From contig NZ_CP040174.1 of the NCBI RefSeq assembly GCF_007858535.1, forward strand, positions 992,001 through 1,056,000: a DNA stretch of 64,000 nt. The letters run 5' to 3'. Of the stretch, positions 1-64,000 are shown one piece after another. A program made the position numbers and the translations under genes. This DNA is from Arthrobacter sp. UKPF54-2 (GTDB lineage Bacteria; Actinomycetota; Actinomycetes; Actinomycetales; Micrococcaceae). Under the pieces are notes generated by a model. That model had not been told where the DNA came from. It did no database searches and saw nothing but the letters and a program-made list of their open reading frames with translations. The first letter of the stretch is position 1; the number at the start of each line of letters is the position of its first letter.

Positions 1-788
1 CCGAGGAGATCCTGGGCCGCTGGTTCGCCAAGGGCGGCGAGCGCCGGGAGCGGACGGTGCTCGCCACCAAGGTGTTCGGCACCATGGAGGACCGCCCCAA
101 CGAGTCCAGGCTCTCCGCCCTGCACATCCGCCGCGCCCTCGACGCGAGCCTGCAACGCCTGAAGACCGACCACATCGACCTCTACCAGTTCCACCACGTG
201 GACCGGAACACGCCCTGGGAGGAGATCTGGCAGGCAGTGGAGGTGGCGGTGCAGCAGGGCAAAATCCTGTATGCAGGCAGCAGCAACTTTGCTGGCTGGC
301 ACCTGGCCCGGGCGCAGGAGTCCGCGGCCCGCCGGCATTCCTACGGCCTGGTCAGCGAACAATCCATCTACAACCTGCTGACCCGCGACGTCGAACTCGA
401 GGTGATCCCGGCAGCGCAACACTACGGCCTGGGCATCCTGCCGTGGTCTCCGCTGCATGGCGGGTTGCTGGGCGGGGTGCTCAAGAAGGAAGACGCCGGC
501 GTCCGCCGGACCCAGGGCCGCGCCCTCGAGGCCCTCAAAAAGCACCGGAACCAGATCCGCCGCTACGAGGACTTCGCGGACGAACTCGGCCAGGAACCCG
601 GGCAGCTGGCCCTGGCCTGGCTGCTGCACCAGCCCGCCGTGACGGCGCCCATCGTCGGCCCGCGCACCCAGGAACAGTTGAGCGCCGCCCTGGGCGCGCT
701 CCAGGTGAAGCTCGACGCCGAGGCCCTCACGCGCCTGGACACGATCTTCCCCGGCCGCCGGACCGCCCCGGAGGACTACGCCTGGTAG
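1..788 (+). CDS. Aldo/keto reductase, 3' part (5' end outside window)
   Basis: The open frame enters at the left edge (first full codon at base 3) and runs to a TAG at 786-788. Visible AKR features include the strand-helix run KTDHIDLYQFHHVD, the SNFAGWH segment, LLTRDVELEVIPAAQHYGLGI with the usual 'PWSPLHGG' loop, and the C-terminal IVGPRTQEQL that contacts the NADP 2'-phosphate region in this family. The catalytic Asp/Tyr/Lys of the barrel's N-terminal strands is mostly upstream of the window. Proteins of this type reduce aldehydes or ketones with NADPH in the cytoplasm; the substrate cannot be told. The family is secure, the specific function is not. Confidence 0.93.
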   Translation, partial: EEILGRWFAKGGERRERTVLATKVFGTMEDRPNESRLSALHIRRALDASLQRLKTDHIDLYQFHHVDRNTPWEEIWQAVEVAVQQGKILYAGSSNFAGWHLARAQESAARRHSYGLVSEQSIYNLLTRDVELEVIPAAQHYGLGILPWSPLHGGLLGGVLKKEDAGVRRTQGRALEALKKHRNQIRRYEDFADELGQEPGQLALAWLLHQPAVTAPIVGPRTQEQLSAALGALQVKLDAEALTRLDTIFPGRRTAPEDYAW

Positions 789-904
789 GGACTGGCGGCC
801 TTTCCGGGCCGTATCCCGGCGCAGTTCCGGCGAGCGGATGGGCCAAATTTCCCCGTGAACTCAGGGATTTACGAAACTTTTCGGCGCGCCGGGTGGCATT
901 TTGA

Positions 905-922
905 TAGTAAGCATGATTAGTA
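905..922. promoter_or_regulatory. Imperfect palindrome TAGTAAGCATGATTAGTA upstream of the GlsB-like gene
   Basis: 14 of 18 positions match the reverse complement. The half-site TAGTAAGCAT recurs exactly at 7255-7264, in front of the cysteine-rich protein/kinase operon. It lies about 70 bases upstream of the start at 993, so it could be an operator or part of a stress promoter. The factor is unknown. Confidence 0.35.
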
Positions 923-992
923 TTTAGGCAGAAGGATGAAGCGCACCCGGCAACCCGGGTGTCTCCTCAACGAAAGAGAAGGGCCGATAAAA

Positions 993-1256
993 ATGGGTTT
1001 TTTCGCATTTCTGATTCTGGGTCTTATTGCCGGCGCAATCGCTAAGGCTATCCTGCCGGGCCACCAGGGCGGTGGATGGGTTATCACGCTCATCCTCGGC
1101 GTCGTGGGTGCCCTGCTGGGCGGCCTCATCGGTAGCGCACTTTTCGGCACCGGACTGCAGGAATTCTTCTCGCTGACGACGTGGCTGCTGGCGATCGGTG
1201 GTGCGATCATCGTACTGCTGGTCTACGGCATGATCACCAAGCGCTCGCACCGCTAA
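993..1256 (+). CDS. GlsB/YeaQ/YmgE-family stress membrane protein
   Basis: An 87-residue, very hydrophobic protein with three membrane segments (about residues 2-20, 27-50 and 57-80) rich in Gly/Ala. It has the family pattern of FLILGLIAGAIAKAI at the start, then GGWVITLILGVVGALLGG, and a basic tail KRSHR. Members are 'transglycosylase-associated' or general-stress envelope proteins without a proven activity. An in-frame ATG lies upstream at 936, but the ATG at 993 has an AGAAGGG ribosome site about ten bases before it and begins directly with the first membrane segment, so it is preferred. A strong terminator follows, so the gene is monocistronic. Confidence 0.85.
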   Translation: MGFFAFLILGLIAGAIAKAILPGHQGGGWVITLILGVVGALLGGLIGSALFGTGLQEFFSLTTWLLAIGGAIIVLLVYGMITKRSHR

Positions 1257-1270
1257 AACGGAGCGACCGG

Positions 1271-1310
1271 AAAACCGGTCCCGGGATTTATTTCCCGGGG
1301 CCGGTTTTTT
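1271..1310 (+). terminator. Rho-independent terminator after the GlsB-like gene
   Basis: A 15-base arm beginning AAAACCGGTCCCGGG pairs across a short loop with a mirror arm, and ends in a run of six T. It lies 15 bases after the stop codon. Confidence 0.85.
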
Positions 1311-1366
1311 GGCACCGGGCCAGTATTCGAATTCGACTTCCAGAGCACCAAGAGCAGGAGTACAGC

Positions 1367-1744
1367 ATGAAAGCCAAACTTCTTTTCGGCACCGGACTCG
1401 CAGCAGGCTACGTCCTCGGATCCCGCTCGGGGCGGGCGGCCTACGAAAAACTCAAGGCCAGGGCGGCAAGCCTCTGGGAGAGCAAGCCCGTGCAGGACAA
1501 GGTGGCCGCCGCGACCGAAGCGGTCAAGGAAAAGGCCCCCGAGGTGTCCAGCCAGCTGACTGAGGCCGCACGCCGCGCGGGCACCGTGATCAGTTCCGCC
1601 GTCCGCCGGGACGACTCCGCGGACGTTCCCGCCGATGTCTCCTCCGATCCGGCGCTGAACGACACGACCGGGCAGGACTGGTCCGACGAAGGCGGCGCCA
1701 CACCGGCCGGCCCGGCCACCAACGTGGACGCGGCGAAGCACTGA
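1367..1744 (+). CDS. YtxH-like small envelope protein
   Basis: A 125-residue protein. It starts with a short membrane segment (residues 3-18, LLFGTGLAAGYVLGSR) followed by the motif GSRSGRAAYEKL typical of YtxH-type proteins. An amphipathic, Lys/Glu/Ala-rich helix follows (about 25-75; likely coiled coil), then an acidic, disordered tail (about 85-125). YtxH proteins are single-span stress proteins of unknown activity. The ATG has an AGCAGGAG ribosome site in the seven to fifteen bases upstream. It converges on the methyltransferase gene that ends at 1766. Family call is by pattern only. Confidence 0.75.
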   Translation: MKAKLLFGTGLAAGYVLGSRSGRAAYEKLKARAASLWESKPVQDKVAAATEAVKEKAPEVSSQLTEAARRAGTVISSAVRRDDSADVPADVSSDPALNDTTGQDWSDEGGATPAGPATNVDAAKH

Positions 1745-1765
1745 CGGACCCGGGAGCGGGAACAC

Positions 1766-2590
1766 TCACCGAGTGGCGGCGGCCGCCGCGCCGGGAGCAA
1801 CCCCGCCCAGCACCACGGTGGCATCCAGTCTCCGCGAACTGAACACACGGCCGGAGAGCCCGCTCACGGCGAAGATCCCGACGGTCCGGGGCGCCTGGCG
1901 CCGGCTCGTCTCGATCAGCAGGTGGCCGCCCGGCGCCAGCCATTCCGGCGCCGCGGCGGCCACCCGCCGCTGCAACTCCAGCCCGTCCGGGCCCCCGTCC
2001 AGGGAGACCAGTGGTTCATGCAGCCGCGCTTCCGGCGGCATGGTCCCGATCATCGCCGAGGGAACATAGGGCGCATTGACGGCCAGGACATCCACGCGGC
2101 CGCGCAGCCGCTCCGGCAGCGCATCGTAGAGATCGCCCTCGTGGACCTCGGCCCCCAGCGGCTGCAGGTTGCGCCGCGCACAGGCCGCGGCGGCAGGGTC
2201 GACGTCGGCGGCGTGCAGTTCCAGCGGCCCGGCCGCGGCGGCCAGCGCTGCCCCCACGGCGCCGGTGCCGCAGCAGAGATCCACCACAACAGGGGTCCCG
2301 CCCGCGGGGCGCGCCTGCAGGAGCCTCGCGGCCAGCCGGACGAGATAGCCGGTGCGGCGGCGCGGCACAAACACCGCGGGGTCCACCGCGATGCGGAGAC
2401 CACAAAACTCCGCCCATCCCAATACGTGTTCCAACGGCAAACCGGAGACCCGGCGCCTGAGAAGCACCTCCAGGTCCGCGGCGGTGGCCGCGGCCTCCAG
2501 AAGCAGGGCAGCCTCATCCTCGGCGAACACACAGCCGGCGGCGCGGAGCCGGCCGGCCACCTCGGTCCGCTGCGCGGGAACAGCCTGCAC
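1766..2590 (-). CDS. PrmC/HemK-like protein N5-glutamine methyltransferase
   Basis: A 274-residue class I SAM methyltransferase. An N-terminal helical region (1-75) contains the PrmC-like run LPLEHVLGWAEFCGLRI and the FVPRRRT turn. The SAM-binding motif is VVDLCCGTGAVGAAL and the acidic end of strand 2 is HAADVDPAA. The catalytic tetrapeptide, NPPY in PrmC and HemK, is here NAPY (VNAPYVPS). This is a recognised variant in actinobacterial paralogues annotated as putative protein glutamine methyltransferases. The substrate may be a release factor or another GGQ-type protein; this is inference. The start is the GTG at 2590, with a GGAAAGGG-type ribosome site upstream. Confidence 0.82.
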   Translation of the reverse strand: MQAVPAQRTEVAGRLRAAGCVFAEDEAALLLEAAATAADLEVLLRRRVSGLPLEHVLGWAEFCGLRIAVDPAVFVPRRRTGYLVRLAARLLQARPAGGTPVVVDLCCGTGAVGAALAAAAGPLELHAADVDPAAAACARRNLQPLGAEVHEGDLYDALPERLRGRVDVLAVNAPYVPSAMIGTMPPEARLHEPLVSLDGGPDGLELQRRVAAAAPEWLAPGGHLLIETSRRQAPRTVGIFAVSGLSGRVFSSRRLDATVVLGGVAPGAAAAATR

Positions 2591-2692
2591 GGATCACACC
2601 CTTTCCGCCGACCGTCCCGGCAGCAGGTCCTAGAAGCCCCATGCTATCCAAGGGCACCCAGACACCCCTGTGAACTTGCTGGAAAATCTATG

Positions 2693-2706
2693 TGCAAGCG
2701 CTTACA
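2693..2706. promoter_or_regulatory. LacI-family (cre/MalR-like) operator TGCAAGCGCTTACA
   Basis: It matches the LacI-family pattern TGNAANCGNTTNCA at every fixed position. It sits 82 bases before the amylase start, which suggests repression by a sugar-responsive LacI-type regulator (maltose type). The regulator gene is not in the window. Confidence 0.7.
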
Positions 2707-2787
2707 GTTGTGACTTGGCTCTCAGGTGCCGGTCTCCCGCATCCACCCTTCGTCGAGGCAACGTCGCTCACCCGGAAGGTTTCCATC

Positions 2788-5700
2788 GTGTCCACCCGCA
2801 GCTCCAGCCTGCCCCGGCCGCCCCGTTTCAGGCGCGGCCTGGGGCTCCCCCAGCCCCGCCCCGCCGCCCGCACGCTCACGGCCCTGGCGGCGGCGCTGGC
2901 CGTCGCCGCCGTCGCCGTCGTTCCCGCCCACGCCGCCCCCGGGGGCGGCGATCCGGGCACTCCGCCGGGGTCGCATGCCCTGCGCGGGCCGGTCACGGAC
3001 GAGCGGTTCTACTTTGTGATGGCGGACCGGTTCAGCAACGGCAGCACGGCGAACGACGACGGCGGCCTCGGCGCCGACCCCATGGTCTCCGGCTTCGATC
3101 CGACGAAGAAGGGGTTCTACAACGGCGGGGACCTCAAGGGCCTGCGGGAGAAGATCGACTACATCCAGGGCCTGGGCACCACGTCGATCTGGCTGACCCC
3201 GAGCTTCAAGAACAAGGCGGTCCAGCCGAAGGACCAGTCCGCCGGTTACCACGGCTACTGGGTCACCGACTTCACCCAGATCGACCCGCACCTGGGCACC
3301 AACGCGGAGCTGAAGACCCTCATCGACGAGGCGCACGCCCGCGGCATGAAGGTGTACTTCGACATCATCACCAACCACACCGCCGACGTGATCAGCTACC
3401 AGGAAGGCGACCGGACGGCCTACAAGTCCAAGGACGCCTCGCCCTACCGCACCGCCGCCGGCGAACCGTTCGATGACCGGCACTACGCCGGTACCGGCAG
3501 CTTCCCGAAACTGGATGCTGCCACCTCCTTCCCGTACACGCCGAAGCTCGCGCCCGGCGACGAGAACCTCAAGGTCCCGGCCTGGCTCAACGACCCCACG
3601 CTCTACCACAACCGCGGCGACACGACCTTTGAGGGCGAAAACTCCTCCTACGGCGACTTCTTCGGCCTGGACGACCTGTTCACCGAAAACCCCGCCGTGG
3701 CGGACGGCATGGCCGGCATCTACGAAAAATGGATCGGCGACTTCGGCGTGGACGGCTTCCGGATCGACACCATGAAGCACGTCAACGACGAGTTCTGGCA
3801 GCAGTTTGGGCCCCGCGTGCTCGACTACGCCAAGGCGCACGGCAAGGGAGAGTTCTTTATGTTCGGCGAGGTCTTTGACACCTCCAAGAGCTTCACCTCG
3901 CAGTTCACCACCCGCAACAAGATGCAGGCCGTGCTGGACTTCCCGTTCCAGGACGCCGCCCGCAACTTCGCCTCCCGCGGCCAGGGCGCCAAGGAGCTGG
4001 CGACCTTCTTCGACGGCGACGACTGGTACACCGACGCCGATTCGAACGTCTACGAGCTGCCCACCTTCCTCGGCAACCACGACATGGGCAGGATCGGCAG
4101 CTTCATCACCGCGGACAACCCGAACGCGGACGACGCCGAACGCGTCGCCCGGGACCGGCTCGCGCACGAGCTGATGTACTTCTCGCGCGGCAACCCGGTG
4201 GTCTACTACGGGGACGAACAGGGCTTTACCGGCCCCGGCGGGGACCAGGACGCCCGGCAGACCATGTTTGCCAGCAAGGTCCCGGACTACCTCGACGATG
4301 ACCTGCTGGGCACCGACGCCACCCACGCGTCAGACAACTTCAACCCCTCCCACCCGCTGTACCAGGAGATCAGCAAGCTCGCTGCGCTGACCTCCGAGCA
4401 CCCGGCCCTGCGCAACGGCGCCCACCAGAACCGCTACGCCTCCGACGGCCCGGGCATCTACGCCTTCTCCCGCACCGACGCGAAGGACCAGCGCGAATAC
4501 GTGGTCTCGGTCAACAACAGCACCAAGGCCCAGACAGCCGCGGTCCCCACCTACGTGGGCAAGCGCACCTTCACCCGGATCTACGGCGACGCGAGCGCCG
4601 AGGTCAAGACCGCGGCGGACGGGAAGCTGACGGTGACGGTTCCGCCGCTGTCCGCGGTTGTCTACGCGTCCTCAGGCCGGATCCCGCACTCCAAGGCGGC
4701 GCCCGCCGTCGTCCTGCAGGAACCGGCAGCGGCGGCCGCGGACAACAGCCGCGTCCGCGTGGCGGCCGACGTCGACGGCAGCTCCTTCTACGAGGTCACC
4801 TTCCAGGCCCGCACGGCCGGGGGCGAGTGGGCCTCCATCGGCACCGATGACACGGCACCGTACCAGGTCTTCCACGACGTCTCCGCCCTGCCCGCCGGCT
4901 CGGCGGTCGAGTACCGCGCAATCGTGCTGGACAACGGCGCGCACACCGCCGTGAGCCGGCCCCGCGCCGGCACCGTCCCGGCCCCGGCGCTCAGCATCGT
5001 CAACCCCAAGGAAGGCAGCAGCGTCCGCGGCAAGGTGGAGGTGGGCGCCGTCGCCAGCCCCGACAAGGCCGACTACGTGGTCCGGTTTGAACGCAGCATC
5101 AGCGGCGGTCCCTGGTCGAAGTTCGGCGAGGACAGCTCCTCCCCCGCCTACACCGCGGTGGACGACCTGGCCAAGTTGCAGGTGCCGGACGGCACGCAGC
5201 TGCGCTACCGCGCCCTGATGACCGTGCCGGGCGCCGGCGAGATCATCAGCGGCATCCGCACCGTGGTGGCCGGGGACCTTCCGCAGCCCGCCTCGGTCAC
5301 CGTGGCCGGGAGCCTCGACTCGGAACTGGGCTGCCCCGGGGACTGGCAGCCGGCCTGCCCCGCGGCCTTCCTGAAGCTGGACCCGGCGGACAAGATCTGG
5401 CGGCTAACCGTTCCCGATCTGCCCGCCGGCAGCTACGAGTTCAAGGCCGCGATCAACGGCTCCTGGGACGAGAACTACGGCGCGGGCGGCGGGGCCAACG
5501 GCGGCAACATCGTGCTGAACCACCCCGGCGGCGCCGTCACCTTCCGCTACGACCACAGCACCCACCTGATCAGCGCCGTCTACGCCTCCCAGCAGCCGGC
5601 GGCGGTTGCGGTGGCCGGGGACCTCGACTCCGAGCTCGGCTGCCCGGTCGACTGGATGCCGGACTGCCCGCAGGCCCAGCTCGCCCTGGACCCGGCGGAT

Positions 5701-5892
5701 CTCGTCTGGAAGCTGACCATCCCTGACCTGCCGGCCGGCACCTACTCCTACAAGGCCGCCCTCAACCGGTCCTGGACCGAGAACTACGGTGCGGGCGGGG
5801 AACCGGGCGGCGGCAACATCAGCCTGGCGCACGGCGGAGGGCCGGTCACGGTCCGGTACGACCACGTCACCCACCGGATCAGCGCCGGCTAA
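2788..5892 (+). CDS. Secreted GH13 alpha-amylase with two C-terminal X25-like modules
   Basis: 1034 residues from a GTG at 2788, chosen because GGAAGGT lies seven bases upstream and a signal peptide follows at once (basic N-region, hydrophobic core 30-45, cleavage after AHA at about 49). GH13 signatures are intact: region I DIITNH (Asp192, His197), region II GFRIDTMKH (nucleophile Asp327), region III GEVF (acid/base Glu361) and region IV FLGNHD (Asp432). A beta-sandwich follows, then two Ig-like stretches (about 660-830). Two tandem repeats of about 95 residues end the protein (837-930 and 939-1034). Each begins VAGxLDSELGCPxDW and ends VTxRYDHxTHxIS, the X25 type seen in amylopullulanases. 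It should hydrolyse alpha-glucans outside the cell. A frame extension to 2692 exists but lacks a good start. Confidence 0.93.
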   Translation: MSTRSSSLPRPPRFRRGLGLPQPRPAARTLTALAAALAVAAVAVVPAHAAPGGGDPGTPPGSHALRGPVTDERFYFVMADRFSNGSTANDDGGLGADPMVSGFDPTKKGFYNGGDLKGLREKIDYIQGLGTTSIWLTPSFKNKAVQPKDQSAGYHGYWVTDFTQIDPHLGTNAELKTLIDEAHARGMKVYFDIITNHTADVISYQEGDRTAYKSKDASPYRTAAGEPFDDRHYAGTGSFPKLDAATSFPYTPKLAPGDENLKVPAWLNDPTLYHNRGDTTFEGENSSYGDFFGLDDLFTENPAVADGMAGIYEKWIGDFGVDGFRIDTMKHVNDEFWQQFGPRVLDYAKAHGKGEFFMFGEVFDTSKSFTSQFTTRNKMQAVLDFPFQDAARNFASRGQGAKELATFFDGDDWYTDADSNVYELPTFLGNHDMGRIGSFITADNPNADDAERVARDRLAHELMYFSRGNPVVYYGDEQGFTGPGGDQDARQTMFASKVPDYLDDDLLGTDATHASDNFNPSHPLYQEISKLAALTSEHPALRNGAHQNRYASDGPGIYAFSRTDAKDQREYVVSVNNSTKAQTAAVPTYVGKRTFTRIYGDASAEVKTAADGKLTVTVPPLSAVVYASSGRIPHSKAAPAVVLQEPAAAAADNSRVRVAADVDGSSFYEVTFQARTAGGEWASIGTDDTAPYQVFHDVSALPAGSAVEYRAIVLDNGAHTAVSRPRAGTVPAPALSIVNPKEGSSVRGKVEVGAVASPDKADYVVRFERSISGGPWSKFGEDSSSPAYTAVDDLAKLQVPDGTQLRYRALMTVPGAGEIISGIRTVVAGDLPQPASVTVAGSLDSELGCPGDWQPACPAAFLKLDPADKIWRLTVPDLPAGSYEFKAAINGSWDENYGAGGGANGGNIVLNHPGGAVTFRYDHSTHLISAVYASQQPAAVAVAGDLDSELGCPVDWMPDCPQAQLALDPADLVWKLTIPDLPAGTYSYKAALNRSWTENYGAGGEPGGGNISLAHGGGPVTVRYDHVTHRISAG

Positions 5893-5917
5893 CGCACCGG
5901 CCCGGGCAAGGGCGTAA

Positions 5918-5960
5918 GCGAAGGCCGGCATGCGCCCCGGGGTGCATGCCGGCCTTTCGC
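5918..5960. terminator. Bidirectional hairpin between amylase and kinase genes
   Basis: GCGAAGGCCGGCATGC pairs with GCATGCCGGCCTTTCGC around a ten-base loop. The two flanking genes converge, so it can serve both. Confidence 0.75.
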
Positions 5961-6007
5961 TGCGCCGGAGACCAGGGCCCGGGGACCTTTGGCTGGCCCG
6001 CCGGCGC

Positions 6008-6922
6008 TCAGCTGACGAGGCGGAGGTGCGGGACGGCCCGGGCGGATGCGAGCCGGGTTGCCAGTTTCTGGGCCGCGGCGGCCGAGGGACGGGCCGCGGG
6101 ATCCATCGCCGTCATGGCGGTCAGCAGGGACGTCCACCCAGTGCCGAGGCTGGCCGGGATCTCCGGTGCCCGCAGGGTGCGGGCCACCAGCGACTCGACC
6201 GGGGTGCCGGGGTAGGCCTTGACGCCGGTGAGGCATTCGAGCAGCACCAGCCCCAGCGCGTAGATGTCCGCGGCAGCGTGGACCGGCTGTCCCGCCGCCT
6301 GCTCCGGGCTCATGTAATGCACGGTGCCCGACGAGTCGCCGGGCTCCGGGGCCGTCCCGGCGGCAGTGGCGATCCCGAAGTCGGCGATTCGTACCGAACA
6401 CCTCCGGAGCGCACTGAGCAGGATATTGGCGGGTTTGATGTCGCGGTGGACGAGTCCGCGCCCGTGCACGTGCCCGAGTCCGGACAACGCGGCGGCGGCC
6501 CAGCCGGCCACCCCTTCCGGAGCGCAGGCGCCGCCGCGGATCCGCTCCGCCAGGCTGCCGCCAAAAGCGAATTCCTCGACCAGGAACGGCCGGCCGGCCC
6601 ACTGCTCACCGCCGGGAACGGTTCCGGCGGCAATAAACCGGACGACGCCCGGGTGGTCCAGCGAGGCGAGGATCCGCGCCTCGGCATGGATCCGGCTGGC
6701 ATCCTTCTCGGCCGGACCCTCGGCCACCTTGATGGCCACCGGCCGGTCGTTGGACAGGTCCGTGCCACGGAAGACGGTGGCGGTCGCCCCACGGCCCAGG
6801 AGTTCATGGACCAGGAAGCGCCCCTCGGGGGCGTCCGGAAGGGGCAGGATCTTGGCGTCGAGGCCGGCCGCGGCGGGCACGACGGCGGGAAGGTCCGCCA
6901 CGGTCGCAGGCGCCGCAGTCAC
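6008..6922 (-). CDS. Soluble Ser/Thr protein kinase, single domain
   Basis: 304 residues with a complete Hanks-type kinase: glycine loop LLGRGATATVF (about 41-51), VAIKV with Lys65, the helix-C Glu near 81, catalytic HRDIKPAN (Asp161), DFG at 181-183, and SGTVHYMSPEQA in the activation segment. No membrane segment, PASTA or other sensor domain follows; the protein ends soon after the last kinase helix. It is therefore cytosolic and must take its signal from a partner. Its ATG overlaps the stop of the upstream cysteine-rich gene by four bases (ATGA), which indicates translational coupling and a shared role. Confidence 0.93.
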   Translation of the reverse strand: MTAAPATVADLPAVVPAAAGLDAKILPLPDAPEGRFLVHELLGRGATATVFRGTDLSNDRPVAIKVAEGPAEKDASRIHAEARILASLDHPGVVRFIAAGTVPGGEQWAGRPFLVEEFAFGGSLAERIRGGACAPEGVAGWAAAALSGLGHVHGRGLVHRDIKPANILLSALRRCSVRIADFGIATAAGTAPEPGDSSGTVHYMSPEQAAGQPVHAAADIYALGLVLLECLTGVKAYPGTPVESLVARTLRAPEIPASLGTGWTSLLTAMTAMDPAARPSAAAAQKLATRLASARAVPHLRLVS

Positions 6923-7221
6923 GAGAGCGCGAGCAAAGCGTTGGAGGTATGGACGATGCCGTCAAGCTGGAACCCGCAGGAGCAGCGCCACACCGGCGGA
7001 AGGTCGGCGGAGCCGCTGCCGGCGTCGAACGAGTAGACGGACATGGCGTCCAGCACCGGCGCCGTCCATTCCATCGGCGTACCGCAATGGCTGGGCGCCG
7101 GGCTGGCCGTGTTCAGTGGCAACGAGGGCGCGACGGCGCCCGGCTCTGCGGCTGACAGGGGCGCAGCAAAGGGGGCCGTACCGGCTCCCGGGGTCCCGGT
7201 GATCGTCAACAACTCAGTCAC
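6919..7221 (-). CDS. Small cysteine-rich (zinc-ribbon-like) protein coupled to the kinase
   Basis: About 100 residues from the GTG at 7221, chosen because GGAGGA lies just before it; an ATG at 7251 in frame would add ten residues and has no ribosome site. The N-terminal half is a low-complexity Pro/Ala/Ser region. The C-terminal half has HCGTPMEW followed by WRCSCGFQ about 40 residues later, so three Cys and one His could bind a metal, like a degenerate zinc ribbon. No known family is recognised. The four-base overlap with the kinase suggests it is the kinase's adaptor, substrate or regulator; this is inference. Confidence 0.7.
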   Translation of the reverse strand: MTELLTITGTPGAGTAPFAAPLSAAEPGAVAPSLPLNTASPAPSHCGTPMEWTAPVLDAMSVYSFDAGSGSADLPPVWRCSCGFQLDGIVHTSNALLALS

Positions 7222-7254
7222 GACTCCTCCACGCACACGATTATCTGACACAAG

Positions 7255-7291
7255 TAGTAAGCATACATATCACTAGTCGAACTAGCTAGTT
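7255..7291 (-). promoter_or_regulatory. Promoter region of the cysteine-rich protein/kinase operon with perfect palindrome AACTAGCTAGTT
   Basis: The 12-base palindrome is at 7280-7291. The half-site TAGTAAGCAT is at 7255-7264, identical to the one at 905-914. The AT-rich patch also offers TATGTAT-like -10 sequences on the minus strand. The neighbouring MarR protein is a plausible binder. Confidence 0.4.
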
Positions 7292-7330
7292 GGTATGCCG
7301 TGATACTTTGCCGGCCGGCGCGGGGAGGGT

Positions 7331-7834
7331 TCAGTGGTGTCCGGGCTGCCCGTCGAGGGCTTCGGTCATGCGGCGCAGGAACCCGACGATGATGCGGCTT
7401 TCCTCTGCACTCAGCTCTTCGGCCACGGCCAGCATCCGGCGGTGCATTTCTCCGAGGGTGGTGCGGACCTCCGAATCGGTGGCCGCCGTCGGGACGATCA
7501 CGAGGGAGCGCCGGTCCGTGGGGTGCGGTTCGCGGCGGACGTGGCCGCTTTGGACGAGCCGGTCAATCAGCGACGTGGTGGACGCCGTCGTGATTCCCAG
7601 GGTGCGGCTGAGGTCCTTTGGGCCGACCCGCTCCCCCGTCGCCTGGGCACGCAACAGGTAACGCAGTGCCAGCAGGTCCGTCTCGCCCATGCCCATAGAG
7701 TCCCGGGTGGAACGACGGGTTGCCACCTCGGCGGCGCGGTAGCTCCGCAGCGCATGCAGCACGGCCGCCGGGGGATCAAGCCGGTCGTCCGGGCCGTACC
7801 AGTACCCTGAGTGCGAGTCGCTGTCGGAGTTCAT
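7331..7834 (-). CDS. MarR-family transcriptional regulator
   Basis: 167 residues with a winged-helix core. Helices carry LLALRYLLRAQATGERVGPKDLSRTLGI, the recognition region is TTASTTSLIDRLVQSGHV, and the wing is REPHPTDRRSLVIVPT, the MarR signature DxRxxxVxLT in slightly altered form. A C-terminal dimerisation helix follows. It probably binds a palindrome in its own promoter and may control the adjacent kinase operon or the divergent RND operon. The ATG at 7834 is preceded by TAGGAT and six bases (tgagga), the leaderless geometry seen repeatedly in this window. The GAGGA abuts the ATG and is too close to act as a normal ribosome site. Confidence 0.9.
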   Translation of the reverse strand: MNSDSDSHSGYWYGPDDRLDPPAAVLHALRSYRAAEVATRRSTRDSMGMGETDLLALRYLLRAQATGERVGPKDLSRTLGITTASTTSLIDRLVQSGHVRREPHPTDRRSLVIVPTAATDSEVRTTLGEMHRRMLAVAEELSAEESRIIVGFLRRMTEALDGQPGHH

Positions 7835-7840
7835 TCCTCA

Positions 7841-7863
7841 ATCCTAGCTTGGCTAATTACTAG
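7841..7863. promoter_or_regulatory. Candidate MarR operator and -10 element in the MarR/RND divergent region
   Basis: The stretch contains TAGCTTGGCTA (4-base arms, 3-base centre), flanked by CTAG on both sides (CTAGC...ACTAG). It overlaps the presumed -10 TAGGAT of the MarR gene (7841-7846, minus strand), a usual place for autorepression. Confidence 0.4.
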
Positions 7864-7919
7864 ATGGCCTTGGAATGATAGGGCCCTGCCTCCATCAAGT
7901 GGAAAGTTGCCTGAGGCCA

Positions 7920-7948
7920 TTGACGCGCATTGGCGTCAGGGCCATTAT
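7920..7948 (+). promoter_or_regulatory. Promoter TTGACG-N17-CATTAT of the RND operon with embedded inverted repeat
   Basis: The -35 is TTGACG at 7920-7925, the spacer is 17 bases, and the -10 is CATTAT at 7943-7948. TGACGC (7921-7926) and GCGTCA (7933-7938) form perfect six-base arms around GCATTG. An operator there would cover the -35 and spacer. The transcript leader would be about 135 bases. Confidence 0.55.
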
Positions 7949-8027
7949 TTCCCCTAGACGACGCTGGGGCGCTGTGGCACTAGGAGCCGCGCCGTGGACA
8001 GGCAACCGTTTCTAAGTTCATTCAAGG

Positions 8028-8044
8028 GACGCGTACGGGGCGTC
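8028..8044. promoter_or_regulatory. Second GACGC...GCGTC inverted repeat in the RND leader
   Basis: GACGC (8028-8032), seven bases, GCGTC (8040-8044). It has the same arm sequence as the repeat inside the promoter at 7921-7938, about 48 bases before the RND start. It may be a second operator site or a leader hairpin. Confidence 0.4.
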
Positions 8045-8091
8045 AATCCCGCAGCAACCCGCCGCAGCAATCCGGCCAGAAGGTGCCGGCC

Positions 8092-11000
8092 ATGATGACA
8101 GCGGTGTTGCGCCTGGTCCTCCAGTTCCGGCTGCTGGTGCTGGCCGTGGCCGCGGGAATCCTCGCTTTTGGCCTAACGACGCTGCCCGGCATGGCCGTGG
8201 ACACCTTCCCCGAATTTGCGCCGCCGCAGGTCGAAATCCAGACCGAGGCCCTGGGTTTGTCGGCGGCGGAAGTCGAACAGCTCGTCACCTCGCCAATGGA
8301 GGCCGACCTGCTCAACGGCGTGGCCTGGGTGGAGGCAATCCGCTCCAAATCGGTGCCCGGCCTTTCCTCGATCCAGATGGTTTTCAAGCCGGGCACAGAC
8401 TTGTTCCGCGCGCGCCAGCTGGTTTCGGAGCGGCTGACCCAGGCGCGCGCCCTGCCGAACGTGTCGGCGGCGCCCGTCCTCATGCAGCCCCTTTCCTCGA
8501 CCAGCCGGGTCATGATGATCCGGCTGACCTCCACCGACATGTCGGCCATCGACATGTCGGTACTCGCCCGCTGGACCATGAAACCCGGGCTGCTCGCAGT
8601 GCCCGGAGTTGCAAACGTTGCCATCTGGGGCCAGCGCGACCAGCAGCTGCAGGTCCTGGTGGACCCGGCACAGCTGGCAGCCAAAGGCGTGACGCTGGAC
8701 GAGGTCATCAAGACCACCGGCAACTCCGTCTGGGTCTCGCCTCTGAGCTACCTCGAGGCCTCCACCCCGGGCACGGGCGGCTTCTTCGAAACGGGGCACC
8801 AGCGGATCGGCGTCCAGCACGTCCTGCCCATCGCGTCCCCCCAGGACCTGGGCCAGATTCCCATTGAGGGAACCAACGGCAGCCTCACGCTCAAGGACGT
8901 TGCCACGGTCGCAACGGATCACCAGCCCCTGATTGGCGATGCCCTCCTGGGCAAGGATGCCGAGCTGCTGCTGGTCATCGAGAAGTTCCCGGAGACCAAC
9001 ACGGCAGCTGTTACGAAGGGCGTTGATGACGCCCTCAAAGCGCTCCAGCCCGGCTTGCCGGGCGTCAAGATCGACACCACTGTCTACCGGCAGGCGGACT
9101 TCGTCCAGGAGGAAATCGGCAGCCTGGGCATCGCGCTGCTGATCACGCTGGTGCTGATCGTGGCTATGTTCGGTGCGTTCTTCCGCTCGTGGCGCGCCGC
9201 CGTCATCAGCTTGGTCACCATACCGGTCGCGCTGTCCGCCGCCGCGCTGCTGCTGTACGTGCGCGGCGCAGGCATGAACACGATGGTCCTGGCCGGGTTG
9301 GTCCTAGCGCTGGCCGTCATCGTCGGAGACGTGGCCGAGGACCTCAACGGCCTCGCCGGCCCGAGGCTCCAAGACCCGCGGGGCAACGGGCAGGACAAGG
9401 AGCGGAGGGTGGCCCTGATTCCGGAGGCCATGCGGTCGGTCCGGACGCCGCTGCTCTACGCGCTGCTGATCATGGCGCTGGGCGTCATGCCGGCATTCTT
9501 CGTGGCGGGCGAGAACGGGGCGCTGTTCGGCCCGCTCGTCCTGAACTATCTGTTGGCCCTCGTGATCGCCACCATCGTGGCGCTCACGGTCACGACGGCG
9601 CTGGCGTACTACCTCCCGGCAGGTCCCGCCCTGCGCCGCGAACACGCCGCCCTGGCGCGGTTTGAAGACGGCTACGGCAGGCTCGTGTCCCGGGTGGCCG
9701 CAAAGGCCCGGTGGGTCTTCGCGGCCTCCGCCGTGGTGGCGCTGGCAGGACTTGCCCTGACCCCGCAGCTGGCCGGGTCCCGTCCCGTGGTGCCCGTGCT
9801 GGCCGACCGGACGCTCGTGGTGCACTGGAGCGCGGCGGCCGGCACCTCGGACCAGGAAATGAGCCGGATCACCGAAGCCGCCGCCGTCGAACTGCGCGCC
9901 CTCCCGGGGGTCGCCAACGTGGGCGGACATGTGGGCCGTGCGGTCACCTCGGACCAGGTCGGGGACGTCAGCTCGGGCGAGCTCTGGGTCACCGTGGATC
10001 CGGACGCGCCCTACGGCGACACTGCGGCCGCCATCGGGCAGGTCGTCGCCGGGTACCCCGGCCTGAGCAGCAAGGTATCGACCTATCCGCAGGAGCGCAT
10101 CGACCAGATCCGCGAGGCCGGGAACAGCGGCTTCGGGGTGCGTGTCTACGGCCTCGACACGGCGGTCCTCCGGCAGAAGGCTGCGGAGATGCAGCAGATC
10201 CTGGAACACACCGCCGGCGTCGTGAATCCCCGCATCGACGCCCCCGTGGAGCAGCCGATCGCGGAGGTCAAGGTGGACCTCGCTGCTGCGCAGAAGGCCA
10301 GCATCATTCCCGGTGACGTTCGCCGCGCGGCAGCGGCGCTGCTGCAGGGCATCGAAGTTGGAAACCTCTACGAGCAGCAGAAGGTCTTCTCGGTGATCGT
10401 GAAGGGTGCGCCGTCCACGCGGAACAGCCTCGACAGCGTCCGCAATCTGATCATCGACACCCCCAACGGCGGCCATGTCCGCCTGGGCGACGTGGCCCAG
10501 GTAACGATGGTGGGAAACGAAGCCGCGATCCTGCACGATGACACCTCACGGCGGATCGACGTGAAGGCCGAGATCCAGGGCCGTTCCGTGGCCGACGTGC
10601 AGCGGGACATCAACAGCAGCCTGCAGCAGATGCAGTTCCCGCTGGCCTACCACGCCGAGGTCCTGAGCGGGTACGCACAGCTGCAGGGCAACTACCAGTG
10701 GCTGTGGATCCTCGCGGCGATCGCGGCGGCCGGTGTGCTGGTGCTGCTGCAGACGGCCGCCGGCGGCTGGAAACTCGCCGGCATGATCTTCCTGGGCCTG
10801 ATCCTGTCCCTGACCGGCGGGGTACTGGCCGCCCAGGCCTCAGGCTCGGTGAACTCGCTGATCTCGCTCGTGGCCTTCGCGGCCGTGCTGGGGATCGCCG
10901 CCCGCGGCGCCCTCCTGCTGCTGGAAGCGGTCCGGAGCCTCCGGGCAACGGACAGCACCGCCCCGTGGCCCGAGCTGGTGCTCCGGGGCGCGCGGGAACG

Positions 11001-11253
11001 GATGGGACCCACCCTCATGACGGCCTTGATGACCGCGGTGATCCTGCTGCCGCTGGTCCTGATCGGCGGCGTCGTCGGGACGGAGATTATCCTGCCACTC
11101 GCCGTGATCATCTGGGGCGGGCTGCTGACGACTTCCCTCTTTGTGCTGTTCGTGATGCCCGCTGTGCTGCTTCGGTTCCAGCCGGTGGAAGCGCTGAGCC
11201 CCCGGACCAGCAAGGTCCCGCTGGACCGGCCCGGACGACAAGATGTGCCATGA
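8092..11253 (+). CDS. CusA/CzcA-like RND efflux pump, divergent copy (pump 1)
   Basis: 1053 residues. The ATG at 8092 is chosen for AGAAGG eight bases upstream; a GTG at 8083 is also in frame. It has two RND repeats with twelve predicted spans. HME-type markers include VDTFPEFAPPQVEIQTEALGLSAAEVEQLV near the start, IRSKSVPGLSSIQM, and GQRDQQLQVLVDP in the porter domain. Compared with pump 2, the TM4 proton-relay pair is changed. Pump 2 has VVVDDAIIDVEN, here IVGDVAEDLN with Gly412-Asp413; the TM10 RNG motif is RGA (Gly939). The TM4 loop is also divergent. It may be an impaired or regulatory partner in a hetero-oligomer. It overlaps the next gene by four bases (ATGA). Confidence 0.88.
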   Translation: MMTAVLRLVLQFRLLVLAVAAGILAFGLTTLPGMAVDTFPEFAPPQVEIQTEALGLSAAEVEQLVTSPMEADLLNGVAWVEAIRSKSVPGLSSIQMVFKPGTDLFRARQLVSERLTQARALPNVSAAPVLMQPLSSTSRVMMIRLTSTDMSAIDMSVLARWTMKPGLLAVPGVANVAIWGQRDQQLQVLVDPAQLAAKGVTLDEVIKTTGNSVWVSPLSYLEASTPGTGGFFETGHQRIGVQHVLPIASPQDLGQIPIEGTNGSLTLKDVATVATDHQPLIGDALLGKDAELLLVIEKFPETNTAAVTKGVDDALKALQPGLPGVKIDTTVYRQADFVQEEIGSLGIALLITLVLIVAMFGAFFRSWRAAVISLVTIPVALSAAALLLYVRGAGMNTMVLAGLVLALAVIVGDVAEDLNGLAGPRLQDPRGNGQDKERRVALIPEAMRSVRTPLLYALLIMALGVMPAFFVAGENGALFGPLVLNYLLALVIATIVALTVTTALAYYLPAGPALRREHAALARFEDGYGRLVSRVAAKARWVFAASAVVALAGLALTPQLAGSRPVVPVLADRTLVVHWSAAAGTSDQEMSRITEAAAVELRALPGVANVGGHVGRAVTSDQVGDVSSGELWVTVDPDAPYGDTAAAIGQVVAGYPGLSSKVSTYPQERIDQIREAGNSGFGVRVYGLDTAVLRQKAAEMQQILEHTAGVVNPRIDAPVEQPIAEVKVDLAAAQKASIIPGDVRRAAAALLQGIEVGNLYEQQKVFSVIVKGAPSTRNSLDSVRNLIIDTPNGGHVRLGDVAQVTMVGNEAAILHDDTSRRIDVKAEIQGRSVADVQRDINSSLQQMQFPLAYHAEVLSGYAQLQGNYQWLWILAAIAAAGVLVLLQTAAGGWKLAGMIFLGLILSLTGGVLAAQASGSVNSLISLVAFAAVLGIAARGALLLLEAVRSLRATDSTAPWPELVLRGARERMGPTLMTALMTAVILLPLVLIGGVVGTEIILPLAVIIWGGLLTTSLFVLFVMPAVLLRFQPVEALSPRTSKVPLDRPGRQDVP

Positions 11254-11705
11254 GCCCCACTGCTTCGCTCCTGGGCCGAAAGGCCGCCGCCCTGGTCATT
11301 GCCGCCGCCCTCGCGCTGGGTGCCGCAGGCTGCGCCAAGATCGAGGAGCCCGCACCGCCCAACGGCGACCCTGCCGTCCTCGCGGAGGTTCCGGGCACGG
11401 ACCTGCACCGCATCACGCTGACTGAGCGCGCCGTCGAGCGGGTCGGCCTCAAGACGGATGTGACGGCCGTGGATCCGCAGACGCAGAAGCTGAGCGTCTC
11501 CTACTGGGCCATCCTGTACGACAGCACCGGCAAGACCTGGGTCTACACCAATCCCGAGCCCCGCGTCTACGTGCGCCAGGCGATCACCGTCGAGCGGATC
11601 AACGGCGCCGTCGCGCTGCTGAGCCAGGGACCTGCGGCCGGCACCGTGGTGGTCACCACCGGGGCCGAGGAGCTGTACGGCGCCGAATTCGATACGGCGC
11701 ACTGA
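11250..11705 (+). CDS. Lipoprotein resembling only the membrane-proximal end of an RND adaptor
   Basis: 151 residues with a lipoprotein signal: basic GRK, hydrophobic core, then LGAAGC with Cys28. The mature part (about 45-151) holds DLHRITLTERAVERVGLKT and, at the end, VYVRQAITVERINGAVALLSQGP with VVTTGAEELYGAEF. These match the last beta domain of CusB/CzcB-type periplasmic adaptors. The lipoyl/barrel-sandwich and alpha-hairpin parts of a normal adaptor of 350-450 residues are missing, which fits a cell with no outer-membrane channel to reach. ATGA overlap with pump 1 and a one-base gap to pump 2 show one transcript with coupled translation. It probably docks on the outer face of the pumps; this is inference. 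Confidence 0.82.
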   Translation: MSPTASLLGRKAAALVIAAALALGAAGCAKIEEPAPPNGDPAVLAEVPGTDLHRITLTERAVERVGLKTDVTAVDPQTQKLSVSYWAILYDSTGKTWVYTNPEPRVYVRQAITVERINGAVALLSQGPAAGTVVVTTGAEELYGAEFDTAH

Positions 11706-11706
11706 C

Positions 11707-14700
11707 ATGCGCTGGCTCATCGGCATCAGCCTGCGGTTCAGGACCATCGTGGTGGCCATCGCCTGCGCGGTGATGCTGCTGGGCTCACTGCAGCTGGGCT
11801 CAGCATCCGTGGACGTCTTCCCTGAATTCGCGCCGCCCCGGGTGGAAATCCAGACCGCGTGCCTGGGGCTGACCGCGGAGGAAGTCGAGCAGCTGGTCAG
11901 CGTCCCGATTGAGGCGGCGGTGGGCGGCATGCCGGGCCTGGACGAGGTGCGGTCCAAGTCCGTGCCGCAGCTCTCCTCGATCGTGCTGATCTTCCACCAG
12001 GGTACGGAACTGCTCAACGCGCGCCAGTTGGTCTCGGAGCGGATGGCGTCCGTGACGGCGGCCTTGCCCACCTGGGCGGCCCCGCCGGTGATGTTGCAAC
12101 CGTTGTCCGCCACCAGCCGGGTCATGAAGATCGGGATGACCTCGGCGGACCGGTCCCTGATCGAGATGTCCATGCTGTCCTACTGGACCATCCGGGCGCG
12201 GCTGCTCCGCGTCCCGGGCGTGGCCAATGTGGCCATCTGGGGCGAACGCCTGCAGATGCTGCAGGTCCAGGTGGAACCGGACAAGCTCAAGGCCCAGAAC
12301 GTGTCGCTGAACCAGGTCATGGAGGTCACCGCGGGCGCCCTCGACGCCGGGCTGCTGAAGTACTCCCCCGGACGGTTCATCGGCACGGGCGGCTTCATCG
12401 ACAGCCCGACCCAAAGGATGGGGGTCCGGCACGTCCAGCCCATCCAGACGCCGGCCGACCTGGCCCAGGTCACCATCCGGGAGAAAGACGGGGTGGCGCT
12501 GCACCTCGGCGACGTCGCCCAGGTGGTGGAGGACCACCAGCCGCTGATTGGTGACGCCGTCATCAACAACGGGCACGGGCTGATGCTGATCGTCGAGAAA
12601 CTGCCGTGGGGCAACACCCTGGATGTGACCAAGGGCGTGGAGGAAGCCCTGAAAGAGCTCCAGCCAGGGCTGAGCGGGATCAGCTTCGACACCACCATCT
12701 TCCGCCCGGCGAGCTTTGTCGAGGAGTCCATCTCCAACCTGAGCACCGCCCTGCTGCTGGGCTGCCTGCTCGTCGTCCTGATCCTCGGCGCCTTCCTCTT
12801 CCAATGGCGCACCGCGCTGATCAGCCTGGTCGCCATTCCGCTCTCGCTGCTCACCGCGGCCCTGGTCCTCTATTTCACGGCCAGTTCCATCAACACCATG
12901 GTCCTGGCCGGCCTGGTGATCGCCGTCGGCGTGGTGGTGGACGACGCGATCATCGACGTCGAAAACATCATGAGACGGCTGCGGCAGCACCGCGCCGCGG
13001 GTTCTGAGGGCCCGGCAAGCGGTGACTCGACGGCCTCCGTGGTCTTGAAGGCCTCCCTCGAGATGCGGAGTCCGATCGTCTACGCGACCCTGATCATTGT
13101 GGTCGCAGCCGTGCCGATCTTCTTCCTGGACGGACTCACCGGCGTCTTCTTCAAGCCGCTGGCCATCACTTACACCCTCGCGGTGCTGGCCTCCATGCTG
13201 GTGGCCCTGACCGTGACACCGGCTTTGGCCCTGATCCTGCTGGGCAACGCAAAACTCGAGAAACGCGACCCGCCGCTGGTGCGGGTGCTCAAGCGCGGCT
13301 ACCACGCACTGCTCTCCCGGATCATGAACCGTCCCCGGTTTGGCTACGCGGGCTTCGCCGCCCTCGCCGTCGTGGGCCTGGCGATCACCCCGCTGATGGG
13401 GTCCTCGCTGTTTCCGACGTTCAAGGAACGGGACTTCCTGATGCACTGGATCTCGCAGCCGGGAACCTCGGCGGAAGAGGAGTACCGGATCTCGCAGCGC
13501 GGCTGCGCAGAGTTCCTCAAGGTCCCGGGCGTGCTGAACTGCGGGACGCATATCGGGCAGGCGTTCGCTGCCGACGAAATAGTGGGGGTCAACGCCGGCG
13601 AGCATTGGATCAGCATCGACCGCCACGCGAACTATGACGAGACGCTGGCCGCCGTCCAGGAAGTGGTGGACGGCTACCCTGGACTTCACCGCGACGTCCA
13701 GACCTACCTGAAGGAGCGGATCGAGGAGGTCCTGACCGGGGCCAGCGAGCCCATCCTGGTCCGCGTGTTCGGTGACGACCTGACCGTGCTGCGGGAACAG
13801 GCCCAGCGGGTCAAGAAGATCCTGGATGACATTCCGGGCACCGATGACGCCCACGTGTCCCTCGAGGTCGAAGTGCCGCAGATTACGGTCACGGTGGACC
13901 TGGCCGCCGCGCAAAAGTACGGGCTGAAGCCCGGGGACGTGCGGCGGGCGGCGGCGACGCTGGTGGCCGGCGAAGAGGTCGGCGACGTCTTCCGGGACGG
14001 GCGGGCCTACGACGTGCAGGTCTGGAGCACCCCCGCGACCCGCTCCAGCGTCACGAGCATCGAGGATCTGCCGATCGACACCCCCAACGGGCAGCGGGTC
14101 CGGCTGGCCGACGTCGCCGCCGTCAAACTGCAGGCGACGCCGAACCAGATCGACCGCACCAACGGGTCCCGCCGGGTGGAAGTGGGATCATTCCTGGACA
14201 AGGGCGCAGATATGGGAGTGGTGGTGGGCCAATTGCAGGACCGGCTGGCTGCCCTGGAACTGCCGGCCGGCTACAGCGTACAGCTGCTGGGTGAGTTCAC
14301 CGAGCGCGAGGCCGCGACGAACCGCCTCATGATCTTTGCCGTGGCAGCCCTCGCCCTGATCCTGCTGCTCCTGCAGACCTCGTTCCGCAGCTGGCGGCTG
14401 GCAATTCTTTCGCTGCTGACGCTGCCGATCGCCCTGGTGGGCGGCATGATGGCCGCCTACATCTCAGGCGGGGTCCTGTCCCTGGGCTCGGTGGTCGGGT
14501 TCCTGACAGTCATGGGGATCGCGGCGCGCAACGGCATCCTGCTCATCAACCACTGCCAGCACCTGGAGAAGCACGAGGGCCAGGCCTTTGGCCGTGCCCT
14601 TGTGCTGCGCGGGGCCGGGGAACGGCTCTCGCCGATCCTCATGACCACGCTCGCCACCGGGCTGGCCCTGGTGCCCCTGGTGGTCATGGGCGCCGTCCCG

Positions 14701-14853
14701 GGCCACGAAATCGAGCACCCCATGGCCGTCGTCATCCTCGGCGGCCTGGTCACCTCAACGCTGCTCAACCTGTTCATTGTGCCGTCGCTCTATCTGCGCT
14801 TCGCCAGATCGAAGAAAGAGCGCCTGGCCGCCACGCCCGAGGTTGCCGGCTGA
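11707..14853 (+). CDS. CusA/CzcA-like RND efflux pump, canonical copy (pump 2)
   Basis: 1048 residues, starting one base after the lipoprotein stop. It has the full heavy-metal RND pattern: VDVFPEFAPPRVEIQT, LTAEEVEQLVSVPIE, VRSKSVPQLSS and ISNLSTALLLGCLLVVLILGAFL. The TM4 proton relay is GVVVDDAIIDVEN with Asp412 and Asp413 at the equivalent place to Gly412-Asp413 of pump 1. TM10 has MGIAARNGILLINH (Asn942). It should drive proton-coupled export of metal ions or another cation from the membrane or cell wall side. The metal cannot be named from sequence: clear copper methionine triads were not located. Copper genes at 30-35 kb are a separate locus. Confidence 0.92.
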   Translation: MRWLIGISLRFRTIVVAIACAVMLLGSLQLGSASVDVFPEFAPPRVEIQTACLGLTAEEVEQLVSVPIEAAVGGMPGLDEVRSKSVPQLSSIVLIFHQGTELLNARQLVSERMASVTAALPTWAAPPVMLQPLSATSRVMKIGMTSADRSLIEMSMLSYWTIRARLLRVPGVANVAIWGERLQMLQVQVEPDKLKAQNVSLNQVMEVTAGALDAGLLKYSPGRFIGTGGFIDSPTQRMGVRHVQPIQTPADLAQVTIREKDGVALHLGDVAQVVEDHQPLIGDAVINNGHGLMLIVEKLPWGNTLDVTKGVEEALKELQPGLSGISFDTTIFRPASFVEESISNLSTALLLGCLLVVLILGAFLFQWRTALISLVAIPLSLLTAALVLYFTASSINTMVLAGLVIAVGVVVDDAIIDVENIMRRLRQHRAAGSEGPASGDSTASVVLKASLEMRSPIVYATLIIVVAAVPIFFLDGLTGVFFKPLAITYTLAVLASMLVALTVTPALALILLGNAKLEKRDPPLVRVLKRGYHALLSRIMNRPRFGYAGFAALAVVGLAITPLMGSSLFPTFKERDFLMHWISQPGTSAEEEYRISQRGCAEFLKVPGVLNCGTHIGQAFAADEIVGVNAGEHWISIDRHANYDETLAAVQEVVDGYPGLHRDVQTYLKERIEEVLTGASEPILVRVFGDDLTVLREQAQRVKKILDDIPGTDDAHVSLEVEVPQITVTVDLAAAQKYGLKPGDVRRAAATLVAGEEVGDVFRDGRAYDVQVWSTPATRSSVTSIEDLPIDTPNGQRVRLADVAAVKLQATPNQIDRTNGSRRVEVGSFLDKGADMGVVVGQLQDRLAALELPAGYSVQLLGEFTEREAATNRLMIFAVAALALILLLLQTSFRSWRLAILSLLTLPIALVGGMMAAYISGGVLSLGSVVGFLTVMGIAARNGILLINHCQHLEKHEGQAFGRALVLRGAGERLSPILMTTLATGLALVPLVVMGAVPGHEIEHPMAVVILGGLVTSTLLNLFIVPSLYLRFARSKKERLAATPEVAG

Positions 14854-14894
14854 CACCCGGCCCTCCTGGCGGTCATCGCAATCCCGCGACGCAC

Positions 14895-14935
14895 AAAAAC
14901 CCCGGCTTCCCGCCACCAGGAAGCCGGGGGTTTTT
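14895..14935. terminator. Terminator shared by the RND operon and, before integration, by tRNA-Lys
   Basis: AAAAACCCCGGCTTCC pairs with GGAAGCCGGGGGTTTTT around a short loop, with T-runs on both strands. On the minus strand it lies directly after the duplicated tRNA 3' end, the position the tRNA terminator would hold in the uninterrupted chromosome. Confidence 0.85.
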
Positions 14936-14988
14936 CCACTCTTCGCTAAAAGAGTGGGCCCTGTGGGGCTCGAACCCACGACCCACGG
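14933..14988. repeat. Left attachment site: 56-bp copy of the tRNA-Lys 3' end
   Basis: Bases 14933-14988 are identical to 19640-19695. The repeat covers the acceptor 3' strand, T arm and variable loop of tRNA-Lys plus 22 bases downstream of the gene. Beyond base 14988 the two copies diverge at once. This is the usual att duplication left by a tyrosine recombinase using a tRNA 3' end. Confidence 0.92.
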
Positions 14989-15203
14989 TTACAGTTCGCT
15001 AATACCTGCCCCGCTCCCGCGCCGACTCAGCAGCTCGAGAAAGACCGAAAATCCGCGACCCTAGAGCCCATAGACGACTGCCCGGAATCTCCCCAAATCT
15101 TGCCCTCTCCGGATTTCATGTCTCCAAAATGTATCCACAGAGACCTGCGGTTCGAGCATGTCCTTAAGACGGGAGGCAAGGCGGCCCCGTCGGCGAACGC
15201 CGA

Positions 15204-15209
15204 TATGCT
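15204..15209 (+). promoter_or_regulatory. -10 element TATGCT for a leaderless DUF3800 transcript
   Basis: It is followed by six bases and the ATG at 15216, so transcription would start at or next to the ATG. No ribosome site is present. Confidence 0.55.
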
Positions 15210-15215
15210 GTACGA

Positions 15216-15974
15216 ATGGCTTTGGGGGATATTTACGCTTACATCGATGAAACCGGCGACAGGGGCAACAGCACCAAAAGCAGTCCGATCTTTGGGATGG
15301 CAGCCGTACTGGCCGACGACAAAGGCGTTGCCGCGCTACGAGCAGCCGTCAAGACTCTGCGTTCTGACTTCGGTGTCCCCTCAGGCGTGGTCCTGTCCTG
15401 GAAGGCGCACGTAAAGACGCACGACCGCAGGAGGCGGGCCTCCGAAGTATTGGCCCAGGTTCACGGCATCAAAGTCTGCTACACGTTCGCAGCGAAGGCC
15501 CAACTCCTGCCCGGAACCTACCGAGACGACCCTCAGACGTTCTACAACTACATGGCCTACACCCTGTACAAGTCGATCTTGTGGGCCGCGCGAAACTGGA
15601 AGGGCAGCAACGGGAAGGTGTGGACTCGATTTTCTCACGTCAGGCATCACGACCACACGACGACTGATGCCTACATTCGCCGAGAAGCGACGATCGACCC
15701 TCGCATACCGTTTCACATGGAGCAGGGACTTAGATGGGTATCCGCGGACGTTTACGCCGAGTCCCAGGCCGCAGACTTGTACGGCGGGTTTCTGAAAGCT
15801 GCGTTGTGGCCGAGCGGGGAATTCGGATACACCGAGCCCATGTATCTTCGGACGGTATGGCACCAAATAAGGAACAGCGAAAGTTGTGCGATTCCATTAG
15901 GAATCTTCCCCATGCCTAACGCGGGTGTACTCACCAACCTTGATTGGTTCCCCTGCAGCCAGTGCACCAAGTGA
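15216..15974 (+). CDS. DUF3800-domain protein, RNase H-like fold
   Basis: 252 residues. The DUF3800 signature opens the protein: YAYIDETGD (Asp11, Glu12, Asp15), followed by a strand with GMAAVLADD. The C-terminal signature is ESQAADLYGGF (Gln184, Asp187), the usual 'Q-x-x-D-l' of the family. A His-rich turn, SHVRHHDH, is at 140-147. The family is predicted to have an RNase H-like fold with acidic active-site residues, and its genes are frequent in mobile elements and defence islands, but activity is mostly unproven. The nearest neighbour is the HIRAN gene 363 bases downstream, with the same strand and the same leaderless promoter geometry. Possible role: nuclease or phage-related effector (inference). 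Confidence 0.85.
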   Translation: MALGDIYAYIDETGDRGNSTKSSPIFGMAAVLADDKGVAALRAAVKTLRSDFGVPSGVVLSWKAHVKTHDRRRRASEVLAQVHGIKVCYTFAAKAQLLPGTYRDDPQTFYNYMAYTLYKSILWAARNWKGSNGKVWTRFSHVRHHDHTTTDAYIRREATIDPRIPFHMEQGLRWVSADVYAESQAADLYGGFLKAALWPSGEFGYTEPMYLRTVWHQIRNSESCAIPLGIFPMPNAGVLTNLDWFPCSQCTK

Positions 15975-16337
15975 AACGGCTCCCCGGGAGCCTCCAAGGG
16001 CCGATCCACTTAAGGAGAGCGATGGCAGCATCGCGGGCGTTCCCTGGCAGGCTCCCCAAGAGCCGTTGTGTCCATACTATGTCCAGTTGAGCGCCCATCT
16101 CAAGTGGTCTGGCGTGTCGAAGCACATTCTTGAGACCAGATCCCCAGCGCCAAAGTCCGTGAGCACTGTCAACAACGACTAGACCGCGAACTCCTTCGCG
16201 CGCACGCGCGCGCGACCCCCCAAGCGTTCTTTGGGGGGGAGATGTCCACTGCCGGCGACTCGGGTCCCCCCGGCCGATTCTCAGCGATGCAGACGCCCCT
16301 ACCCTGCCACGCCGCCGCTCCCCGATATAGTCACCGC
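15975..16337. other. Non-coding stretch between DUF3800 and HIRAN genes
   Basis: No convincing reading frame. It holds an alternating purine-pyrimidine run (about 16197-16214, mostly CG) and directly after it an eight-base-pair hairpin, CCCCCCAA/TTGGGGGG (16216-16239), without a T-run. The -10 of the next gene lies at its right end. Confidence 0.5.
16326..16331 (+). promoter_or_regulatory. -10 element TATAGT for a leaderless HIRAN-gene transcript
   Basis: TATAGT, six bases (caccgc), ATG at 16338. The spacing is identical to that of the DUF3800 gene. No ribosome site precedes the ATG. Confidence 0.55.
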
Positions 16338-17069
16338 ATGGGGATATGGGACAGGCTCACAGCCGCGTTGATTGGTAACAGGACGGCAGCAGCGCTAGCA
16401 ATGCCGGAACCAGCACAGCCAGCAGGACAAAGCCGGGCCCAGGCACCGGCCGCCAGCGAGAGCCGAAACCAGCCACCGGCCGCCGACGAGGCCCCCAACG
16501 TGCCACACTCTCCAAGCGATGAGGCAGCACGGCGGGCAAGCGCGTTTTACGACGCCGAGAGGGCAAAAGCGAAGGGCGCCGGGGTAACTGTGAAGAGCTA
16601 CCGCGCAGGCTACGTCTCGGCGGAGAGCGCCAAGGAACACCTCGTGCCCGGACCCGACGGTCGCCCGCCCCTCCGTCTTGTCTCATCGAATAACGGCCTC
16701 GACCTCGCACTGCCCAGTGGCCAACTTGTGGACTACAAGACCCTGGCCCTCCGTCACTTCAGTATCTTCGCGTTCCGTGTGGTGGGGACGGGCTACTACG
16801 ACGACGAGGACAAGCCCCGACGTTTCCGGAACGGCCAGCGGCTGGGCATCTTGCGCGAACCGGGCAACGAGTACGACCCGAACGCCGTCGCCCTCACGGC
16901 CGGCCGACCCGCCGCCAAGATCGGCTACGTCAACAAGCAACGCGCCAAATGGGTGGCCGAGATGCTCGACTCCGGCCAAGAGCTGTCTGCAATAGTCATC
17001 CAGACGAAGTCATCCCCGCGCGCCCTCATCACGACGCCCGAGATGCTCGAGTACCTCCAACGCGACTGA
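16338..17069 (+). CDS. HIRAN-domain protein
   Basis: 243 residues from the ATG at 16338 (a longer frame to 16242 lacks any start signal). Residues 1-60 are a short hydrophobic/basic start and a Pro/Ala-rich linker. Residues 60-140 are helical and of unknown type. The HIRAN domain fills about 145-222: FRVVGTGYY, then GQRLGILREPGNEYDPNAVAL (Glu174, Asn177, Asp180, Asn182) and KIGYVNKQRA. HIRAN domains bind DNA 3' ends or single-stranded DNA in HLTF/Rad5-type proteins and occur alone or with nuclease or helicase partners in bacteria. No enzymatic domain is present here, so it may recruit a partner, possibly the DUF3800 protein; this is inference. Confidence 0.86.
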   Translation: MGIWDRLTAALIGNRTAAALAMPEPAQPAGQSRAQAPAASESRNQPPAADEAPNVPHSPSDEAARRASAFYDAERAKAKGAGVTVKSYRAGYVSAESAKEHLVPGPDGRPPLRLVSSNNGLDLALPSGQLVDYKTLALRHFSIFAFRVVGTGYYDDEDKPRRFRNGQRLGILREPGNEYDPNAVALTAGRPAAKIGYVNKQRAKWVAEMLDSGQELSAIVIQTKSSPRALITTPEMLEYLQRD

Positions 17070-17077
17070 CCGCATGT

Positions 17078-17109
17078 AGTGGGGCCGGCAGCCAGCAGCC
17101 GGCCCCACT
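17078..17109. terminator. Perfect 12-bp hairpin between the HIRAN gene and capsid remnant
   Basis: AGTGGGGCCGGC (17078-17089), an eight-base loop, GCCGGCCCCACT (17098-17109). It sits between two convergent reading frames, which suggests a bidirectional stop. There is no T-run. Confidence 0.65.
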
Positions 17110-17111
17110 GA

Positions 17112-17402
17112 CTAGGACGCGGACAGGTCCAGCACGGCGAACGCGGACGGCACCTTGACGCCGAACCCAAGGCGGGACTCGACGCGCATCTTGGCCTGGT
17201 TCTTGTCGAACAGGGGCCCGGACGTATCGACGGCCATCGTTGCCTCCTCGCGGACCGCGACGACCGCGCGCGACCAGTCCGCGAGGATGGCCCGCCCGGC
17301 AGGAACGGCCGGCGACACGATCCGAGGAATGCGCCAGATGTTCGGAGCCGAGCCCGCGGCCGGATCACCGAGGAGGAACTTCCCGGTAGCGCCGCCGTCG
17401 CG
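17112..17402 (-). pseudogene. C-terminal remnant of an HK97-type phage major capsid protein
   Basis: The last 96 codons before the TAG at 17112 read like the end of a phage capsid protein: GKFLLGDPAAGSAPNIW, a RIPRIVSPAVPAG strand, then AILADWSRAVVAVREE and KMRVESRLGFGVKVPSAFAVLDL. These are the P-domain and final strand features of HK97 gp5-like proteins (lower-case consensus: 'G-pvv-sp-lpaGtalvgdf', 'v-ir-e-R-g--v--p-af-k-'). Upstream of about 17402 the similarity stops and no start exists; the frame then runs antisense through the integrase gene. The remnant shows the island was once a prophage. Confidence 0.78.
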
Positions 17403-17492
17403 CAGCTGCAGCCGGCACCGCGCCCGCCGCCGGCAAGGTCCGGAGCAGCAACCCGCCCAGGTACGAGGCCGCCCCAATGCGAGGCCCCCTGA

Positions 17493-18269
17493 AGCCCCTC
17501 GAGCATCGGCCACATTCACACCGTGCTGTCTGCCGTCCTGGCGTGGGCAGTCGAAACGGACCGGATCAGCCGCAACCCCGCAGCGGGTGTCCGTCTGCCA
17601 CGAGTCGCCGCCCCGGAGCAGGTCTATCTCAGCCACGCCCAGGTGGCAGAACTCGCCACCGCCGCGGAGGAGCTCACCGGACGCACCACGGACGGAACGC
17701 TCGTCCGGTTCCTCGCCTACACCGGCCTGCGAATCAATGAGGCGCTGGCCCTCAAAGTCTCCGCTCTCGACCTCATGCGAGCCCGCGCCGCCGTCGTCGC
17801 TACGTGGACGCTCGACAGGGTCGGCAAAAAGGTGCTCGGAACGCCCAAGACCCACGAGAAACGAGCCGTGCCGCTGCCCCGTTTCCTCGTCGCCGAGCTC
17901 CAGGAGCTCACCGCCGGCCAGTCGCAGGACGCCCACGTATTCCAGACGCCCACCGGAGAGGCGCTGAACGACCACAACTGGCGAAACCGCGTCTTCAATC
18001 TCGCCGCCCACGACGCCGACCTCGACGGCCTAGGCGTCACCCCGCACAAGCTACGCCACACCGCGGCCAGCGCGGCAATCGGGGCCGGGGCCGACGTCAA
18101 AGTCGTCCAGCTCATGCTGGGACACAAAGACGCCACGGAAACTCTCAACACCTACGGCCACCTTTGGCCGGACCGGCTCGACGAAGTCTCCGCAGCCCTC
18201 GAAACAGCCAGGACGTCCGCCCTCGACGCCACCGGCAATGTCTCCGGAATGTACCCACGGACCGCATAA
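17493..18269 (+). pseudogene. Tyrosine recombinase (phage integrase), N-terminus lost
   Basis: The frame opens after a TGA at 17490. The first usable start is the GTG at 17523, and integrase-like sequence begins a few codons before it (HTVLSAVLAWAVETDRI). The catalytic domain is complete, counted from 17523: Arg70 in TGLRINEAL, Lys109 in PKTHEKR, HKLRHTA with His175 and Arg178, LGHKDA with His201, and nucleophile Tyr211 in NTYGHL. The arm-binding and most of the core-binding N-terminal domain, about 120-150 residues in relatives, is absent. This would be the enzyme that created the 56-bp att repeats. It is probably inactive now, though a shortened protein could still be made. Confidence 0.88.
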
Positions 18270-18277
18270 CGCCCACC

Positions 18278-18285
18278 CCGAAGCG
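18278..18285. repeat. Left target-site duplication CCGAAGCG of the insertion sequence
   Basis: Eight bases, repeated exactly at 19576-19583 on the other side of the element. Eight-base duplications are typical of the IS256 superfamily. Confidence 0.9.
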
Positions 18286-19575
18286 GGGTTATAGGACAAA
18301 ATGTGTGTCTGCGTGAGGCCTGCTTCCTAGTGCCGGGGCGGTAATGCGGGGTTTGCTATGCCCTGAGACTCGTAGTTGTGGCTGGTGCTGGGAATTCCTC
18401 GCGTTGTGTGCTCTGTGGTTCTGGACTCAAGCGGAACGGTAAGACCTCCGCCGGGCGGACCCGGTGGAGATGTACGGGGTGCGGTGCGAGCAGCACCAGG
18501 ACCCGGCCCGATGTGGAACGCCGGGCCCAACTGGGCGCCTTTCTCGGCTGGCTCATGGGCAAGAGCTCCCAGGTCGAGTGTGTCCGGGAAGGCGCCGACC
18601 GGTCCTTCCGCCGCCGGACGGGCTGGTGCTGGAATATCGCCCCACAGATTCCCGTCACCGGCGAGGTCCACGACCAGATCCAGGTCGACGGGATTTACGT
18701 CGGCTCGTGGTGCTGCCTGATCGCGGTCGCCGGCGATTACGTCCTCGGGTGGCAATGGTGCGACACCGAGAAAAAGGCTGCGTGGGCGGCCCTGCTGGCA
18801 AGGTTCCCCGCGCCCACGGTCGTGATCACCGACGGCGGCGCCGGGATTGCCGCCGCCCTGTCTGAATGCTGGTCCGAGACCGCGGTCCAGCGCTGCCAGG
18901 TGCACGTCCAACGCAACGTCCGCACCTACCTGACCGGCCGGCCCAGAACCGAGGCCGGCAAAGCGCTCCTGCGCCTTGGCCGTGCCCTGACCAGAATCAC
19001 CACGGCGACCGAAGCCGCGGCCTGGCTCGGAGGCCTGAACGACTGGTATCAGGACCACGGGCACCTCGTCCGGGCCAGGACCTACCGCAACGGCACCGCC
19101 CTCGTGCCGGGATGGGTGCGGGCAAACCAAAGCTGGTGGTTCACCCACGACCGGCTGCGCAAGGCCTACCGGCTCCTCGAACGCCTCAGCCGGGCCGGGA
19201 CTCTCTTCACGTACCTGCGTGCCGAACACGCCGGGCTCAACATTGCACCCACAACCAACCGAATCGAAGGCGGCACGAACGCCCAGCTCCGTCTAATCCT
19301 CCGGGCCCACCGCGGGATGAGCGAAGAGCACCAAAAGCGCGCCATCGAGTGGTACCTCTACCTCCACAGCGAAAACCCGCTACCGCCGGCCGAGCTGATC
19401 GCGGCGCACCACTACGAGCTCCCGCGGCCGAAGCGAACGGTGATCACGGACGGTACTCCGGGCCCGGAACGTTATAGCGCCGGTCTCAGCGCCGAAGAAG
19501 GCCTCTGGGCCAGAAAAGGCTGGGCAGGACGCACCTAACACGCCCGAAAAAGACACACATTTTGTCCTATAACCC
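18286..19575 (+). mobile_element. Complete IS1249-like insertion sequence (IS256 family), 1290 bp
   Basis: It has perfect 25-base terminal inverted repeats (18286-18310 and 19551-19575; outer bases GGGTTATAGGACAAAATG) and an eight-base target duplication on both sides. One transposase gene fills it. It inserted directly after the integrase stop codon, inside the island, so it is younger than the island. Perfect ends and an intact gene suggest recent movement. Confidence 0.93.
18378..19538 (+). CDS. IS1249-type transposase
   Basis: 386 residues from a GTG at 18378. An N-terminal zinc ribbon (CVLCGSGLKRNG...WRCTGCG, about residues 9-36) precedes a helix-turn-helix region. The DDE catalytic core follows, with the first Asp in IQVDGIYVGS, the second in VVITDGGAG and the Glu in NRIEGGTNAQLR. 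The CQVHVQRNV segment after the second Asp is typical of the IS256 superfamily, and the zinc ribbon points to the IS1249 group common in Actinobacteria. The gene is uninterrupted. Confidence 0.92.
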   Translation: MAGAGNSSRCVLCGSGLKRNGKTSAGRTRWRCTGCGASSTRTRPDVERRAQLGAFLGWLMGKSSQVECVREGADRSFRRRTGWCWNIAPQIPVTGEVHDQIQVDGIYVGSWCCLIAVAGDYVLGWQWCDTEKKAAWAALLARFPAPTVVITDGGAGIAAALSECWSETAVQRCQVHVQRNVRTYLTGRPRTEAGKALLRLGRALTRITTATEAAAWLGGLNDWYQDHGHLVRARTYRNGTALVPGWVRANQSWWFTHDRLRKAYRLLERLSRAGTLFTYLRAEHAGLNIAPTTNRIEGGTNAQLRLILRAHRGMSEEHQKRAIEWYLYLHSENPLPPAELIAAHHYELPRPKRTVITDGTPGPERYSAGLSAEEGLWARKGWAGRT

Positions 19576-19583
19576 CCGAAGCG
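19576..19583. repeat. Right target-site duplication CCGAAGCG
   Basis: Partner of 18278-18285; removal of the element plus one copy restores a continuous sequence after the integrase gene. Confidence 0.9.
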
Positions 19584-19598
19584 AACCGAACCCGGACG

Positions 19599-19642
19599 CA
19601 AAAAAGCCCCGATTCCCTGCAATTGCAAGGAACCGGGGCTTT
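19599..19642 (-). terminator. tRNA-Lys terminator carried by the island
   Basis: On the minus strand AAAGCCCCGGTTCC pairs with GGAATCGGGGCTTT and is followed by a T-run. It resembles but is not identical to the terminator at 14895-14935. The element therefore brought its own tRNA terminator along with the replacement 3' end. Confidence 0.82.
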
Positions 19643-19695
19643 CCACTCTTCGCTAAAAGAGTGGGCCCTGTGGGGCTCGAACCCACGACCCACGG
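19640..19695. repeat. Right attachment site: 56-bp copy inside the intact tRNA-Lys region
   Basis: Identical to 14933-14988. This copy completes the functional tRNA gene, and its tRNA part is element-derived. Confidence 0.92.
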
Positions 19696-19734
19696 ATTAA
19701 AAGTCCGATGCTCTACCAACTGAGCTAAAGGCCC
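19662..19734 (-). tRNA. tRNA-Lys (anticodon UUU)
   Basis: 73 bases without an encoded CCA. Acceptor GGGCCUU pairs with AGGGCCC (two wobble or weak pairs near the base), and the D arm is GCUCAGUUGGUAGAGC. The anticodon loop is CUUUUAA with anticodon UUU. The T arm is GUGGG UUCGAGC CCCAC. A TACAGT -10-like hexamer lies upstream on the minus strand at 19809-19814. It is the integration site of the island. Confidence 0.95.
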
Positions 19735-19936
19735 CCGCCGACAGCCTCAACCGGCGGAAAATCCGCTGATGACAGGCACGTCGGCCCAGTCCATTTCTGG
19801 ACGTTAACACTGTACCGCAGACACAGGCGGCCTTTGGCACCCGGGCCGACACGCCGTCGTCGGGGGCTGCGGCGCCGTCGACCGGCGGCCGAACGCCATG
19901 CTCGATTCCCGGAATACACAGGAGTAGCGTGGGGGC

Positions 19937-20593
19937 ATGAGCGAGCAAGCAGGAGCCGGCAGCCCCGGACCGCACCGTCACCACAAGCCCAAGCCCTTCG
20001 CGCCGATCGATTTTGAACCGTTCGCCGGCGGGGCGGACCCGGCGCGGGTCTCCGAGGCCGCCCACCTCGCGGCACAGGCGCTCGTGCGCCGCGGACGGGA
20101 CAGCGACGACCCCAAAGTCACCAAACGGCTGGTCAAACTTGCCGACGAACAGGGCCTGGACGCCATCGCCGAAATGTGGGCGGAGAGCCCGGCGAGGTCC
20201 CTGCCCGGCGCCCTCTGGCGGCTCTACGCCCTCCGCGCGGCGACCATCCGGGACCCGGAACGGATTTCGGTCTATTTCAAGGCGGGCAAAGACACCGCGC
20301 AGGTCTCCCACGTGGTGGCGGGCGCGGCGGAGCCTCCCGGCGCCGAGGAAATGAAGTCGATGGCGGACGCCATCCTCTCCGGCGCCTTCGACGGCGAGTT
20401 CGACGTCGCGCTGGAGCGGTCCGCGGCCTTCTGCCGGGTGGTGGCGCTGGGCCAGGCCACCCTTGCCGACGGTGCGGAGCACAGCAACGAAAACCATGCG
20501 AGCAAGCTCACGCGCAATTCGCACCTCCTGGTCAAGACCGCCGAGGACCTCGAACACGCGGCCAACGCCTGGCGGCTGGGCGAGCTGGACTGA
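19937..20593 (+). CDS. Conserved actinobacterial protein of unknown function
   Basis: 218 residues, soluble, mostly helical, rich in Ala and Glu. It starts with a disordered basic stretch (GPHRHHKPKPF), then helices carrying AAHLAAQALVRRGRD, RLVKLADEQGLDAIAEMW and LPGALWRLYALRAATI. No known motif is recognised. The middle (SMADAILSGAFDGEFDVALERSAAFCRVVALG) reads like a bundle. The ATG follows TAGCGT by six bases, so it may be leaderless, although GGGGG also lies just upstream. It starts directly after the tRNA-Lys region and is separated from the phosphate genes by 363 bases, so no functional link is evident. Confidence 0.8.
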   Translation: MSEQAGAGSPGPHRHHKPKPFAPIDFEPFAGGADPARVSEAAHLAAQALVRRGRDSDDPKVTKRLVKLADEQGLDAIAEMWAESPARSLPGALWRLYALRAATIRDPERISVYFKAGKDTAQVSHVVAGAAEPPGAEEMKSMADAILSGAFDGEFDVALERSAAFCRVVALGQATLADGAEHSNENHASKLTRNSHLLVKTAEDLEHAANAWRLGELD

Positions 20594-20956
20594 GTCCAAA
20601 GCCGGCCCGACGGCGCCCGGATTGGGCCTCTTAGACCTGCCCGGAGACCCTGTCAATACGCATGCGCGGCCCGTGCTGTCAATGTTGACTTGGGCCTGCC
20701 GACGTAGAAAACTGAAGGCGGTGTCGAACCGCGAAACCCCCGGGCTTCAACAATTAGCCGCCTAGAGCGGCCTACCGCCGAGAGGCGTATCCGGTTCGGC
20801 ACCATTTTCATGCCCTGTTTCATGCCCTGCCGGGCGGAGGGTTTCCGGCCGTTATTTCCCGGGCGGTAAAGTAATCCCCATGCGCGGGTCATCGTCACGT
20901 TCCAGGGCCGGCAGACAACGCCCGTGTACGCCTCGTCCGGAGACCGGTAACCCCAC
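20594..20956. other. Intergenic region before the DUF47/PiT operon
   Basis: No gene seen. It contains an exact tandem 12-mer TTTCATGCCCTG (20806-20817 and 20818-20829) and an inverted repeat GTCAA/TTGAC (20678-20689). Either could be a regulatory site for the phosphate transporter operon. No convincing PHO box was found. Confidence 0.45.
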
Positions 20957-21574
20957 GTGAAGCTGCGCCTTTTCCCCCAGGAGCCCGCAGGGCTGAACCT
21001 GCTGTCCCAAATGGCCCATCAGATCGCCCTCGCCACGGGGACCCTTGCGGAGATCCTCGGCGCGCCGGCCAGCGAGCATTCGCGGCTCGTGGAGGACATG
21101 CACGACCACGAGGCCAAGTCCGCGGAACTGCATTTTGCCCTGCTGACCCACATGCGGACCAGCTTCCTGAACCCGCTCCCCCGCGAGGACATGTACGCGC
21201 TCTCCCGCTACCTCAATGAGGCAATGGAAAAGCTCGACGCCGCCGCCGACCTCGTCTTCCTCTACAAACTGGAACGGCTGCCCAAACGCGCGGCGGACCA
21301 GCTGGAAATCATCAGCCGGCAGGCCGAGCTCACGGTCGACGCCATGCGCCAGTTGAACAATCTGGATGACCTCGAGGATTACTGGATCGAAGTCCTGCGG
21401 CTCACCAAACGCGCCGAGCGCACCCACCGGGTCTGGGTGGCGGACATGCTCAAGGACATGAAGTCGGCCCAGTACGCCCGCAACCGCGACATCGCGGACC
21501 AGCTCGTGGAAGTCACCAAGGACATGCGGCGAATCGCCACGCAGGTGGGCAGCATCATCGTCAAGGAATCCTGA
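20957..21574 (+). CDS. DUF47 (PhoU-like) protein, partner of PiT transporter
   Basis: 205 residues, all helical. It has the acidic metal-binding pattern of the PhoU/DUF47 fold: an early VEDMHDHEAKSAELHFAL helix with the E/DxxxD-type repeat, LNEAMEKLDAAADLVFLY, and a second bundle with LTKRAERTHRVWVADML. DUF47 proteins sit next to PiT phosphate transporters and are thought to regulate them. The start is a GTG at 20957. The stop at 21572-21574 is one base before the next start, so the two genes are translationally coupled. Confidence 0.9.
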   Translation: MKLRLFPQEPAGLNLLSQMAHQIALATGTLAEILGAPASEHSRLVEDMHDHEAKSAELHFALLTHMRTSFLNPLPREDMYALSRYLNEAMEKLDAAADLVFLYKLERLPKRAADQLEIISRQAELTVDAMRQLNNLDDLEDYWIEVLRLTKRAERTHRVWVADMLKDMKSAQYARNRDIADQLVEVTKDMRRIATQVGSIIVKES

Positions 21575-21575
21575 G

Positions 21576-22592
21576 GTGTCCCTGGCCCTCTTTGCCCTGG
21601 TGGTCCTCTTCGCCGCGGCATTCGCCTTCCTCAACGGCTTCCGGGACGCTTCGTCCTCGGTAGCCCTCGCGGTCCGGACCCGGGCCCTGACGCCCACCGT
21701 CGCGGTGCTGCTGGCCGGGGTGTTCAACTTCATCGGCGCCGCCCTCAGCGCGGCGATGGCGCTGGAGGTCAGCCGGACCTGGGTGGCCCTCCCGGCCGGG
21801 GCCAACGGGCTGACCATCCTGATCGCCGGGCTGCTCAGCGCCGTTCTGTGGGGCGTCTACACCTGGTGGCGCGGTATTCCCTCCTCCTCCACGCACGCTT
21901 TGGTGGGCGGCCTGGCCGGCGCCGGCATCGCCAGCGTGGCCGTGGGTGGGAACTCCGTGGGCGGCGCGGACCAGTCGCTGCTGTTCCAGGTGGTGCTCCC
22001 CCTGCTGATCTCCCCTGTCATCGCCTTCGTGGGCGCCTACCTGCTGGTCTGGCCCGCCACGTGGGCGGCCCGCTACACCCCGCCGGGTGTGGTGAACAGC
22101 AGGTCCAGGCGGGCGCAGGCCATCGCCGCGGGCGCGGTGGCCTTTGGGCACGGACTGCAGGACGGCCAGCGCACCAGCGCCGTGCTCATCCTCGCGATGC
22201 TGGCAGCCGGGCTGACTGACGGCGGGTCCACACCCGCGTGGGTGGCGCTGCTGACAGCCGCCATGCTGACGGCGGGCACGCTCGCGGGCGGCTGGCGGAT
22301 CTCCTACACGATCGGCTACCGGCTGGTCCGGATCGATCCGCTACGCGGGTTCGTTGCCCAGCTCTACAGCAGCGTCATCCTGCTGGTGGGCGCCATCGGA
22401 CTGCATTGGCCGGTTTCCACCACCCACACCGTGACCTCGGCCGTGCTGGGGGCGGGCACGAACCAGAGGTATACGGGGACCAACCGGCGGCTGGTGCTCC
22501 GGGTGCTCGCCTTCTGGGCCCTGACCCCGCTGGTGACGGCGGCGGCGGCGTTCGTGCTGGAACTCGCCCTCTCCCCGCTTACGGGCCTCTAG
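21576..22592 (+). CDS. PiT-family low-affinity inorganic phosphate transporter
   Basis: 338 residues with about nine to ten membrane segments. The PiT duplicated motif is visible as AFAFLNGFRDASSSVALAVRTRAL near the N-terminus, where 'GFHDTAN' in classical PiT is here GFRDASS, and as VAFGHGLQDGQRTSAV in the second half. SSTHALVGG and VSTTHTVTSAVLG are the two S/T-T/S-H loops of the family. It should import metal-phosphate with protons or sodium. The changed GFRDASS motif may alter coupling. The GTG start lies one base after the DUF47 stop. Its 3' end faces pstB across a palindromic repeat. Confidence 0.9.
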   Translation: MSLALFALVVLFAAAFAFLNGFRDASSSVALAVRTRALTPTVAVLLAGVFNFIGAALSAAMALEVSRTWVALPAGANGLTILIAGLLSAVLWGVYTWWRGIPSSSTHALVGGLAGAGIASVAVGGNSVGGADQSLLFQVVLPLLISPVIAFVGAYLLVWPATWAARYTPPGVVNSRSRRAQAIAAGAVAFGHGLQDGQRTSAVLILAMLAAGLTDGGSTPAWVALLTAAMLTAGTLAGGWRISYTIGYRLVRIDPLRGFVAQLYSSVILLVGAIGLHWPVSTTHTVTSAVLGAGTNQRYTGTNRRLVLRVLAFWALTPLVTAAAAFVLELALSPLTGL

Positions 22593-22602
22593 CACCCGCC
22601 GG

Positions 22603-22660
22603 TTGCTCCGTAGGTGCCCTTTTGGGGGCCCAAAACGGCACGTGCGGAGCAGTCGATGAG
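22603..22660. repeat. Palindromic intergenic repeat, copy 1
   Basis: The outer arms TTGCTCCGTAGGTGCC and GGCACGTGCGGAGCA pair with few mismatches. The centre TTTTGGG-GG-CCCAAAA is a perfect palindrome. A tail GTCGATGAG follows. A close relative lies at 43640-43701, and both are between convergent genes, so they may act as bidirectional terminators. Confidence 0.75.
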
Positions 22661-22670
22661 CGGGCAGGGC

Positions 22671-23450
22671 CTACCCGAAGCGGCCGGAGACGTAGTCCTC
22701 GGTGGCCTTTACGGTGGGGTTGCTGAAGATGGTGTGGGTGTCCCCGTATTCGATCAGCTTGCCGGGCTTGCCGGTGCCCGCGATGTTGAAGAACGCCGTC
22801 TTGTCCGAGACACGGGCGGCCTGCTGCATGTTGTGGGTCACGATCACCACGGTGTATTCGTCCTTGAGCTCGTTGATGAGGTCCTCAATGGCGAGCGTGG
22901 AGATGGGGTCCAGGGCCGAGCAGGGCTCGTCCATCAGGATCACCTGCGGCTCCACGGCGATGGCGCGGGCGATGCAGAGGCGCTGCTGCTGGCCGCCGGA
23001 GAGTCCGGAGCCGGGCTTGGCCAAGCGGTCCTTGACCTCGTTCCAGAGATTGGCGCCGCGCAGGGAGCGCTCCACGAGGGAGTCCGCCTCGCCCTTGGAG
23101 ATCTTCTGGTTGTTCAGCTTCACGCCGGCCAGCACGTTGTCCCGGATGGACATGGTGGGGAACGGGTTGGGCCGCTGGAACACCATGCCGATCTGCGAAC
23201 GGACCGTCACCGGGTCCACGCCGGGGCCGTAGAGGTTGTCGCCGTCGAGCAGCACTTCGCCTTCCACCCGGGCGCCCGGGATGACTTCGTGCATCCGGTT
23301 CAGGGTGCGGAGGAAGGTGGACTTGCCGCAGCCGGAGGGGCCGATGAAGGCGGTGACCGACTTGGCGTCGATACTGATGTTGACGTCCTCGACGGCCAGG
23401 AATTTGCTGTAGTAGACGTTCAGGTCTTTGACGTCGATGCGCTTAGACAT
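22671..23450 (-). CDS. pstB: Phosphate ABC transporter ATP-binding protein PstB
   Basis: 259 residues, full length for PstB. Walker A is GPSGCGKST (about 36-44), the Q-loop follows in [14 protein letters not shown], the signature is LSGGQQQR and Walker B is [13 protein letters not shown]. The H-loop is [10 protein letters not shown]. The NPFPxSI-type stretch is PstB-specific. It energises high-affinity phosphate uptake with PstA and PstC. It is last in the minus-strand operon pstS-pstC-pstA-pstB, 46 bases after pstA, with an AAGGAAC ribosome site. Confidence 0.97.
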
Positions 23451-23496
23451 GCTGTTCCTTCACTTGTGGAGGTAGGGACCGGGTGCCGGCGGCGGC

Positions 23497-24606
23497 CTAG
23501 CGGCCGGCCTTCGGGGCGAAGATGCGCGCCACCAGGCGGGCACCCAGGTTGAGCAGCATCACGAGGATGATGAGGACCAGGGCCGCGCCCCAGGCACGCT
23601 GGTCGGAGGGACCCGGATTGGACGGCGAGGTCGGGTTGAGGATCTGGGTGTAGATGAATGTGGGCAGCGAGGCCATCCAGCCGCCGAACACGTTGTTGTT
23701 GATCGAGGTGGCGAAACCGGCGGTGACCAGGATCGGGGCGGTCTCGCCGATCACGCGGGCGATCGCGAGGGTGACGCCGGAGGCGATGCCGGAGATCGCC
23801 GTCGGGATGACCACCTTGAGGATGGTCCGCCACTTGCGCACGCCGAGGGCGTATGCGGCTTCGCGGAGTTCGTTCGGGACGATCTTGAGCATTTCCTCGC
23901 TGGAGCGGACCACCACCGGGATCATCAGCACGGAGAGCGCGACGGCGGCGACCGCGCCGGTCTTGGTGCCGGGGCCGACGACGGCGAAGAAGAACGCCGC
24001 GGCGAACAGGCCGGCCACGATCGAGGGGATGCCGGTCATCACGTCGACGAAGAACGTGATGGCCCGGGCCAGCGTACGGTCCTCGCCGTACTCGACGAGG
24101 TAGATGGCGGTGAGCAGGCCCACCGGGACGGAGATCACGGTGGCGAGCAGGGTGATCTGCAGGGTGCCCATCAGGGCGTGGTAGATGCCGCCCATCACGG
24201 GGGCGCCTTCCTCGACGCTCTTGTTGTCGAACGAGCCGGTGACGCCGTTCATCGAAGTGCTTAGGAAGCCGGGGTCCACCAAGCCCGGCAGGCCCTTCAC
24301 CAGTACCGTCCAGATCACCGAGATCAGTGGCAGCAGGGCAATCAGGAACGCGCCGACCACAAGACAGGTGGCCAGCCTGTCCTTGGCCTTGCGGGAGCCT
24401 TCCACGACGGCGCTCCAGCCGACCAGGCCGGCGGTGAACAGGATCGCCGAGACAATGCCCCAGCCGAAGGCGTTGAAGCCGATCAGGGCCAGGATGGCCG
24501 CGCCGAGGACCAGCGCGAGGGCCAGCACAATGTAGGGCGCCGCCTTAGGCAGCTGCCCCTTGGTCAGGGCCGAGCGTTTGCGGACCGGGGTCAGGGTGGA
24601 GGTCAT
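23497..24606 (-). CDS. pstA: Phosphate ABC transporter permease PstA
   Basis: 369 residues. There are two extra N-terminal membrane spans (about 25-75) ahead of the usual six-span permease core. The core includes LLTAIYLVEYGEDRTLARAI and the EAA-type loop ELREAAYALGVRKWRTILKVVIPTAISG that docks on PstB. The ATG at 24606 directly abuts the pstC stop codon, so translation is coupled. A rather basic tail ends RIFAPKAGR. Confidence 0.95.
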   Translation of the reverse strand: MTSTLTPVRKRSALTKGQLPKAAPYIVLALALVLGAAILALIGFNAFGWGIVSAILFTAGLVGWSAVVEGSRKAKDRLATCLVVGAFLIALLPLISVIWTVLVKGLPGLVDPGFLSTSMNGVTGSFDNKSVEEGAPVMGGIYHALMGTLQITLLATVISVPVGLLTAIYLVEYGEDRTLARAITFFVDVMTGIPSIVAGLFAAAFFFAVVGPGTKTGAVAAVALSVLMIPVVVRSSEEMLKIVPNELREAAYALGVRKWRTILKVVIPTAISGIASGVTLAIARVIGETAPILVTAGFATSINNNVFGGWMASLPTFIYTQILNPTSPSNPGPSDQRAWGAALVLIILVMLLNLGARLVARIFAPKAGR

Positions 24607-25539
24607 TTAGTTGGCTCCCGAGAATTCTTTGTGCCGGGTGATGATCCACCGGGCAATCATGTTCACGCCGAGGGTGATGACGAACAGGACCAGGCCGGCG
24701 GCGATCAGCGTGCTGACCTTGAGGCCGCTGGCTTCGGGGAAGTTCAGGGCGATTTCGGCGGCGATGGTCTGGTTGCCGGACTGGATCAGGCTTGCCGTGA
24801 GGGCGCCGGAGGAGAGCACCAGGGCCACGGCCATGGTCTCGCCGAGCGCGCGGCCAAGGCCCAGCATCACGGCGCTGACGATCCCGGGGCGGCCGAACGG
24901 CAGCACGGCCATGCGGATCATTTCCCAGCGGGTGGCGCCAAGGGCCAGCGCGGCCTCCTCGTGCAGCTTGGGGGTCTGCAGGAAGATTTCGCGGGAGAGG
25001 GAGGTGATGATCGGCAGGACCATGACCGCCAGCACGATGCCAGCGGTGAGGATGGTCTTGCCGGTGGCCGAGGCCGGGCCCTGGAAGATCGGCAGCCAGC
25101 CCATGTTGCTGGCCAGCCAGTTGTAGGCCGGGGAGATTTCCCTCGCCAGGAACGCAGCGCCCCAGGCTCCGTAGACCACAGAGGGGATGGCGGCCAGCAG
25201 GTCGATGACGTAGCCGAGACCGGAGGCCAGCCCGCGGGGGGCGAAGTGCGAGATGAAGAGTGCGACGCCGATCGCGACCGGCGTCGCGATCACGAGGGCG
25301 ATCAGGGCCGCGATGAGGGTGCCGATGACGATCGGCCAGATGTAGGCGAAGAAGCCTTCGCCGCCCTGGATCTTGTCCGGGGAGGCCACGAGGGCGGGAA
25401 TGGCCTGGATGACCAGGAAGAGTGCCACGCCGAAGAGCACGGCAAGGATCAGGCACCCGGCGGCCAAGGTGGCTGCGGAAAAGACTTTGTCGCCGGCGCG
25501 GCCTGCGCCCCGGGACTTGGTCAGGGAGGTGGTGGTCAC
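24607..25539 (-). CDS. pstC: Phosphate ABC transporter permease PstC
   Basis: 310 residues with six predicted spans. The EAA loop HEEAALALGATRWEMIRMAVLPFGRPGI and the LGRALGETMAVALV segment, both PstC hallmarks, are present. It pairs with PstA to form the channel. It is the first gene after the 193-base gap following pstS; an extended hairpin in that gap may lower its expression relative to pstS. Confidence 0.95.
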   Translation of the reverse strand: MTTTSLTKSRGAGRAGDKVFSAATLAAGCLILAVLFGVALFLVIQAIPALVASPDKIQGGEGFFAYIWPIVIGTLIAALIALVIATPVAIGVALFISHFAPRGLASGLGYVIDLLAAIPSVVYGAWGAAFLAREISPAYNWLASNMGWLPIFQGPASATGKTILTAGIVLAVMVLPIITSLSREIFLQTPKLHEEAALALGATRWEMIRMAVLPFGRPGIVSAVMLGLGRALGETMAVALVLSSGALTASLIQSGNQTIAAEIALNFPEASGLKVSTLIAAGLVLFVITLGVNMIARWIITRHKEFSGAN

Positions 25540-25632
25540 TTCACGATCCTTCAGCTTCGATCTGCACCGGCGGCCGCACGGATCTTTCCGGGACAGCGGC
25601 GGTTAATCTTTGGGTACTTCGGACAAACGCCT

Positions 25633-25687
25633 AGGTTCCCTGCTCCGGGCGGGCGGTCAGTAACCGCCTGTTCGGAACAGGGAACCT
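25633..25687 (-). promoter_or_regulatory. Large hairpin in the pstS-pstC gap
   Basis: AGGTTCCCTG pairs perfectly with CAGGGAACCT, enclosing an inner stem GGCGGT/ACCGCC. No T-run follows on the minus strand, so mRNA processing or 3'-end protection of pstS message is more likely than full termination. Confidence 0.6.
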
Positions 25688-25732
25688 TGGTCAGGCTGGT
25701 GTTTCCACTATGCCTTGCGGCGCATTCGATCC

Positions 25733-26854
25733 CTAGGACTTGGCCTTGATGGATTCGATGGACTTCATCGCTTTGTCCTGCAGCGCCTTGGACAGCGGCG
25801 CGGACTTGGCGGCCTCGGCCGCGGCCTTCTGGCCGGCGTCGGAGACGACGTAGCTTTCGAAGGCCTTGACCAGGTCTGCGGTTGCCTTGGTGTCGTAGGT
25901 GTTGCAGACCACGTGGAAGGAGACCAACACGATCGGGTAGGCACCTTCGATCGTGGTCTTGCGGTCCAGCTTGATGGAGAGGTCGTTGGCGTTGCGGCCC
26001 TCGACCGGCTTGCCGGCGTCGACAGCCTTGGCGGCGGCCTCGGCGGAGATCTTGGTGAAGGATCCGCCGACCTTGATCTGGGCGACGCCCAGCTTGCCGC
26101 TGACCGCGGAGTCATCGGCGTAGGTGACGGCGCCGGGGGTGTCGGTGACGGTCTTGACGACGCCGGAGGTGCCCTTGGCGTTCTCGCCCTTCAGGGACGC
26201 GGGCCAGATGCCGGAGGACTTGTCGGTCCAGACCTCGGGCGCGGCCGCAGCCAGGTAGTCGGTGAAGTTGGAGGTGGTGCCGGAGTCATCCGAGCGGTTC
26301 ACCGGGGTGACCTTGAGGTCCGGAAGCTTGGCGTCGGGGTTCATCGCGGCGATGGCCGGGTCGTTCCACTTGGCGATTTCGCCGCGGAAGATCTTGGCTA
26401 CGGTGGGAGCGTCAAGCTTGAGCTCCTTGATGTCCGGCAGGTTGAAGGCCACCGCGATCGGGGAGATGTAGACCGGGATGTTCAGTGCACCGTCGGGGCC
26501 GCACTTGGCCTGCGCGGCAGTCATCTCCTCGTCCTTCAGGTAGGCGTCGGAGCCGGCGAACTGGGCCGAACCGTCGATGATCGCCTTGCGGCCGGCGCCG
26601 GAGCCGTCCGGGGAGTACTGCACGTTCGCGCCCTGGTTGGCGGAGGCGAAGTTGGTCTTCCACACGTCCATGGCTGCGCCCTGCGCGGAGGAACCGATGC
26701 CGGTCAGCGTGCCGGTGACCTTGACAGCAGCCGCCGACGGCGTGGCCGACTGGGCGGTGTTGGTGGCGTTGTCGGAGCCGCAAGCGGTGAGCGCGAGAGC
26801 GCCGGCCGCCATAACAGCAATGGCCGAGTTGCGGCCGAAGCGTGATGCCTTCAC
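25733..26854 (-). CDS. pstS: Phosphate-binding lipoprotein PstS
   Basis: 373 residues. The lipoprotein signal ends LALTAC with Cys25. Phosphate-contact loops are visible: TGIGSSAQGAAMD, the PDGSGAGRKAIIDGSAQFAGSD stretch in two pieces, and VNRSDDSGTTSNFTDYL. It captures phosphate at the outer membrane surface and hands it to PstCA. It is first in the operon, under a clear PHO box. The repeat-rich Ala/Lys composition is normal for the family. Confidence 0.96.
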   Translation of the reverse strand: MKASRFGRNSAIAVMAAGALALTACGSDNATNTAQSATPSAAAVKVTGTLTGIGSSAQGAAMDVWKTNFASANQGANVQYSPDGSGAGRKAIIDGSAQFAGSDAYLKDEEMTAAQAKCGPDGALNIPVYISPIAVAFNLPDIKELKLDAPTVAKIFRGEIAKWNDPAIAAMNPDAKLPDLKVTPVNRSDDSGTTSNFTDYLAAAAPEVWTDKSSGIWPASLKGENAKGTSGVVKTVTDTPGAVTYADDSAVSGKLGVAQIKVGGSFTKISAEAAAKAVDAGKPVEGRNANDLSIKLDRKTTIEGAYPIVLVSFHVVCNTYDTKATADLVKAFESYVVSDAGQKAAAEAAKSAPLSKALQDKAMKSIESIKAKS

Positions 26855-26955
26855 TAGATGTACCCCTTCCAGGGTTATTCAGATGCGTGCCGGACCGGAG
26901 ACGTCCGAACAAAAAGACGGTGGATACGGTTTGTACCTCTACCGAAGTTAGGTGG

Positions 26956-26999
26956 CCCAAGTGAAGAGAATTGCGGTCCAAAGTGAACGGCGGGTTAAC
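26956..26999 (-). promoter_or_regulatory. PHO box: four 11-base units upstream of pstS
   Basis: On the minus strand the consecutive 11-mers are GTTAACCCGCC, GTTCACTTTGG, ACCGCAATTCT and CTTCACTTGGG. Units one, two and four match the actinobacterial PhoP direct-repeat consensus (GTTCACCCGGC type). The last unit ends five bases from TAACTT, a possible -10. This predicts PhoR-PhoP induction in low phosphate. The regulator genes are not in the window. Confidence 0.78.
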
Positions 27000-27100
27000 G
27001 AATCCCGGCCATTTGCTGACATCTGACGGGTTGCGGTTGCGTTACGTGCGTCACAGTCGTAGGGCCCGCGGCCTGCGCCTTGGCCACCGCGGACTGCAAA

Positions 27101-27106
27101 TAGACT
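27101..27106 (+). promoter_or_regulatory. -10 element TAGACT of the FUSC-like gene
   Basis: TAGACT, seven bases, ATG at 27114: leaderless geometry. A weak -35-like TTGGCC is at 27080-27085. Confidence 0.45.
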
Positions 27107-27113
27107 GGTAGGC

Positions 27114-28241
27114 ATGGCCCCCGGTACCGGACTCACAGCAAGCGCACGATTCCTGCGCGGGCGGATCCGCACCGGGTTTGTCCGGAGCCGCACGTCGCTC
27201 CTGCCTGCGATCCAGATGACGGCCTGCGCCGTCGGGGCCTACGCCTTCGCCGAGTACGTGCTGGGCCACACCGGGCCGCTGTTCGCCGCTACCTCCTCGC
27301 TGATCGCCCTGGGCTTCTCCCGGGACCCGCGGCTGCGCCGGGTCGTGGAGGTGGGCCTGGGCTGCACCATCGGCATTGTGGTGGGCGACCTGCTGCTGCA
27401 CTGGCTGGGCGCGGGGATCTGGCAGGCCGCCGTCGTGCTCCTTTTCTCGATTCTGCTGGCCCGCTTCCTGGACAGCGGCACTATTTTCACGACCCAGCTG
27501 GGCCTGCAGTCCCTGCTGGTGGTGCTGCTGCCGGCGCCCGCGGGAGGGCCGTTCACCCGGAGCATCGACGCGGTGGTCGGCGGCGTGTTCGCGCTGCTCG
27601 TGACCTTCCTGATTCCCAAGGATCCACGCCGGGAACCCCGCAACGACGTCAAAAAACTGCTGCATGAACTGGCCGAGGTGCTGCGCGAGTGTGCCTCGGC
27701 GTTGACCCACAGCGACTCCACCCAGGCGTGGCATGCGCTGATCCGCGGCCGCAACTGCCAGCCGCTGGTCGATGCGATGCGCCAGACGCTCCGCGCCTCC
27801 GGCGAGGTCGCCACCCTCGCGCCGGCCTACCGGCGGCACCGGGAGGAGCTGGACCGGCTGGCGCAGTCGGTGGACTTCATCGACCTCGCGCTGCGCAACA
27901 GCCGCGTGTTTGCGCGCCGGCTGACCAGCGCGATCAACCACGCCGCCCTCTCGGACGAGGCGACTGAGAACATCGTCGAAGTCCTGCAGGAGACCGCGGC
28001 CGCGATTGACGAACTGGGGCTGGGACTGGCGGAAGTCCAGGACGGAACGCGGCGCGCCCACCTGCGCACCGCCCGGGCGGAGCTGAGCGAGACGGCCGGC
28101 CGGCTGCACCCGCGGCTCCTCGATGTGCAGCGGCTTGAGGGCGAAACCGTGGTGATGCTCTTCCGCCCGCTGATGGTGGACCTGCTCGAGGCCGCCGGCA
28201 TGGATCCGGACGAGGCCCGGGAGGTCCTGCCCGCCCTCTAG
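27114..28241 (+). CDS. FUSC/aromatic acid exporter-type membrane protein
   Basis: 375 residues. The N-terminal half has about six hydrophobic segments (30-165), including LLPAIQMTACAVGAYAFAEYVLG, PLFAATSSLIALG and VGLGCTIGIVVGDLLLHW, as in FUSC/DUF939 proteins. A short linker with IPKDPRREPR leads to a long cytosolic helical domain (180-375). Relatives of half a full FUSC protein are thought to export aromatic acids as dimers, but evidence in Actinobacteria is scarce. It is divergent from pstS but has its own promoter, so no phosphate role is implied. Confidence 0.83.
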   Translation: MAPGTGLTASARFLRGRIRTGFVRSRTSLLPAIQMTACAVGAYAFAEYVLGHTGPLFAATSSLIALGFSRDPRLRRVVEVGLGCTIGIVVGDLLLHWLGAGIWQAAVVLLFSILLARFLDSGTIFTTQLGLQSLLVVLLPAPAGGPFTRSIDAVVGGVFALLVTFLIPKDPRREPRNDVKKLLHELAEVLRECASALTHSDSTQAWHALIRGRNCQPLVDAMRQTLRASGEVATLAPAYRRHREELDRLAQSVDFIDLALRNSRVFARRLTSAINHAALSDEATENIVEVLQETAAAIDELGLGLAEVQDGTRRAHLRTARAELSETAGRLHPRLLDVQRLEGETVVMLFRPLMVDLLEAAGMDPDEAREVLPAL

Positions 28242-28293
28242 GACCGGTCCCGCCTCTGCGGACGCCCGGGCGCGGCGCCGCTGCACGGCGCCG

Positions 28294-29103
28294 CTAGATG
28301 CAGGAGTGGTCGAAGTCGAACCCGCCGGACACATATTGGGTGACGGTGACCTTTCCGCCGCCGGTCAGCGCGGCGTCGGCGCAGCCGCGTTTGGCGCCGG
28401 CGAGGGAGCGGGCCCCGGCGAGCCAGCTCGGCAGCGTGTAGAGGTTGCTGGAGGAAGGCACCGTTCCGACGATTTGGTCCCACTGGCTTCGGGTGGAGTA
28501 GAGGCCGGCACGGGCTCCGATGCTGGCGAAGTACGCCGCCATGCCCTCCAGGTCCGCACGGTTCGCCAAGGTTCCCTGTGACCAGCTGTTGCCGGTTTCC
28601 ACGTCAAGCCACCACAGGTACGACGCCGGGTTGCTGACGCCCCGGATGGTGGCGTCGTCGTAGGCCTTCGCGTATCCGTACATATAGGAGCAGGCAGGCC
28701 CGTAGGATCCTGCGGTGCACTCTCCGTAAGGGTTGGCCACGGTGGTCCCGCCGTAGGTGTTGCTGCTGGGCCACCACGACCCGGCTGCCCCGGGATTCGC
28801 TGTGTTGACGTACAGGGCCACCAGCGGCTGGCCGGTTCCGCCCTTCGAGGTGCCGGCCCAGGTCAGCTGCGTGCCAAGGCAAGGGTTCGTGGTGTTGGCC
28901 AGCCCGTTGTTGACGCCGACGATGCCGAAGGTCTGGCCTTTCGGCAATGCCTTGCCACACTGGGGCCACGAGACGTCGTTGCCGGGACCGGGTGCCGTGG
29001 CTGCCTCGGCGGGCAGCGCGGCAAACGCCAGGACCGCTGCTGCGGCGGCCGCCAGGACCACCCGGAAATGCCACCGGGAAACAGCTGGGTTACGAGTAGA
29101 CAT
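28294..29103 (-). CDS. Secreted GH25-like (TIM-barrel) protein
   Basis: 269 residues. The ATG at 29103 has AAGG six bases upstream and a clear signal peptide (hydrophobic core about 14-30, cleavage after AEA near 35). The frame continues upstream of it but has no start or homology. The mature protein begins with NDVSWPQCGKALP and FGIVGVNNGLANTTNPC, and contains LWWLDVETGNSW, where the D-V-E resembles the catalytic DxE of GH25 lysozyme-like proteins. Several Cys could form disulfides. A cell-wall or glycan-binding role is likely but catalysis is unproven. Confidence 0.8.
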   Translation of the reverse strand: MSTRNPAVSRWHFRVVLAAAAAAVLAFAALPAEAATAPGPGNDVSWPQCGKALPKGQTFGIVGVNNGLANTTNPCLGTQLTWAGTSKGGTGQPLVALYVNTANPGAAGSWWPSSNTYGGTTVANPYGECTAGSYGPACSYMYGYAKAYDDATIRGVSNPASYLWWLDVETGNSWSQGTLANRADLEGMAAYFASIGARAGLYSTRSQWDQIVGTVPSSSNLYTLPSWLAGARSLAGAKRGCADAALTGGGKVTVTQYVSGGFDFDHSCI

Positions 29104-29250
29104 GGTCGGCCTTCCGTTAGTGCCTTGGCACGGCAGGAACCCAGCATGGGCGGTAGAGGCGTGCACCGTCAAGGCCCTCCCGCAACGGACGCCGGCCGCC
29201 CGAGGCGGGGCTCCGGGACGGATGTCGGCGCCCCCGGTTAGGGTTGAGCA

Positions 29251-30624
29251 ATGGCAACCAAGACAACCCGCGCCGCCAAGGCGCCGGGCTATAAGTGCGC
29301 GGAATGCGGCTGGACCACGGCCAAGTGGGTGGGCCGCTGCGGCGAATGCCAGGCGTGGGGCACCGTGGAGGAGACCGGCGCCGCGGTGGCGCGGACGACG
29401 GCGGCGGCCACCGTCCTGGAGCCCGCCCGCCGGATCGCCGACGTCGACGCCACAACGGCCGCGTTCCTCCCCACCGGGGTGGACGAGCTGGACCGGGTGC
29501 TCGGCGGCGGCCTGGTTCCCGGCGCGGTAATCCTGCTGGCCGGCGAACCCGGCGTGGGCAAGTCCACGCTGCTGCTGGACGTCGCGGCAAAGTTCGCCCG
29601 CACAGCCCAGGACGTCCTCTACGTCACCGGCGAGGAGTCGGCGGCCCAGGTGAAGCTGCGCGCGGACCGGATCGACGCCGTCGCCGAATCGCTCTACCTG
29701 TCCGCCGAGACGGACCTCGGCCAGGCCCTGGGCCAGGTGGAAAAACTCGAGCCGCGGCTGCTGGTGGTGGACTCGGTCCAGACCCTGAGCAGCGCCGATG
29801 TCGAGGGCAGCGCCGGCGGCGTCTCGCAGGTCCGCGAGGTGGCGGCCTCCCTGATTGCCGCGGCCAAGCGACGCAACATGACCACCCTGCTGGTAGGGCA
29901 CGTGACCAAGGACGGCTCCATCGCCGGACCCCGGCTGCTTGAGCACCTGGTGGACGTGGTCTGCCAGTTCGAAGGCGAGCGGCACTCGCGGCTGCGGCTG
30001 CTGCGCGCGGTCAAGAACCGCTACGGCCCCACCGACGACGTCGGCTGCTTCGACCTGAACGAGGACGGCATTGTGGGCCTGGCCGACCCCAGCGGCCTGT
30101 TCGTCTCGCGCACCAAGGACCCCGTGTCCGGTACGTGCATCACGGTGACGCTGGAGGGCCGCCGCCCGTTGCTGGCCGAGGTGCAGTCCCTGCTGGCGGA
30201 GAGCGCCAACGCGCAGCCGCGCAGGGCCACCAGTGGCCTGGACAGCTCAAGGGTGGCGATGCTGCTGGCCGTGCTGCAGCAGCGGGCCGGTTGCCTGCTG
30301 CACAAGGACGATTCCTACGTAGCGACCGTGGGCGGGGTCAGGCTCAGCGAGCCCGCCACGGACCTCGCGGTAGCCCTGGCCGTCGCCTCGGCGAAAGCCA
30401 AGAAACCGCTCCCGCAGCGGCTGATCGCCTTCGGCGAAGTGGGCCTGGCCGGCGAGGTCCGGCCGGTGCCGGGGATCAACCAGCGCATCCAGGAGGCCCA
30501 CCGGCTGGGGTTCACGCACGCGGTGGTCCCGGCGAGCCCCAACGGGCCCGGGCCGGTCCCGGCCGGCTTCTCAGTCCGGGAGGTCGGACACCTGGCCGAG
30601 GCCCTGGGCCTGCTGATCAGCTGA
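29251..30624 (+). CDS. radA: DNA repair protein RadA
   Basis: 457 residues. A C4 zinc finger (Cys16, Cys19, Cys30, Cys33) is followed by a RecA-like ATPase with Walker A GEPGVGKST (98-106) and Walker B LLVVDSVQTL. The RadA-specific KNRYG motif is at 255-259. The C-terminal domain (about 285-457) is Lon-protease-like. It promotes branch migration in recombinational repair. The ATG follows TAGGGT by six bases, so a leaderless mRNA is likely. Confidence 0.97.
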   Translation: MATKTTRAAKAPGYKCAECGWTTAKWVGRCGECQAWGTVEETGAAVARTTAAATVLEPARRIADVDATTAAFLPTGVDELDRVLGGGLVPGAVILLAGEPGVGKSTLLLDVAAKFARTAQDVLYVTGEESAAQVKLRADRIDAVAESLYLSAETDLGQALGQVEKLEPRLLVVDSVQTLSSADVEGSAGGVSQVREVAASLIAAAKRRNMTTLLVGHVTKDGSIAGPRLLEHLVDVVCQFEGERHSRLRLLRAVKNRYGPTDDVGCFDLNEDGIVGLADPSGLFVSRTKDPVSGTCITVTLEGRRPLLAEVQSLLAESANAQPRRATSGLDSSRVAMLLAVLQQRAGCLLHKDDSYVATVGGVRLSEPATDLAVALAVASAKAKKPLPQRLIAFGEVGLAGEVRPVPGINQRIQEAHRLGFTHAVVPASPNGPGPVPAGFSVREVGHLAEALGLLIS

Positions 30625-30723
30625 CACCCGACGGCGTGCGCCGGGGGCGACTTAGGACCCTAGCGTTGCGGTTCCTGCGGGCGCACGATTGGACAAGAAG
30701 CTCCTGCGGCGAAGGGACCGGTC

Positions 30724-31032
30724 ATGATGTGGGGGTACGGGCAGAACATGTGGTGGATGTGGCTCTGGGGCATGCTGCTCCTGGTCGGCATCGCCGTGCT
30801 TGTGCTGCTCGCTATCCGGGTCTTCGGCGCACCCGGCCGCGGTGTGCCGCCCGGGCAGGGCCATGCCGGGGCTTACGGAACACCTGCCAGCTTTGGCGCG
30901 GGCCCCGGAGGCCCGGGAGGCCCCGGCGGCAGGAGCCAGGCCCGGCTGATCCTCGATGAGCGCTTCGCGAGGGGCGAGCTGACCGCGGAACAGTACCGCG
31001 AGCATGTAAAGGAACTCGGCGAGGGCCCGTAG
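30724..31032 (+). CDS. Small SHOCT-domain membrane protein
   Basis: 102 residues. The start MMWGYGQNMWWMWLWG leads into one membrane span (about 15-36), then a Gly/Pro-rich flexible linker, then a C-terminal SHOCT motif ILDERFARGELTAEQYREHVKEL (78-99). SHOCT proteins often accompany copper or stress genes. Met/Trp at the outer N-terminus could bind copper; this is speculation. The stop codon overlaps the oxidase start by one base (TAGTG), so it is co-translated with the multicopper oxidase. Confidence 0.85.
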   Translation: MMWGYGQNMWWMWLWGMLLLVGIAVLVLLAIRVFGAPGRGVPPGQGHAGAYGTPASFGAGPGGPGGPGGRSQARLILDERFARGELTAEQYREHVKELGEGP

Positions 31033-32510
31033 TGGCGCCGATCAGCCGCCGGAACGCCCTGCTGCTGGGCGGGCTCGGAGCCTCCGCGACGATTGCCGGC
31101 GGCGCGGGGCTGTGGTCTTCGCTCAACTCCCGGGCGTCGCCGGTGACCGGACAGGATCTGGCCCAGCCCGCGGCGCTCCGCAGCTCGGGCGGCATCCTGG
31201 CCGCCACCCTTGAGGCAGCGCCGGGGAGGCTGCCGCTCGCCGGCCGGCTGGCCGGGGCCCTGGGCTACAACGGCGGCATCCCGGGGCCCACCCTGCGGCT
31301 CCGGGCCGGCGAGGTGCTCCGGCTCCGGCTGGTGAACAAGCTCGCCGAGCCGACCAACCTGCACCTTCACGGCCTGCACGTCTCGCCCCAGGGCAACAGC
31401 GACAACGTGTTCGTGACCGTGGATCCGGGCGGCAGTTTCGACTACGAGTACCAGCTCCCGGCCGGCCACCCGCCGGGCCTCTACTGGTACCACCCGCACC
31501 ACCACGGCCGGGTCGCCGCCCAGATCTTCGCCGGCCTCTTCGGCGCCATCATTGTCGAGGACGCCGAGCCCGTCCCGGCGAGCGCCGAGCGCATCCTGCT
31601 GGTCTCCGACACCAGCCTCGACGGCGCCGGGGACGTGGCCGAGCCCGCGGAGCCGGAGCGGATGGCCGGGCGTGAGGGCGCGGTGCTCCTGGTTAACGGG
31701 CAGGCCAATCCCCGCTTCGCGGCGCGCCCCGGGGACCGGGAGCACTGGCGGATCGTCAACTGCTGCGTGGCCCGGTACCTGAGGATGCGGCTGGACGGGC
31801 AGAAAGTGCAGCTGCTGGGGATGGACTCCGGGCGGTTGCAGGCGCCGTCGGACGTGCAGGAGGTGCTGCTGGCGCCGGGGAACCGGGCGGAGCTGCTCGT
31901 CACGGCCGCCAACGGGGAATCGGTGCTGCGGGCGCTGCCCTATGACCGGGGCCGCCTGGCCGGGATGGCCGGGCGCGGCATGGGACCGGCCCCGCCGGAA
32001 GGCGGGGATGGGACGGCGGATCCGGCCGGTTCTGCCCTGGCCACGCTGCTGGTCGCCGGGGGCCCCGCCTCGGCCGTCGCTGCTGTCCCTGCCGGGCCCG
32101 CGCCCCCGGAACTGGGCTCCGCCGTCGTTGCCGCCCGCCGGCAGCTGGTCCTCGGCACCGGGATGGGGATGGGTGCGGGCATGGGCATGATGGGCTTCAC
32201 CATCAACGGCCGGGCCTTCGATGAGTCCAGGACGGACACCACCGCGGCCGCCGGGACGGTCGAGGAGTGGACAATTATCAACCGCAGCCCGATGGACCAC
32301 CCGTTCCACCTGCATGTGTGGCCCATGCAGCTCGTCGCGGAAAACGGACGGCCCGTGGAACCCGCGCTGCGGGATGTGGTCAACGTGCCCGCCAACGGGT
32401 GGGTCACCGTGCGGATCGCGTTCCGGGATTTCACCGGCCGTTCCGTGTACCACTGCCACATCCTGGACCACGAGGACCTCGGCATGATGGGCGTGATCGA
32501 GGTGCGCTGA
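31032..32510 (+). CDS. Multicopper oxidase, CueO/laccase type
   Basis: 492 residues from a GTG. A Tat-like signal starts SRRNALLLGGLG. All four copper-ligand blocks are present: NLHLHGLH (His111, His113), YWYHPHHHG (His154, 156-158), HPFHLHVW (His423, 426, 428) and YHCHILDHEDLGMM (His474, Cys475, His476, His480, axial Met about 485). Three cupredoxin domains fit the length. A Met/Gly-rich patch (GTGMGMGAGMGMMG, about 376-390) resembles the copper-binding Met-rich insert of CueO. It probably oxidises Cu(I) outside the membrane, next to the copper ATPase. Confidence 0.94.
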   Translation: MAPISRRNALLLGGLGASATIAGGAGLWSSLNSRASPVTGQDLAQPAALRSSGGILAATLEAAPGRLPLAGRLAGALGYNGGIPGPTLRLRAGEVLRLRLVNKLAEPTNLHLHGLHVSPQGNSDNVFVTVDPGGSFDYEYQLPAGHPPGLYWYHPHHHGRVAAQIFAGLFGAIIVEDAEPVPASAERILLVSDTSLDGAGDVAEPAEPERMAGREGAVLLVNGQANPRFAARPGDREHWRIVNCCVARYLRMRLDGQKVQLLGMDSGRLQAPSDVQEVLLAPGNRAELLVTAANGESVLRALPYDRGRLAGMAGRGMGPAPPEGGDGTADPAGSALATLLVAGGPASAVAAVPAGPAPPELGSAVVAARRQLVLGTGMGMGAGMGMMGFTINGRAFDESRTDTTAAAGTVEEWTIINRSPMDHPFHLHVWPMQLVAENGRPVEPALRDVVNVPANGWVTVRIAFRDFTGRSVYHCHILDHEDLGMMGVIEVR

Positions 32511-32556
32511 CGCTCCCCGGCCGGCTGAGGCTCCCCAGCCGTCCGCGCACTCTTGC

Positions 32557-32583
32557 CAAACATACCCCCCGGGGGTATGTTTG
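32557..32583. promoter_or_regulatory. CsoR-type copper operator, perfect odd palindrome
   Basis: Thirteen-base arms (left arm CAAACATACCCCC) flank a single central C. The G/C-tract core with flanking TA matches known CsoR sites (ATACCCCCnnGGGGTAT). It lies 42 bases before the CopB-type ATPase start. No csoR gene is in the window. Confidence 0.85.
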
Positions 32584-32625
32584 GACGGATCCTGGACGCA
32601 ACGACCTTCCCGGGAGGCAGGAACC

Positions 32626-34725
32626 ATGGAACACCAGCACAGCGGGCGAATAAGCCAACTGCAGCCCGGCGGCAGCGCCGGGCACACCCACCACGGGCCG
32701 CCGGCCGTGCCGGACGATGAGCATGTGGTGCACAGCCACGGCCAGCATGCCGGGCACAGCGTCGCGATGTTCAAGAACAGGTTCTGGCTGACACTCGCGC
32801 TGGCAGTTCCGGTGGTGCTGTTCAGCCCCATGTTCGGGCACCTCCTCGGCTACCAGCCGCCCGAGTTTCCCGGTTCCGCGTGGATCCCGCCGGTGCTGGG
32901 CACGGTGGTGTTCCTCTACGGCGGCCAGCCCTTCCTCAAGGGCGGCCTCGCCGAGCTGAAGTCGCGCCGGCCAGGAATGATGCTGCTGATCGCCATGGCC
33001 ATCACGGTCGCTTTCCTCGCTTCCTGGGCGACCAGCCTGGGCCTCGGCGGATTCGACCTCGACTTCTGGTGGGAACTGGCGCTCCTGGTGGCGATCATGC
33101 TGCTGGGGCACTGGATCGAGATGCGGGCCCTCGGCTCGGCGCAGGGGGCGCTGGACGCGCTGGCGGCACTGCTGCCCGACGAGGCGGAGCGCCTTACCGA
33201 CGGCGGGACGGAGACCGTGAGCGTCGCCGACCTCGTGCCGGGAGATGCGATCCTGGTCCGCCCGGGCGGCCGGATGCCGGCGGACGGCACGGTCACCGAG
33301 GGCCAGGCGGAATTCGACGAATCGATGATCACCGGCGAATCCAAAACTGTCCTCCGCTCCCCCGGCGATCCCGTGGTCGCCGGGACCATCGCGACGGATA
33401 ACAGCGTCCGCGTGCGGGTCTCGGCGATCGGGGAGGACACCGCCCTGGCCGGAATCCAGCGCCTCGTCGCCGAGGCGCAGGCCTCTTCCTCGCGGGCCCA
33501 GGCCCTCGCAGACAGGGCGGCGGCCTTCCTGTTCTACTTCGCCGCCGGGGCCGGCGTACTGACCTTCATCGCTTGGACCCTGCTGGGCAGCGTTGCCGAC
33601 GCCGTTGAACGCACCGTCACGGTGCTCGTCATCGCCTGCCCGCACGCCCTGGGCCTTGCCATCCCGCTAGTGATCGCCATATCCACCGAGCGCGCTGCCC
33701 GGGCGGGTGTGCTGATCAAGAACCGCATGGCGCTGGAACGGATGCGCACCGTCGACGTCGTGCTCTTCGACAAGACCGGAACCCTCACCAAGGGCGCCCC
33801 GGCGGTCCGCGCCGTGGCCGCCGCGGGAGGGGTCAGCCAGGACGATGTCCTGGCCCTGGCCGCCGCGGTGGAGTCGGACAGCGAGCACCCTGTGGCCCGC
33901 GCAATTGTCGGCGCCGCCCGCGAGCGCGGACTGGACGTGCCGGCAGCCACGGACTTCACCGCCCTGACCGGCCGCGGTGTCCGCGCCAACATCGGCAACA
34001 GGCAGCTCCACGTAGGCGGACCGGCCCTGCTGCGGGAACTGGCCGCCGCGGAACCCACGGAGCTCGCCGCGGCCACCGCCGCCTGGATCGAGCGCGGTGC
34101 CGCGGTGCTGCACCTGATCGAGGGCGGACGGGTGCTCGGCGCTGTCAGCCTGGAGGACGCCGTGCGCCCGGAATCCCGGCAGGCCGTCGCAGCCCTGCAG
34201 CACCGCGGCATCAAGGTCGCCATGATCACCGGCGACGCCGCCCAGGTGGCCCGCGCCGTCGCCGCGGAGCTGAACATTGACGAGGTCTTCGCCGAGGTGC
34301 TTCCGGCGGACAAGGACAAGAAGGTCGCCGAACTGCAGGGCCGCGGCCTGAAGGTGGCCATGGTGGGCGACGGCGTGAACGACTCCCCCGCGCTTGCCCG
34401 GGCCGAGGTGGGGATCGCGATCGGCGGCGGGACGGATGTGGCAGTCGAGTCCGCCGGGGTGGTCCTGGCCGGCAACGATCCCCGGGCGGTGCTGTCCATG
34501 GTGGACCTTTCCCGGGCCAGCTACCGGAAGATGTGGCAGAACCTGGTCTGGGCCACCGGCTACAACATCATCGCCGTTCCGCTGGCCGCCGGCGCCCTGG
34601 CCTTCGCCGGGATCGTCCTGTCCCCCGCGGCCGGCGCCGTGCTGATGTCCGCCTCGACCATAGTGGTGGCGCTGAATGCCCAGCTGCTGCGGCGCCTGAA
34701 ACTCAACCCGGCCCAGGTCCGCTGA
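32626..34725 (+). CDS. Copper-translocating P-type ATPase, CopB (CPH) type
   Basis: 699 residues from the ATG at 32626 with GGGAGGCAG upstream. The N-terminus is His-rich (EHQHS, GHTHHGP, HSHGQHAGH) and lacks a CxxC metal domain, as in CopB ATPases. The actuator has TGES (236-239), the transport site is CPH (Cys338-His340), the phosphorylated Asp382 is in DKTGT, and the HP motif follows in SEHPVARAI. GDGVNDSPAL closes the P domain. It should export copper (Cu+/Cu2+) across the membrane. Transcription is probably de-repressed by copper through the upstream CsoR site. Confidence 0.95.
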   Translation: MEHQHSGRISQLQPGGSAGHTHHGPPAVPDDEHVVHSHGQHAGHSVAMFKNRFWLTLALAVPVVLFSPMFGHLLGYQPPEFPGSAWIPPVLGTVVFLYGGQPFLKGGLAELKSRRPGMMLLIAMAITVAFLASWATSLGLGGFDLDFWWELALLVAIMLLGHWIEMRALGSAQGALDALAALLPDEAERLTDGGTETVSVADLVPGDAILVRPGGRMPADGTVTEGQAEFDESMITGESKTVLRSPGDPVVAGTIATDNSVRVRVSAIGEDTALAGIQRLVAEAQASSSRAQALADRAAAFLFYFAAGAGVLTFIAWTLLGSVADAVERTVTVLVIACPHALGLAIPLVIAISTERAARAGVLIKNRMALERMRTVDVVLFDKTGTLTKGAPAVRAVAAAGGVSQDDVLALAAAVESDSEHPVARAIVGAARERGLDVPAATDFTALTGRGVRANIGNRQLHVGGPALLRELAAAEPTELAAATAAWIERGAAVLHLIEGGRVLGAVSLEDAVRPESRQAVAALQHRGIKVAMITGDAAQVARAVAAELNIDEVFAEVLPADKDKKVAELQGRGLKVAMVGDGVNDSPALARAEVGIAIGGGTDVAVESAGVVLAGNDPRAVLSMVDLSRASYRKMWQNLVWATGYNIIAVPLAAGALAFAGIVLSPAAGAVLMSASTIVVALNAQLLRRLKLNPAQVR

Positions 34726-34730
34726 GCCGC

Positions 34731-35363
34731 ATGGACGCCGGCTCGCACGCCTCCTCCTTCGGACGGTCCTATGCCCGCATCGGTCCGCGGATGGACGCCC
34801 GCGGGGCCGCGGCCCACCGCCGCCGCCTCGTGCAGCCGGCGCACGGCGCCGTCGTCGAAATCGGGGCAGGCTACGGCGCCACCTTCCCGTACTACCCGCC
34901 CGGGGTCTCCCATGTGCTGGCGCTCGAACCGGACCCCACCCTCCGGGAGCTGGCGTTCGCTGCCGCGGGCACGGCGCCGGTGCCGGTCACGGTGCTGAAC
35001 GGGGTCGCGGAGGCACTGCCGGCGGCGGATGCCTCGGTCGACGTCGTCGTCTTCAGCCTGGTGCTGTGCAGCGTGGCCGAGCCGGCAGACGTCCTGGCCG
35101 AGGCCCTCCGGGTCCTCAAGCCGGGCGGCCAACTGCTGTTCTACGAGCATGTCCGCTCAGCGCACCGGTTGCTGGCGGCGGCAGAGGACCTGCTCACCCC
35201 GCTCTGGAGCCGGCTGGCAGGCGGCTGCCACCCGAACCGGGACACCGCCGCGCTGATCGTCCGGGCGGGCCTGGCGGTTCAGTCCCTGGACCGCTTCGGC
35301 TTCGCGGCCCTGCCCGGCAACCCGCCGCTGGCCCATATCCTCGGGGTGGCGGTCAAGCCGTAG
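34731..35363 (+). CDS. Class I SAM-dependent methyltransferase
   Basis: 210 residues from the ATG at 34731, five bases after the ATPase stop, so it belongs to the same transcript. It has the glycine loop VVEIGAGYGATFPYY, acidic strand end LALEPDPTLREL, a VDVVVFSLVLCSV motif and the C-terminal RVLKPGGQLLFYEHV, like UbiE/Coq5-type small-molecule methyltransferases. The substrate is unknown. Co-transcription with copper export suggests a role in metal or thiol stress, or just a passenger gene. Confidence 0.88.
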   Translation: MDAGSHASSFGRSYARIGPRMDARGAAAHRRRLVQPAHGAVVEIGAGYGATFPYYPPGVSHVLALEPDPTLRELAFAAAGTAPVPVTVLNGVAEALPAADASVDVVVFSLVLCSVAEPADVLAEALRVLKPGGQLLFYEHVRSAHRLLAAAEDLLTPLWSRLAGGCHPNRDTAALIVRAGLAVQSLDRFGFAALPGNPPLAHILGVAVKP

Positions 35364-35380
35364 GCCCGCCTGCGGCGTGA

Positions 35381-35423
35381 CGCGCGAAGGGCGCCTGCCG
35401 CGGTGGCAGGCGCCCCTTGCGCG
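35381..35423. terminator. Bidirectional hairpin after the methyltransferase gene
   Basis: The arms CGCGCGAAGGGCGCCTGCC and GGCAGGCGCCCCTTGCGCG pair around a five-base loop, between two convergent genes. Confidence 0.75.
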
Positions 35424-35430
35424 TACTGGC

Positions 35431-36633
35431 TTAGGCCTTTTTGGGCGGCAGCGCGAGCTTGAAGATCTTGGCCCAGGTGGAGCCGACCTGCTTCAGCAGC
35501 GGACCGGTGGTGTACGGCAGGCCGTACCGCCGGCAGATCTCCTGCACCTTCGGCGCCACCTCGGCGTAGCGGTTGGACGGCAGGTCCGGGAAAAGGTGGT
35601 GCTCGATCTGGTGCGAGAGGTTGCCGGTCATCAGGTGCATGAACTTGGAGCCGGAGATGTTGGCCGAGCCGATCATCTGGCGCACGTACCAGTCGCCGCG
35701 GGTCTCGCCGTCCACCATGTCCTCGGTGAAGGTGTCCGTGCCGTCCGGGAAGTGCCCGCAGAAGATCACCGCGTGCGCCCAGACGTTGCGGACCGCGTTG
35801 GCGGTGAGCGTGCCGTAAAGGGCCTGCTTGCCGGAGCCGGTGAGCATGGCGACCGCCGGCGTGGCGGCGTAGTCCTTGGTGAACTGCTTGAGGGCCTTGC
35901 GGCCAAGCGCCTTGAGGTCCTTGGTGAGCGCTTCCTTGGACTTGCGGCCCTCGCGGTAGTCCACGAGCTCGAGGTCGTAGATGGCGATGCCCCACTCGAA
36001 GACCGGGGCGAGCAGCGCGTTGTAGAGCGGGTTGCCCAGGTTGAAGGGCTTCCATTCCTGCTGCGGGTCCATCCGCAGGAGGTTGTACCCGATGTCGTTG
36101 TCCTTGCCGACGACGTTGGTCCAGCGGTGGTGCAGGTCGTTGTGGGTGTGCTGCCAGGAGCGCGCCGGGGTGACGAAGTCCCACTCCCAGGTGGTGGAGT
36201 GGATGTCCGGGTCGCGCATCCAGTCCCACTGGCCGTGCAGGATGTTGTGCCCCAGCTCCATGTTTTCCAGGATCTTGGCGAAGCTCAGCAGCGTGGTGCC
36301 GGCGGCCCAGGCGGCCTTGTTCTTGCTGACCAGCAGCGCCGCGCGGCCGGAAATCTCCAGGCCGCGCTGGATCTTGATCATCCGGCGGATGTAGGCGGCG
36401 TCCGAGGAACCTCGCTTGGCGAGGATGTCGTCCTTGATGGCGTCGAGTTCGCGGCCGAGCTCCGCGACCTGCTCGTCGGAGAGGTGCGCCGCGGCGGGCG
36501 GGCGGAGCAACGGGCTGCCCGTCTCGGCGAGGGCCCCGGGCCGCTTCTTTACGGCGGCGGGAGGCTTGGCGGCGCCAGCGCCGGCCGGGGAAGCGTCCCC
36601 GGAAACGTCGGGCTTGTCGGAAACAATCGTCAT
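35431..36633 (-). CDS. Membrane fatty-acid desaturase (DesA3-like)
   Basis: 400 residues from the ATG at 36633, chosen for CTGAGGAGAA just upstream. Three histidine boxes bind the di-iron centre: HNILH (129-133), HTHNDLHH (162-169) and HQIEHH (about 336-341). Spacing fits acyl-lipid or acyl-CoA desaturases of mycobacterial DesA3 type. The first 45 residues are a disordered Pro/Ala-rich extension. It introduces a double bond (delta-9 type in relatives) using electrons from the partner reductase encoded 13 bases upstream. Confidence 0.92.
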   Translation of the reverse strand: MTIVSDKPDVSGDASPAGAGAAKPPAAVKKRPGALAETGSPLLRPPAAAHLSDEQVAELGRELDAIKDDILAKRGSSDAAYIRRMIKIQRGLEISGRAALLVSKNKAAWAAGTTLLSFAKILENMELGHNILHGQWDWMRDPDIHSTTWEWDFVTPARSWQHTHNDLHHRWTNVVGKDNDIGYNLLRMDPQQEWKPFNLGNPLYNALLAPVFEWGIAIYDLELVDYREGRKSKEALTKDLKALGRKALKQFTKDYAATPAVAMLTGSGKQALYGTLTANAVRNVWAHAVIFCGHFPDGTDTFTEDMVDGETRGDWYVRQMIGSANISGSKFMHLMTGNLSHQIEHHLFPDLPSNRYAEVAPKVQEICRRYGLPYTTGPLLKQVGSTWAKIFKLALPPKKA

Positions 36634-36646
36634 GCGGTGGTTCTCC

Positions 36647-37717
36647 TCAGAGGTCGAGGTTAACGGGTCCGGCGGCTGCCGAAACACACGTCTGGATTAG
36701 TTGGCCGGGCTCGCCGTGGACTTCGTCCGTGCGCAGGTCACGGACCTGGCCGGCCCGGAGGGGGATCAGGCAGCTGTGGCAGATGCCCATCCGGCAGCCG
36801 CTGGGCATCAGCACGCCGGCGTCCTCGCCGACGTCGAGCAGCGGGGTGTCGCCGTCGGCCTCGACTTCGCGGTCGGAGGCCTCGAAGGTGACCAGGCCGC
36901 CGTCGCGCCCTGCTCCGCCGGCAAGTTTGGTGCTGAAGCGTTCGATGGTGAGGCTGGCTTCGGATGGTTCGGTGCCGGCGGCCTCTGCCTTCCAGAGCGC
37001 CTCGGTGTCGTCGAGGAATCCTTCCGGGCCGCAGGCGTAGGCGGCGCGGCCGCGCCAGTCCGGGCACAGCTCGTCCAGCGCCGCCGTGGTGCCAAAGTCC
37101 AGCCGCCCGCGTTCGCCGCTGAACCAGTGGATGACCCTGAAATTGGGGAATTGGTCGGCCAGTTCGGCCAGTTCCTCACGGAAAATGGCCTCCTCCGCGG
37201 TCCGGGCGGTGTGGACCAGGACGACGTCGGCGTCGGGGCGGTGCGGGACCAGGGTCCGGATCATCGACATCACCGGGGTGATGCCGCTGCCGGCGGTCAG
37301 CATCAGCAGCGGACGCGGGTGCTCCGGCAGGACGAAGTCGCCCTGCGGCGGGGCCAGGAAGAGGACGTCGCCGGGCTTGGTGGTGCGGACCAGGGCGCCG
37401 GAGACGGCCCCCATGTCCGTGACGGTGATGGCGGGGTCCTCGCCGGCGGGTGCGCTGAGCGAGTAGGAACGCCAGTGGCGCACGCCGTTGAGTTCGACGC
37501 CGATGCGGGCCCACTGGCCCGCCCGGTGTGCTTGCCAGCCGCGGCCGGGACGGAAGAAAATGGTGGCGGAATCGGCCGTTTCTGGAACCACCCGGGTGAC
37601 CACGCCGCGCAACTGGCGGGCAGAAAACACGGGGTTGAACAGCGACAGAATGTCTTCTGGAGCTAGGGGGGTGGTCAGTAGAGATGCGGCGCGCGCCAGC
37701 TTACGGAGCCGGATCAT
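36647..37717 (-). CDS. Ferredoxin reductase (FAD, NAD(P)H, 2Fe-2S), electron donor to the desaturase
   Basis: 356 residues. The FAD-binding motif is RSYSLSAP, the NAD(P)H site starts LMLTAGSGITPVMSMI and continues to YACGPEGFL. A C-terminal plant-type 2Fe-2S domain has CRMGICHSC and a last Cys in TCVSAA. The organisation matches Rv3230c, the reductase of DesA3. It sits upstream of the desaturase in one operon. The ATG at 37717 follows TACGCT by six bases, a likely leaderless start. Confidence 0.93.
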   Translation of the reverse strand: MIRLRKLARAASLLTTPLAPEDILSLFNPVFSARQLRGVVTRVVPETADSATIFFRPGRGWQAHRAGQWARIGVELNGVRHWRSYSLSAPAGEDPAITVTDMGAVSGALVRTTKPGDVLFLAPPQGDFVLPEHPRPLLMLTAGSGITPVMSMIRTLVPHRPDADVVLVHTARTAEEAIFREELAELADQFPNFRVIHWFSGERGRLDFGTTAALDELCPDWRGRAAYACGPEGFLDDTEALWKAEAAGTEPSEASLTIERFSTKLAGGAGRDGGLVTFEASDREVEADGDTPLLDVGEDAGVLMPSGCRMGICHSCLIPLRAGQVRDLRTDEVHGEPGQLIQTCVSAAAGPVNLDL

Positions 37718-37816
37718 CTATCAAGCGTATGTCGGCATGCGTCATAATTCTTCACCCAAGGCATACGATCTACCTGAAGAAACTATCCCCGCACAACAAC
37801 TTTTTGGATTCCTGTG
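37718..37816. promoter_or_regulatory. Divergent promoter region of desaturase operon and PucR-type regulator
   Basis: Three related half-sites are visible: GACATACGC (minus, about 37726-37734), GGCATGCGTC (about 37735-37744) and GGCATACGATC (about 37760-37770). The first overlaps the minus-strand -10 TACGCT. The pattern suits a dimeric regulator such as the one encoded at 37817. Confidence 0.4.
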
Positions 37817-39019
37817 ATGGACGCTTCCCCCGCCGGCCACCCCGGCTATCCCGCGTATGACCCGCCCTGGCTGGCTCTGCCGAAGGAGGTCTCCGACATG
37901 CTCCGGCCCAGGATGCCCGGCATTGTGGAGGCCATCATCGAGGCCGTGCCTCAGCTGGTTCCCGCCTATGCCCGGCCGATCGAGGGCCGCTTCGGGCGCG
38001 GGCTGCGGCGCGGCGTGGCGACGGCGCTGGACCGCTTCCTGCAGCTTCCCGGCACCACGCTCCCGGCCCTTTCCGAAGAAAGCCGGCAGCTGGTGGCGGG
38101 GCTGGGCAGCGGGGAGTTCCGGCAGGGCAGGAGCATGGATGCGCTGCTGAGCGCCTACCGGATGGGGGCACGCGTGACGTTCCGCGAGATGTCGAAAGTT
38201 TCGGTAGAGCACCATCTGGGCCAGAACGTGGTGGTGGACCTGGGCGAGTCGATCCTGGCCTACATCGACGAGCTCTCCGCGGTCAGCGCGGAGGCGTACG
38301 CCTTTGAGCAGTCCGAGCGCGCCGGCGCAGTGGACCGCCGCCGCACCGAACTGCTGGACCTGCTGCTGCTGGGACAGGCGGACGAGGCGGCGCTGCGCCA
38401 GACCGCGGCCATGGCGGACTGGTCGCTGCCCCAGCGCATGGTGGTGGTGACGCTCCCGGTGGACCGGGCCGCCGGGCTGCGGCTGCGGCTGGGTCCGGGA
38501 ACGCTGGTGATTGAACGCGAGACCGACGCTGTGGCGCTGGTCCCGGCACGGAAGTCCAAGTCCGCGCGGAAGGACCTAGAGAAGGCACTGCGGGGCCGCG
38601 GCGCCTCCGTGGGCCCGGCCGGCGGCTGGGAAAAGGTGCCCGATTCCCTGCGACTGGCGGTGCTGGCGGCGTCGGTCCTGCCGCACCGGGACGGCCCCGA
38701 GGACCCGCCGATCTGGGCAGACGAACACCTGTCGGCGGTGATCCTGGGCGCCGAGCCCTCCGCCATCGCCGAACTGGCGAACCGCCGGCTCGCGCCGCTG
38801 GAGGGGCTCCGCCCGGCGCAGCGCGAGCGCCTGGCCGAAACGCTGCTGTCCTGGCTGCGCCACTGGGGCCAGCGCGCGCCGGTGGCCGCGGAGCTGGGCA
38901 TCCATCCGCAAACCGTAGGGTATCGGGCTGCCCAGCTGCGGGAGCTCTTCGGCGATGCGCTGGAGGACCCGGCGGCGCGGTTTGAGCTGGAGCTAGCGCT
39001 CCGTGCTGGTAAGCGTTAG
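37817..39019 (+). CDS. PucR/CdaR-type helix-turn-helix regulator
   Basis: 400 residues. No clear ribosome site exists; a GTG three bases earlier is also possible. The N-terminal part (1-150) is helical with RSMDALLSAYRMGARVTFREM, a ligand-sensing region in this family. The C-terminal end has the PucR HTH: LAETLLSWLRHWGQRAPVAAELGIHPQTVGYRAAQLRELFG, broken here only for length. It is divergent from the desaturase operon, and comparable regulators often control the neighbouring genes, so fatty-acid desaturation is a plausible target; this is inference. Confidence 0.88.
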   Translation: MDASPAGHPGYPAYDPPWLALPKEVSDMLRPRMPGIVEAIIEAVPQLVPAYARPIEGRFGRGLRRGVATALDRFLQLPGTTLPALSEESRQLVAGLGSGEFRQGRSMDALLSAYRMGARVTFREMSKVSVEHHLGQNVVVDLGESILAYIDELSAVSAEAYAFEQSERAGAVDRRRTELLDLLLLGQADEAALRQTAAMADWSLPQRMVVVTLPVDRAAGLRLRLGPGTLVIERETDAVALVPARKSKSARKDLEKALRGRGASVGPAGGWEKVPDSLRLAVLAASVLPHRDGPEDPPIWADEHLSAVILGAEPSAIAELANRRLAPLEGLRPAQRERLAETLLSWLRHWGQRAPVAAELGIHPQTVGYRAAQLRELFGDALEDPAARFELELALRAGKR

Positions 39020-39031
39020 ACAGCGGCGCCG

Positions 39032-40435
39032 CTAGCTGGCGATCGCCTCCCGGCCGCGGAGGCGCATCTCGAGGTCGTTCATCACAATCGCGGCGAGGTC
39101 TTCGAGCGATTTGGTGTCATCAGCACTGAACTCCCGCGGCTCCCGGTCCAGGATGCAGAAGGTGCCGAGGTTGTGGCCGTCCGGGGTGCGCAGCGGGACT
39201 CCGGCGTAGAACTGGAGCCCGAACTCGCCCGCCACCAACGGGTTTGTCAGGGTCCTGGGGTCCGTCGAGGCGTCCTCGATGATCCAGGGCCCGTCCTGCA
39301 GGATCGCCGAAGCGCACAGCCCCGGGTCGCGGCCGATCTCGGTGACATCGGTGCCGTGGTGGGACTTGAACCAGATCCGGTCGTGGTCCACCACGCTGAC
39401 AATCGCCACGGGGACCGAGAACAGCCGGGCAGCGAGCGCCGTAATCCGGTCGAACGTGCCGTCCCCGGGGGTGTCGAGGATACGGTACCGCTCGACGGCG
39501 CGCATCCGGCCCTCCTCATCGTTCGGCCCCGCCGTGCGGTCCAGCCGGTGCCGGGCCGCGCTGTTGATGACTTCCTGGCGCAGCGCCAGGGAGACTTCCC
39601 GGGCGTGCGGCCTGGCGGCGGGGTCACGGGACAACATGGAGGACAGCAGCGCCACCCACATGGGGGCGAGTTCCTCCGGAATCTGCGGGTCCTGCAGCAG
39701 CCTGGCGACGGCGGACTGGATCGGCGCGCCCGGGTAGGCCATCTTTCCGGTCAGCCCTTCGAGCAGCACAAGGCCGAGGGAGTAAATGTCGCTCGCCGGT
39801 CCGGCGGGTTCGCCGGCGGCCTGCTCGGGGCTGAGGTAGGCCGGCGTCCCGGAGGTGCCGCCGTCGTCGTCGGCGCGGTTCTGCCCGAGGATGGTCGCGA
39901 CGCCGAAGTCGGTCAGCTTGGCCCGGGGCCGGCGGTCCTCGTTGCTGTAGTCGACCAGCAGGATGTTGGCGGGCTTGATGTCCCGGTGCACGATCCCGTG
40001 GTGGTGGATGTAGGACAGGCCGTCCGCCAGGTCGTAGCCGATGTGGGCCATGTGCGCGGCGGACAGCGGGCCGAGCAGGGACCGGCGGCGCAGGTCCTGG
40101 CCGGGCACGAGTTCCATCACGAGGTAGGTCAGCCGGGAGTCCGGATGGCTCAGGTCGGCGCCGGCGTCGAAGAGCGTGACCAGGGCGTGGTGGCTCATCC
40201 CGGCGAGGATCCGTACTTCCTGCCCCTGCCGGCGGGTGTGCTCGAGGTCGTCCGCGTCGTTGCGGAAGAGCTTGACCGCCACCTCGCGCCTGAGCAGCTC
40301 ATCCTGTGCGCGGTAGACGGTTGATTGGCTTCCCCTGCCAATGAGGGCTTCGATCCGGTACCGTCCGCTCAGCAGAAAGCCGGATTCCACGGTTATTGTC
40401 AACGAGTTTGTTGTTCCCTCAATACGGGTCCGCAC
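39032..40435 (-). CDS. Ser/Thr protein kinase fused to a GAF domain
   Basis: 467 residues from a GTG at 40435. The kinase has glycine loop LIGRGSQSTVY, Lys55 in VAVKL, HRDIKPAN (Asp152), DFG at 176-178, and the TSGTPAYLSPEQA activation loop. Residues 310-460 form a GAF domain of the type often joined to diguanylate cyclases: RYRILDTPGDGTFDRIT, ARLFSVPVAIVSVVDHDRIWFKS and RDPGLCASAIL. No membrane segment is present. The GAF may sense a small molecule or redox state and control the kinase. A start nearer the kinase (GTG at codon 16) is possible. Kinase-GAF order is uncommon. Confidence 0.92.
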   Translation of the reverse strand: MRTRIEGTTNSLTITVESGFLLSGRYRIEALIGRGSQSTVYRAQDELLRREVAVKLFRNDADDLEHTRRQGQEVRILAGMSHHALVTLFDAGADLSHPDSRLTYLVMELVPGQDLRRRSLLGPLSAAHMAHIGYDLADGLSYIHHHGIVHRDIKPANILLVDYSNEDRRPRAKLTDFGVATILGQNRADDDGGTSGTPAYLSPEQAAGEPAGPASDIYSLGLVLLEGLTGKMAYPGAPIQSAVARLLQDPQIPEELAPMWVALLSSMLSRDPAARPHAREVSLALRQEVINSAARHRLDRTAGPNDEEGRMRAVERYRILDTPGDGTFDRITALAARLFSVPVAIVSVVDHDRIWFKSHHGTDVTEIGRDPGLCASAILQDGPWIIEDASTDPRTLTNPLVAGEFGLQFYAGVPLRTPDGHNLGTFCILDREPREFSADDTKSLEDLAAIVMNDLEMRLRGREAIAS

Positions 40436-40603
40436 GGGAAATCGGGCGGATCAGTCCTAAAGCCGGCCCTTTCGGCCGGCGCCCGCGCAATTAGCAAGGT
40501 TACTTATGATACCGCGGAAAGCGGATTCAGGAAGACCCTGCGGCGGGTTATTTCGGGCGCCCCGGCGGGGCCCCGGCTGGGAGTCCGGACGGCTGTCCGG
40601 CGG

Positions 40604-42217
40604 CTATTTTGCGGGGTTGTGCGTGCCGATCGGCACCAACGTGAGGTCCGGGTGGTTCTTCTCGATCCGGCGCAGCGCCCAGACGTCGTTGAACAGCGCC
40701 AGGTACTCCCCGTCGGAGCGCAGCAGCACCTCGGCGCCCGGCACGTTCGCCAGCGCCGGCATGGCGTCCGCCGTCGTGATCCGGGCGAGCGAGTAGGGCA
40801 GCCGCTCGAGCCGCATCGGGGCGCTGAAGTCGTGCGCCATCCGGTCTTCGACCACCTCGAACTGCATCGGACCGACGGCGGCCAGCACGGGTGCCTGGTC
40901 GCCGCGGATGTCCGAGCGGAGCACCTGGATGACGCCCTCGTGTTCGAGCTGTTCGATGCCGCGGCGGAACTGCTTGAAGCGGCTGGGGTCCTTGGAGCGG
41001 GCCACCTGGAAGTGCTCGGGGGCGAACAGCGGGATGGCGGGGAACTCCACCGGCCGCTCCAGGAACAGGCTGTCCCCGACGCGGAGCGAAGAGGCGTTCA
41101 CGAGGCCCACAACGTCGCCGGGGAAGGCCTCGTCGATGACTTCGCGTTCGCGGCCGAAGACCTGCTGGGCGTACTTGGTGGCGAAGGACTTCCCGGTCCG
41201 GCCCTGGGTGACCACCATGCCGCGTTCGAAGATACCGGAGCAGACCCGGATGAACGCGACGTGGTCGCGGTGGGCCTTGTTCATGCCGGCCTGGACCTTG
41301 AAAACGAATCCGGCGAACGGGGCATCCACCGGCCGCGGGTCCCCGTCGACGTCGGGCCTGGGGGCCGCAGGCGGCGCGAAGTCCACCAAAGCGTCGAGGA
41401 TTTCCTTCACGCCGAAGTTCAGCGCGGCGGAGCTGAAGAGGATCGGCGTCGCCTTGCCGGCGTGGAACGCGTCGACGTCGAACGCGAGGTTGGATTCGAT
41501 CACCAGGCCGGCCTCGTCGACGGCGTTGGACCAGTCCCCGCCCTGGCTGGCGGCGGCCTGCTCCGGGGTGAAGTACTCGGTGAGGGCGATGTTGGCGCCG
41601 GCGTTGTTGCGCTGGAACCGGGCGAAGCGGTCGTTCCGCAGGTCCCAGACGCCGCGGAAGTCACCGGAGATGCCCACCGCCCAGGTGAGCGGCATGGGCT
41701 GCAGCCCGGTGCGTTCGGTGATCTCGTCCATCAAGGCCAGCGCGTCCAGACCCGGCCGGTCCCACTTGTTGATCACGGTGATGATGGGCAGGTTGCGCTG
41801 CTTGCAGACCTCGAAAAGCTTCATGGTCTGGGTTTCCAGGCCCTTGGCCGCGTCCACGAGCATCACGGCGCAGTCGACGGCGGCCAGCACCCGGTAGGTG
41901 TCCTCGGAGAAGTCCGCGTGGCCGGGGGTGTCCAGCAGGTTGATGACGGTGTCCCGGTAGGCGAACTGCAGCGCCGCGGAGCTGATGGAGATGCCGCGGT
42001 CCTTCTCCATCTGCATCCAGTCGGAGACGGTTTCCTTGCGGTTGGCCTTGCCGCTTGAGGCACCGGCGGTGCCGATCACCTTCGCGTGCAGGGCGAGCGC
42101 CTCGGTCAGCGTGGACTTGCCGGCGTCGGGGTGCGAAATGACTGCGAAGGTCCGGCGCCGGGCTGCCTGCTTGTGAATCTCCTGGACTCGGGCGGGGCTG
42201 TGGACTTCTTGAGACAC
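40604..42217 (-). CDS. prfC: Peptide chain release factor 3
   Basis: 537 residues, full length for RF3. G1 is SHPDAGKST, the switch I region has RKETVSDWMQMEKDRGIS, G3 is DTPGHADFSEDT, and G4 is NKWDRPG. The C-terminal half has the RF3-specific FAPPAAPRPD linker and LEHEGVIQVLRSD. It is a GTPase that recycles RF1 and RF2 after termination. It reads away from disA with a 330-base gap. Confidence 0.96.
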   Translation of the reverse strand: MSQEVHSPARVQEIHKQAARRRTFAVISHPDAGKSTLTEALALHAKVIGTAGASSGKANRKETVSDWMQMEKDRGISISSAALQFAYRDTVINLLDTPGHADFSEDTYRVLAAVDCAVMLVDAAKGLETQTMKLFEVCKQRNLPIITVINKWDRPGLDALALMDEITERTGLQPMPLTWAVGISGDFRGVWDLRNDRFARFQRNNAGANIALTEYFTPEQAAASQGGDWSNAVDEAGLVIESNLAFDVDAFHAGKATPILFSSAALNFGVKEILDALVDFAPPAAPRPDVDGDPRPVDAPFAGFVFKVQAGMNKAHRDHVAFIRVCSGIFERGMVVTQGRTGKSFATKYAQQVFGREREVIDEAFPGDVVGLVNASSLRVGDSLFLERPVEFPAIPLFAPEHFQVARSKDPSRFKQFRRGIEQLEHEGVIQVLRSDIRGDQAPVLAAVGPMQFEVVEDRMAHDFSAPMRLERLPYSLARITTADAMPALANVPGAEVLLRSDGEYLALFNDVWALRRIEKNHPDLTLVPIGTHNPAK

Positions 42218-42547
42218 GGTGCTACTTTCGCTGCGGCTGTGGACGGGTCACGGCGCGGAGATTCCGCGGTACACCCAAGGCAACAAGTTTATCGCAGGCA
42301 GGGGCGCGCCCGGGCGGCGGTCCAAAAATGCGCTTTCGGGACAGGATGCTTTGGGCATCCTTGGGGCGCTCTTCCCGGGGCCGGAATGGGCCACTTTGAG
42401 GCTTGTCCGTGCGGAAACCGCCCTCCGGTACCCCTATGATGGTGCATACGGGAAACCGGGCATTTTGTTCTTGCCGGAAATCGTTGGAAATCCGACCAAA
42501 ACCGGCGCACTTGCGGGCAGTGGACCGCACCTTTGAAGGGAAAACTT
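42218..42547. other. Intergenic region between divergent prfC and disA
   Basis: No gene seen. TATGAT at 42435-42440 could be a -10 for disA, but the -35 and the exact start are not clear. No strong hairpin or operator was recognised. Confidence 0.35.
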
Positions 42548-43624
42548 ATGGCTCGGAGCCCCGAAGATGCACTCAAGGCGACTCTGGCCAGGGTGGCACC
42601 GGGGACGGCCCTGCGGGACGGGCTCGAACGCATCCTCCGCGGACGGACCGGCGCCCTGATTGTGCTGGGCATCGACCGGACCATCGAATCCATCTGTTCC
42701 GGCGGCTTCGAAATCGGGATCGACTTCTCCCCCACCCGGCTGCGCGAACTGGCCAAGATGGACGGCGCCATTGTCTGCGACAAGGACGCGAGCAACATCC
42801 TGCGCGCGGCGGTCCAGCTGGTGCCGGACTCCAGCATCGAGACCCAGGAGTCGGGCACCCGGCACCGGACCGCGGAACGGGTTGCCATCCAGACCGGCGT
42901 TCCGGTTATCTCGGTGAGCCAATCGATGCAGATCATCGCGCTGTACGTCAACGGCCTGCGCCACGTCCTGGAAGGCTCCGAGAAGGTCCTGGCCCGCGCC
43001 AACCAGGCCCTGGCAACCCTGGAGCGCTACCGTTCGCGCCTGGACCAGGTGACCAGTTCGCTCTCGGCCCTGGAAATCGAGGCCATGGTGACGGTGCGCG
43101 ACGTCGCCGTGACCCTGCAGCGCCAGGAGATGGTGCGGCGCATCTCCGAGGAGATCTCCCAGTACGTGCTGGAACTCGGCGAGGACGGCCGGCTGCTCTC
43201 GCTCCAGCTGGACGAGCTGACGGTGGGGCGCGGGCCCGGCAGCGACGTGATCATCCGCGACTACTCGGGCCCGCACGCCTCGGCGGAGGACATCGAGAAG
43301 GCCGTGAAGGCCCTCGTGAACCTGGGGCCCACAGAGCTGATCGACCTCGGCAAAATCGCCGGGATCGTCGGCTTCGCCGGCGGCGAGGCGAACCTCGACG
43401 CCGTCGTCCAGCCGCGCGGCTACCGCCTGCTGTCCGGGCTGAAGGCGGTCCCCAAGGCCGTCGCCGACCGCCTGGTGGACCACTTCGGCGGGCTGCAGTT
43501 CCTGATGGCGGCCACGATCGATGACCTGATGACCGTGGACGGGATCGGCGACCAGCGCGCCCGGACCGTCCGCGAGGGCCTGAGCCGGATGGCCGAGGCC
43601 AGCCTGCTGGACCGCTTCCTCTAA
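42548..43624 (+). CDS. disA: DNA integrity scanning protein / diadenylate cyclase DisA
   Basis: 358 residues. The ATG at 42548 has GAAGGG seven bases upstream. The DAC domain holds DGA (72-74, in MDGAIVCDKD) and the RHR motif TRHRT (104-108), both required for c-di-AMP synthesis. The central helix (about 145-215) and the C-terminal HhH pair (LVDHFGGLQFLMAATIDDLMTVDGIG) bind branched DNA. It makes c-di-AMP and senses DNA lesions. Confidence 0.97.
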   Translation: MARSPEDALKATLARVAPGTALRDGLERILRGRTGALIVLGIDRTIESICSGGFEIGIDFSPTRLRELAKMDGAIVCDKDASNILRAAVQLVPDSSIETQESGTRHRTAERVAIQTGVPVISVSQSMQIIALYVNGLRHVLEGSEKVLARANQALATLERYRSRLDQVTSSLSALEIEAMVTVRDVAVTLQRQEMVRRISEEISQYVLELGEDGRLLSLQLDELTVGRGPGSDVIIRDYSGPHASAEDIEKAVKALVNLGPTELIDLGKIAGIVGFAGGEANLDAVVQPRGYRLLSGLKAVPKAVADRLVDHFGGLQFLMAATIDDLMTVDGIGDQRARTVREGLSRMAEASLLDRFL

Positions 43625-43639
43625 ACCCTGGACCCCCGG

Positions 43640-43701
43640 TCGACTGCTCCGTTATGGCCCTTTTGGGCGCGGAAAAGGGCCGTTACGGAGCAATCGATGA
43701 G
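43640..43701. repeat. Palindromic intergenic repeat, copy 2
   Basis: The arms TCGACTGCTCCGTTATGGCC and GGCCGTTACGGAGCAATCGA pair almost fully, with CCCTTTT and AAAAGGG continuing the stem. The same tail (TCGATGAG) follows as in the copy at 22603-22660. Also located between convergent genes (disA and the gene ending at 43704). Confidence 0.75.
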
Positions 43702-43703
43702 GA

Positions 43704-44393
43704 TCAGCCGAGCTGGAAGACGGCCTTCGGACTTGTCTTGTTGCCCAGCCGGGCAGTGAATACGTAGGTGCCCGCCGCGGGCTGGGCCGCCACCGCGGTG
43801 CAGCCCTCCACGGAGCGGTTGCGGGCCCACGGGAAGTTCGCCGTCTCGCTCTGGCCGGGGGCGATCGTCTTGACCATGTCACTGCTCTCGGCCCGGCAGT
43901 CGCTGGAGGAGAAGATCCGGTCCGAGCCGCTGGTGACCACGTATTCCATCTGCGAGGTCCCGATGTTGACCTCGCACGGGACCCTGTTGCCGTTGGTGAC
44001 CTTCAGGGTCAGCAGCGGGTTTTCCCAGGCCGCGTAGGCGGCCTTGTCCGTGGCCGCGGCGACGGTGAGCAGCTTCTCGTCGCAACCCGTGCTCGGGCTG
44101 GGCGAGGCCGCGGCGGTCTCCTGCGGGCTGGGCGGCGGGGTGCTGCCCGGCTGTTCCTGCTGCGGGGTTCCGCTGGCCGCGGCCGCCGGCGCCGCACCGT
44201 TGAGGGCGTTGGAGATAGCCACAAAACCGCCCACGGCGAGGGCGAGCACCAGCAGCAGGATCGCCCCGACAAACAGCCGGCGGCGGCGGTAGACCGGGCT
44301 GACCGTTTTCCGGGCCGGGTTCCGGCTGGCCTTTGCCCTGGCGGACGCCTTCGGCCCCGAACCGTGCGTGCCTGAGTTGCCTTGCCTGACCAT
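43704..44393 (-). CDS. Single-span membrane protein with extracytoplasmic domain, unknown function
   Basis: 229 residues. A basic N-terminus (ARKTVSPVYRRRR) is followed by a span at about 40-60 (LFVGAILLLVLALAVGGFVAI), then a Ser/Pro/Ala-rich linker (65-100). The outer domain (100-229) is probably a beta-sandwich, with CDEKLLTVAAATDK, LLTLKVTNGNRVPCEVNIGTSQ and CTAVAAQPAAGTYVFTARLG. Four Cys in the domain could pair. No named family is certain; it resembles DUF4232-like secreted domains. The ATG follows TAGCCT and six bases, a possible leaderless start. Confidence 0.78.
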   Translation of the reverse strand: MVRQGNSGTHGSGPKASARAKASRNPARKTVSPVYRRRRLFVGAILLLVLALAVGGFVAISNALNGAAPAAAASGTPQQEQPGSTPPPSPQETAAASPSPSTGCDEKLLTVAAATDKAAYAAWENPLLTLKVTNGNRVPCEVNIGTSQMEYVVTSGSDRIFSSSDCRAESSDMVKTIAPGQSETANFPWARNRSVEGCTAVAAQPAAGTYVFTARLGNKTSPKAVFQLG

Positions 44394-44480
44394 TCTTCTA
44401 GGCTAGAGAACGCGGCGGGTTCTGCCTGCCAACCACGCCGCTGGCGGCACTATGGTCCGCATCTCTATTAAGCTGGACCG

Positions 44481-45476
44481 ATCAAAGCCTTAGCCGATTC
44501 CCCCGCCCTCCCGGCCGCCCCGGCCGTTCCGCTTGCCCCGGCCGTTCCGCTTGCCCGCCTGCACGCCGCCGTCGCTGACTGGTTCGAGGACGCCGCCCGC
44601 GATCTTCCGTGGCGGGCGGCGGACTGCTCCGCTTGGGGTGTTCTGGTCAGCGAAATCATGCTTCAGCAGACGCCCGTGGTCCGGGTGCTGCCGGTCTGGG
44701 CGGAATGGCTGCGGCGCTGGCCGGCCCCGGCCGACCTGGCCCGCGAGCCCGCCGGCGAGGCGGTCCGGTCCTGGGGCCGGCTGGGGTACCCGCGGCGGGC
44801 GCTGCGGCTCCACGCGGCCGCGGTCGCGATCGTGGACAACCACGGCGGCCAGGTCCCCGGCCGCTACCCGGAGCTGCTGGAGCTCCCCGGCGTCGGGGCC
44901 TACACAGCGGCCGCCGTCGCCGCGTTCGCCTTCGGCCGCCGGGAGACGGTGGTGGACACCAACATCCGCCGGGTCCACGCCCGGCTCGTCACCGGCGCCG
45001 CGCTGCCGGCGCCCGCCCTGACGGCCGGGGAGATGAAGCTCGCCGCGCAGCTGCTGCCCGACGGCGACGCCGCCTCGGTGCGCTGGAACGCCGCCGTGAT
45101 GGAACTGGGGGCCCTGGTGTGCACCGCGCGGGCGCCGAAATGCGGGGAGTGCCCCGTCCGCGACGCCTGCGCGTGGCTCGCCGCCGGCGAACCGCCGCCC
45201 AGCTACACCCCCAAGGGGCAGGCCTGGCACGGGACGGACCGGCAGGTGCGCGGAGCCGTGCTCGCCGTCCTGCGGTCGGCCGAATCGCCGGTGGCCCGCG
45301 AGCTGCTGGAGCGCGCCCCGGTGGACTTGGGCTTCGAAGCGGACGGGATCGGTGTTCCGCTCGCGGCGCTGCACCGGCTCAACTCGGCGCCGGAGCAGCT
45401 CGAACGCGCCGTGGCCGGGCTGCTCAGCGATGGCCTGGCCGAGCTGCACAACGGCGGCCTGCGGCTCCCCGGCTGA
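44481..45476 (+). CDS. mutY: A/G-specific adenine glycosylase MutY, non-canonical start
   Basis: The conserved N-terminus (WFEDAARDLPWR, then AWGVLVSEIMLQQTPVVRV) lies in a frame opened by a stop at 44469-44471, but no ATG, GTG or TTG occurs before the ATG at 44658, which would cut off the conserved part. ATC at 44481 follows TAAGCT by six bases and is taken as the start: 331 residues, normal length. The catalytic Glu (SEIMLQQT), HhH with LPGVGAYTAAAVAAFAFG, catalytic Asp in VVDTNIRRV, and the Fe-S Cys pattern CTARAPKCGECPVRDAC are present. It removes A opposite 8-oxoG. Confidence 0.85.
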   Translation: MKALADSPALPAAPAVPLAPAVPLARLHAAVADWFEDAARDLPWRAADCSAWGVLVSEIMLQQTPVVRVLPVWAEWLRRWPAPADLAREPAGEAVRSWGRLGYPRRALRLHAAAVAIVDNHGGQVPGRYPELLELPGVGAYTAAAVAAFAFGRRETVVDTNIRRVHARLVTGAALPAPALTAGEMKLAAQLLPDGDAASVRWNAAVMELGALVCTARAPKCGECPVRDACAWLAAGEPPPSYTPKGQAWHGTDRQVRGAVLAVLRSAESPVARELLERAPVDLGFEADGIGVPLAALHRLNSAPEQLERAVAGLLSDGLAELHNGGLRLPG

Positions 45477-45491
45477 GGCTCCCGCGCCGGG

Positions 45492-46166
45492 CTAGGGTTC
45501 CCCGAAGCCGGCCTGGATCAAGGATCCCAGGTAGTCCACGGCCCTGGCCGCGTCCGGGCCGCTGGCCTCGACGTGCAGCACGGTCCCCTTGACGGCGCCG
45601 AGCATCATGAGCTCGGTCATGGACGCGCCGTCCACGCCGTTGACGGTGACGTCCGCGTCCATTCCGGCCAGGCCGCCGGCAATTTTCGCCGCCGGCCTGG
45701 CGTGCATCCCGGCCTGGTTGACGAGCTCGAAGTCGCCCTGGGCGTCCGGCGGCTGCTGGTGTTCGTGCTCGGGCCCGTGCGTGTGCGCCGGCGGCCGGTA
45801 GACGGCTTCGGCTGCCTCCTTCACGGTCTCGGCGTCCGCCCCGGCCTGGGCCGAGACCGCGGCGGCGACCAGGCCTTCGATCAGCGGGGCGTCGGCGAGG
45901 TGGATGGATTCCGGGTCCGCGACGAACTCCACCGCCGACTCGGCCGTCATCACGGCGGAACCGAGATCGGTCAGCACCACCACGCCGCCCCCGCCGGCGG
46001 CCCGCTCCAGCGCGGCCATGACCTTCTCCAGGCTGGTTCCGATCCGGCCGTCGTCGGTGCCGCCCGCGGCGAGGATCAGGACGTCCGGCGCCATTTGCGC
46101 GGCGAGTTCGACGGCGCCGTCGGCGATCTTTTCGCTGTGCGAGACGACGACGAGCCGGACGGTCAT
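45492..46166 (-). CDS. dhaM: DHA kinase phosphoryl-donor subunit DhaM (EIIA plus HPr domains)
   Basis: 224 residues. The N-terminal EIIA-Man-like domain starts VRLVVVSHSEKIADGA (phosphoryl His10), and the C-terminal HPr domain has FELVNQAGMHARPAAK (His155). The EI-like third domain of E. coli DhaM is absent, as usual in Actinobacteria. It carries phosphate from PTS to the ADP on DhaL, which phosphorylates dihydroxyacetone on DhaK. Its ATG overlaps the dhaL stop by four bases. Confidence 0.95.
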   Translation of the reverse strand: MTVRLVVVSHSEKIADGAVELAAQMAPDVLILAAGGTDDGRIGTSLEKVMAALERAAGGGGVVVLTDLGSAVMTAESAVEFVADPESIHLADAPLIEGLVAAAVSAQAGADAETVKEAAEAVYRPPAHTHGPEHEHQQPPDAQGDFELVNQAGMHARPAAKIAGGLAGMDADVTVNGVDGASMTELMMLGAVKGTVLHVEASGPDAARAVDYLGSLIQAGFGEP

Positions 46167-46789
46167 CCGGCGGCCCCGGCCGCGGCGCGCAGGATCAGGG
46201 CGCTGGAGACCGCTCCCGGGTCCCGGTGGCCTATGCTGCGCTCCCCCAGGTAGCTGGCGCGTCCCTTGCGGGCCAGCATCGGGTCGGTGGACACGGCCCC
46301 CGCCTCGGCAGCCTCGGCCGCGGCGGCCAGGACCTTGTGCACGTCACCGTCGCCGGCCGCGGCGGCTGACGCGTCGACGGCCGGGGTCCAGGCATCCACC
46401 ATGGTCTTGTCGCCGGACTCGGCCTTACCGCGGGCCACGATGCCGTCGCGGGCCGCCTGCAGGGCCGCGGCCAGCATCCCGGCGTCGATGTCGGCGGCAT
46501 CGCCCAGCGCGGTGGCGGCGCGCAGGAAGGCCGTTCCGTAGAGCGGGCCGGCCGCGCCGCCCACCTTCGACATCAGGGTCATGGCGGTCAGTTTCAGGGC
46601 CGCCCCGGCCGTTTCCGGCGGCGTCTCGGCGAGCTTGTCCATCACGGCCTTGAAGCCGCGGTCCATGTTCTCGCCGTGGTCGGAGTCCCCGATGGGGCGG
46701 TCCAGCTCGATCAGTTCAACCCGGTGCTCGGCCATGGCCTCCGCGGACAGCGTCAGCCACCGCACGGCCCAGTTAACGTCCAGCCCCAC
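46163..46789 (-). CDS. dhaL: DHA kinase ADP-binding subunit DhaL
   Basis: 208 residues, all helical. The ADP/Mg site is LDRPIGDSDHGENMDRGF, where the family has three conserved Asp (D-x-x-x-G-D-x-D-x-G). Further family features are KVGGAAGPLYGTAFL and SYLGERSIGHRDPGAVS. It pairs with DhaK for phosphoryl transfer. It lies two bases after dhaK and overlaps dhaM. Confidence 0.95.
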   Translation of the reverse strand: MGLDVNWAVRWLTLSAEAMAEHRVELIELDRPIGDSDHGENMDRGFKAVMDKLAETPPETAGAALKLTAMTLMSKVGGAAGPLYGTAFLRAATALGDAADIDAGMLAAALQAARDGIVARGKAESGDKTMVDAWTPAVDASAAAAGDGDVHKVLAAAAEAAEAGAVSTDPMLARKGRASYLGERSIGHRDPGAVSSALILRAAAGAAG

Positions 46790-46791
46790 GT

Positions 46792-47793
46792 TCAGACGCC
46801 CCAGCGAAGGGCCGGCGTGTGGACGGGCGCGTCCCAGAGCGCGGTCATCTCATCGTCGAGGCGCAGGACGGTGATCGAACAGCCCTGCATCTCCAGGGAG
46901 GTGATGTAGTTGCCCACCAGGGAGCGCGCCACGGTGACGCCCTGGTCCGCGAGTCGCTGCGCGGCCCGGCGGTAGACGATGTACAGCTCACTCGCCGGGG
47001 TGCCGCCCATGCCGTTGACGAAAAGCAGCACCTTGTCACCGGAGTTGAGCCCGAGGTCGCTGACCACCGGGTCCAGCAGGCGGTCGGTGATGCCGTCTGC
47101 GGCCTCCATGGGAATCTTGTGCCGGCCGGGCTCGCCGTGTATGCCGATGCCGATCTCGATCTCGTTTTCCTCGAGCTCGAAGCTGGGAACCCCGGCGTGC
47201 GGGACGGTGCATGCGCTCAGGGCCACACCCATGCTGCGCACGTTCTGGTTGACGCGGTCGCCGATGGCTGCGACGGCGTCGAGGCTGTCGCCGCGTTCGG
47301 CCGCTGCGCCGGCGATTTTCTCGACCAGGACGGTGCCGCCCACGCCGCGGCGCCCCGCCGTGTAGAGCGAGTCCTGCACGGCGACGTCGTCGTTGACCAG
47401 AACCGTGCGGACCTCCACCCCCTCGGCCTGTGCCAGTTCCGCGGCGGTCTCGAAGTTCAGCACGTCGCCGGTGTAGTTCTTCACGATGTGCACGACGCCG
47501 GCGCCGGAGTTCACCGCGAGGGTGGCCGGCAGGATCTGGTCCGGGGTGGGCGAGGTGAAGACCGCGCCGGGCACCGCGGCGTCGAGCATGCCCATCCCGA
47601 CGTAGCCGCCGTGCAGGGGCTCGTGGCCGCTGCCGCCGCCGGAGACGAGGCCGACCTTGCCGGCCACGGGGGCGTCCTTGCGGACGATGAATTTCGGATC
47701 CGGGTGGACGGTCACCAGGTCGGCATGGGCCAGCCCGAAACCTTCCACTGACTCGTCGACCACGGCTTTGGGATCATTGATGAGTTTCTTCAT
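46792..47793 (-). CDS. dhaK: Dihydroxyacetone kinase substrate-binding subunit DhaK
   Basis: 333 residues, full length. Hallmarks are [20 protein letters not shown] (in one run, the substrate loop), [19 protein letters not shown] and GIGIHGEPG, the last near the His that bonds the DHA carbonyl. It is the first gene of dhaK-dhaL-dhaM. No dhaR or glpR-like regulator lies next to it. Confidence 0.95.
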
Positions 47794-48171
47794 GGCTGTG
47801 CTCCCTGGATGGTGTCCTGGCTGCTTGCTTAGACCCTACTACCGGGGCCCGGCCAGCGGTAGGCTCCGGATTCAACCACGAACGTAGGTCAGGTCCGGAC
47901 GGCTGGCTCGGGGGTGAAACCGGGCCACGCGTCGGCGCCGAGCGCGTCCTGGCGGCGCGGCCGGTGCGTGGAACCGGCGCTGTCCCCGCCGGACGGGTCC
48001 GGCGGCAGCGGAACGGCATCGACTGTCATTTGGAATGCGGAGAAATCTGGAAAAACCACGCGATTCTGCAATTTCTGCCTCCGGAAGCTGGCGGCCCGCC
48101 CCATCGGGCCGGGATCAGTTTATCCACCAAGTTGATTTAGCGGAAGACCCCGCGTTCCGGGCAGCGGGGGC
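47794..48171. other. Intergenic region upstream of dhaK
   Basis: About 380 bases with no convincing gene. Upstream of dhaK on the minus strand only generic AT-richer patches are seen; GCCCCATCGGGCC near 48101 is a minor hairpin. No operator recognised. Confidence 0.4.
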
Positions 48172-48681
48172 CTACAGCGTCCGGATCATCCGGGTGTTGC
48201 CCAGGGTGTTCGGCTTGACCCGTGCCAGGTCCAGGAATTCGGCGACGCCTTCGTCATGCGAGCGCAGGAGCTCCGAATACACCACCGGGTCCACCGCCGT
48301 CTGGTCCGCCATCACGTCGAAGCCGTGCTTTTTGAAGAAGTCCACCTCGAAGGTCAGGCAGAAGACCCGGGAGATGCCCAGCGCCCTCGCGTCCTCCAGC
48401 AGGCGCTCCACCAGCAGGTGCCCCACGCCTTTGCCGCGCCAGGCGTCCGCGGTGGCCAGGGTGCGCACCTCGGCCAGGTCCTCCCACATGACGTGCAACG
48501 CCCCGCAGCCGACCACCTCGCCGTCGGCCGATTCGGCGATCCGGAACTCCTGAAGGCTCTCGTAGTAGGCCACGGTTTCCTTGGCCATGAGGATACGCTG
48601 GTCGGCCAGGGGCGCGACGAGGGTCTTGATGGCAGCGACGTCGGACGTGCGGGCAGGGCGGATGCGGATCGTCTCAGTCAC
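48172..48681 (-). CDS. Amino-acid N-acetyltransferase (short ArgA type, GNAT fold)
   Basis: 169 residues. GNAT core: VRTLATADAWRGKGVGHLLVERLL (acetyl-CoA loop R/Q-x-x-G-x-G/A as RGKGVG) and the final LTFEVDFFKKHGFDV. The VGCGALHVMWEDLAEVRTLA block and FDVMADQTAVDPVVYSELLRSHDEGVAEFLDLARVKPNTLGN-like tail, given here in outline, match short mycobacterial ArgA (Rv2747 type). It would start arginine synthesis by acetylating glutamate or glutamine. The GTG at 48681 follows TAGGAT by six bases. Confidence 0.85.
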   Translation of the reverse strand: MTETIRIRPARTSDVAAIKTLVAPLADQRILMAKETVAYYESLQEFRIAESADGEVVGCGALHVMWEDLAEVRTLATADAWRGKGVGHLLVERLLEDARALGISRVFCLTFEVDFFKKHGFDVMADQTAVDPVVYSELLRSHDEGVAEFLDLARVKPNTLGNTRMIRTL

Positions 48682-48736
48682 AGCCCAATCCTACGGCGCG
48701 GGCCCGGCGGCGCTCCGCCGGCCGGGCCCGGGCGGG

Positions 48737-50887
48737 TCAGAGACCGAGCTCGTCCGGGACGGGGAGGTCCTTGTCCAGCAGGTGCCTGGCGAGGAAGTGC
48801 TCGACGACGCCGTACCAGACCTTCGCGTGCTGCGGCTGCAGGATCCAGTGGTTCTCGTCCGGGAAGTAGAGGAACCGGTGGTCCGTCTCGCCGTTTTCAT
48901 CGGCCGCCAGCGCGGACTTGGAGAGCAGCTCGTACCAGAGCCGCAGCCCCTCGCCGATCGGCACCCGGTAGTCCTTGTCGCCGTGGATGACCAGCATGGG
49001 GGTGCGGATGTTCTCGACGTGCAGGTGCGGGGAGTTCTCGGCGGCCATCTCTGCCGTCATCTCTTTGAGCCAGTACTGCGCGGAGTCCGTCGTCGGGCCG
49101 AACTGGTCCAGGGCCCAGAGGCTGGCATGGGTCACGATCGCCTTGAACCGGTCCGTGTGGCCCGCGACCCAGTTCGCCATGTAACCGCCGAAGGAGCCGC
49201 CCATGGCCGCCGTGCGGGTCTCGTCGATGTCCGGGCGGCGCACCACGGCGTCGGTGATCGCCATCAGGTCCTGGAAAGGCGCCTTGCCCCACTCGCCCCA
49301 GCCGCGCTGGATGTGCTCCTGTCCGTAGCCGGTCGAGAGCGCCGGGTCCGGGAGCAGCACCGCGTAGCCCCTGGCCACGAGCAGCCACGGGTTCCAGCGC
49401 CAGGTCCAGGCATTCCAGGAGCCCAGCGGTCCGCCGTGGATCCAGAGCAGCAGCGGCGCCGGGTTGCCGGCCGAGGCGCCCTCGGGCAGGGCCAGGTAGC
49501 CGGGCACCCGGTTGCCGCCGGGCGAGGTTGCCTCCACCCGCTCGAGCACGCCGCGGTAGGCGGGACGTTCGGCGGGGGCGGGAAGGCGGGTGACGTCCCC
49601 GCCGGCCAGGTCGATCCGCACGGCTTCCGCCGGGAATTCGTAGGAACTGCGCAGCGCGAAGGCGCTGCTGCCGTCCGGGGCAACGGCGACGTCAGTGTAG
49701 GCGGTGCTGTCGCGCGTCAGCCGGACCGGCTCCGCGTCCTGCCCGTCCTCGCCGGTCACGTCGATTCGGAACACCGGGGAGGCGCCGTCCTCGTCCGCGG
49801 TCACGAGCAGGGCTGAACCGTCCGGCAACCAGGCCGCGGGCCGGGCCCAGCGGTCCCAGCCCGGCGCGAGCGGCACCAGCCCGGCACTGCCGCCGCCGTC
49901 GGCGTCGGCTTCTGAGCCTGCGCCCGAAACATCCAGGAGGTGCAGCGCGACCCGGGGCGCCTGCTCGGGCGTGGTGTCGGTCTCGCTGAGCACCACCAGG
50001 GTGCGGCCGTCGGGGCTGACCGGGCCCGGGAAGTAGCTCATGCCCTCGGTGTCGAGCAGGACCCGGCGGGTGCCGCTGGCGACGTCGATGGCCACCAGCA
50101 CGGTGCGGGAGTCGGCGTTGGCGAGCGGTCTGGTGAAGCTGCTGAAGAGGGTCTTGCCGTCCGGGCTGGCGACCGTGTCGGCCTCGCGCAGCCCGTTGCC
50201 GGCGTCGGGGGTCAGGTTGCGCAGGCGCACCGGCGGGGCGGCGTCGACCGTGGCCGGCTTGCCCGGCTCCGGCTCTGCGCCGGGTTCGACGGCGAACAGC
50301 CGGGGCTGCGCGGGCCCCAGGTCCGCGTCCCAGTAGCGCACGGGATAGCCGCTGTGCAGGATCGCGGCCACCTTGTTGTCCTGGCGCGCCTTGCGGCGGT
50401 CCTCGTCATTGTCCTCGTCCGTGGAGCCGGCGAGCACGGATGCCGTCACGAACAGGGCATCCGCGTCCCTGGCGGCCACGAGTCCGCTGACGCCGCCGGC
50501 GCGTGAGAGCGCCACGCGGGCCTCGCCGCCGTCGGCGGGAAGGACCCAGAGCGCGTTGACCGGCTCGGCGTCCGGGTTTTCGGGGTCCGGGCGGGCGGAG
50601 GTGAAGTACAGATTGCCGTCGGCGGCGAACACGGCCCCGGCCTCGCCCTTGGCGCTGCGGGTGATCCGCCGGGCCTTGTTTTTGCCGGCCGGGTCCAGTT
50701 CCCAGAGGGCGGTGCGGTATTCGGTGCCCTTGTCGTTGAGTGTGGCCACGGTGGTGACGAGCCGTTTGCCGTCGGGGCTCAGGGCTAGGCCGCTGACCTT
50801 CGGGATGGCGAGGTAGTGGTCCAGGTCGTGGAACGGGGTCTCGGGGTATTCGCCCAGGGTGCGGGGATCGGTAGAAGCCATGCCCAC
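48737..50887 (-). CDS. S9-family prolyl oligopeptidase-like serine peptidase
   Basis: 716 residues. The N-terminal beta-propeller repeats (SPDGKRLVTTVA, FAADGNLYFTSA, SPDGKTLFSSF, SPDGRTLVVLSE) extend to about 420. The C-terminal alpha/beta hydrolase has GGSFGGYMANW (Ser565), GDKDYRVP (Asp about 639) and DENHW (His about 680). This is S9C acylaminoacyl-peptidase or DPP-like architecture. No signal peptide. The GTG at 50887 is preferred because GAGGTG lies seven bases upstream; an ATG two codons later is the alternative. Confidence 0.93.
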   Translation of the reverse strand: MGMASTDPRTLGEYPETPFHDLDHYLAIPKVSGLALSPDGKRLVTTVATLNDKGTEYRTALWELDPAGKNKARRITRSAKGEAGAVFAADGNLYFTSARPDPENPDAEPVNALWVLPADGGEARVALSRAGGVSGLVAARDADALFVTASVLAGSTDEDNDEDRRKARQDNKVAAILHSGYPVRYWDADLGPAQPRLFAVEPGAEPEPGKPATVDAAPPVRLRNLTPDAGNGLREADTVASPDGKTLFSSFTRPLANADSRTVLVAIDVASGTRRVLLDTEGMSYFPGPVSPDGRTLVVLSETDTTPEQAPRVALHLLDVSGAGSEADADGGGSAGLVPLAPGWDRWARPAAWLPDGSALLVTADEDGASPVFRIDVTGEDGQDAEPVRLTRDSTAYTDVAVAPDGSSAFALRSSYEFPAEAVRIDLAGGDVTRLPAPAERPAYRGVLERVEATSPGGNRVPGYLALPEGASAGNPAPLLLWIHGGPLGSWNAWTWRWNPWLLVARGYAVLLPDPALSTGYGQEHIQRGWGEWGKAPFQDLMAITDAVVRRPDIDETRTAAMGGSFGGYMANWVAGHTDRFKAIVTHASLWALDQFGPTTDSAQYWLKEMTAEMAAENSPHLHVENIRTPMLVIHGDKDYRVPIGEGLRLWYELLSKSALAADENGETDHRFLYFPDENHWILQPQHAKVWYGVVEHFLARHLLDKDLPVPDELGL

Positions 50888-51006
50888 GATTCAACACCTC
50901 TTGTGCCGCCGATCACACCCCGTTCACTCTGAGTGAAACACTGCTTTCAGAGTTAATTGTCTAAGAAACACGGCGGACTTCCAGAGTCAGTTGGCATGAT
51001 GGGTCC

Positions 51007-51453
51007 ATGAATGCTGAAAAGCCCCTCCCCCGACGCTCCCTTCTGCTTGGTGCCGGCGCCCTGGGCGGCGGCGCCCTGGCCCTCTCCGCCTGCGCCGGCC
51101 CAGGCACCGGCACCACGGCCTCCACCGCGGCGGCGGAGCCCACGGTACCGGCCGGCACCGCCGTCAGGGTCGGCAAGCTCAGCGACGTAAAGGTGGGCGG
51201 CACGGCCACCGGGAAGGTGAACGGCAAGACGGTGGTGATCTTCCGGCCGGATGAGAAGACCGTCCTGGCGTACGACGCGACCTGCACCCACGCCGGCTGC
51301 CCGGTGGCGCCCGCCGGGGCGGACTTCGCCTGCCCCTGCCACGGTTCCTCGTTCAAGGGCTCCGACGGCAGCGTGGTCAACGGCCCGGCCAAAGCTCCGC
51401 TCGCAAAGCTGACGGCGGCGCTCGACGGCGAATGGATCACCGTCAGCGCCTGA
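51007..51453 (+). CDS. Exported Rieske [2Fe-2S] protein
   Basis: 148 residues. The signal has a twin-arginine (PRRSLLLGAG) and a possible lipobox (LALSAC, Cys31-region). The Rieske domain (about 55-148) has CTHAGCPV and CPCHGSSF, the full Cys-His/Cys-His cluster set, so it is electron-transfer competent. It resembles stand-alone Rieske proteins common in Arthrobacter. It is not next to a cytochrome bc complex, so its partner is unknown. CATGAT, six bases before the ATG, is a weak -10 candidate. Confidence 0.9.
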   Translation: MNAEKPLPRRSLLLGAGALGGGALALSACAGPGTGTTASTAAAEPTVPAGTAVRVGKLSDVKVGGTATGKVNGKTVVIFRPDEKTVLAYDATCTHAGCPVAPAGADFACPCHGSSFKGSDGSVVNGPAKAPLAKLTAALDGEWITVSA

Positions 51454-51507
51454 CGCCACGCGCCCCCCGCGCCCCTCGCGCCGCGCAAGGGCAGCGCAAG
51501 GGCAGTG

Positions 51508-51550
51508 AAAGGCCCCGGCCACCTCCTTGAAGGAAGCGGCCAGGGCCTTT
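51508..51550. terminator. Terminator between Rieske gene and clpC
   Basis: AAAGGCCCCGGCC pairs with GGCCAGGGCCTTT around a 17-base loop. It serves convergent genes. Confidence 0.8.
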
Positions 51551-51573
51551 GTGGCGTCGTGCCTGGTTGGCGC

Positions 51574-54066
<2,493 letters not shown>

Positions 54067-54426
54067 TTCGCCACACTCCTAGCTACGACGTACTTTGATG
54101 CTACGTGGCGGAGTTCGAGATTTGTGGCTTGTTCGCCACGGGGGAAACCGGGACGGGCCGGTGGCGTCATCCGGACCGCTCCGGGGCCGCACCCGAGCGC
54201 CTCCGCCGGAGCCGGGGCGGCTGCGCTCCGGCCCGGTTCCTGCGGCCGAAACCCGCACGGCACGGCGAGCCTTCGGGAATGTAGAGCCATTGTCCGGGAG
54301 TAACCGGGCGGGAACGCGCCGTTCCGGCCAGCCGGACTCCGGACACAGCAAAGCCCCCGGCCAACGGCGGGGGCCTTGTCACTGGAAAATGCACCGGCAA
54401 GCCGGGTCCGGACCGAGTCCGGGAAG
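54067..54426. other. Region between lsr2 and clpC: clpC promoter and lsr2 terminator
   Basis: No gene seen. The hairpin GCCCCCG/CGGGGGC at 54354-54374, followed on the minus strand by TTT, is the likely lsr2 terminator. The stretch nearest clpC holds its promoter; GTTCGCC...GGGGAAAC at 54131-54148 only partly fits the ClgR site. Confidence 0.5.
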
Positions 54427-54753
54427 CTAGGAATTGGCCTTTTGGTATGCTTCCTGAATTTCAGCCTGGATACGGCCGCGGCTGTTTACCGCATAGCCGT
54501 TGTCCCGGGCCCACTGCCGGATCTGCGCCGAGTCCTGATTACGGCCGCTGGATACTTTAGTCCGGGTTGCCCGGCCGCTAGATGTCTTACGTGCGTGGCC
54601 TACGTACCGCTCAAGAGCCGAGCGGAGTTCAGAGGCGTTGCCGGACGACAGGTCAATTTCATAACTGACGCCATCCAGGCCAAACCGGACAGTTTCGTCC
54701 GCTGATCCCCCATCCAGATCATCAACGAGGATGATTTTAACTTTCTGTGCCAT
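54427..54753 (-). CDS. lsr2: Nucleoid-associated protein Lsr2
   Basis: 108 residues. The N-terminal dimerisation domain has VKIILVDDLDGGSADETVRFGLDGVSYEIDLS-type strands. The C-terminal DNA-binding domain has IRQWARDNGYAVNSRGRIQ, with the RGR AT-hook-like minor-groove motif. It silences AT-rich, often foreign DNA. The island at 15 kb is one potential target (inference). Confidence 0.96.
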   Translation of the reverse strand: MAQKVKIILVDDLDGGSADETVRFGLDGVSYEIDLSSGNASELRSALERYVGHARKTSSGRATRTKVSSGRNQDSAQIRQWARDNGYAVNSRGRIQAEIQEAYQKANS

Positions 54754-54891
54754 AAAGACTCTCTTTTCAAAAGGACGAGTATTTAGAAAAGCAGGATGTA
54801 TCTGGAAAAAGTATCCATCCTTTTATGGCCGCGAGTCAAAGCGGAAAAATCCCTCCCAAAGAAAATCCACAGGAGGGAATAACTGCCGCTT

Positions 54892-55080
54892 TTAGCGCTG
54901 TCCGGGGGAATGCCCGTTTTCCGGAGCGGGATTCTGTTCCTGCCCGCGGGCCGCCGCCTCCGCCTGGGCGCGCGCCTCGGCCTGGCGTTCGGACTTGTCG
55001 GCATTGAAGATCGACTTCATGGCGAACCAGAAAATGAGTCCGACCACCACGGACGGGAGCAGGACGGCGATGTACTCCAT
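54892..55080 (-). CDS. Small single-span membrane protein next to lysS
   Basis: 62 residues: one membrane helix (about 4-22, IAVLLPSVVVGLIFWFAM) and a charged, Ala/Gln/Glu-rich cytosolic tail ending in disordered PAPENGHSPGQR. It starts two bases after the lysS stop codon at 55083, so it is probably co-transcribed. No known family. Conserved small proteins at this position occur in relatives, from memory. Confidence 0.72.
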   Translation of the reverse strand: MEYIAVLLPSVVVGLIFWFAMKSIFNADKSERQAEARAQAEAAARGQEQNPAPENGHSPGQR

Positions 55081-55082
55081 GC

Positions 55083-56606
55083 TCAGTGGCCTTCGGGCTT
55101 GAGCAGCGGGAAGAGGATGGTCTCGCGGATGCCGGCGCCCGTGAAGAGCATGACCAGCCGGTCGATGCCGAGGCCGATGCCGCCCATCGGCGGGGCGCCG
55201 TATTCGAGGGCCCGGAGGAAGTCCTCGTCCAGCTGCATGGCTTCGACGTCGCCGGCGGCTGAGCGGCGGGACTGCTCGGTGAGCCGTTCGCGCTGGATGA
55301 CCGGGTCGATCAGCTCGGAGAACGCGGTGCCGCGCTCCATCCCGCCGATGATGAGGTCCCAGGCCTCGATCAGCCGGTTGTCCTCGCGGTGGTGGCGGGC
55401 CAGCGGCTGCGCGGAGGGCGGGTAGTCGTAGACGAAGGTGGGGTTGAGCAGCGTGGGCTCGACCAGCTCGCCGAAGAGCTCGACCACAAGCTTCTCGGCG
55501 TCCCAGCCGGCGTCGACCTTGACCTCGTGCTTGGCGGCGAGGGCCAGCAGTTCCGCGACGGGGGTCTCCGGGGTGATGTCCTGGCCCACAAAGTCGGAGA
55601 GACCCGGGTACACGGCCATCCAGGCCCAGTCGCCGTCGAGGTTGATCTCGCCGGCCTCGGTCTGCAGCACGCGGCCCACACCGGCGGCGTCGGCGGCGTC
55701 GAGGATGATTTCCTTGATCCGGTCGGCCATCACGAACTGGTCGGCCCAGGCCTCGTAGGACTCCAGGGTGGTGAATTCGGGGCTGTGCGTGGAGTCGACG
55801 CCCTCGTTGCGGAACACGCGGCCCATGTCGTAGACCCGGTCGATCCCGCCGACAACCGTGCGCTTGAGGTACAGCTCGGTGGCGATGCGCAGTGTCATCT
55901 TCTGGTCGAAGGCGTTCATGTGCGTCTCGAACGGGCGGGCGGTGGCGCCCCCGTGCACGAGCTGCAGCATCGGGGTCTCCACCTCCACGTAGCCCTGGCG
56001 GTGCAGGGTTTCGCGGATGGAGCGGGTGATCGCGGCCCGGGTGTAGACCATTTCGCGGGCCTCGTCGCGGACAATGAGGTCCACGTAGCGCTGGCGGACG
56101 CGGGTTTCCTCGTTCAATTCGGCGTGCAGCACCGGCAGCGGCCGCAGCGCCTTGGACGCCATCGACCAGGACTCGGCCATCACGGAGAGCTCGCCGCGGC
56201 GCGAGGAGATGACCTCGCCCTTGATGAAAACGTGGTCGCCGAGGTCAACGAGGGACTTCCAGTCCGCGAGCGCCTCCTCGCCGATGTTGGCCAGGCTGAG
56301 CATGACCTGCAGCCGGACGGCTTTGCCGTCGACGCCGCCCTCCTGCAGGGTGGCGAAGCACAGCTTGCCGGTGTTGCGGATGAAGACGATGCGGCCGGTC
56401 ACGCCGACGACGTCGCCGGTGGTCTCATCGGCCACGAGGTGGGCGTACTTTTCGCGGATCTCCGTCAGCGAATGCGTGCGCTCGACCCCCACCGGATATG
56501 CCTCGATGCCGCGTTCGATCAACTTGGCGCGCTTCTCCATACGGACCAGGGTCTGTTCGCTGGCGTCGGAGGGCTCGTTCGGGGAAGGGGTGTTTTGGGA
56601 AGTCAC
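55083..56606 (-). CDS. lysS: Lysine-tRNA ligase, class II
   Basis: 507 residues from a GTG at 56606. The OB-fold anticodon domain has GVTGRIVFIRNTGKLCFATLQ. Class II motifs are present: motif 1 with YVEVETPML, motif 2 FRNEGVDSTHSPEFT, and motif 3 GIGLGIDRLVML. Reading upstream of 56606 is open but not conserved. It charges tRNA-Lys, whose gene is the integration site at 19662. TAAACT lies eight bases upstream and may be the -10 of a nearly leaderless message. Confidence 0.96.
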   Translation of the reverse strand: MTSQNTPSPNEPSDASEQTLVRMEKRAKLIERGIEAYPVGVERTHSLTEIREKYAHLVADETTGDVVGVTGRIVFIRNTGKLCFATLQEGGVDGKAVRLQVMLSLANIGEEALADWKSLVDLGDHVFIKGEVISSRRGELSVMAESWSMASKALRPLPVLHAELNEETRVRQRYVDLIVRDEAREMVYTRAAITRSIRETLHRQGYVEVETPMLQLVHGGATARPFETHMNAFDQKMTLRIATELYLKRTVVGGIDRVYDMGRVFRNEGVDSTHSPEFTTLESYEAWADQFVMADRIKEIILDAADAAGVGRVLQTEAGEINLDGDWAWMAVYPGLSDFVGQDITPETPVAELLALAAKHEVKVDAGWDAEKLVVELFGELVEPTLLNPTFVYDYPPSAQPLARHHREDNRLIEAWDLIIGGMERGTAFSELIDPVIQRERLTEQSRRSAAGDVEAMQLDEDFLRALEYGAPPMGGIGLGIDRLVMLFTGAGIRETILFPLLKPEGH

Positions 56607-56681
56607 AATCCCTAAGTTTACCGGGCATTCGCCACCGGCCGGTGCGGGAGGCGGGAACGGGGCGGGAATACACTCACAGTT

Positions 56682-57611
56682 ATGGAGACGTGGACGATTC
56701 GGACCGACGACGGCGAGGGCCACCTCGAGCTCACCACCTTCCGGCCCGCGCCCGGAGCCGCGGCGGCGGCGCCGGCTGAAGGCGGGCCGGACCCGGCGGC
56801 GGGGACCGGCGTCGTCGTGGTGCACGGGACGCTGATCACCGCGGCCCTGTACCGCCCGTTCGCCCGGAGCCTGGCGCGGCTGCTGGGCCGCCCGGTGCAC
56901 TGCTACAACCGGCGGGGCCGGGCCGGGTCCTCGCCGCAGCCCGCCGACTACTCGGCGGCGACCGAGGTGGCCGACCTTGCCGCGGTGCTGCGCGAGACCG
57001 GCTCCACGGGCGTCTTCGCGCACAGCTACGGCGGGTTTGTGGCGCTGCAGGCGGCGCGCAGTGTGGCGATCCGGCGCCTGGTGACGTACGACGCCGCGGT
57101 GTCCCTCGCCGGAAACCTCGCCAGCCGCTGGCGGCCCGAGCTGGAGCGTTCGGTGGCGGCCGGGGAGCTGGACGCGGCCTGGGCGCACCTGGTCCAGGGG
57201 CTGGAGACCGCGGGCCCGGTGTCAAAACTGCCACTCGGTGCCCTGCGTATGCTCAGCATCCTTTCGGCCCGGACCACCGTGGGCGCGCAGATGCGGGAGC
57301 TGCTGCCCACGGCCGTCGCGGAAATGCGCGCCGTGCTGGCCGCCGACGCCGAGCTCGCCGACTTCGCGGCCGTCACCACGCCCACGCTGATGCTCACCGG
57401 GGGCTGGAGTCCGGACTACTTCGCCGACACCGGGCGGCAGCTCGCGGCGGCGGTCCCGTCGATCGAGTTCGCCGTGGTGCCGGGCCAGCTGCACGAAGGT
57501 CCGATCCGGCCCGGGAACCGCCGGCTGGCCCTGATGGCGGCGAGGTTCCTGCTTGGCGCCGGCACTCCGGCGTGGCTGGGATTCCGGCGCCGGCTGCGGC
57601 TGGGCCGCTGA
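56682..57611 (+). CDS. Alpha/beta hydrolase, paralogue A
   Basis: 309 residues. The fold start GTGVVVVHGTLITAALYRPFARSL has the oxyanion-region HG. The nucleophile elbow is FAHSYGGFVAL, an Ala in place of the usual first Gly. The late acid region TPTLMLTGGWSPDYF and the C-terminal VVPGQLHEGPIRPG give the Asp/His part (His in QLHEG). Long linker APGAAAAAPAEGGPDPAAG near the N-terminus. It is a paralogue of the protein at 58332 (shared NRRGRxxSSPQPxDY). The ATG follows TACACT by seven bases. Confidence 0.88.
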   Translation: METWTIRTDDGEGHLELTTFRPAPGAAAAAPAEGGPDPAAGTGVVVVHGTLITAALYRPFARSLARLLGRPVHCYNRRGRAGSSPQPADYSAATEVADLAAVLRETGSTGVFAHSYGGFVALQAARSVAIRRLVTYDAAVSLAGNLASRWRPELERSVAAGELDAAWAHLVQGLETAGPVSKLPLGALRMLSILSARTTVGAQMRELLPTAVAEMRAVLAADAELADFAAVTTPTLMLTGGWSPDYFADTGRQLAAAVPSIEFAVVPGQLHEGPIRPGNRRLALMAARFLLGAGTPAWLGFRRRLRLGR

Positions 57612-57656
57612 GCTCTGGCACTAGAATCGGGGGCGACCTATGTCGAAAGGAACTCC

Positions 57657-58280
57657 TTGGCCAAGCTCTACTTCCGTTACGGCGCGATGAACTCCGGCAA
57701 GTCGACGGGCCTGCTGCAGGCCGCGTTCAACTACGAGGAGCGCGGCCAGCGGGTTGTGCTCGCCAAGCCGGACATCGACACCAAGGGGGACGCCGACGTC
57801 GTGTCCCGGCTGGGGATGACGCGCTCGGTGGATTTCCTGATTCCGGCCGGGGCCTCCGCCCGGGAGCTGTTTGCCGCGCATGCCCACGGCGACGACCCGG
57901 ACGCCCTGCTCCAGCACGTGGACACACCGCCAGTGGCCTGCCTGCTGGTGGACGAGGCCCAGTTCCTCGAGCCGGAGCAGGTGGACGACCTTTTCCGCAT
58001 CGCCGTGCTGGATAACGTGCCCGTGCTCGCCTACGGCATCCGCACCGACTTCCGGACGCGCGCCTTCCCCGGCTCGCTTCGGCTCCTGGAGATCGCGCAC
58101 ACCCTGGAGGAGCTCAAGACCATCTGCCGATGCGGCCGCAAGGCCATCTTCAACACCCGCCGGATCGGCGACGAGGTGGTGTTCGACGGCGACCAGGTGG
58201 CGATCGACGGGCAGGACGCCTGGTACGAATCGTTGTGCGGCTCCTGCTATCTCGAAATCTCCGGCGGCCGGCTGGGCTAG
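57657..58280 (+). CDS. tdk: Thymidine kinase
   Basis: 207 residues, type II. The TTG at 57657 has GAAAGG six bases upstream. P-loop is GAMNSGKST (residues 9-17), catalytic Glu is in LVDEAQFL, and the zinc site uses CRCGRKA plus CGSCYLE. The lasso loop is in between. It salvages thymidine. It lies between two homologous hydrolase genes. Confidence 0.95.
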   Translation: MAKLYFRYGAMNSGKSTGLLQAAFNYEERGQRVVLAKPDIDTKGDADVVSRLGMTRSVDFLIPAGASARELFAAHAHGDDPDALLQHVDTPPVACLLVDEAQFLEPEQVDDLFRIAVLDNVPVLAYGIRTDFRTRAFPGSLRLLEIAHTLEELKTICRCGRKAIFNTRRIGDEVVFDGDQVAIDGQDAWYESLCGSCYLEISGGRLG

Positions 58281-58331
58281 CCGGGGCCGCCCCTGCTGTG
58301 CTGACCCGGGCGGCTCGGCTAGGCTCGGAGC

Positions 58332-59165
58332 ATGACCCGCGAGAACATCAGAACCCCCGACGGCGGCACCCTCGAGCTTTTCAGCACGGGCGCGGACCTC
58401 GCCGCGGCGGGTTCCGGCGTCGTCGTTGTGCCCGCCTCGATGGTGACGGCCGCTGACTACACCCGTTTCGCGCAGAAGCTCAGCGCCGCCCTGGGCCGGC
58501 CGGTCCACACGTTCAACCGGCGCGGCCGCGGTTCGTCCTCGCCGCAGCCGGAGGATTACACGCTGGACGTGGACATCCGGGACCTGGACGCCGTGATGAA
58601 GCACACCGCGAGCACCGACGTCTTCGGCCACAGCTTCGGCGGCGCGGTGGCGCTGCACGCCGCCCGGACCCTGCCGGTGGAGCGCTTGGCCGTGTACGAC
58701 CCTGCCGTCTCGGTGAACCACAGCGTCACGGCGGACTGGACGGCCGAATACGAGCGGCTGACCGCGGCGGGCGACGACGACCGCGCCCTCGCCGTGCTGG
58801 TCCGCGGCCTGGAGACCGGCAGTGCCCTGTCCCGGATGCCGCTGTCCATGCTGACGCTGGCGAACAAGCTCACCGCGGGCACACCTGTCGGCAAGCAGCT
58901 CCGCGAGCTCATGCAGACCGGGGTCCGTGAGATCAAGGCCATCATCGCCGCGGACATGCCGGCCGAGCCGTTCCTGGAGCTGCCGCTGGAGACGCTGATC
59001 ATCGTGGGCGAGAAGAGCCCGGCGTACTTCGGCGTGGCCTGCGGGCAGATCCACGACGTGCTGTCCGGCTCCAGTTACACGATCCTCCCGGGCATGGGCC
59101 ACGACGGCGTCAACAAGGCGCCGGACAAGCTCATCGCCGAACTCAGCGAGTTCTTCGCCGGCTGA
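58332..59165 (+). CDS. Alpha/beta hydrolase, paralogue B
   Basis: 277 residues. The same plan as the protein at 56682: GSGVVVVPASMVTAADYTRFAQKL, NRRGRGSSSPQPEDYTLD, elbow FGHSFGGAVAL, GEKSPAYFG and PGMGHDGVNKAP with the His. The proteins share most block motifs, so they are an old tandem duplication now separated by tdk. The substrate is unknown. TAGGCT lies six bases before the ATG. Confidence 0.88.
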   Translation: MTRENIRTPDGGTLELFSTGADLAAAGSGVVVVPASMVTAADYTRFAQKLSAALGRPVHTFNRRGRGSSSPQPEDYTLDVDIRDLDAVMKHTASTDVFGHSFGGAVALHAARTLPVERLAVYDPAVSVNHSVTADWTAEYERLTAAGDDDRALAVLVRGLETGSALSRMPLSMLTLANKLTAGTPVGKQLRELMQTGVREIKAIIAADMPAEPFLELPLETLIIVGEKSPAYFGVACGQIHDVLSGSSYTILPGMGHDGVNKAPDKLIAELSEFFAG

Positions 59166-59187
59166 TTCTGCCCCCGAGCCGGCCGCG

Positions 59188-60690
59188 TCAGTGGGCTGCG
59201 GGGCCTGCGGCACCTTCGGTTTTGCGCATCAGCACGGACAGCACGACGGCGGCGAGTGCGATCGCGGCCGCGGTCAGGAACGCCGCGTGCATGCCGGCGA
59301 CCACCCCGGAGCCGGCCGAGACCACCGCGAAGATCGAGACCAGCAGCGCAGTTCCGGCGGCGCCCGCGACCTGCTGCAGCGTGCTCATGATGGCCGAGCC
59401 GTGGGAGTACAGGTGCGGCGGCAGCGGATTCAGCCCGGTGGTGAAGGCAGGGGTAAACAGCATCGCCAGGCCCAGGCTCAGCGTCACGTGCAGGGCAATG
59501 ATCCAGGCCACCGGCGTCTGGGCGTCCAGCCCGGAGAACTGCCAGAGCGAGAGCACCATCAGGGCGGAGCCCGTCACGGTCAGGGGCAGCGGGCCGACCT
59601 TGTCGAAGATCCGGCCGATGACGGGACCGAGCAGACCCATCGCGAGTCCGCCCGGCAGCAGGGCGAGCCCGGTTTCCAGCGACTTGAGGCCGCGGATTTC
59701 CTGCAGGTACAGCGGCAGCAGGATGACGGCGCCGAACAGGGCGATCATGGCGACCACCAGGAGCAGCACGGAGACGGTAAACATTCGGAAGTTGAAGGCC
59801 CGCAGGTCCAGCAGCGGTTCGTTGGACTTCTGCAGCCGGAGCTGGCGCAGGACAAAGGCCAGCAGGGCTACGACGCCGACGCCGAGCGCCGCCACCGCGG
59901 CGGTCGAGGGACCTCCCTTGCCGCCGCCGATCTGGCTCAGGCCATAGACGACGCCGCCGAAGGCGGGCACCGTCAGCACAACAGAGAGGGCGTCGAGCCG
60001 GGTTTTCTCGTTTTCGCCGATGTTCCTCAGGAACCTGGCGCCGATGCCGAACGCCAGCAGGGCGATCGGCAGGACAAAGACGAACATGAACCGCCAGGAG
60101 AAGTGCTGCAGGATCAGCCCGGAGACGGTGGGGCCCATGGCCGGCGCCACGGAGATCGCGATGCTTACGTTGCCCATCACGGCGCCGCGGCGTGACACCG
60201 GAACCAGGGTGAGGATGGTGGTCATCAGCAGCGGCAGCATAATGGCGGTGCCGCCGGCCTGGACGATCCGGGCCAGCAGCAGGATCTCGAAGCCCGGCGC
60301 CAGGGCCGCCAGCAGGGTGCCCCCGGAGAACAGCCCCATGGCGAGCATAAAGACCGCCCGGGTGGAGAGCCGTTGCAGAATGAACCCGGTGGTGGGAATG
60401 ACCACCGCCATGGTCAGCATAAAGCCGGTGGACAGCCACTGCACGGTGGGCGCGTCGACGCGCAGGTCCACCATCAGCCGCTGCAGGGCGACGTTCATGA
60501 TGGTCTCGTTGAGGATCACGACGAAGGTGGCCACCAGCAGGGTCGCGATGATGGTCACGGACTCCCGGGACAGCTTCTCGGGCCCGGTTTCTGCGGTGCC
60601 CCCGCGCGGCGCCGTCGCCGGGGCGGCGTCGTCGGTCCGGGTCGGCGGCGCCTCGCTGGCTTGGACGTTGGAAGGGGCATCTGCTGGCAT
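59188..60690 (-). CDS. MFS multidrug exporter, DHA2 (EmrB/QacA) type
   Basis: 500 residues. A 40-residue disordered N-terminus precedes about 14 spans. LNETIMNVALQRLMVDLRVDAPTVQWLSTGFML is the DHA2 motif D1 region, and the exporter-specific motif C appears as ISVAPAMGPTVSGLIL. An Asp/Glu early in TM1 (VVILNETIMN) is usual. It exports drugs with protons. No TetR or MarR regulator adjoins it. Confidence 0.92.
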   Translation of the reverse strand: MPADAPSNVQASEAPPTRTDDAAPATAPRGGTAETGPEKLSRESVTIIATLLVATFVVILNETIMNVALQRLMVDLRVDAPTVQWLSTGFMLTMAVVIPTTGFILQRLSTRAVFMLAMGLFSGGTLLAALAPGFEILLLARIVQAGGTAIMLPLLMTTILTLVPVSRRGAVMGNVSIAISVAPAMGPTVSGLILQHFSWRFMFVFVLPIALLAFGIGARFLRNIGENEKTRLDALSVVLTVPAFGGVVYGLSQIGGGKGGPSTAAVAALGVGVVALLAFVLRQLRLQKSNEPLLDLRAFNFRMFTVSVLLLVVAMIALFGAVILLPLYLQEIRGLKSLETGLALLPGGLAMGLLGPVIGRIFDKVGPLPLTVTGSALMVLSLWQFSGLDAQTPVAWIIALHVTLSLGLAMLFTPAFTTGLNPLPPHLYSHGSAIMSTLQQVAGAAGTALLVSIFAVVSAGSGVVAGMHAAFLTAAAIALAAVVLSVLMRKTEGAAGPAAH

Positions 60691-60795
60691 GGGGATTCCC
60701 TCAGGGAGTTGAACTGGATTCGGCGCACATCGTCGCCACTACGATTTTCAACCCGGGACGCACGGCAGTAATTCCCGCTCTCAGGCATTCAGCGA

Positions 60796-60880
60796 ACGCT
60801 CCCGCACTTCCGGCACCACCCCGACGCACGCTCCCGTCCCCGACCGCCAAAAACGCGGGAGGGTCCGTCCGTGCCGGAGG
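60796..60880. terminator. Stem-loop region after panC with a repeated GCTCCCG element
   Basis: ACGCTCCCG occurs at about 60796 and 60828. Nested arms CTCCCG/CGGGAG and TTCCGGCAC/GTGCCGGAG can pair. It lies downstream of panC on the minus strand and probably terminates it. Confidence 0.45.
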
Positions 60881-60883
60881 AGG

Positions 60884-61771
60884 TCAGGAGTTCAGCGGGA
60901 CGTTGTCGATCAGCCGTACCGGGCCGACCTTGGCCGCGATCAGCACCAGGCCCTCGCCGCGGAACGGGGTTTCCCGGCAGTTCTCGGCGAGCGGCTCGAG
61001 GGTGCGGGGATCCACGACGTCGAAGTAGTCCAGCGCGACGAGCGGCTGGGACTCCACGAGCGCCCGGGCAGAGTCCAGATCGAGCGGCTCGTGGGCGTTG
61101 GCCCGCTCCTCCACCAGCCGCAGCGCCCGGGACAGCACAAGGGCGGCCTCACGTTCAGCGGCGGAGAGGAACCGGTTGCGGCTGGAGAGCGCCAGCCCGT
61201 CCGGGGACCGCACGATCGGTACCGGCACGATCTCCACCGGGAAGTTCAGGTCCGCTACCATCCGCTGGACCAACGCCAGCTGCTGGGCGTCCTTCTGGCC
61301 GAAATAGGCCCGGTAGGAAGCTTGTCCTGCGCCGGGAAGCCCGTAGTGCAGCAGCTTAGCGACCACCGTCAGGGCGCCGTCGAAGTGCCCGGGCCGGGAG
61401 GCGCCCTCCCACTTTTCCGCGAGCACGCCCGAGGTGATCCGCACCATCGGTTCCCCGCCGGGGTAGACCTCCTCCACCGACGGTGCGAAAGCCAGGTCGA
61501 CCCCTTCGGCGTCGAGCAGCGCCAGGTCCGCCTCGAGGGTGCGCGGGTAGCGGTCGAGGTCTACCGCCTCGCCAAACTGCAGCGGGTTGACGAAGATGCT
61601 GGCCACCACAACGTCGTTCTGCTCGACGGCGGTGCGGGCCAGCCGTGCGTGGCCCTCGTGCAGGGCGCCCATGGTGGGCACAAGCCCCTGCGAGGTGCCG
61701 CCCCGTTCAGTGAGCAGGCGTGCGCTCTCCTTGCGGAGCTCCGCCGCCGTGGTTACGAGCCGGATGGCCAT
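60884..61771 (-). CDS. panC: Pantoate-beta-alanine ligase
   Basis: 295 residues from the ATG at 61771 (the frame goes further up without a start signal). The HIGH-like motif is in [15 protein letters not shown], and the pantoate/ATP-binding features [29 protein letters not shown] and [11 protein letters not shown] are present. It makes pantothenate (vitamin B5). It starts one base after the stop of the DUF2520 gene, so the two are one operon. Confidence 0.96.
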
Positions 61772-61772
61772 C

Positions 61773-62690
61773 TCAGGGTCCTTCCTCGGGATGCGGGCCG
61801 TCGGTGCCGGGGCTTTGGAGCGCCTGCCCGATGCCGTCAATTTGCTCCGGCCTCAGCAGCCCGCGGCTGCCGGCGCGGCGGGCCGTCGCCCGGGCCATGG
61901 CCAGGTACGCGTCCAGAATATCGCCGGAGCCTCCGCCGAGTTCGCGCAGGGCCTCGGTGTGCGCGGCGACCGTCCCCACGTCCCCGCGCGCCACCGGCCC
62001 GGTCAGCGCCGACTCCCCCGAGGCGAGGGCGTTCTCCAGGCTGGCGCGCAGCAACGGACCCAGCATGCGTTCCGGTGCCTCGACGCCGACTTCGCGCAGC
62101 AGTTCGGACGCCTGCGCCACCAGCGTGACCAGGTGGTTGGAGCCGTGGGCCAGGGCAGCGTGGTAAAGCGTACGGTCCCCCTCGGCGATCGCGACCGGTT
62201 CGGCGCCCATCTCCACCACCAGTGCCTGCGCGATCGGCAGCATGGCCGGGTCCGCCGTCACGCCGAAGCTGCAGTCCAGCAGCCGGGTGAGGTCCAGGCT
62301 CATGCCGGTGAAGGTCATTGCGGGGTGGAGCGCCAGCGGGATGGCCCCCGCGGCGCGGACCGGATGCAGGATCCCGACGCCGAAGCGCCCCGAGGTGTGG
62401 GCCACGAGCTGGCCGGGCTGCCAGGCACCGAGTTTGGCGAGGCCCTCCACGAGGGGTCCGAGGGCGTCGTCCGGGACGGCCAGCAGGACCAGTTCGGCGC
62501 GCTCCACGATGTCCTGCACCTCGAGGATGGGGACGCCGGGCAGAAGCGTTTCGGCGCGGTCACGGCTCGCGTCCGACACGGCGGAGACCCCGACGACGGC
62601 GTGCTCCGCGGCGCGCAGCGCCGCCCCCAGCACGGCCCCCACCTTGCCGGCTCCAATGATTCCGACGCCGAGGCGTCCTGGCTTAGCCAT
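61773..62690 (-). CDS. Rossmann-fold DUF2520 protein, candidate pantothenate-pathway reductase
   Basis: 305 residues. N-terminal Rossmann domain with [18 protein letters not shown] (GxGxxG type) and [10 protein letters not shown]. The C-terminal DUF2520 domain has [20 protein letters not shown] and [18 protein letters not shown], which resembles ketopantoate/6-phosphogluconate-type dimer domains. Adjacent to panC with a one-base gap; pantothenate genes often include a ketopantoate reductase, so that is the leading guess. Its start overlaps the end of the PH gene by eight bases. Confidence 0.87.
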
Positions 62691-64000
62691 GCTGCGGCCC
62701 TTCCTGTGGTGCGGGTTCGAGGGGTGCGGATTCGGCGGGTTCCGCGGGTTCCGCGGGTTCGGCGGGCGCCGGTTCGAAGGGCTCGGCCCGGGCGAGCCAG
62801 TGTTCGCTAGTCTGCCGTTTCCGCGCCGTCCGGGCGCGGGCCGCCTGCGCGTCGAGCAGTGCCCGGGCCTCGTCCAGCCCGGCCTGGACCAGCCTTGGCG
62901 CCACAGGCCCGGCGGTGGTGTGCAGGACCAGGTCCGCTACTCGGAAGCGCCGCGCCAGCGGCCCCTGCTGCAGCGCCATCGACTGTGTGCGCTGGTGCGG
63001 GACCAGCACAAGCTGGCGCCACCAGCGGCCGGAGCGGATCAGCAGCGCAGTGCCGGTGGCGGTAAAGCCGTTGCGCCGCCAGCCCAGCGGGGCCAGCAGG
63101 CGCGCCCGCCGCGGGGTGGTGACAAAGCCGCCGTCGTCCGTGATTGTGGAAGCGCCCGCAGCGCCAGGAGCGTCAGGGGCAATTCCGCTGGCCGGGGCGA
63201 GCCCGTGCAGTCCCTCCGTGAAAACCCTCACGGGGTCCGGGGTCCCCGGATCGGGAAGGACCAGCGACAGCATGGTGAACACCTCCGCCAAGGTCCCCAC
63301 CGGCAGCAGGGTGGTCCGGGAGGAACCCTCGCCGTTGCTGCCCGCGGCCCCATAGCCGGCCGCGTTGACCTGGATCCGGTACCAGCCGAAGATCCGCCAC
63401 AGCGGGGGCTGGCTGATGCGCACGGCCTGGATCCGGCCCGGCGGCAGGGTCTGGGCCTGGGTGTCCAGCAGGCCGTAGTGCAGCCGGATCCCGTCGGCGG
63501 AAACGGCGGCGGTGAAGTTGTAGCCCTTATTGAAGGAATTCCAGTACGCCGCGACGAGGCCCAGGCCGGCGGGGATCAGGTAAAAGTAGAAACTGCGGTT
63601 CTCGGTCACGGCGCTGAGCACCACGGAGGCCACGGCTGCCAGGACGATGAAGACGCTTTGCTCGCTGAGCATCAGCGACCCGGCCAGGCGGGGCGGTGGA
63701 ACGGTCAGCACGGTGTGTTCCGGAGCCTCCGCGGCGGCCGGAAACCGGGGCCCGGTGTCAGCTGGCTCACCCGGCCCGGGCTGCGCCGTCACCCCGTCGG
63801 CTCCGGAGGCGCTGGCGAGGATGGCCGCGCGGAGCCGGCGGGCCTCGTCGGCGCGCAGGTAGGCCAGGTGCACCGCGGACTGGCCGGCGTCGGCCACCTC
63901 GAACCTGAGCTCCGCAAGCCCGAAGATCCGTGCGAGCAGGGGCTGCACGACGTCGATCGCCTGGACCCGGTCCAGCCGGGCCTGGCGCTGCTGCTTGAAC
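62683..64000 (-). CDS. PH-domain (YdbT/bPH2-like) membrane protein, 3' part (5' end outside window)
   Basis: The frame is open to the right edge. Two bPH2-type domains are visible: RQARLDRVQAIDVVQPLLARIFGLAELRFEVADAG at the upstream edge and SADGIRLHYGLLDTQAQTLPPGRIQAVRISQPPLWRIFGWYRIQV (key residues only). Two to four membrane spans (LSEQSVFIVLAAVASVV, FYLIPAGLGLVAAYW) separate them. The C-terminus ends in a Pro-Ala-Glu repeat (AEPAEPAEPAE). Family members link envelope stress and are of unclear function. It is the first gene seen in the operon with DUF2520 and panC. Confidence 0.88.
   Translation of the reverse strand, partial: FKQQRQARLDRVQAIDVVQPLLARIFGLAELRFEVADAGQSAVHLAYLRADEARRLRAAILASASGADGVTAQPGPGEPADTGPRFPAAAEAPEHTVLTVPPPRLAGSLMLSEQSVFIVLAAVASVVLSAVTENRSFYFYLIPAGLGLVAAYWNSFNKGYNFTAAVSADGIRLHYGLLDTQAQTLPPGRIQAVRISQPPLWRIFGWYRIQVNAAGYGAAGSNGEGSSRTTLLPVGTLAEVFTMLSLVLPDPGTPDPVRVFTEGLHGLAPASGIAPDAPGAAGASTITDDGGFVTTPRRARLLAPLGWRRNGFTATGTALLIRSGRWWRQLVLVPHQRTQSMALQQGPLARRFRVADLVLHTTAGPVAPRLVQAGLDEARALLDAQAARARTARKRQTSEHWLARAEPFEPAPAEPAEPAEPAESAPLEPAPQEGPQHG

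Follow-up and report, generated by a model that had tools for sequence, protein, structure and literature searches.

An Arthrobacter RND operon with a one-domain adaptor lipoprotein between two sister pumps

Three genes on the forward strand of the window (the whole 64,000-nucleotide stretch of Arthrobacter sp. UKPF54-2 DNA that was analysed) encode an RND permease of about 1053 residues (pump 1, P1; 8092..11253), a lipoprotein of 151 residues (11250..11705) and a second RND permease of 1048 residues (pump 2, P2; 11707..14853). PF00873 (ACR_tran) is matched full-length in both pumps, at 476 and 719 bits respectively. The longest open reading frame for pump 1 opens at GTG 8083 and gives 1056 residues, but ATG 8092 is the better start, since an AGAAGG motif (8078-8083) lies 8 bases upstream. 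The initial annotation described a tightly coupled unit, and all three open reading frames bear this out: the lipoprotein start overlaps the pump 1 stop (ATGA), and a single base separates the lipoprotein from pump 2 (TGACATG), a junction that is the same in all nine real loci of a family search, the window and its second copy being among the nine. Candidates L007-L010 of that search were rejected, as their matches are weak, short and close to the signal-peptide end, and no pump is present in their 3.1-3.2 kb loci.

An intrinsic terminator-like hairpin (14900..14929, plus strand but usable from both strands; -24.8 kcal/mol, z -4.2) lies 46 nt past the pump 2 stop. Promoter-like hexamers are located 5′ of pump 1 (7920..7948, plus strand), a consensus match only, with one found against 0.3 expected. 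The divergent MarR-family gene further upstream (7331..7834, minus strand; PF12802, 3.9e-11) is a likely candidate for the operon's regulator. The 40 neighbouring proteins scanned, which cover part of the flanks, form a varied set (MarR, LuxR-type response regulators, histidine kinases, PAP2, GNAT, LeuRS, a porin, a solute-binding protein, ABC parts and others) and include no match to a metal-specific regulator, a metal chaperone or a P-type ATPase. No substrate can be inferred from such a mixture, and assignment of a metal from neighbouring genes was rejected on the same 40 proteins.

A second copy of the three-gene arrangement is present elsewhere in the genome (G000:C1:2849396-2856091). The search for this order in other genomes, suggested in the initial annotation, found the unit conserved: among the best 80 of 88 relatives, a pump stands on both sides of the adaptor in 70 loci, from several phyla. 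In the phylum search, which includes the second copy of the window genome and G009, 14 of 15 adaptors are flanked by pumps and the fifteenth is at a contig edge. Across the 396 genomes of the phylum sample, pumps of this clade stand alone only where a contig ends, and P1 is never found without P2 in the best 80 of 88 loci, except at contig edges.

Phylogenies of 60 and 58 of the 154 pumps, from quick searches without bootstrap and in one case with long-branch outgroup rows, place P1 and P2 in one clade each, jointly excluding single pumps (SH-aLRT 100, 99 and 98). On sequence grounds, the separate clades are consistent with one duplication. P1 and P2 distances are correlated over 68 loci (r 0.954; the largest of 2000 permutations gave 0.236), a pattern that any two co-inherited genes would be expected to show, and P1 changes at 1.9 times the rate of P2. 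Residues were counted in 72 P1, 73 P2, 4 single pumps and 1 distant lone pump, later joined by SilA and three single pumps from plasmids; pumps below 950 residues, being broken or cut, entered neither the counts nor the trees. In these counts, which are dominated by Arthrobacter relatives, the first TM4 aspartate (equivalent to SilA/CusA D405) is present in 73/73 P2 and 7/7 single pumps and in only 10 of 72 P1. The remaining 62 have lost it, window pump 1 carrying Gly (VGD) where window pump 2 has both D412 and D413 intact. The two-pump form does not depend on loss of the first aspartate, given the ten P1 that still have it. Nor need P1 be proton-dead, since the second TM4 aspartate (D413 of pump 2; D416 of window pump 1 when counted from GTG 8083) is kept in 72/72 and the TM10 arginine in 70/72. 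At the positions of pump 2 E574, D576, H580, E624 and E674, the residues are conserved throughout P2 and single pumps, but most P1 differ; window pump 1 retains His, Glu and Arg at the H580, E670 and R671 positions, with a conservative Asp at E574. Judged by these substitutions, pump 1 is a degenerate sister paralogue of pump 2.

That pump 1 is losing parts of its own engine suggests joint operation of both pumps in a single mixed machine. One competing hypothesis is that the operon encodes a pump pair, two separate homotrimers with different substrates and a common mini-adaptor. P1 is indeed full length with D413 and the TM10 arginine nearly always in place, and PMC12802153 describes MdtB and MdtC as each also able to form homotrimers. 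We consider such a pair unlikely, as P1 occurs without P2 only at contig edges in the best 80 of 88 loci, the HME-type TM4 aspartate is gone in 62/72 P1, and the two pumps co-diverge. The mixed pump assembly put forward in the initial annotation is the best reading of the separate clades, the distance correlation, the P1 residue losses and the pumps on both sides of the adaptor.

With its lipobox at Cys28, the lipoprotein retains just the membrane-proximal domain of an RND adaptor, the hairpin, lipoyl and beta-barrel domains having been lost. Taken alone, it matches TIGR01730 (RND_mfp) weakly at profile positions 247-313 of 322 (E 0.059; 12.3 bits against a curated cut-off of 94.9), and all nine mini-adaptor family members match at E <=1 (best 1.3e-5). 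PsbQ, Spy and KGR identities were rejected as weak single-sequence matches, each obtained with 1/9 members against 9/9 for RND_mfp. The C-terminal half aligns by hhalign to six hairpin-containing adaptors at 99.7% (E 3.4e-27), most of the six having been recruited by similarity to the lipoprotein and so not being an independent draw. For the N-terminal half, a 36-residue profile matches 9/9 close relatives (3.2e-19 to 0.0027) and SilB (0.023), where the best of 350 shuffled decoys reaches 0.55. The AlphaFold model is confident from residue 41 on (pLDDT 94-98 at residues 41-140) and resembles the membrane-proximal domain of CusB, ZneB and BesA in Foldseek, where ranks 1-25 are all RND adaptors or complexes containing them, CusB at the top, with no E-value below 0.001. 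The alignment is domain-only in 11 of these 25 rows (1.1-2.1 A over 59-64 columns) and gapped in the other 14, the top one included (138-167 columns, 13-22 A); most BesA rows superpose at 1.6-1.7 A, and 4kks is gapped at 22 A. These four lines of evidence agree with the earlier assignment to the last adaptor domain only and contradict an origin in an unrelated lipoprotein family.

Beta-barrel, lipoyl and alpha-hairpin domains are absent from the window lipoprotein in the alignment, with domains read by eye, and the 151-residue model leaves no space for them. The genome, a single contig, gives 0 matches to PF02321 (OEP/TolC), which is matched in 7 of 14 control genomes, and none over the cut-off to TIGR01730, two of the 17 sub-threshold matches being the mini-adaptors themselves. 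The initial claim that barrel-sandwich, hairpin and outer channel are all missing therefore stands for the lipoprotein and, by these two models, for the genome.

Ten residues are invariant across 54 mini-adaptors, none of them His, and the sole Cys and Met are Cys28 and Met1; the alignment comprises the window sequence and 53 of 68 others whose start was found by a loose lipobox pattern, so the invariant Cys is partly a product of selection. Lipidation is not essential, as the adaptors of Catellatospora and one Thermomicrobiales member lack the lipobox Cys. SilB and CusB adaptors carry metal-transfer functions, and a small tethered protein derived from an adaptor domain could in principle serve, like CusF, to bind or deliver substrate on the outer face of the membrane instead of acting as a clamp. 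We give this little credence, since the fold that was kept in the AlphaFold and Foldseek comparisons is the pump-binding domain and the invariant residues offer no His, Cys or Met beyond Cys28 and Met1.

Full-length, hairpin-containing adaptors, whose presence in the operon of relatives the initial annotation had named as evidence against its reading, do occur in 4 of the best 80 of 88 loci and in three diderm plasmid loci. They match ZneB (3lnn, 5.8e-15) and CusB (3ne5_B, 2.1e-12) and replace the mini-adaptor, with a single pump seen there (in L096, just 0.8 kb is visible upstream). The relatives can be arranged as a series: at one end stands a hairpin-containing adaptor with one pump and TolC, at the other a pair of pumps enclosing a mini-adaptor that is bare or still has the barrel. 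One such bare form, flanked by two pumps, is on a contig binned as Bacteroidota (L069), which has a porin gene, and barrel-containing forms occur in Rokubacteria. Because the system is thus also present in two-membrane lineages, it is not simply a Gram-positive form, as had been suggested.

The pumps had also been called CusA/CzcA-like and tentatively linked to metal efflux. The first part holds in that TIGR00914 (CusA/CzcA) is the best curated NCBIfam model for both, and falls short in that its 701.45-bit cut-off is missed by pump 2 (580.2) and pump 1 (369). The residues M573, M623 and M672 of CusA, which we take to be the Cu/Ag methionines, are absent in P2 and single pumps (n=80), being His in 80/80, Phe or Ala (70 and 10 of 80) and Glu in 80/80, respectively. 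With the cut-off missed and two methionine sites occupied by His and Glu, metal export by the system is unproven. An ordinary HME (CusA/CzcA family) pump with a decayed, non-functional adaptor remnant, which would suit the TIGR00914 ranking and a genome with no TolC match, is highly improbable given ten invariant columns across 54 sequences, an adaptor that stays with pumps across phyla, scores of 580 and 369 against 701 bits, and the missing Cu/Ag methionines.

We consider it probable that the three genes specify an RND exporter that works independently of an outer membrane: a mixed trimer of pumps, one type of protomer being degenerate, with a single-domain adaptor as its clamp. Pump 2 would be the proton-driven protomer. 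Pump 1, which has lost one aspartate of the proton relay and some of the charged cleft of the porter, would join it in a mixed trimer and most likely have a structural or regulatory role there instead of pumping independently. The lipoprotein may be tethered at the outer face of the membrane and clamp the pumps at their porter domains, in the manner of this domain in CusB, MexA and AcrA. Substrate would then exit directly to the outside of the membrane instead of entering a TolC duct. RND pumps are usually viewed as components of machinery that spans two membranes, with adaptors that form a bridge to TolC; here a natural experiment appears to have split the bridging role of the adaptor from its pump-binding role, and intermediate forms survive in living lineages. 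Degeneracy of the sister pump would additionally allow the role of unequal protomers in RND trimers to be tested directly in a soil bacterium.

The proposed exporter shares features with several known systems. Its pump fold and best curated NCBIfam model are those of CusCBA, SilCBA and ZneCAB, but it has two pumps instead of one, no hairpin, lipoyl or barrel domain, no TolC match, His and Glu in place of M573 and M672, and pumps below the TIGR00914 cut-off. The tripartite relatives in Methylomonas, Sphingomonas, Hymenobacter and Verrucomicrobia have the same adaptor C-terminus and the nearest single pumps in the tree (that of Methylomonas is 54.5% identical to pump 2), but combine a single pump with an adaptor of 314-409 residues and a TolC family protein. 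MmpL/MmpS of mycobacteria is another actinobacterial case in which a pump of the RND superfamily has a small partner outside the cytoplasm. Pump 2 scores 20.0 bits against a cut-off of 20.5 for the MMPL Pfam model, where ACR_tran gives 719, and the lipoprotein has no match to MmpS families up to E 10. MdtABC and MuxABC (B2C heterotrimers) likewise have two adjacent sister pumps, which arose by one duplication and were kept together (PMC7015380, PMC12802153). Here, in contrast, the pump genes are separated by that of the adaptor, one pump is degenerate, and a mini-adaptor stands against the full adaptor and TolC of MdtABC; pump 2 is far from the cut-offs of the MdtB and MdtC families (NF007905 and NF007798; 273 vs 1774 and 259 vs 1584 bits). 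The hairpin has also been lost naturally in BesA of Borrelia, with chains of about 265 residues and a TolC homologue, BesC, as partner (PMC4446572), whereas here barrel and lipoyl domains are lost as well and the genome has no TolC match. No system of this composition was found in open-licence PMC text.

A secreted fourth protein, of the family of L043:9509-10420, is linked to other copies of the system (32 genes, 21 of them aligned). A more far-reaching version of the proposed exporter, which we regard as tentative and somewhat short of an even chance, would be an obligate heterotrimer of one live and one 'pseudo-pump' protomer, with an adaptor cut to its pump-binding domain as the clamp. Loss of the hairpin would date from about the time when the pump was duplicated, and the barrel would have disappeared on more than one later occasion; the second pump would take over the gating role of the adaptor and make TolC unnecessary, and the fourth protein would receive or cap the substrate. 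The linked fourth gene and the degeneracy of pump 1 are both additions to the initial annotation.

The operon consists of pump 1 (P1, 8092-11253), a 151-aa lipoprotein (11250-11705) and pump 2 (P2, 11707-14853), in the three-gene layout described by the initial annotation, with an ATGA overlap between P1 and the lipoprotein gene and a one-base gap before P2. The ATG at 8092, with AGAAGG upstream of it, is most likely the P1 start. A divergent MarR gene lies upstream of the operon, and a strong hairpin with a T-run (14900-14929) follows 46 nt past the P2 stop. Both pumps match ACR_tran (PF00873) at full length in a family search. The same annotation had assigned the lipoprotein to the membrane-proximal domain of an adaptor, and this is borne out by a C-terminal match to the RND_mfp adaptor model (TIGR01730), a profile match and a fold match. 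All nine family members match RND_mfp with E-values no higher than 1 (the lowest 1.3e-5), the window lipoprotein at its C-terminal end. In a profile comparison, the lipoprotein family aligns at 99.7% (E 3.4e-27) with the final 75 columns of six adaptors that have a hairpin, most of these six having themselves been retrieved by similarity to the same C-terminal end; because of this retrieval, independent support comes from the RND_mfp model and from the six adaptors' almost end-to-end match to ZneB and CusB.

In a full adaptor, the two halves of the membrane-proximal domain flank all other domains. When residues 41-76 are used as a separate profile, nine close relatives match in their N-terminal strand region with values between 3.2e-19 and 0.0027, and SilB matches at 0.023, against 0.55 for the best of 350 shuffled decoys. 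Given matches to the N-terminal and the C-terminal half, both halves are therefore kept and joined directly. The AlphaFold model has a pLDDT of 94-98 over residues 41-140, and every entry in its Foldseek top 25 is an RND adaptor or a complex of one, including CusB, AcrA, MexA, ZneB, BesA, a MexC-like protein and a construct studied by NMR that comprises an N-terminal metal site as well as the membrane-proximal domain. Eleven of these entries align over the membrane-proximal domain alone (1.1-2.1 Å over 59-64 columns), 14, including the top row, are gapped alignments of 138-167 columns at 13-22 Å, and no Foldseek E-value for this model is below 0.001. Passages of a 2015 adaptor review describe BesA as hairpin-less and EmrA as lacking the membrane-proximal domain, and report that Gram-positive adaptors did not prove hairpin-less (PMC4446572). 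The window adaptor is reduced to the membrane-proximal domain alone; nothing like such an adaptor was found in the open-licence PMC text searched. Actinobacteria, Chloroflexi and non-Negativicutes Firmicutes were omitted from a survey of the HME, NFE and HAE-1 pumps published in 2024 (PMC10872679).

The source genome, one contig of 3.5 Mb, holds a second copy of the pump-lipoprotein-pump unit (54% identical to the window's copy in pump 1, 71% in pump 2) and a lone distant RND pump (25-28% identical). Profile searches of this whole genome gave no OEP/TolC match and no RND_mfp match over the cut-off; the 17 sub-threshold RND_mfp matches (E up to 1) comprise those of both mini-adaptors, at profile positions 247/248-313, and 15 that fall in other parts of the profile. 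The three-gene order, which the initial annotation proposed searching for, recurs at all nine real loci in family genomes; lipoprotein matches occur in 10 of 197 such genomes, six of which hold the nine loci. Scanning the lipoprotein alignment against 84,980 species genomes gave 88 relatives, of which the best 80 loci were kept; the search patterns came from the C-terminal half of the lipoprotein. Pumps flank the adaptor on both sides in 70 of these best 80, five end at a contig edge, four combine a hairpin-containing adaptor with one visible pump (L096 shows just 0.8 kb upstream), and one is an orphan adaptor. In this orphan (L035:5959-6408, Arthrobacter sp. ISL-28), no pump match lies within ~6 kb and the TGACATG junction is retained. 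In the contig-edge locus L087 (Chloroflexi) the adaptor stands at the contig start; a second pump, split into two pieces, lies past pump 2 there (L087:3780-6647), so gene order is not fully fixed. In 68 of the best 80 loci a start could be placed with a loose lipobox pattern, but in Catellatospora and one Thermomicrobiales member the N-terminus is hydrophobic and lacks the Cys; lipidation is predicted to be common, not universal.

Across 396 phylum genomes the adaptor is matched in 17, strongly in 15, and both pumps are present in 14 of the 15 loci retrieved, the remaining one being cut. All 15 strong-adaptor genomes contain a pump that shares 57% or more identity with P2; genomes G398 and G581 also contain one, cut by a contig end and adjoined by the fourth gene described below. 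With two candidates scored per genome, no other RND match (E up to 1e-60) exceeds 31% identity, except for P1 pumps in those loci (39-56%).

In one alignment with domains assigned by eye, adaptors fall into four states: (i) lipoyl and hairpin in Hymenobacter (409 aa, with TolC), SilB and L099 (Isosphaeraceae, 440-aa ORF); (ii) hairpin kept with a strongly reduced lipoyl region in Methylomonas (314), Sphingomonas (325) and Verrucomicrobia, accompanied by TolC in Methylomonas, Sphingomonas and locus L097; (iii) barrel and membrane-proximal domain without hairpin in Rokubacteria L085, L086 and L088 (243-255 aa) and Chloroflexi L087 (at least 220 aa); and (iv) the membrane-proximal domain alone in the other loci inspected (139-174 aa). 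One pump is visible with states (i) and (ii), and two with (iii) and (iv) where both sides are visible. The barrel-less L078 (174 aa) nests among barrel-containing Rokubacteria and three adaptor states need 3 parsimony changes, which together suggest that the barrel may have been lost more than once. For the MAGs (L069 Bacteroidota, L064 Gemmatimonadetes, and Rokubacteria), lineages follow the record titles; in L069, the presence of Porin_O_P, Haem_bd and DUF3575 genes fits a diderm. On this Bacteroidota-binned contig, the phosphate-selective-porin-type gene (Porin_O_P, L069:9529-10938) lies immediately past pump 2. It may provide the way out through the outer membrane in a diderm that has no TolC gene nearby. 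A purple acid phosphatase gene lies upstream.

In quick tree searches without bootstrap, P1 and P2 each have a clade of their own (SH-aLRT 100 and 99), and the two clades jointly exclude the single pumps of one-pump loci (SH-aLRT 98, rooted on two long outgroup branches), and the P1/P2 grouping persists after both outgroup rows are removed. The trees are consistent with P1 and P2 having arisen from one duplication. Over 68 loci, P1 and P2 distances correlate at 0.954, these two linked genes being compared with each other only, and P1 changes at 1.9 times the rate of P2. Residue counts are weighted toward Arthrobacter relatives: at the SilA D405 column, all P2 (73/73) and all single pumps (7/7) have Asp, and P1 (n=72) have Gly 52, Asp 10, Ala 4, Thr 3 and His 3, with the next Asp kept in 72/72. 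The TM4 Glu-Asn and porter E574, D576, H580, E624, E670, R671 and E674 are present in at least 98% of P2 and single pumps and in fewer than half of P1. Window pump 1 lacks the TM4 Asp, TM4 Glu-Asn, D576, E624 and E674, has Asp for E574, and retains H580, E670 and R671. The ten P1 with an intact DD (L059, L064, L069, L078, L079, L081, L084, L085, L088, L089) all fall outside Micrococcales.

From this gene evidence, P1 and P2 most likely form one mixed trimer, which pump 2 would drive and which membrane-tethered one-domain adaptors would clamp, gripping the porter domains as in CusBA. MdtB2C is a precedent for a mixed trimer; two papers report the MdtB2C heterotrimer as active and the MdtB homotrimer as inactive (PMC12802153; PMC7015380), and PMC7015380 also notes conflicting deletion data. 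Among 40 neighbour proteins scanned, none gave a metal hint. CusA has M573 and M672 in its Cu(I)/Ag(I) site; at these positions P2 and single pumps have His and Glu (80/80), which argues against a site of the CusA kind. In three lineages, PAP2-family phosphatase genes (L092:9729-10400, L094:1870-2589, L104:1988-4275) lie close to the unit or to tripartite relatives of it, a possible hint at a lipid-phosphate substrate.

A fourth gene follows pump 2 on the same strand in 31 of the 80 loci and precedes pump 1 in one more; L043:9509-10420 is one member. Its product of ~300 residues is secreted, as judged by eye from the N-terminus. Four members matched no Pfam family, three gave just two sub-threshold NCBIfam beta-lactamase matches (both for one member, E 0.03-0.04), and one had no credible PDB match (best ParM, E 0.017). 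In the window's own genome, the second unit has the gene within ~100 bp of pump 2 (G000:C1:2848405-2849292); as this is the sole genome match, the window copy lacks it. Strong matches (>270 bits, a limit set at a gap in the list once it was known) occur in 14 of 396 genomes: 12 of the 15 strong-adaptor genomes, plus G398 and G581 with their cut-off pump. Another 35 genomes have weaker relatives. The fourth protein is probably an optional partner of the pump machine.

Directly behind the window operon, a 56-bp exact direct repeat (14933-14988 and 19640-19695) reaches into the 3′ part of a tRNA-Lys (19661-19734) and brackets ~4.7 kb with recombinase-like (17523-18269) and transposase-like (18378-19538) ORFs, by eye; this segment is an integrated element. 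A large ORF at 2692-5892 resembles, by eye, a secreted alpha-amylase with repeats at its C-terminal end.
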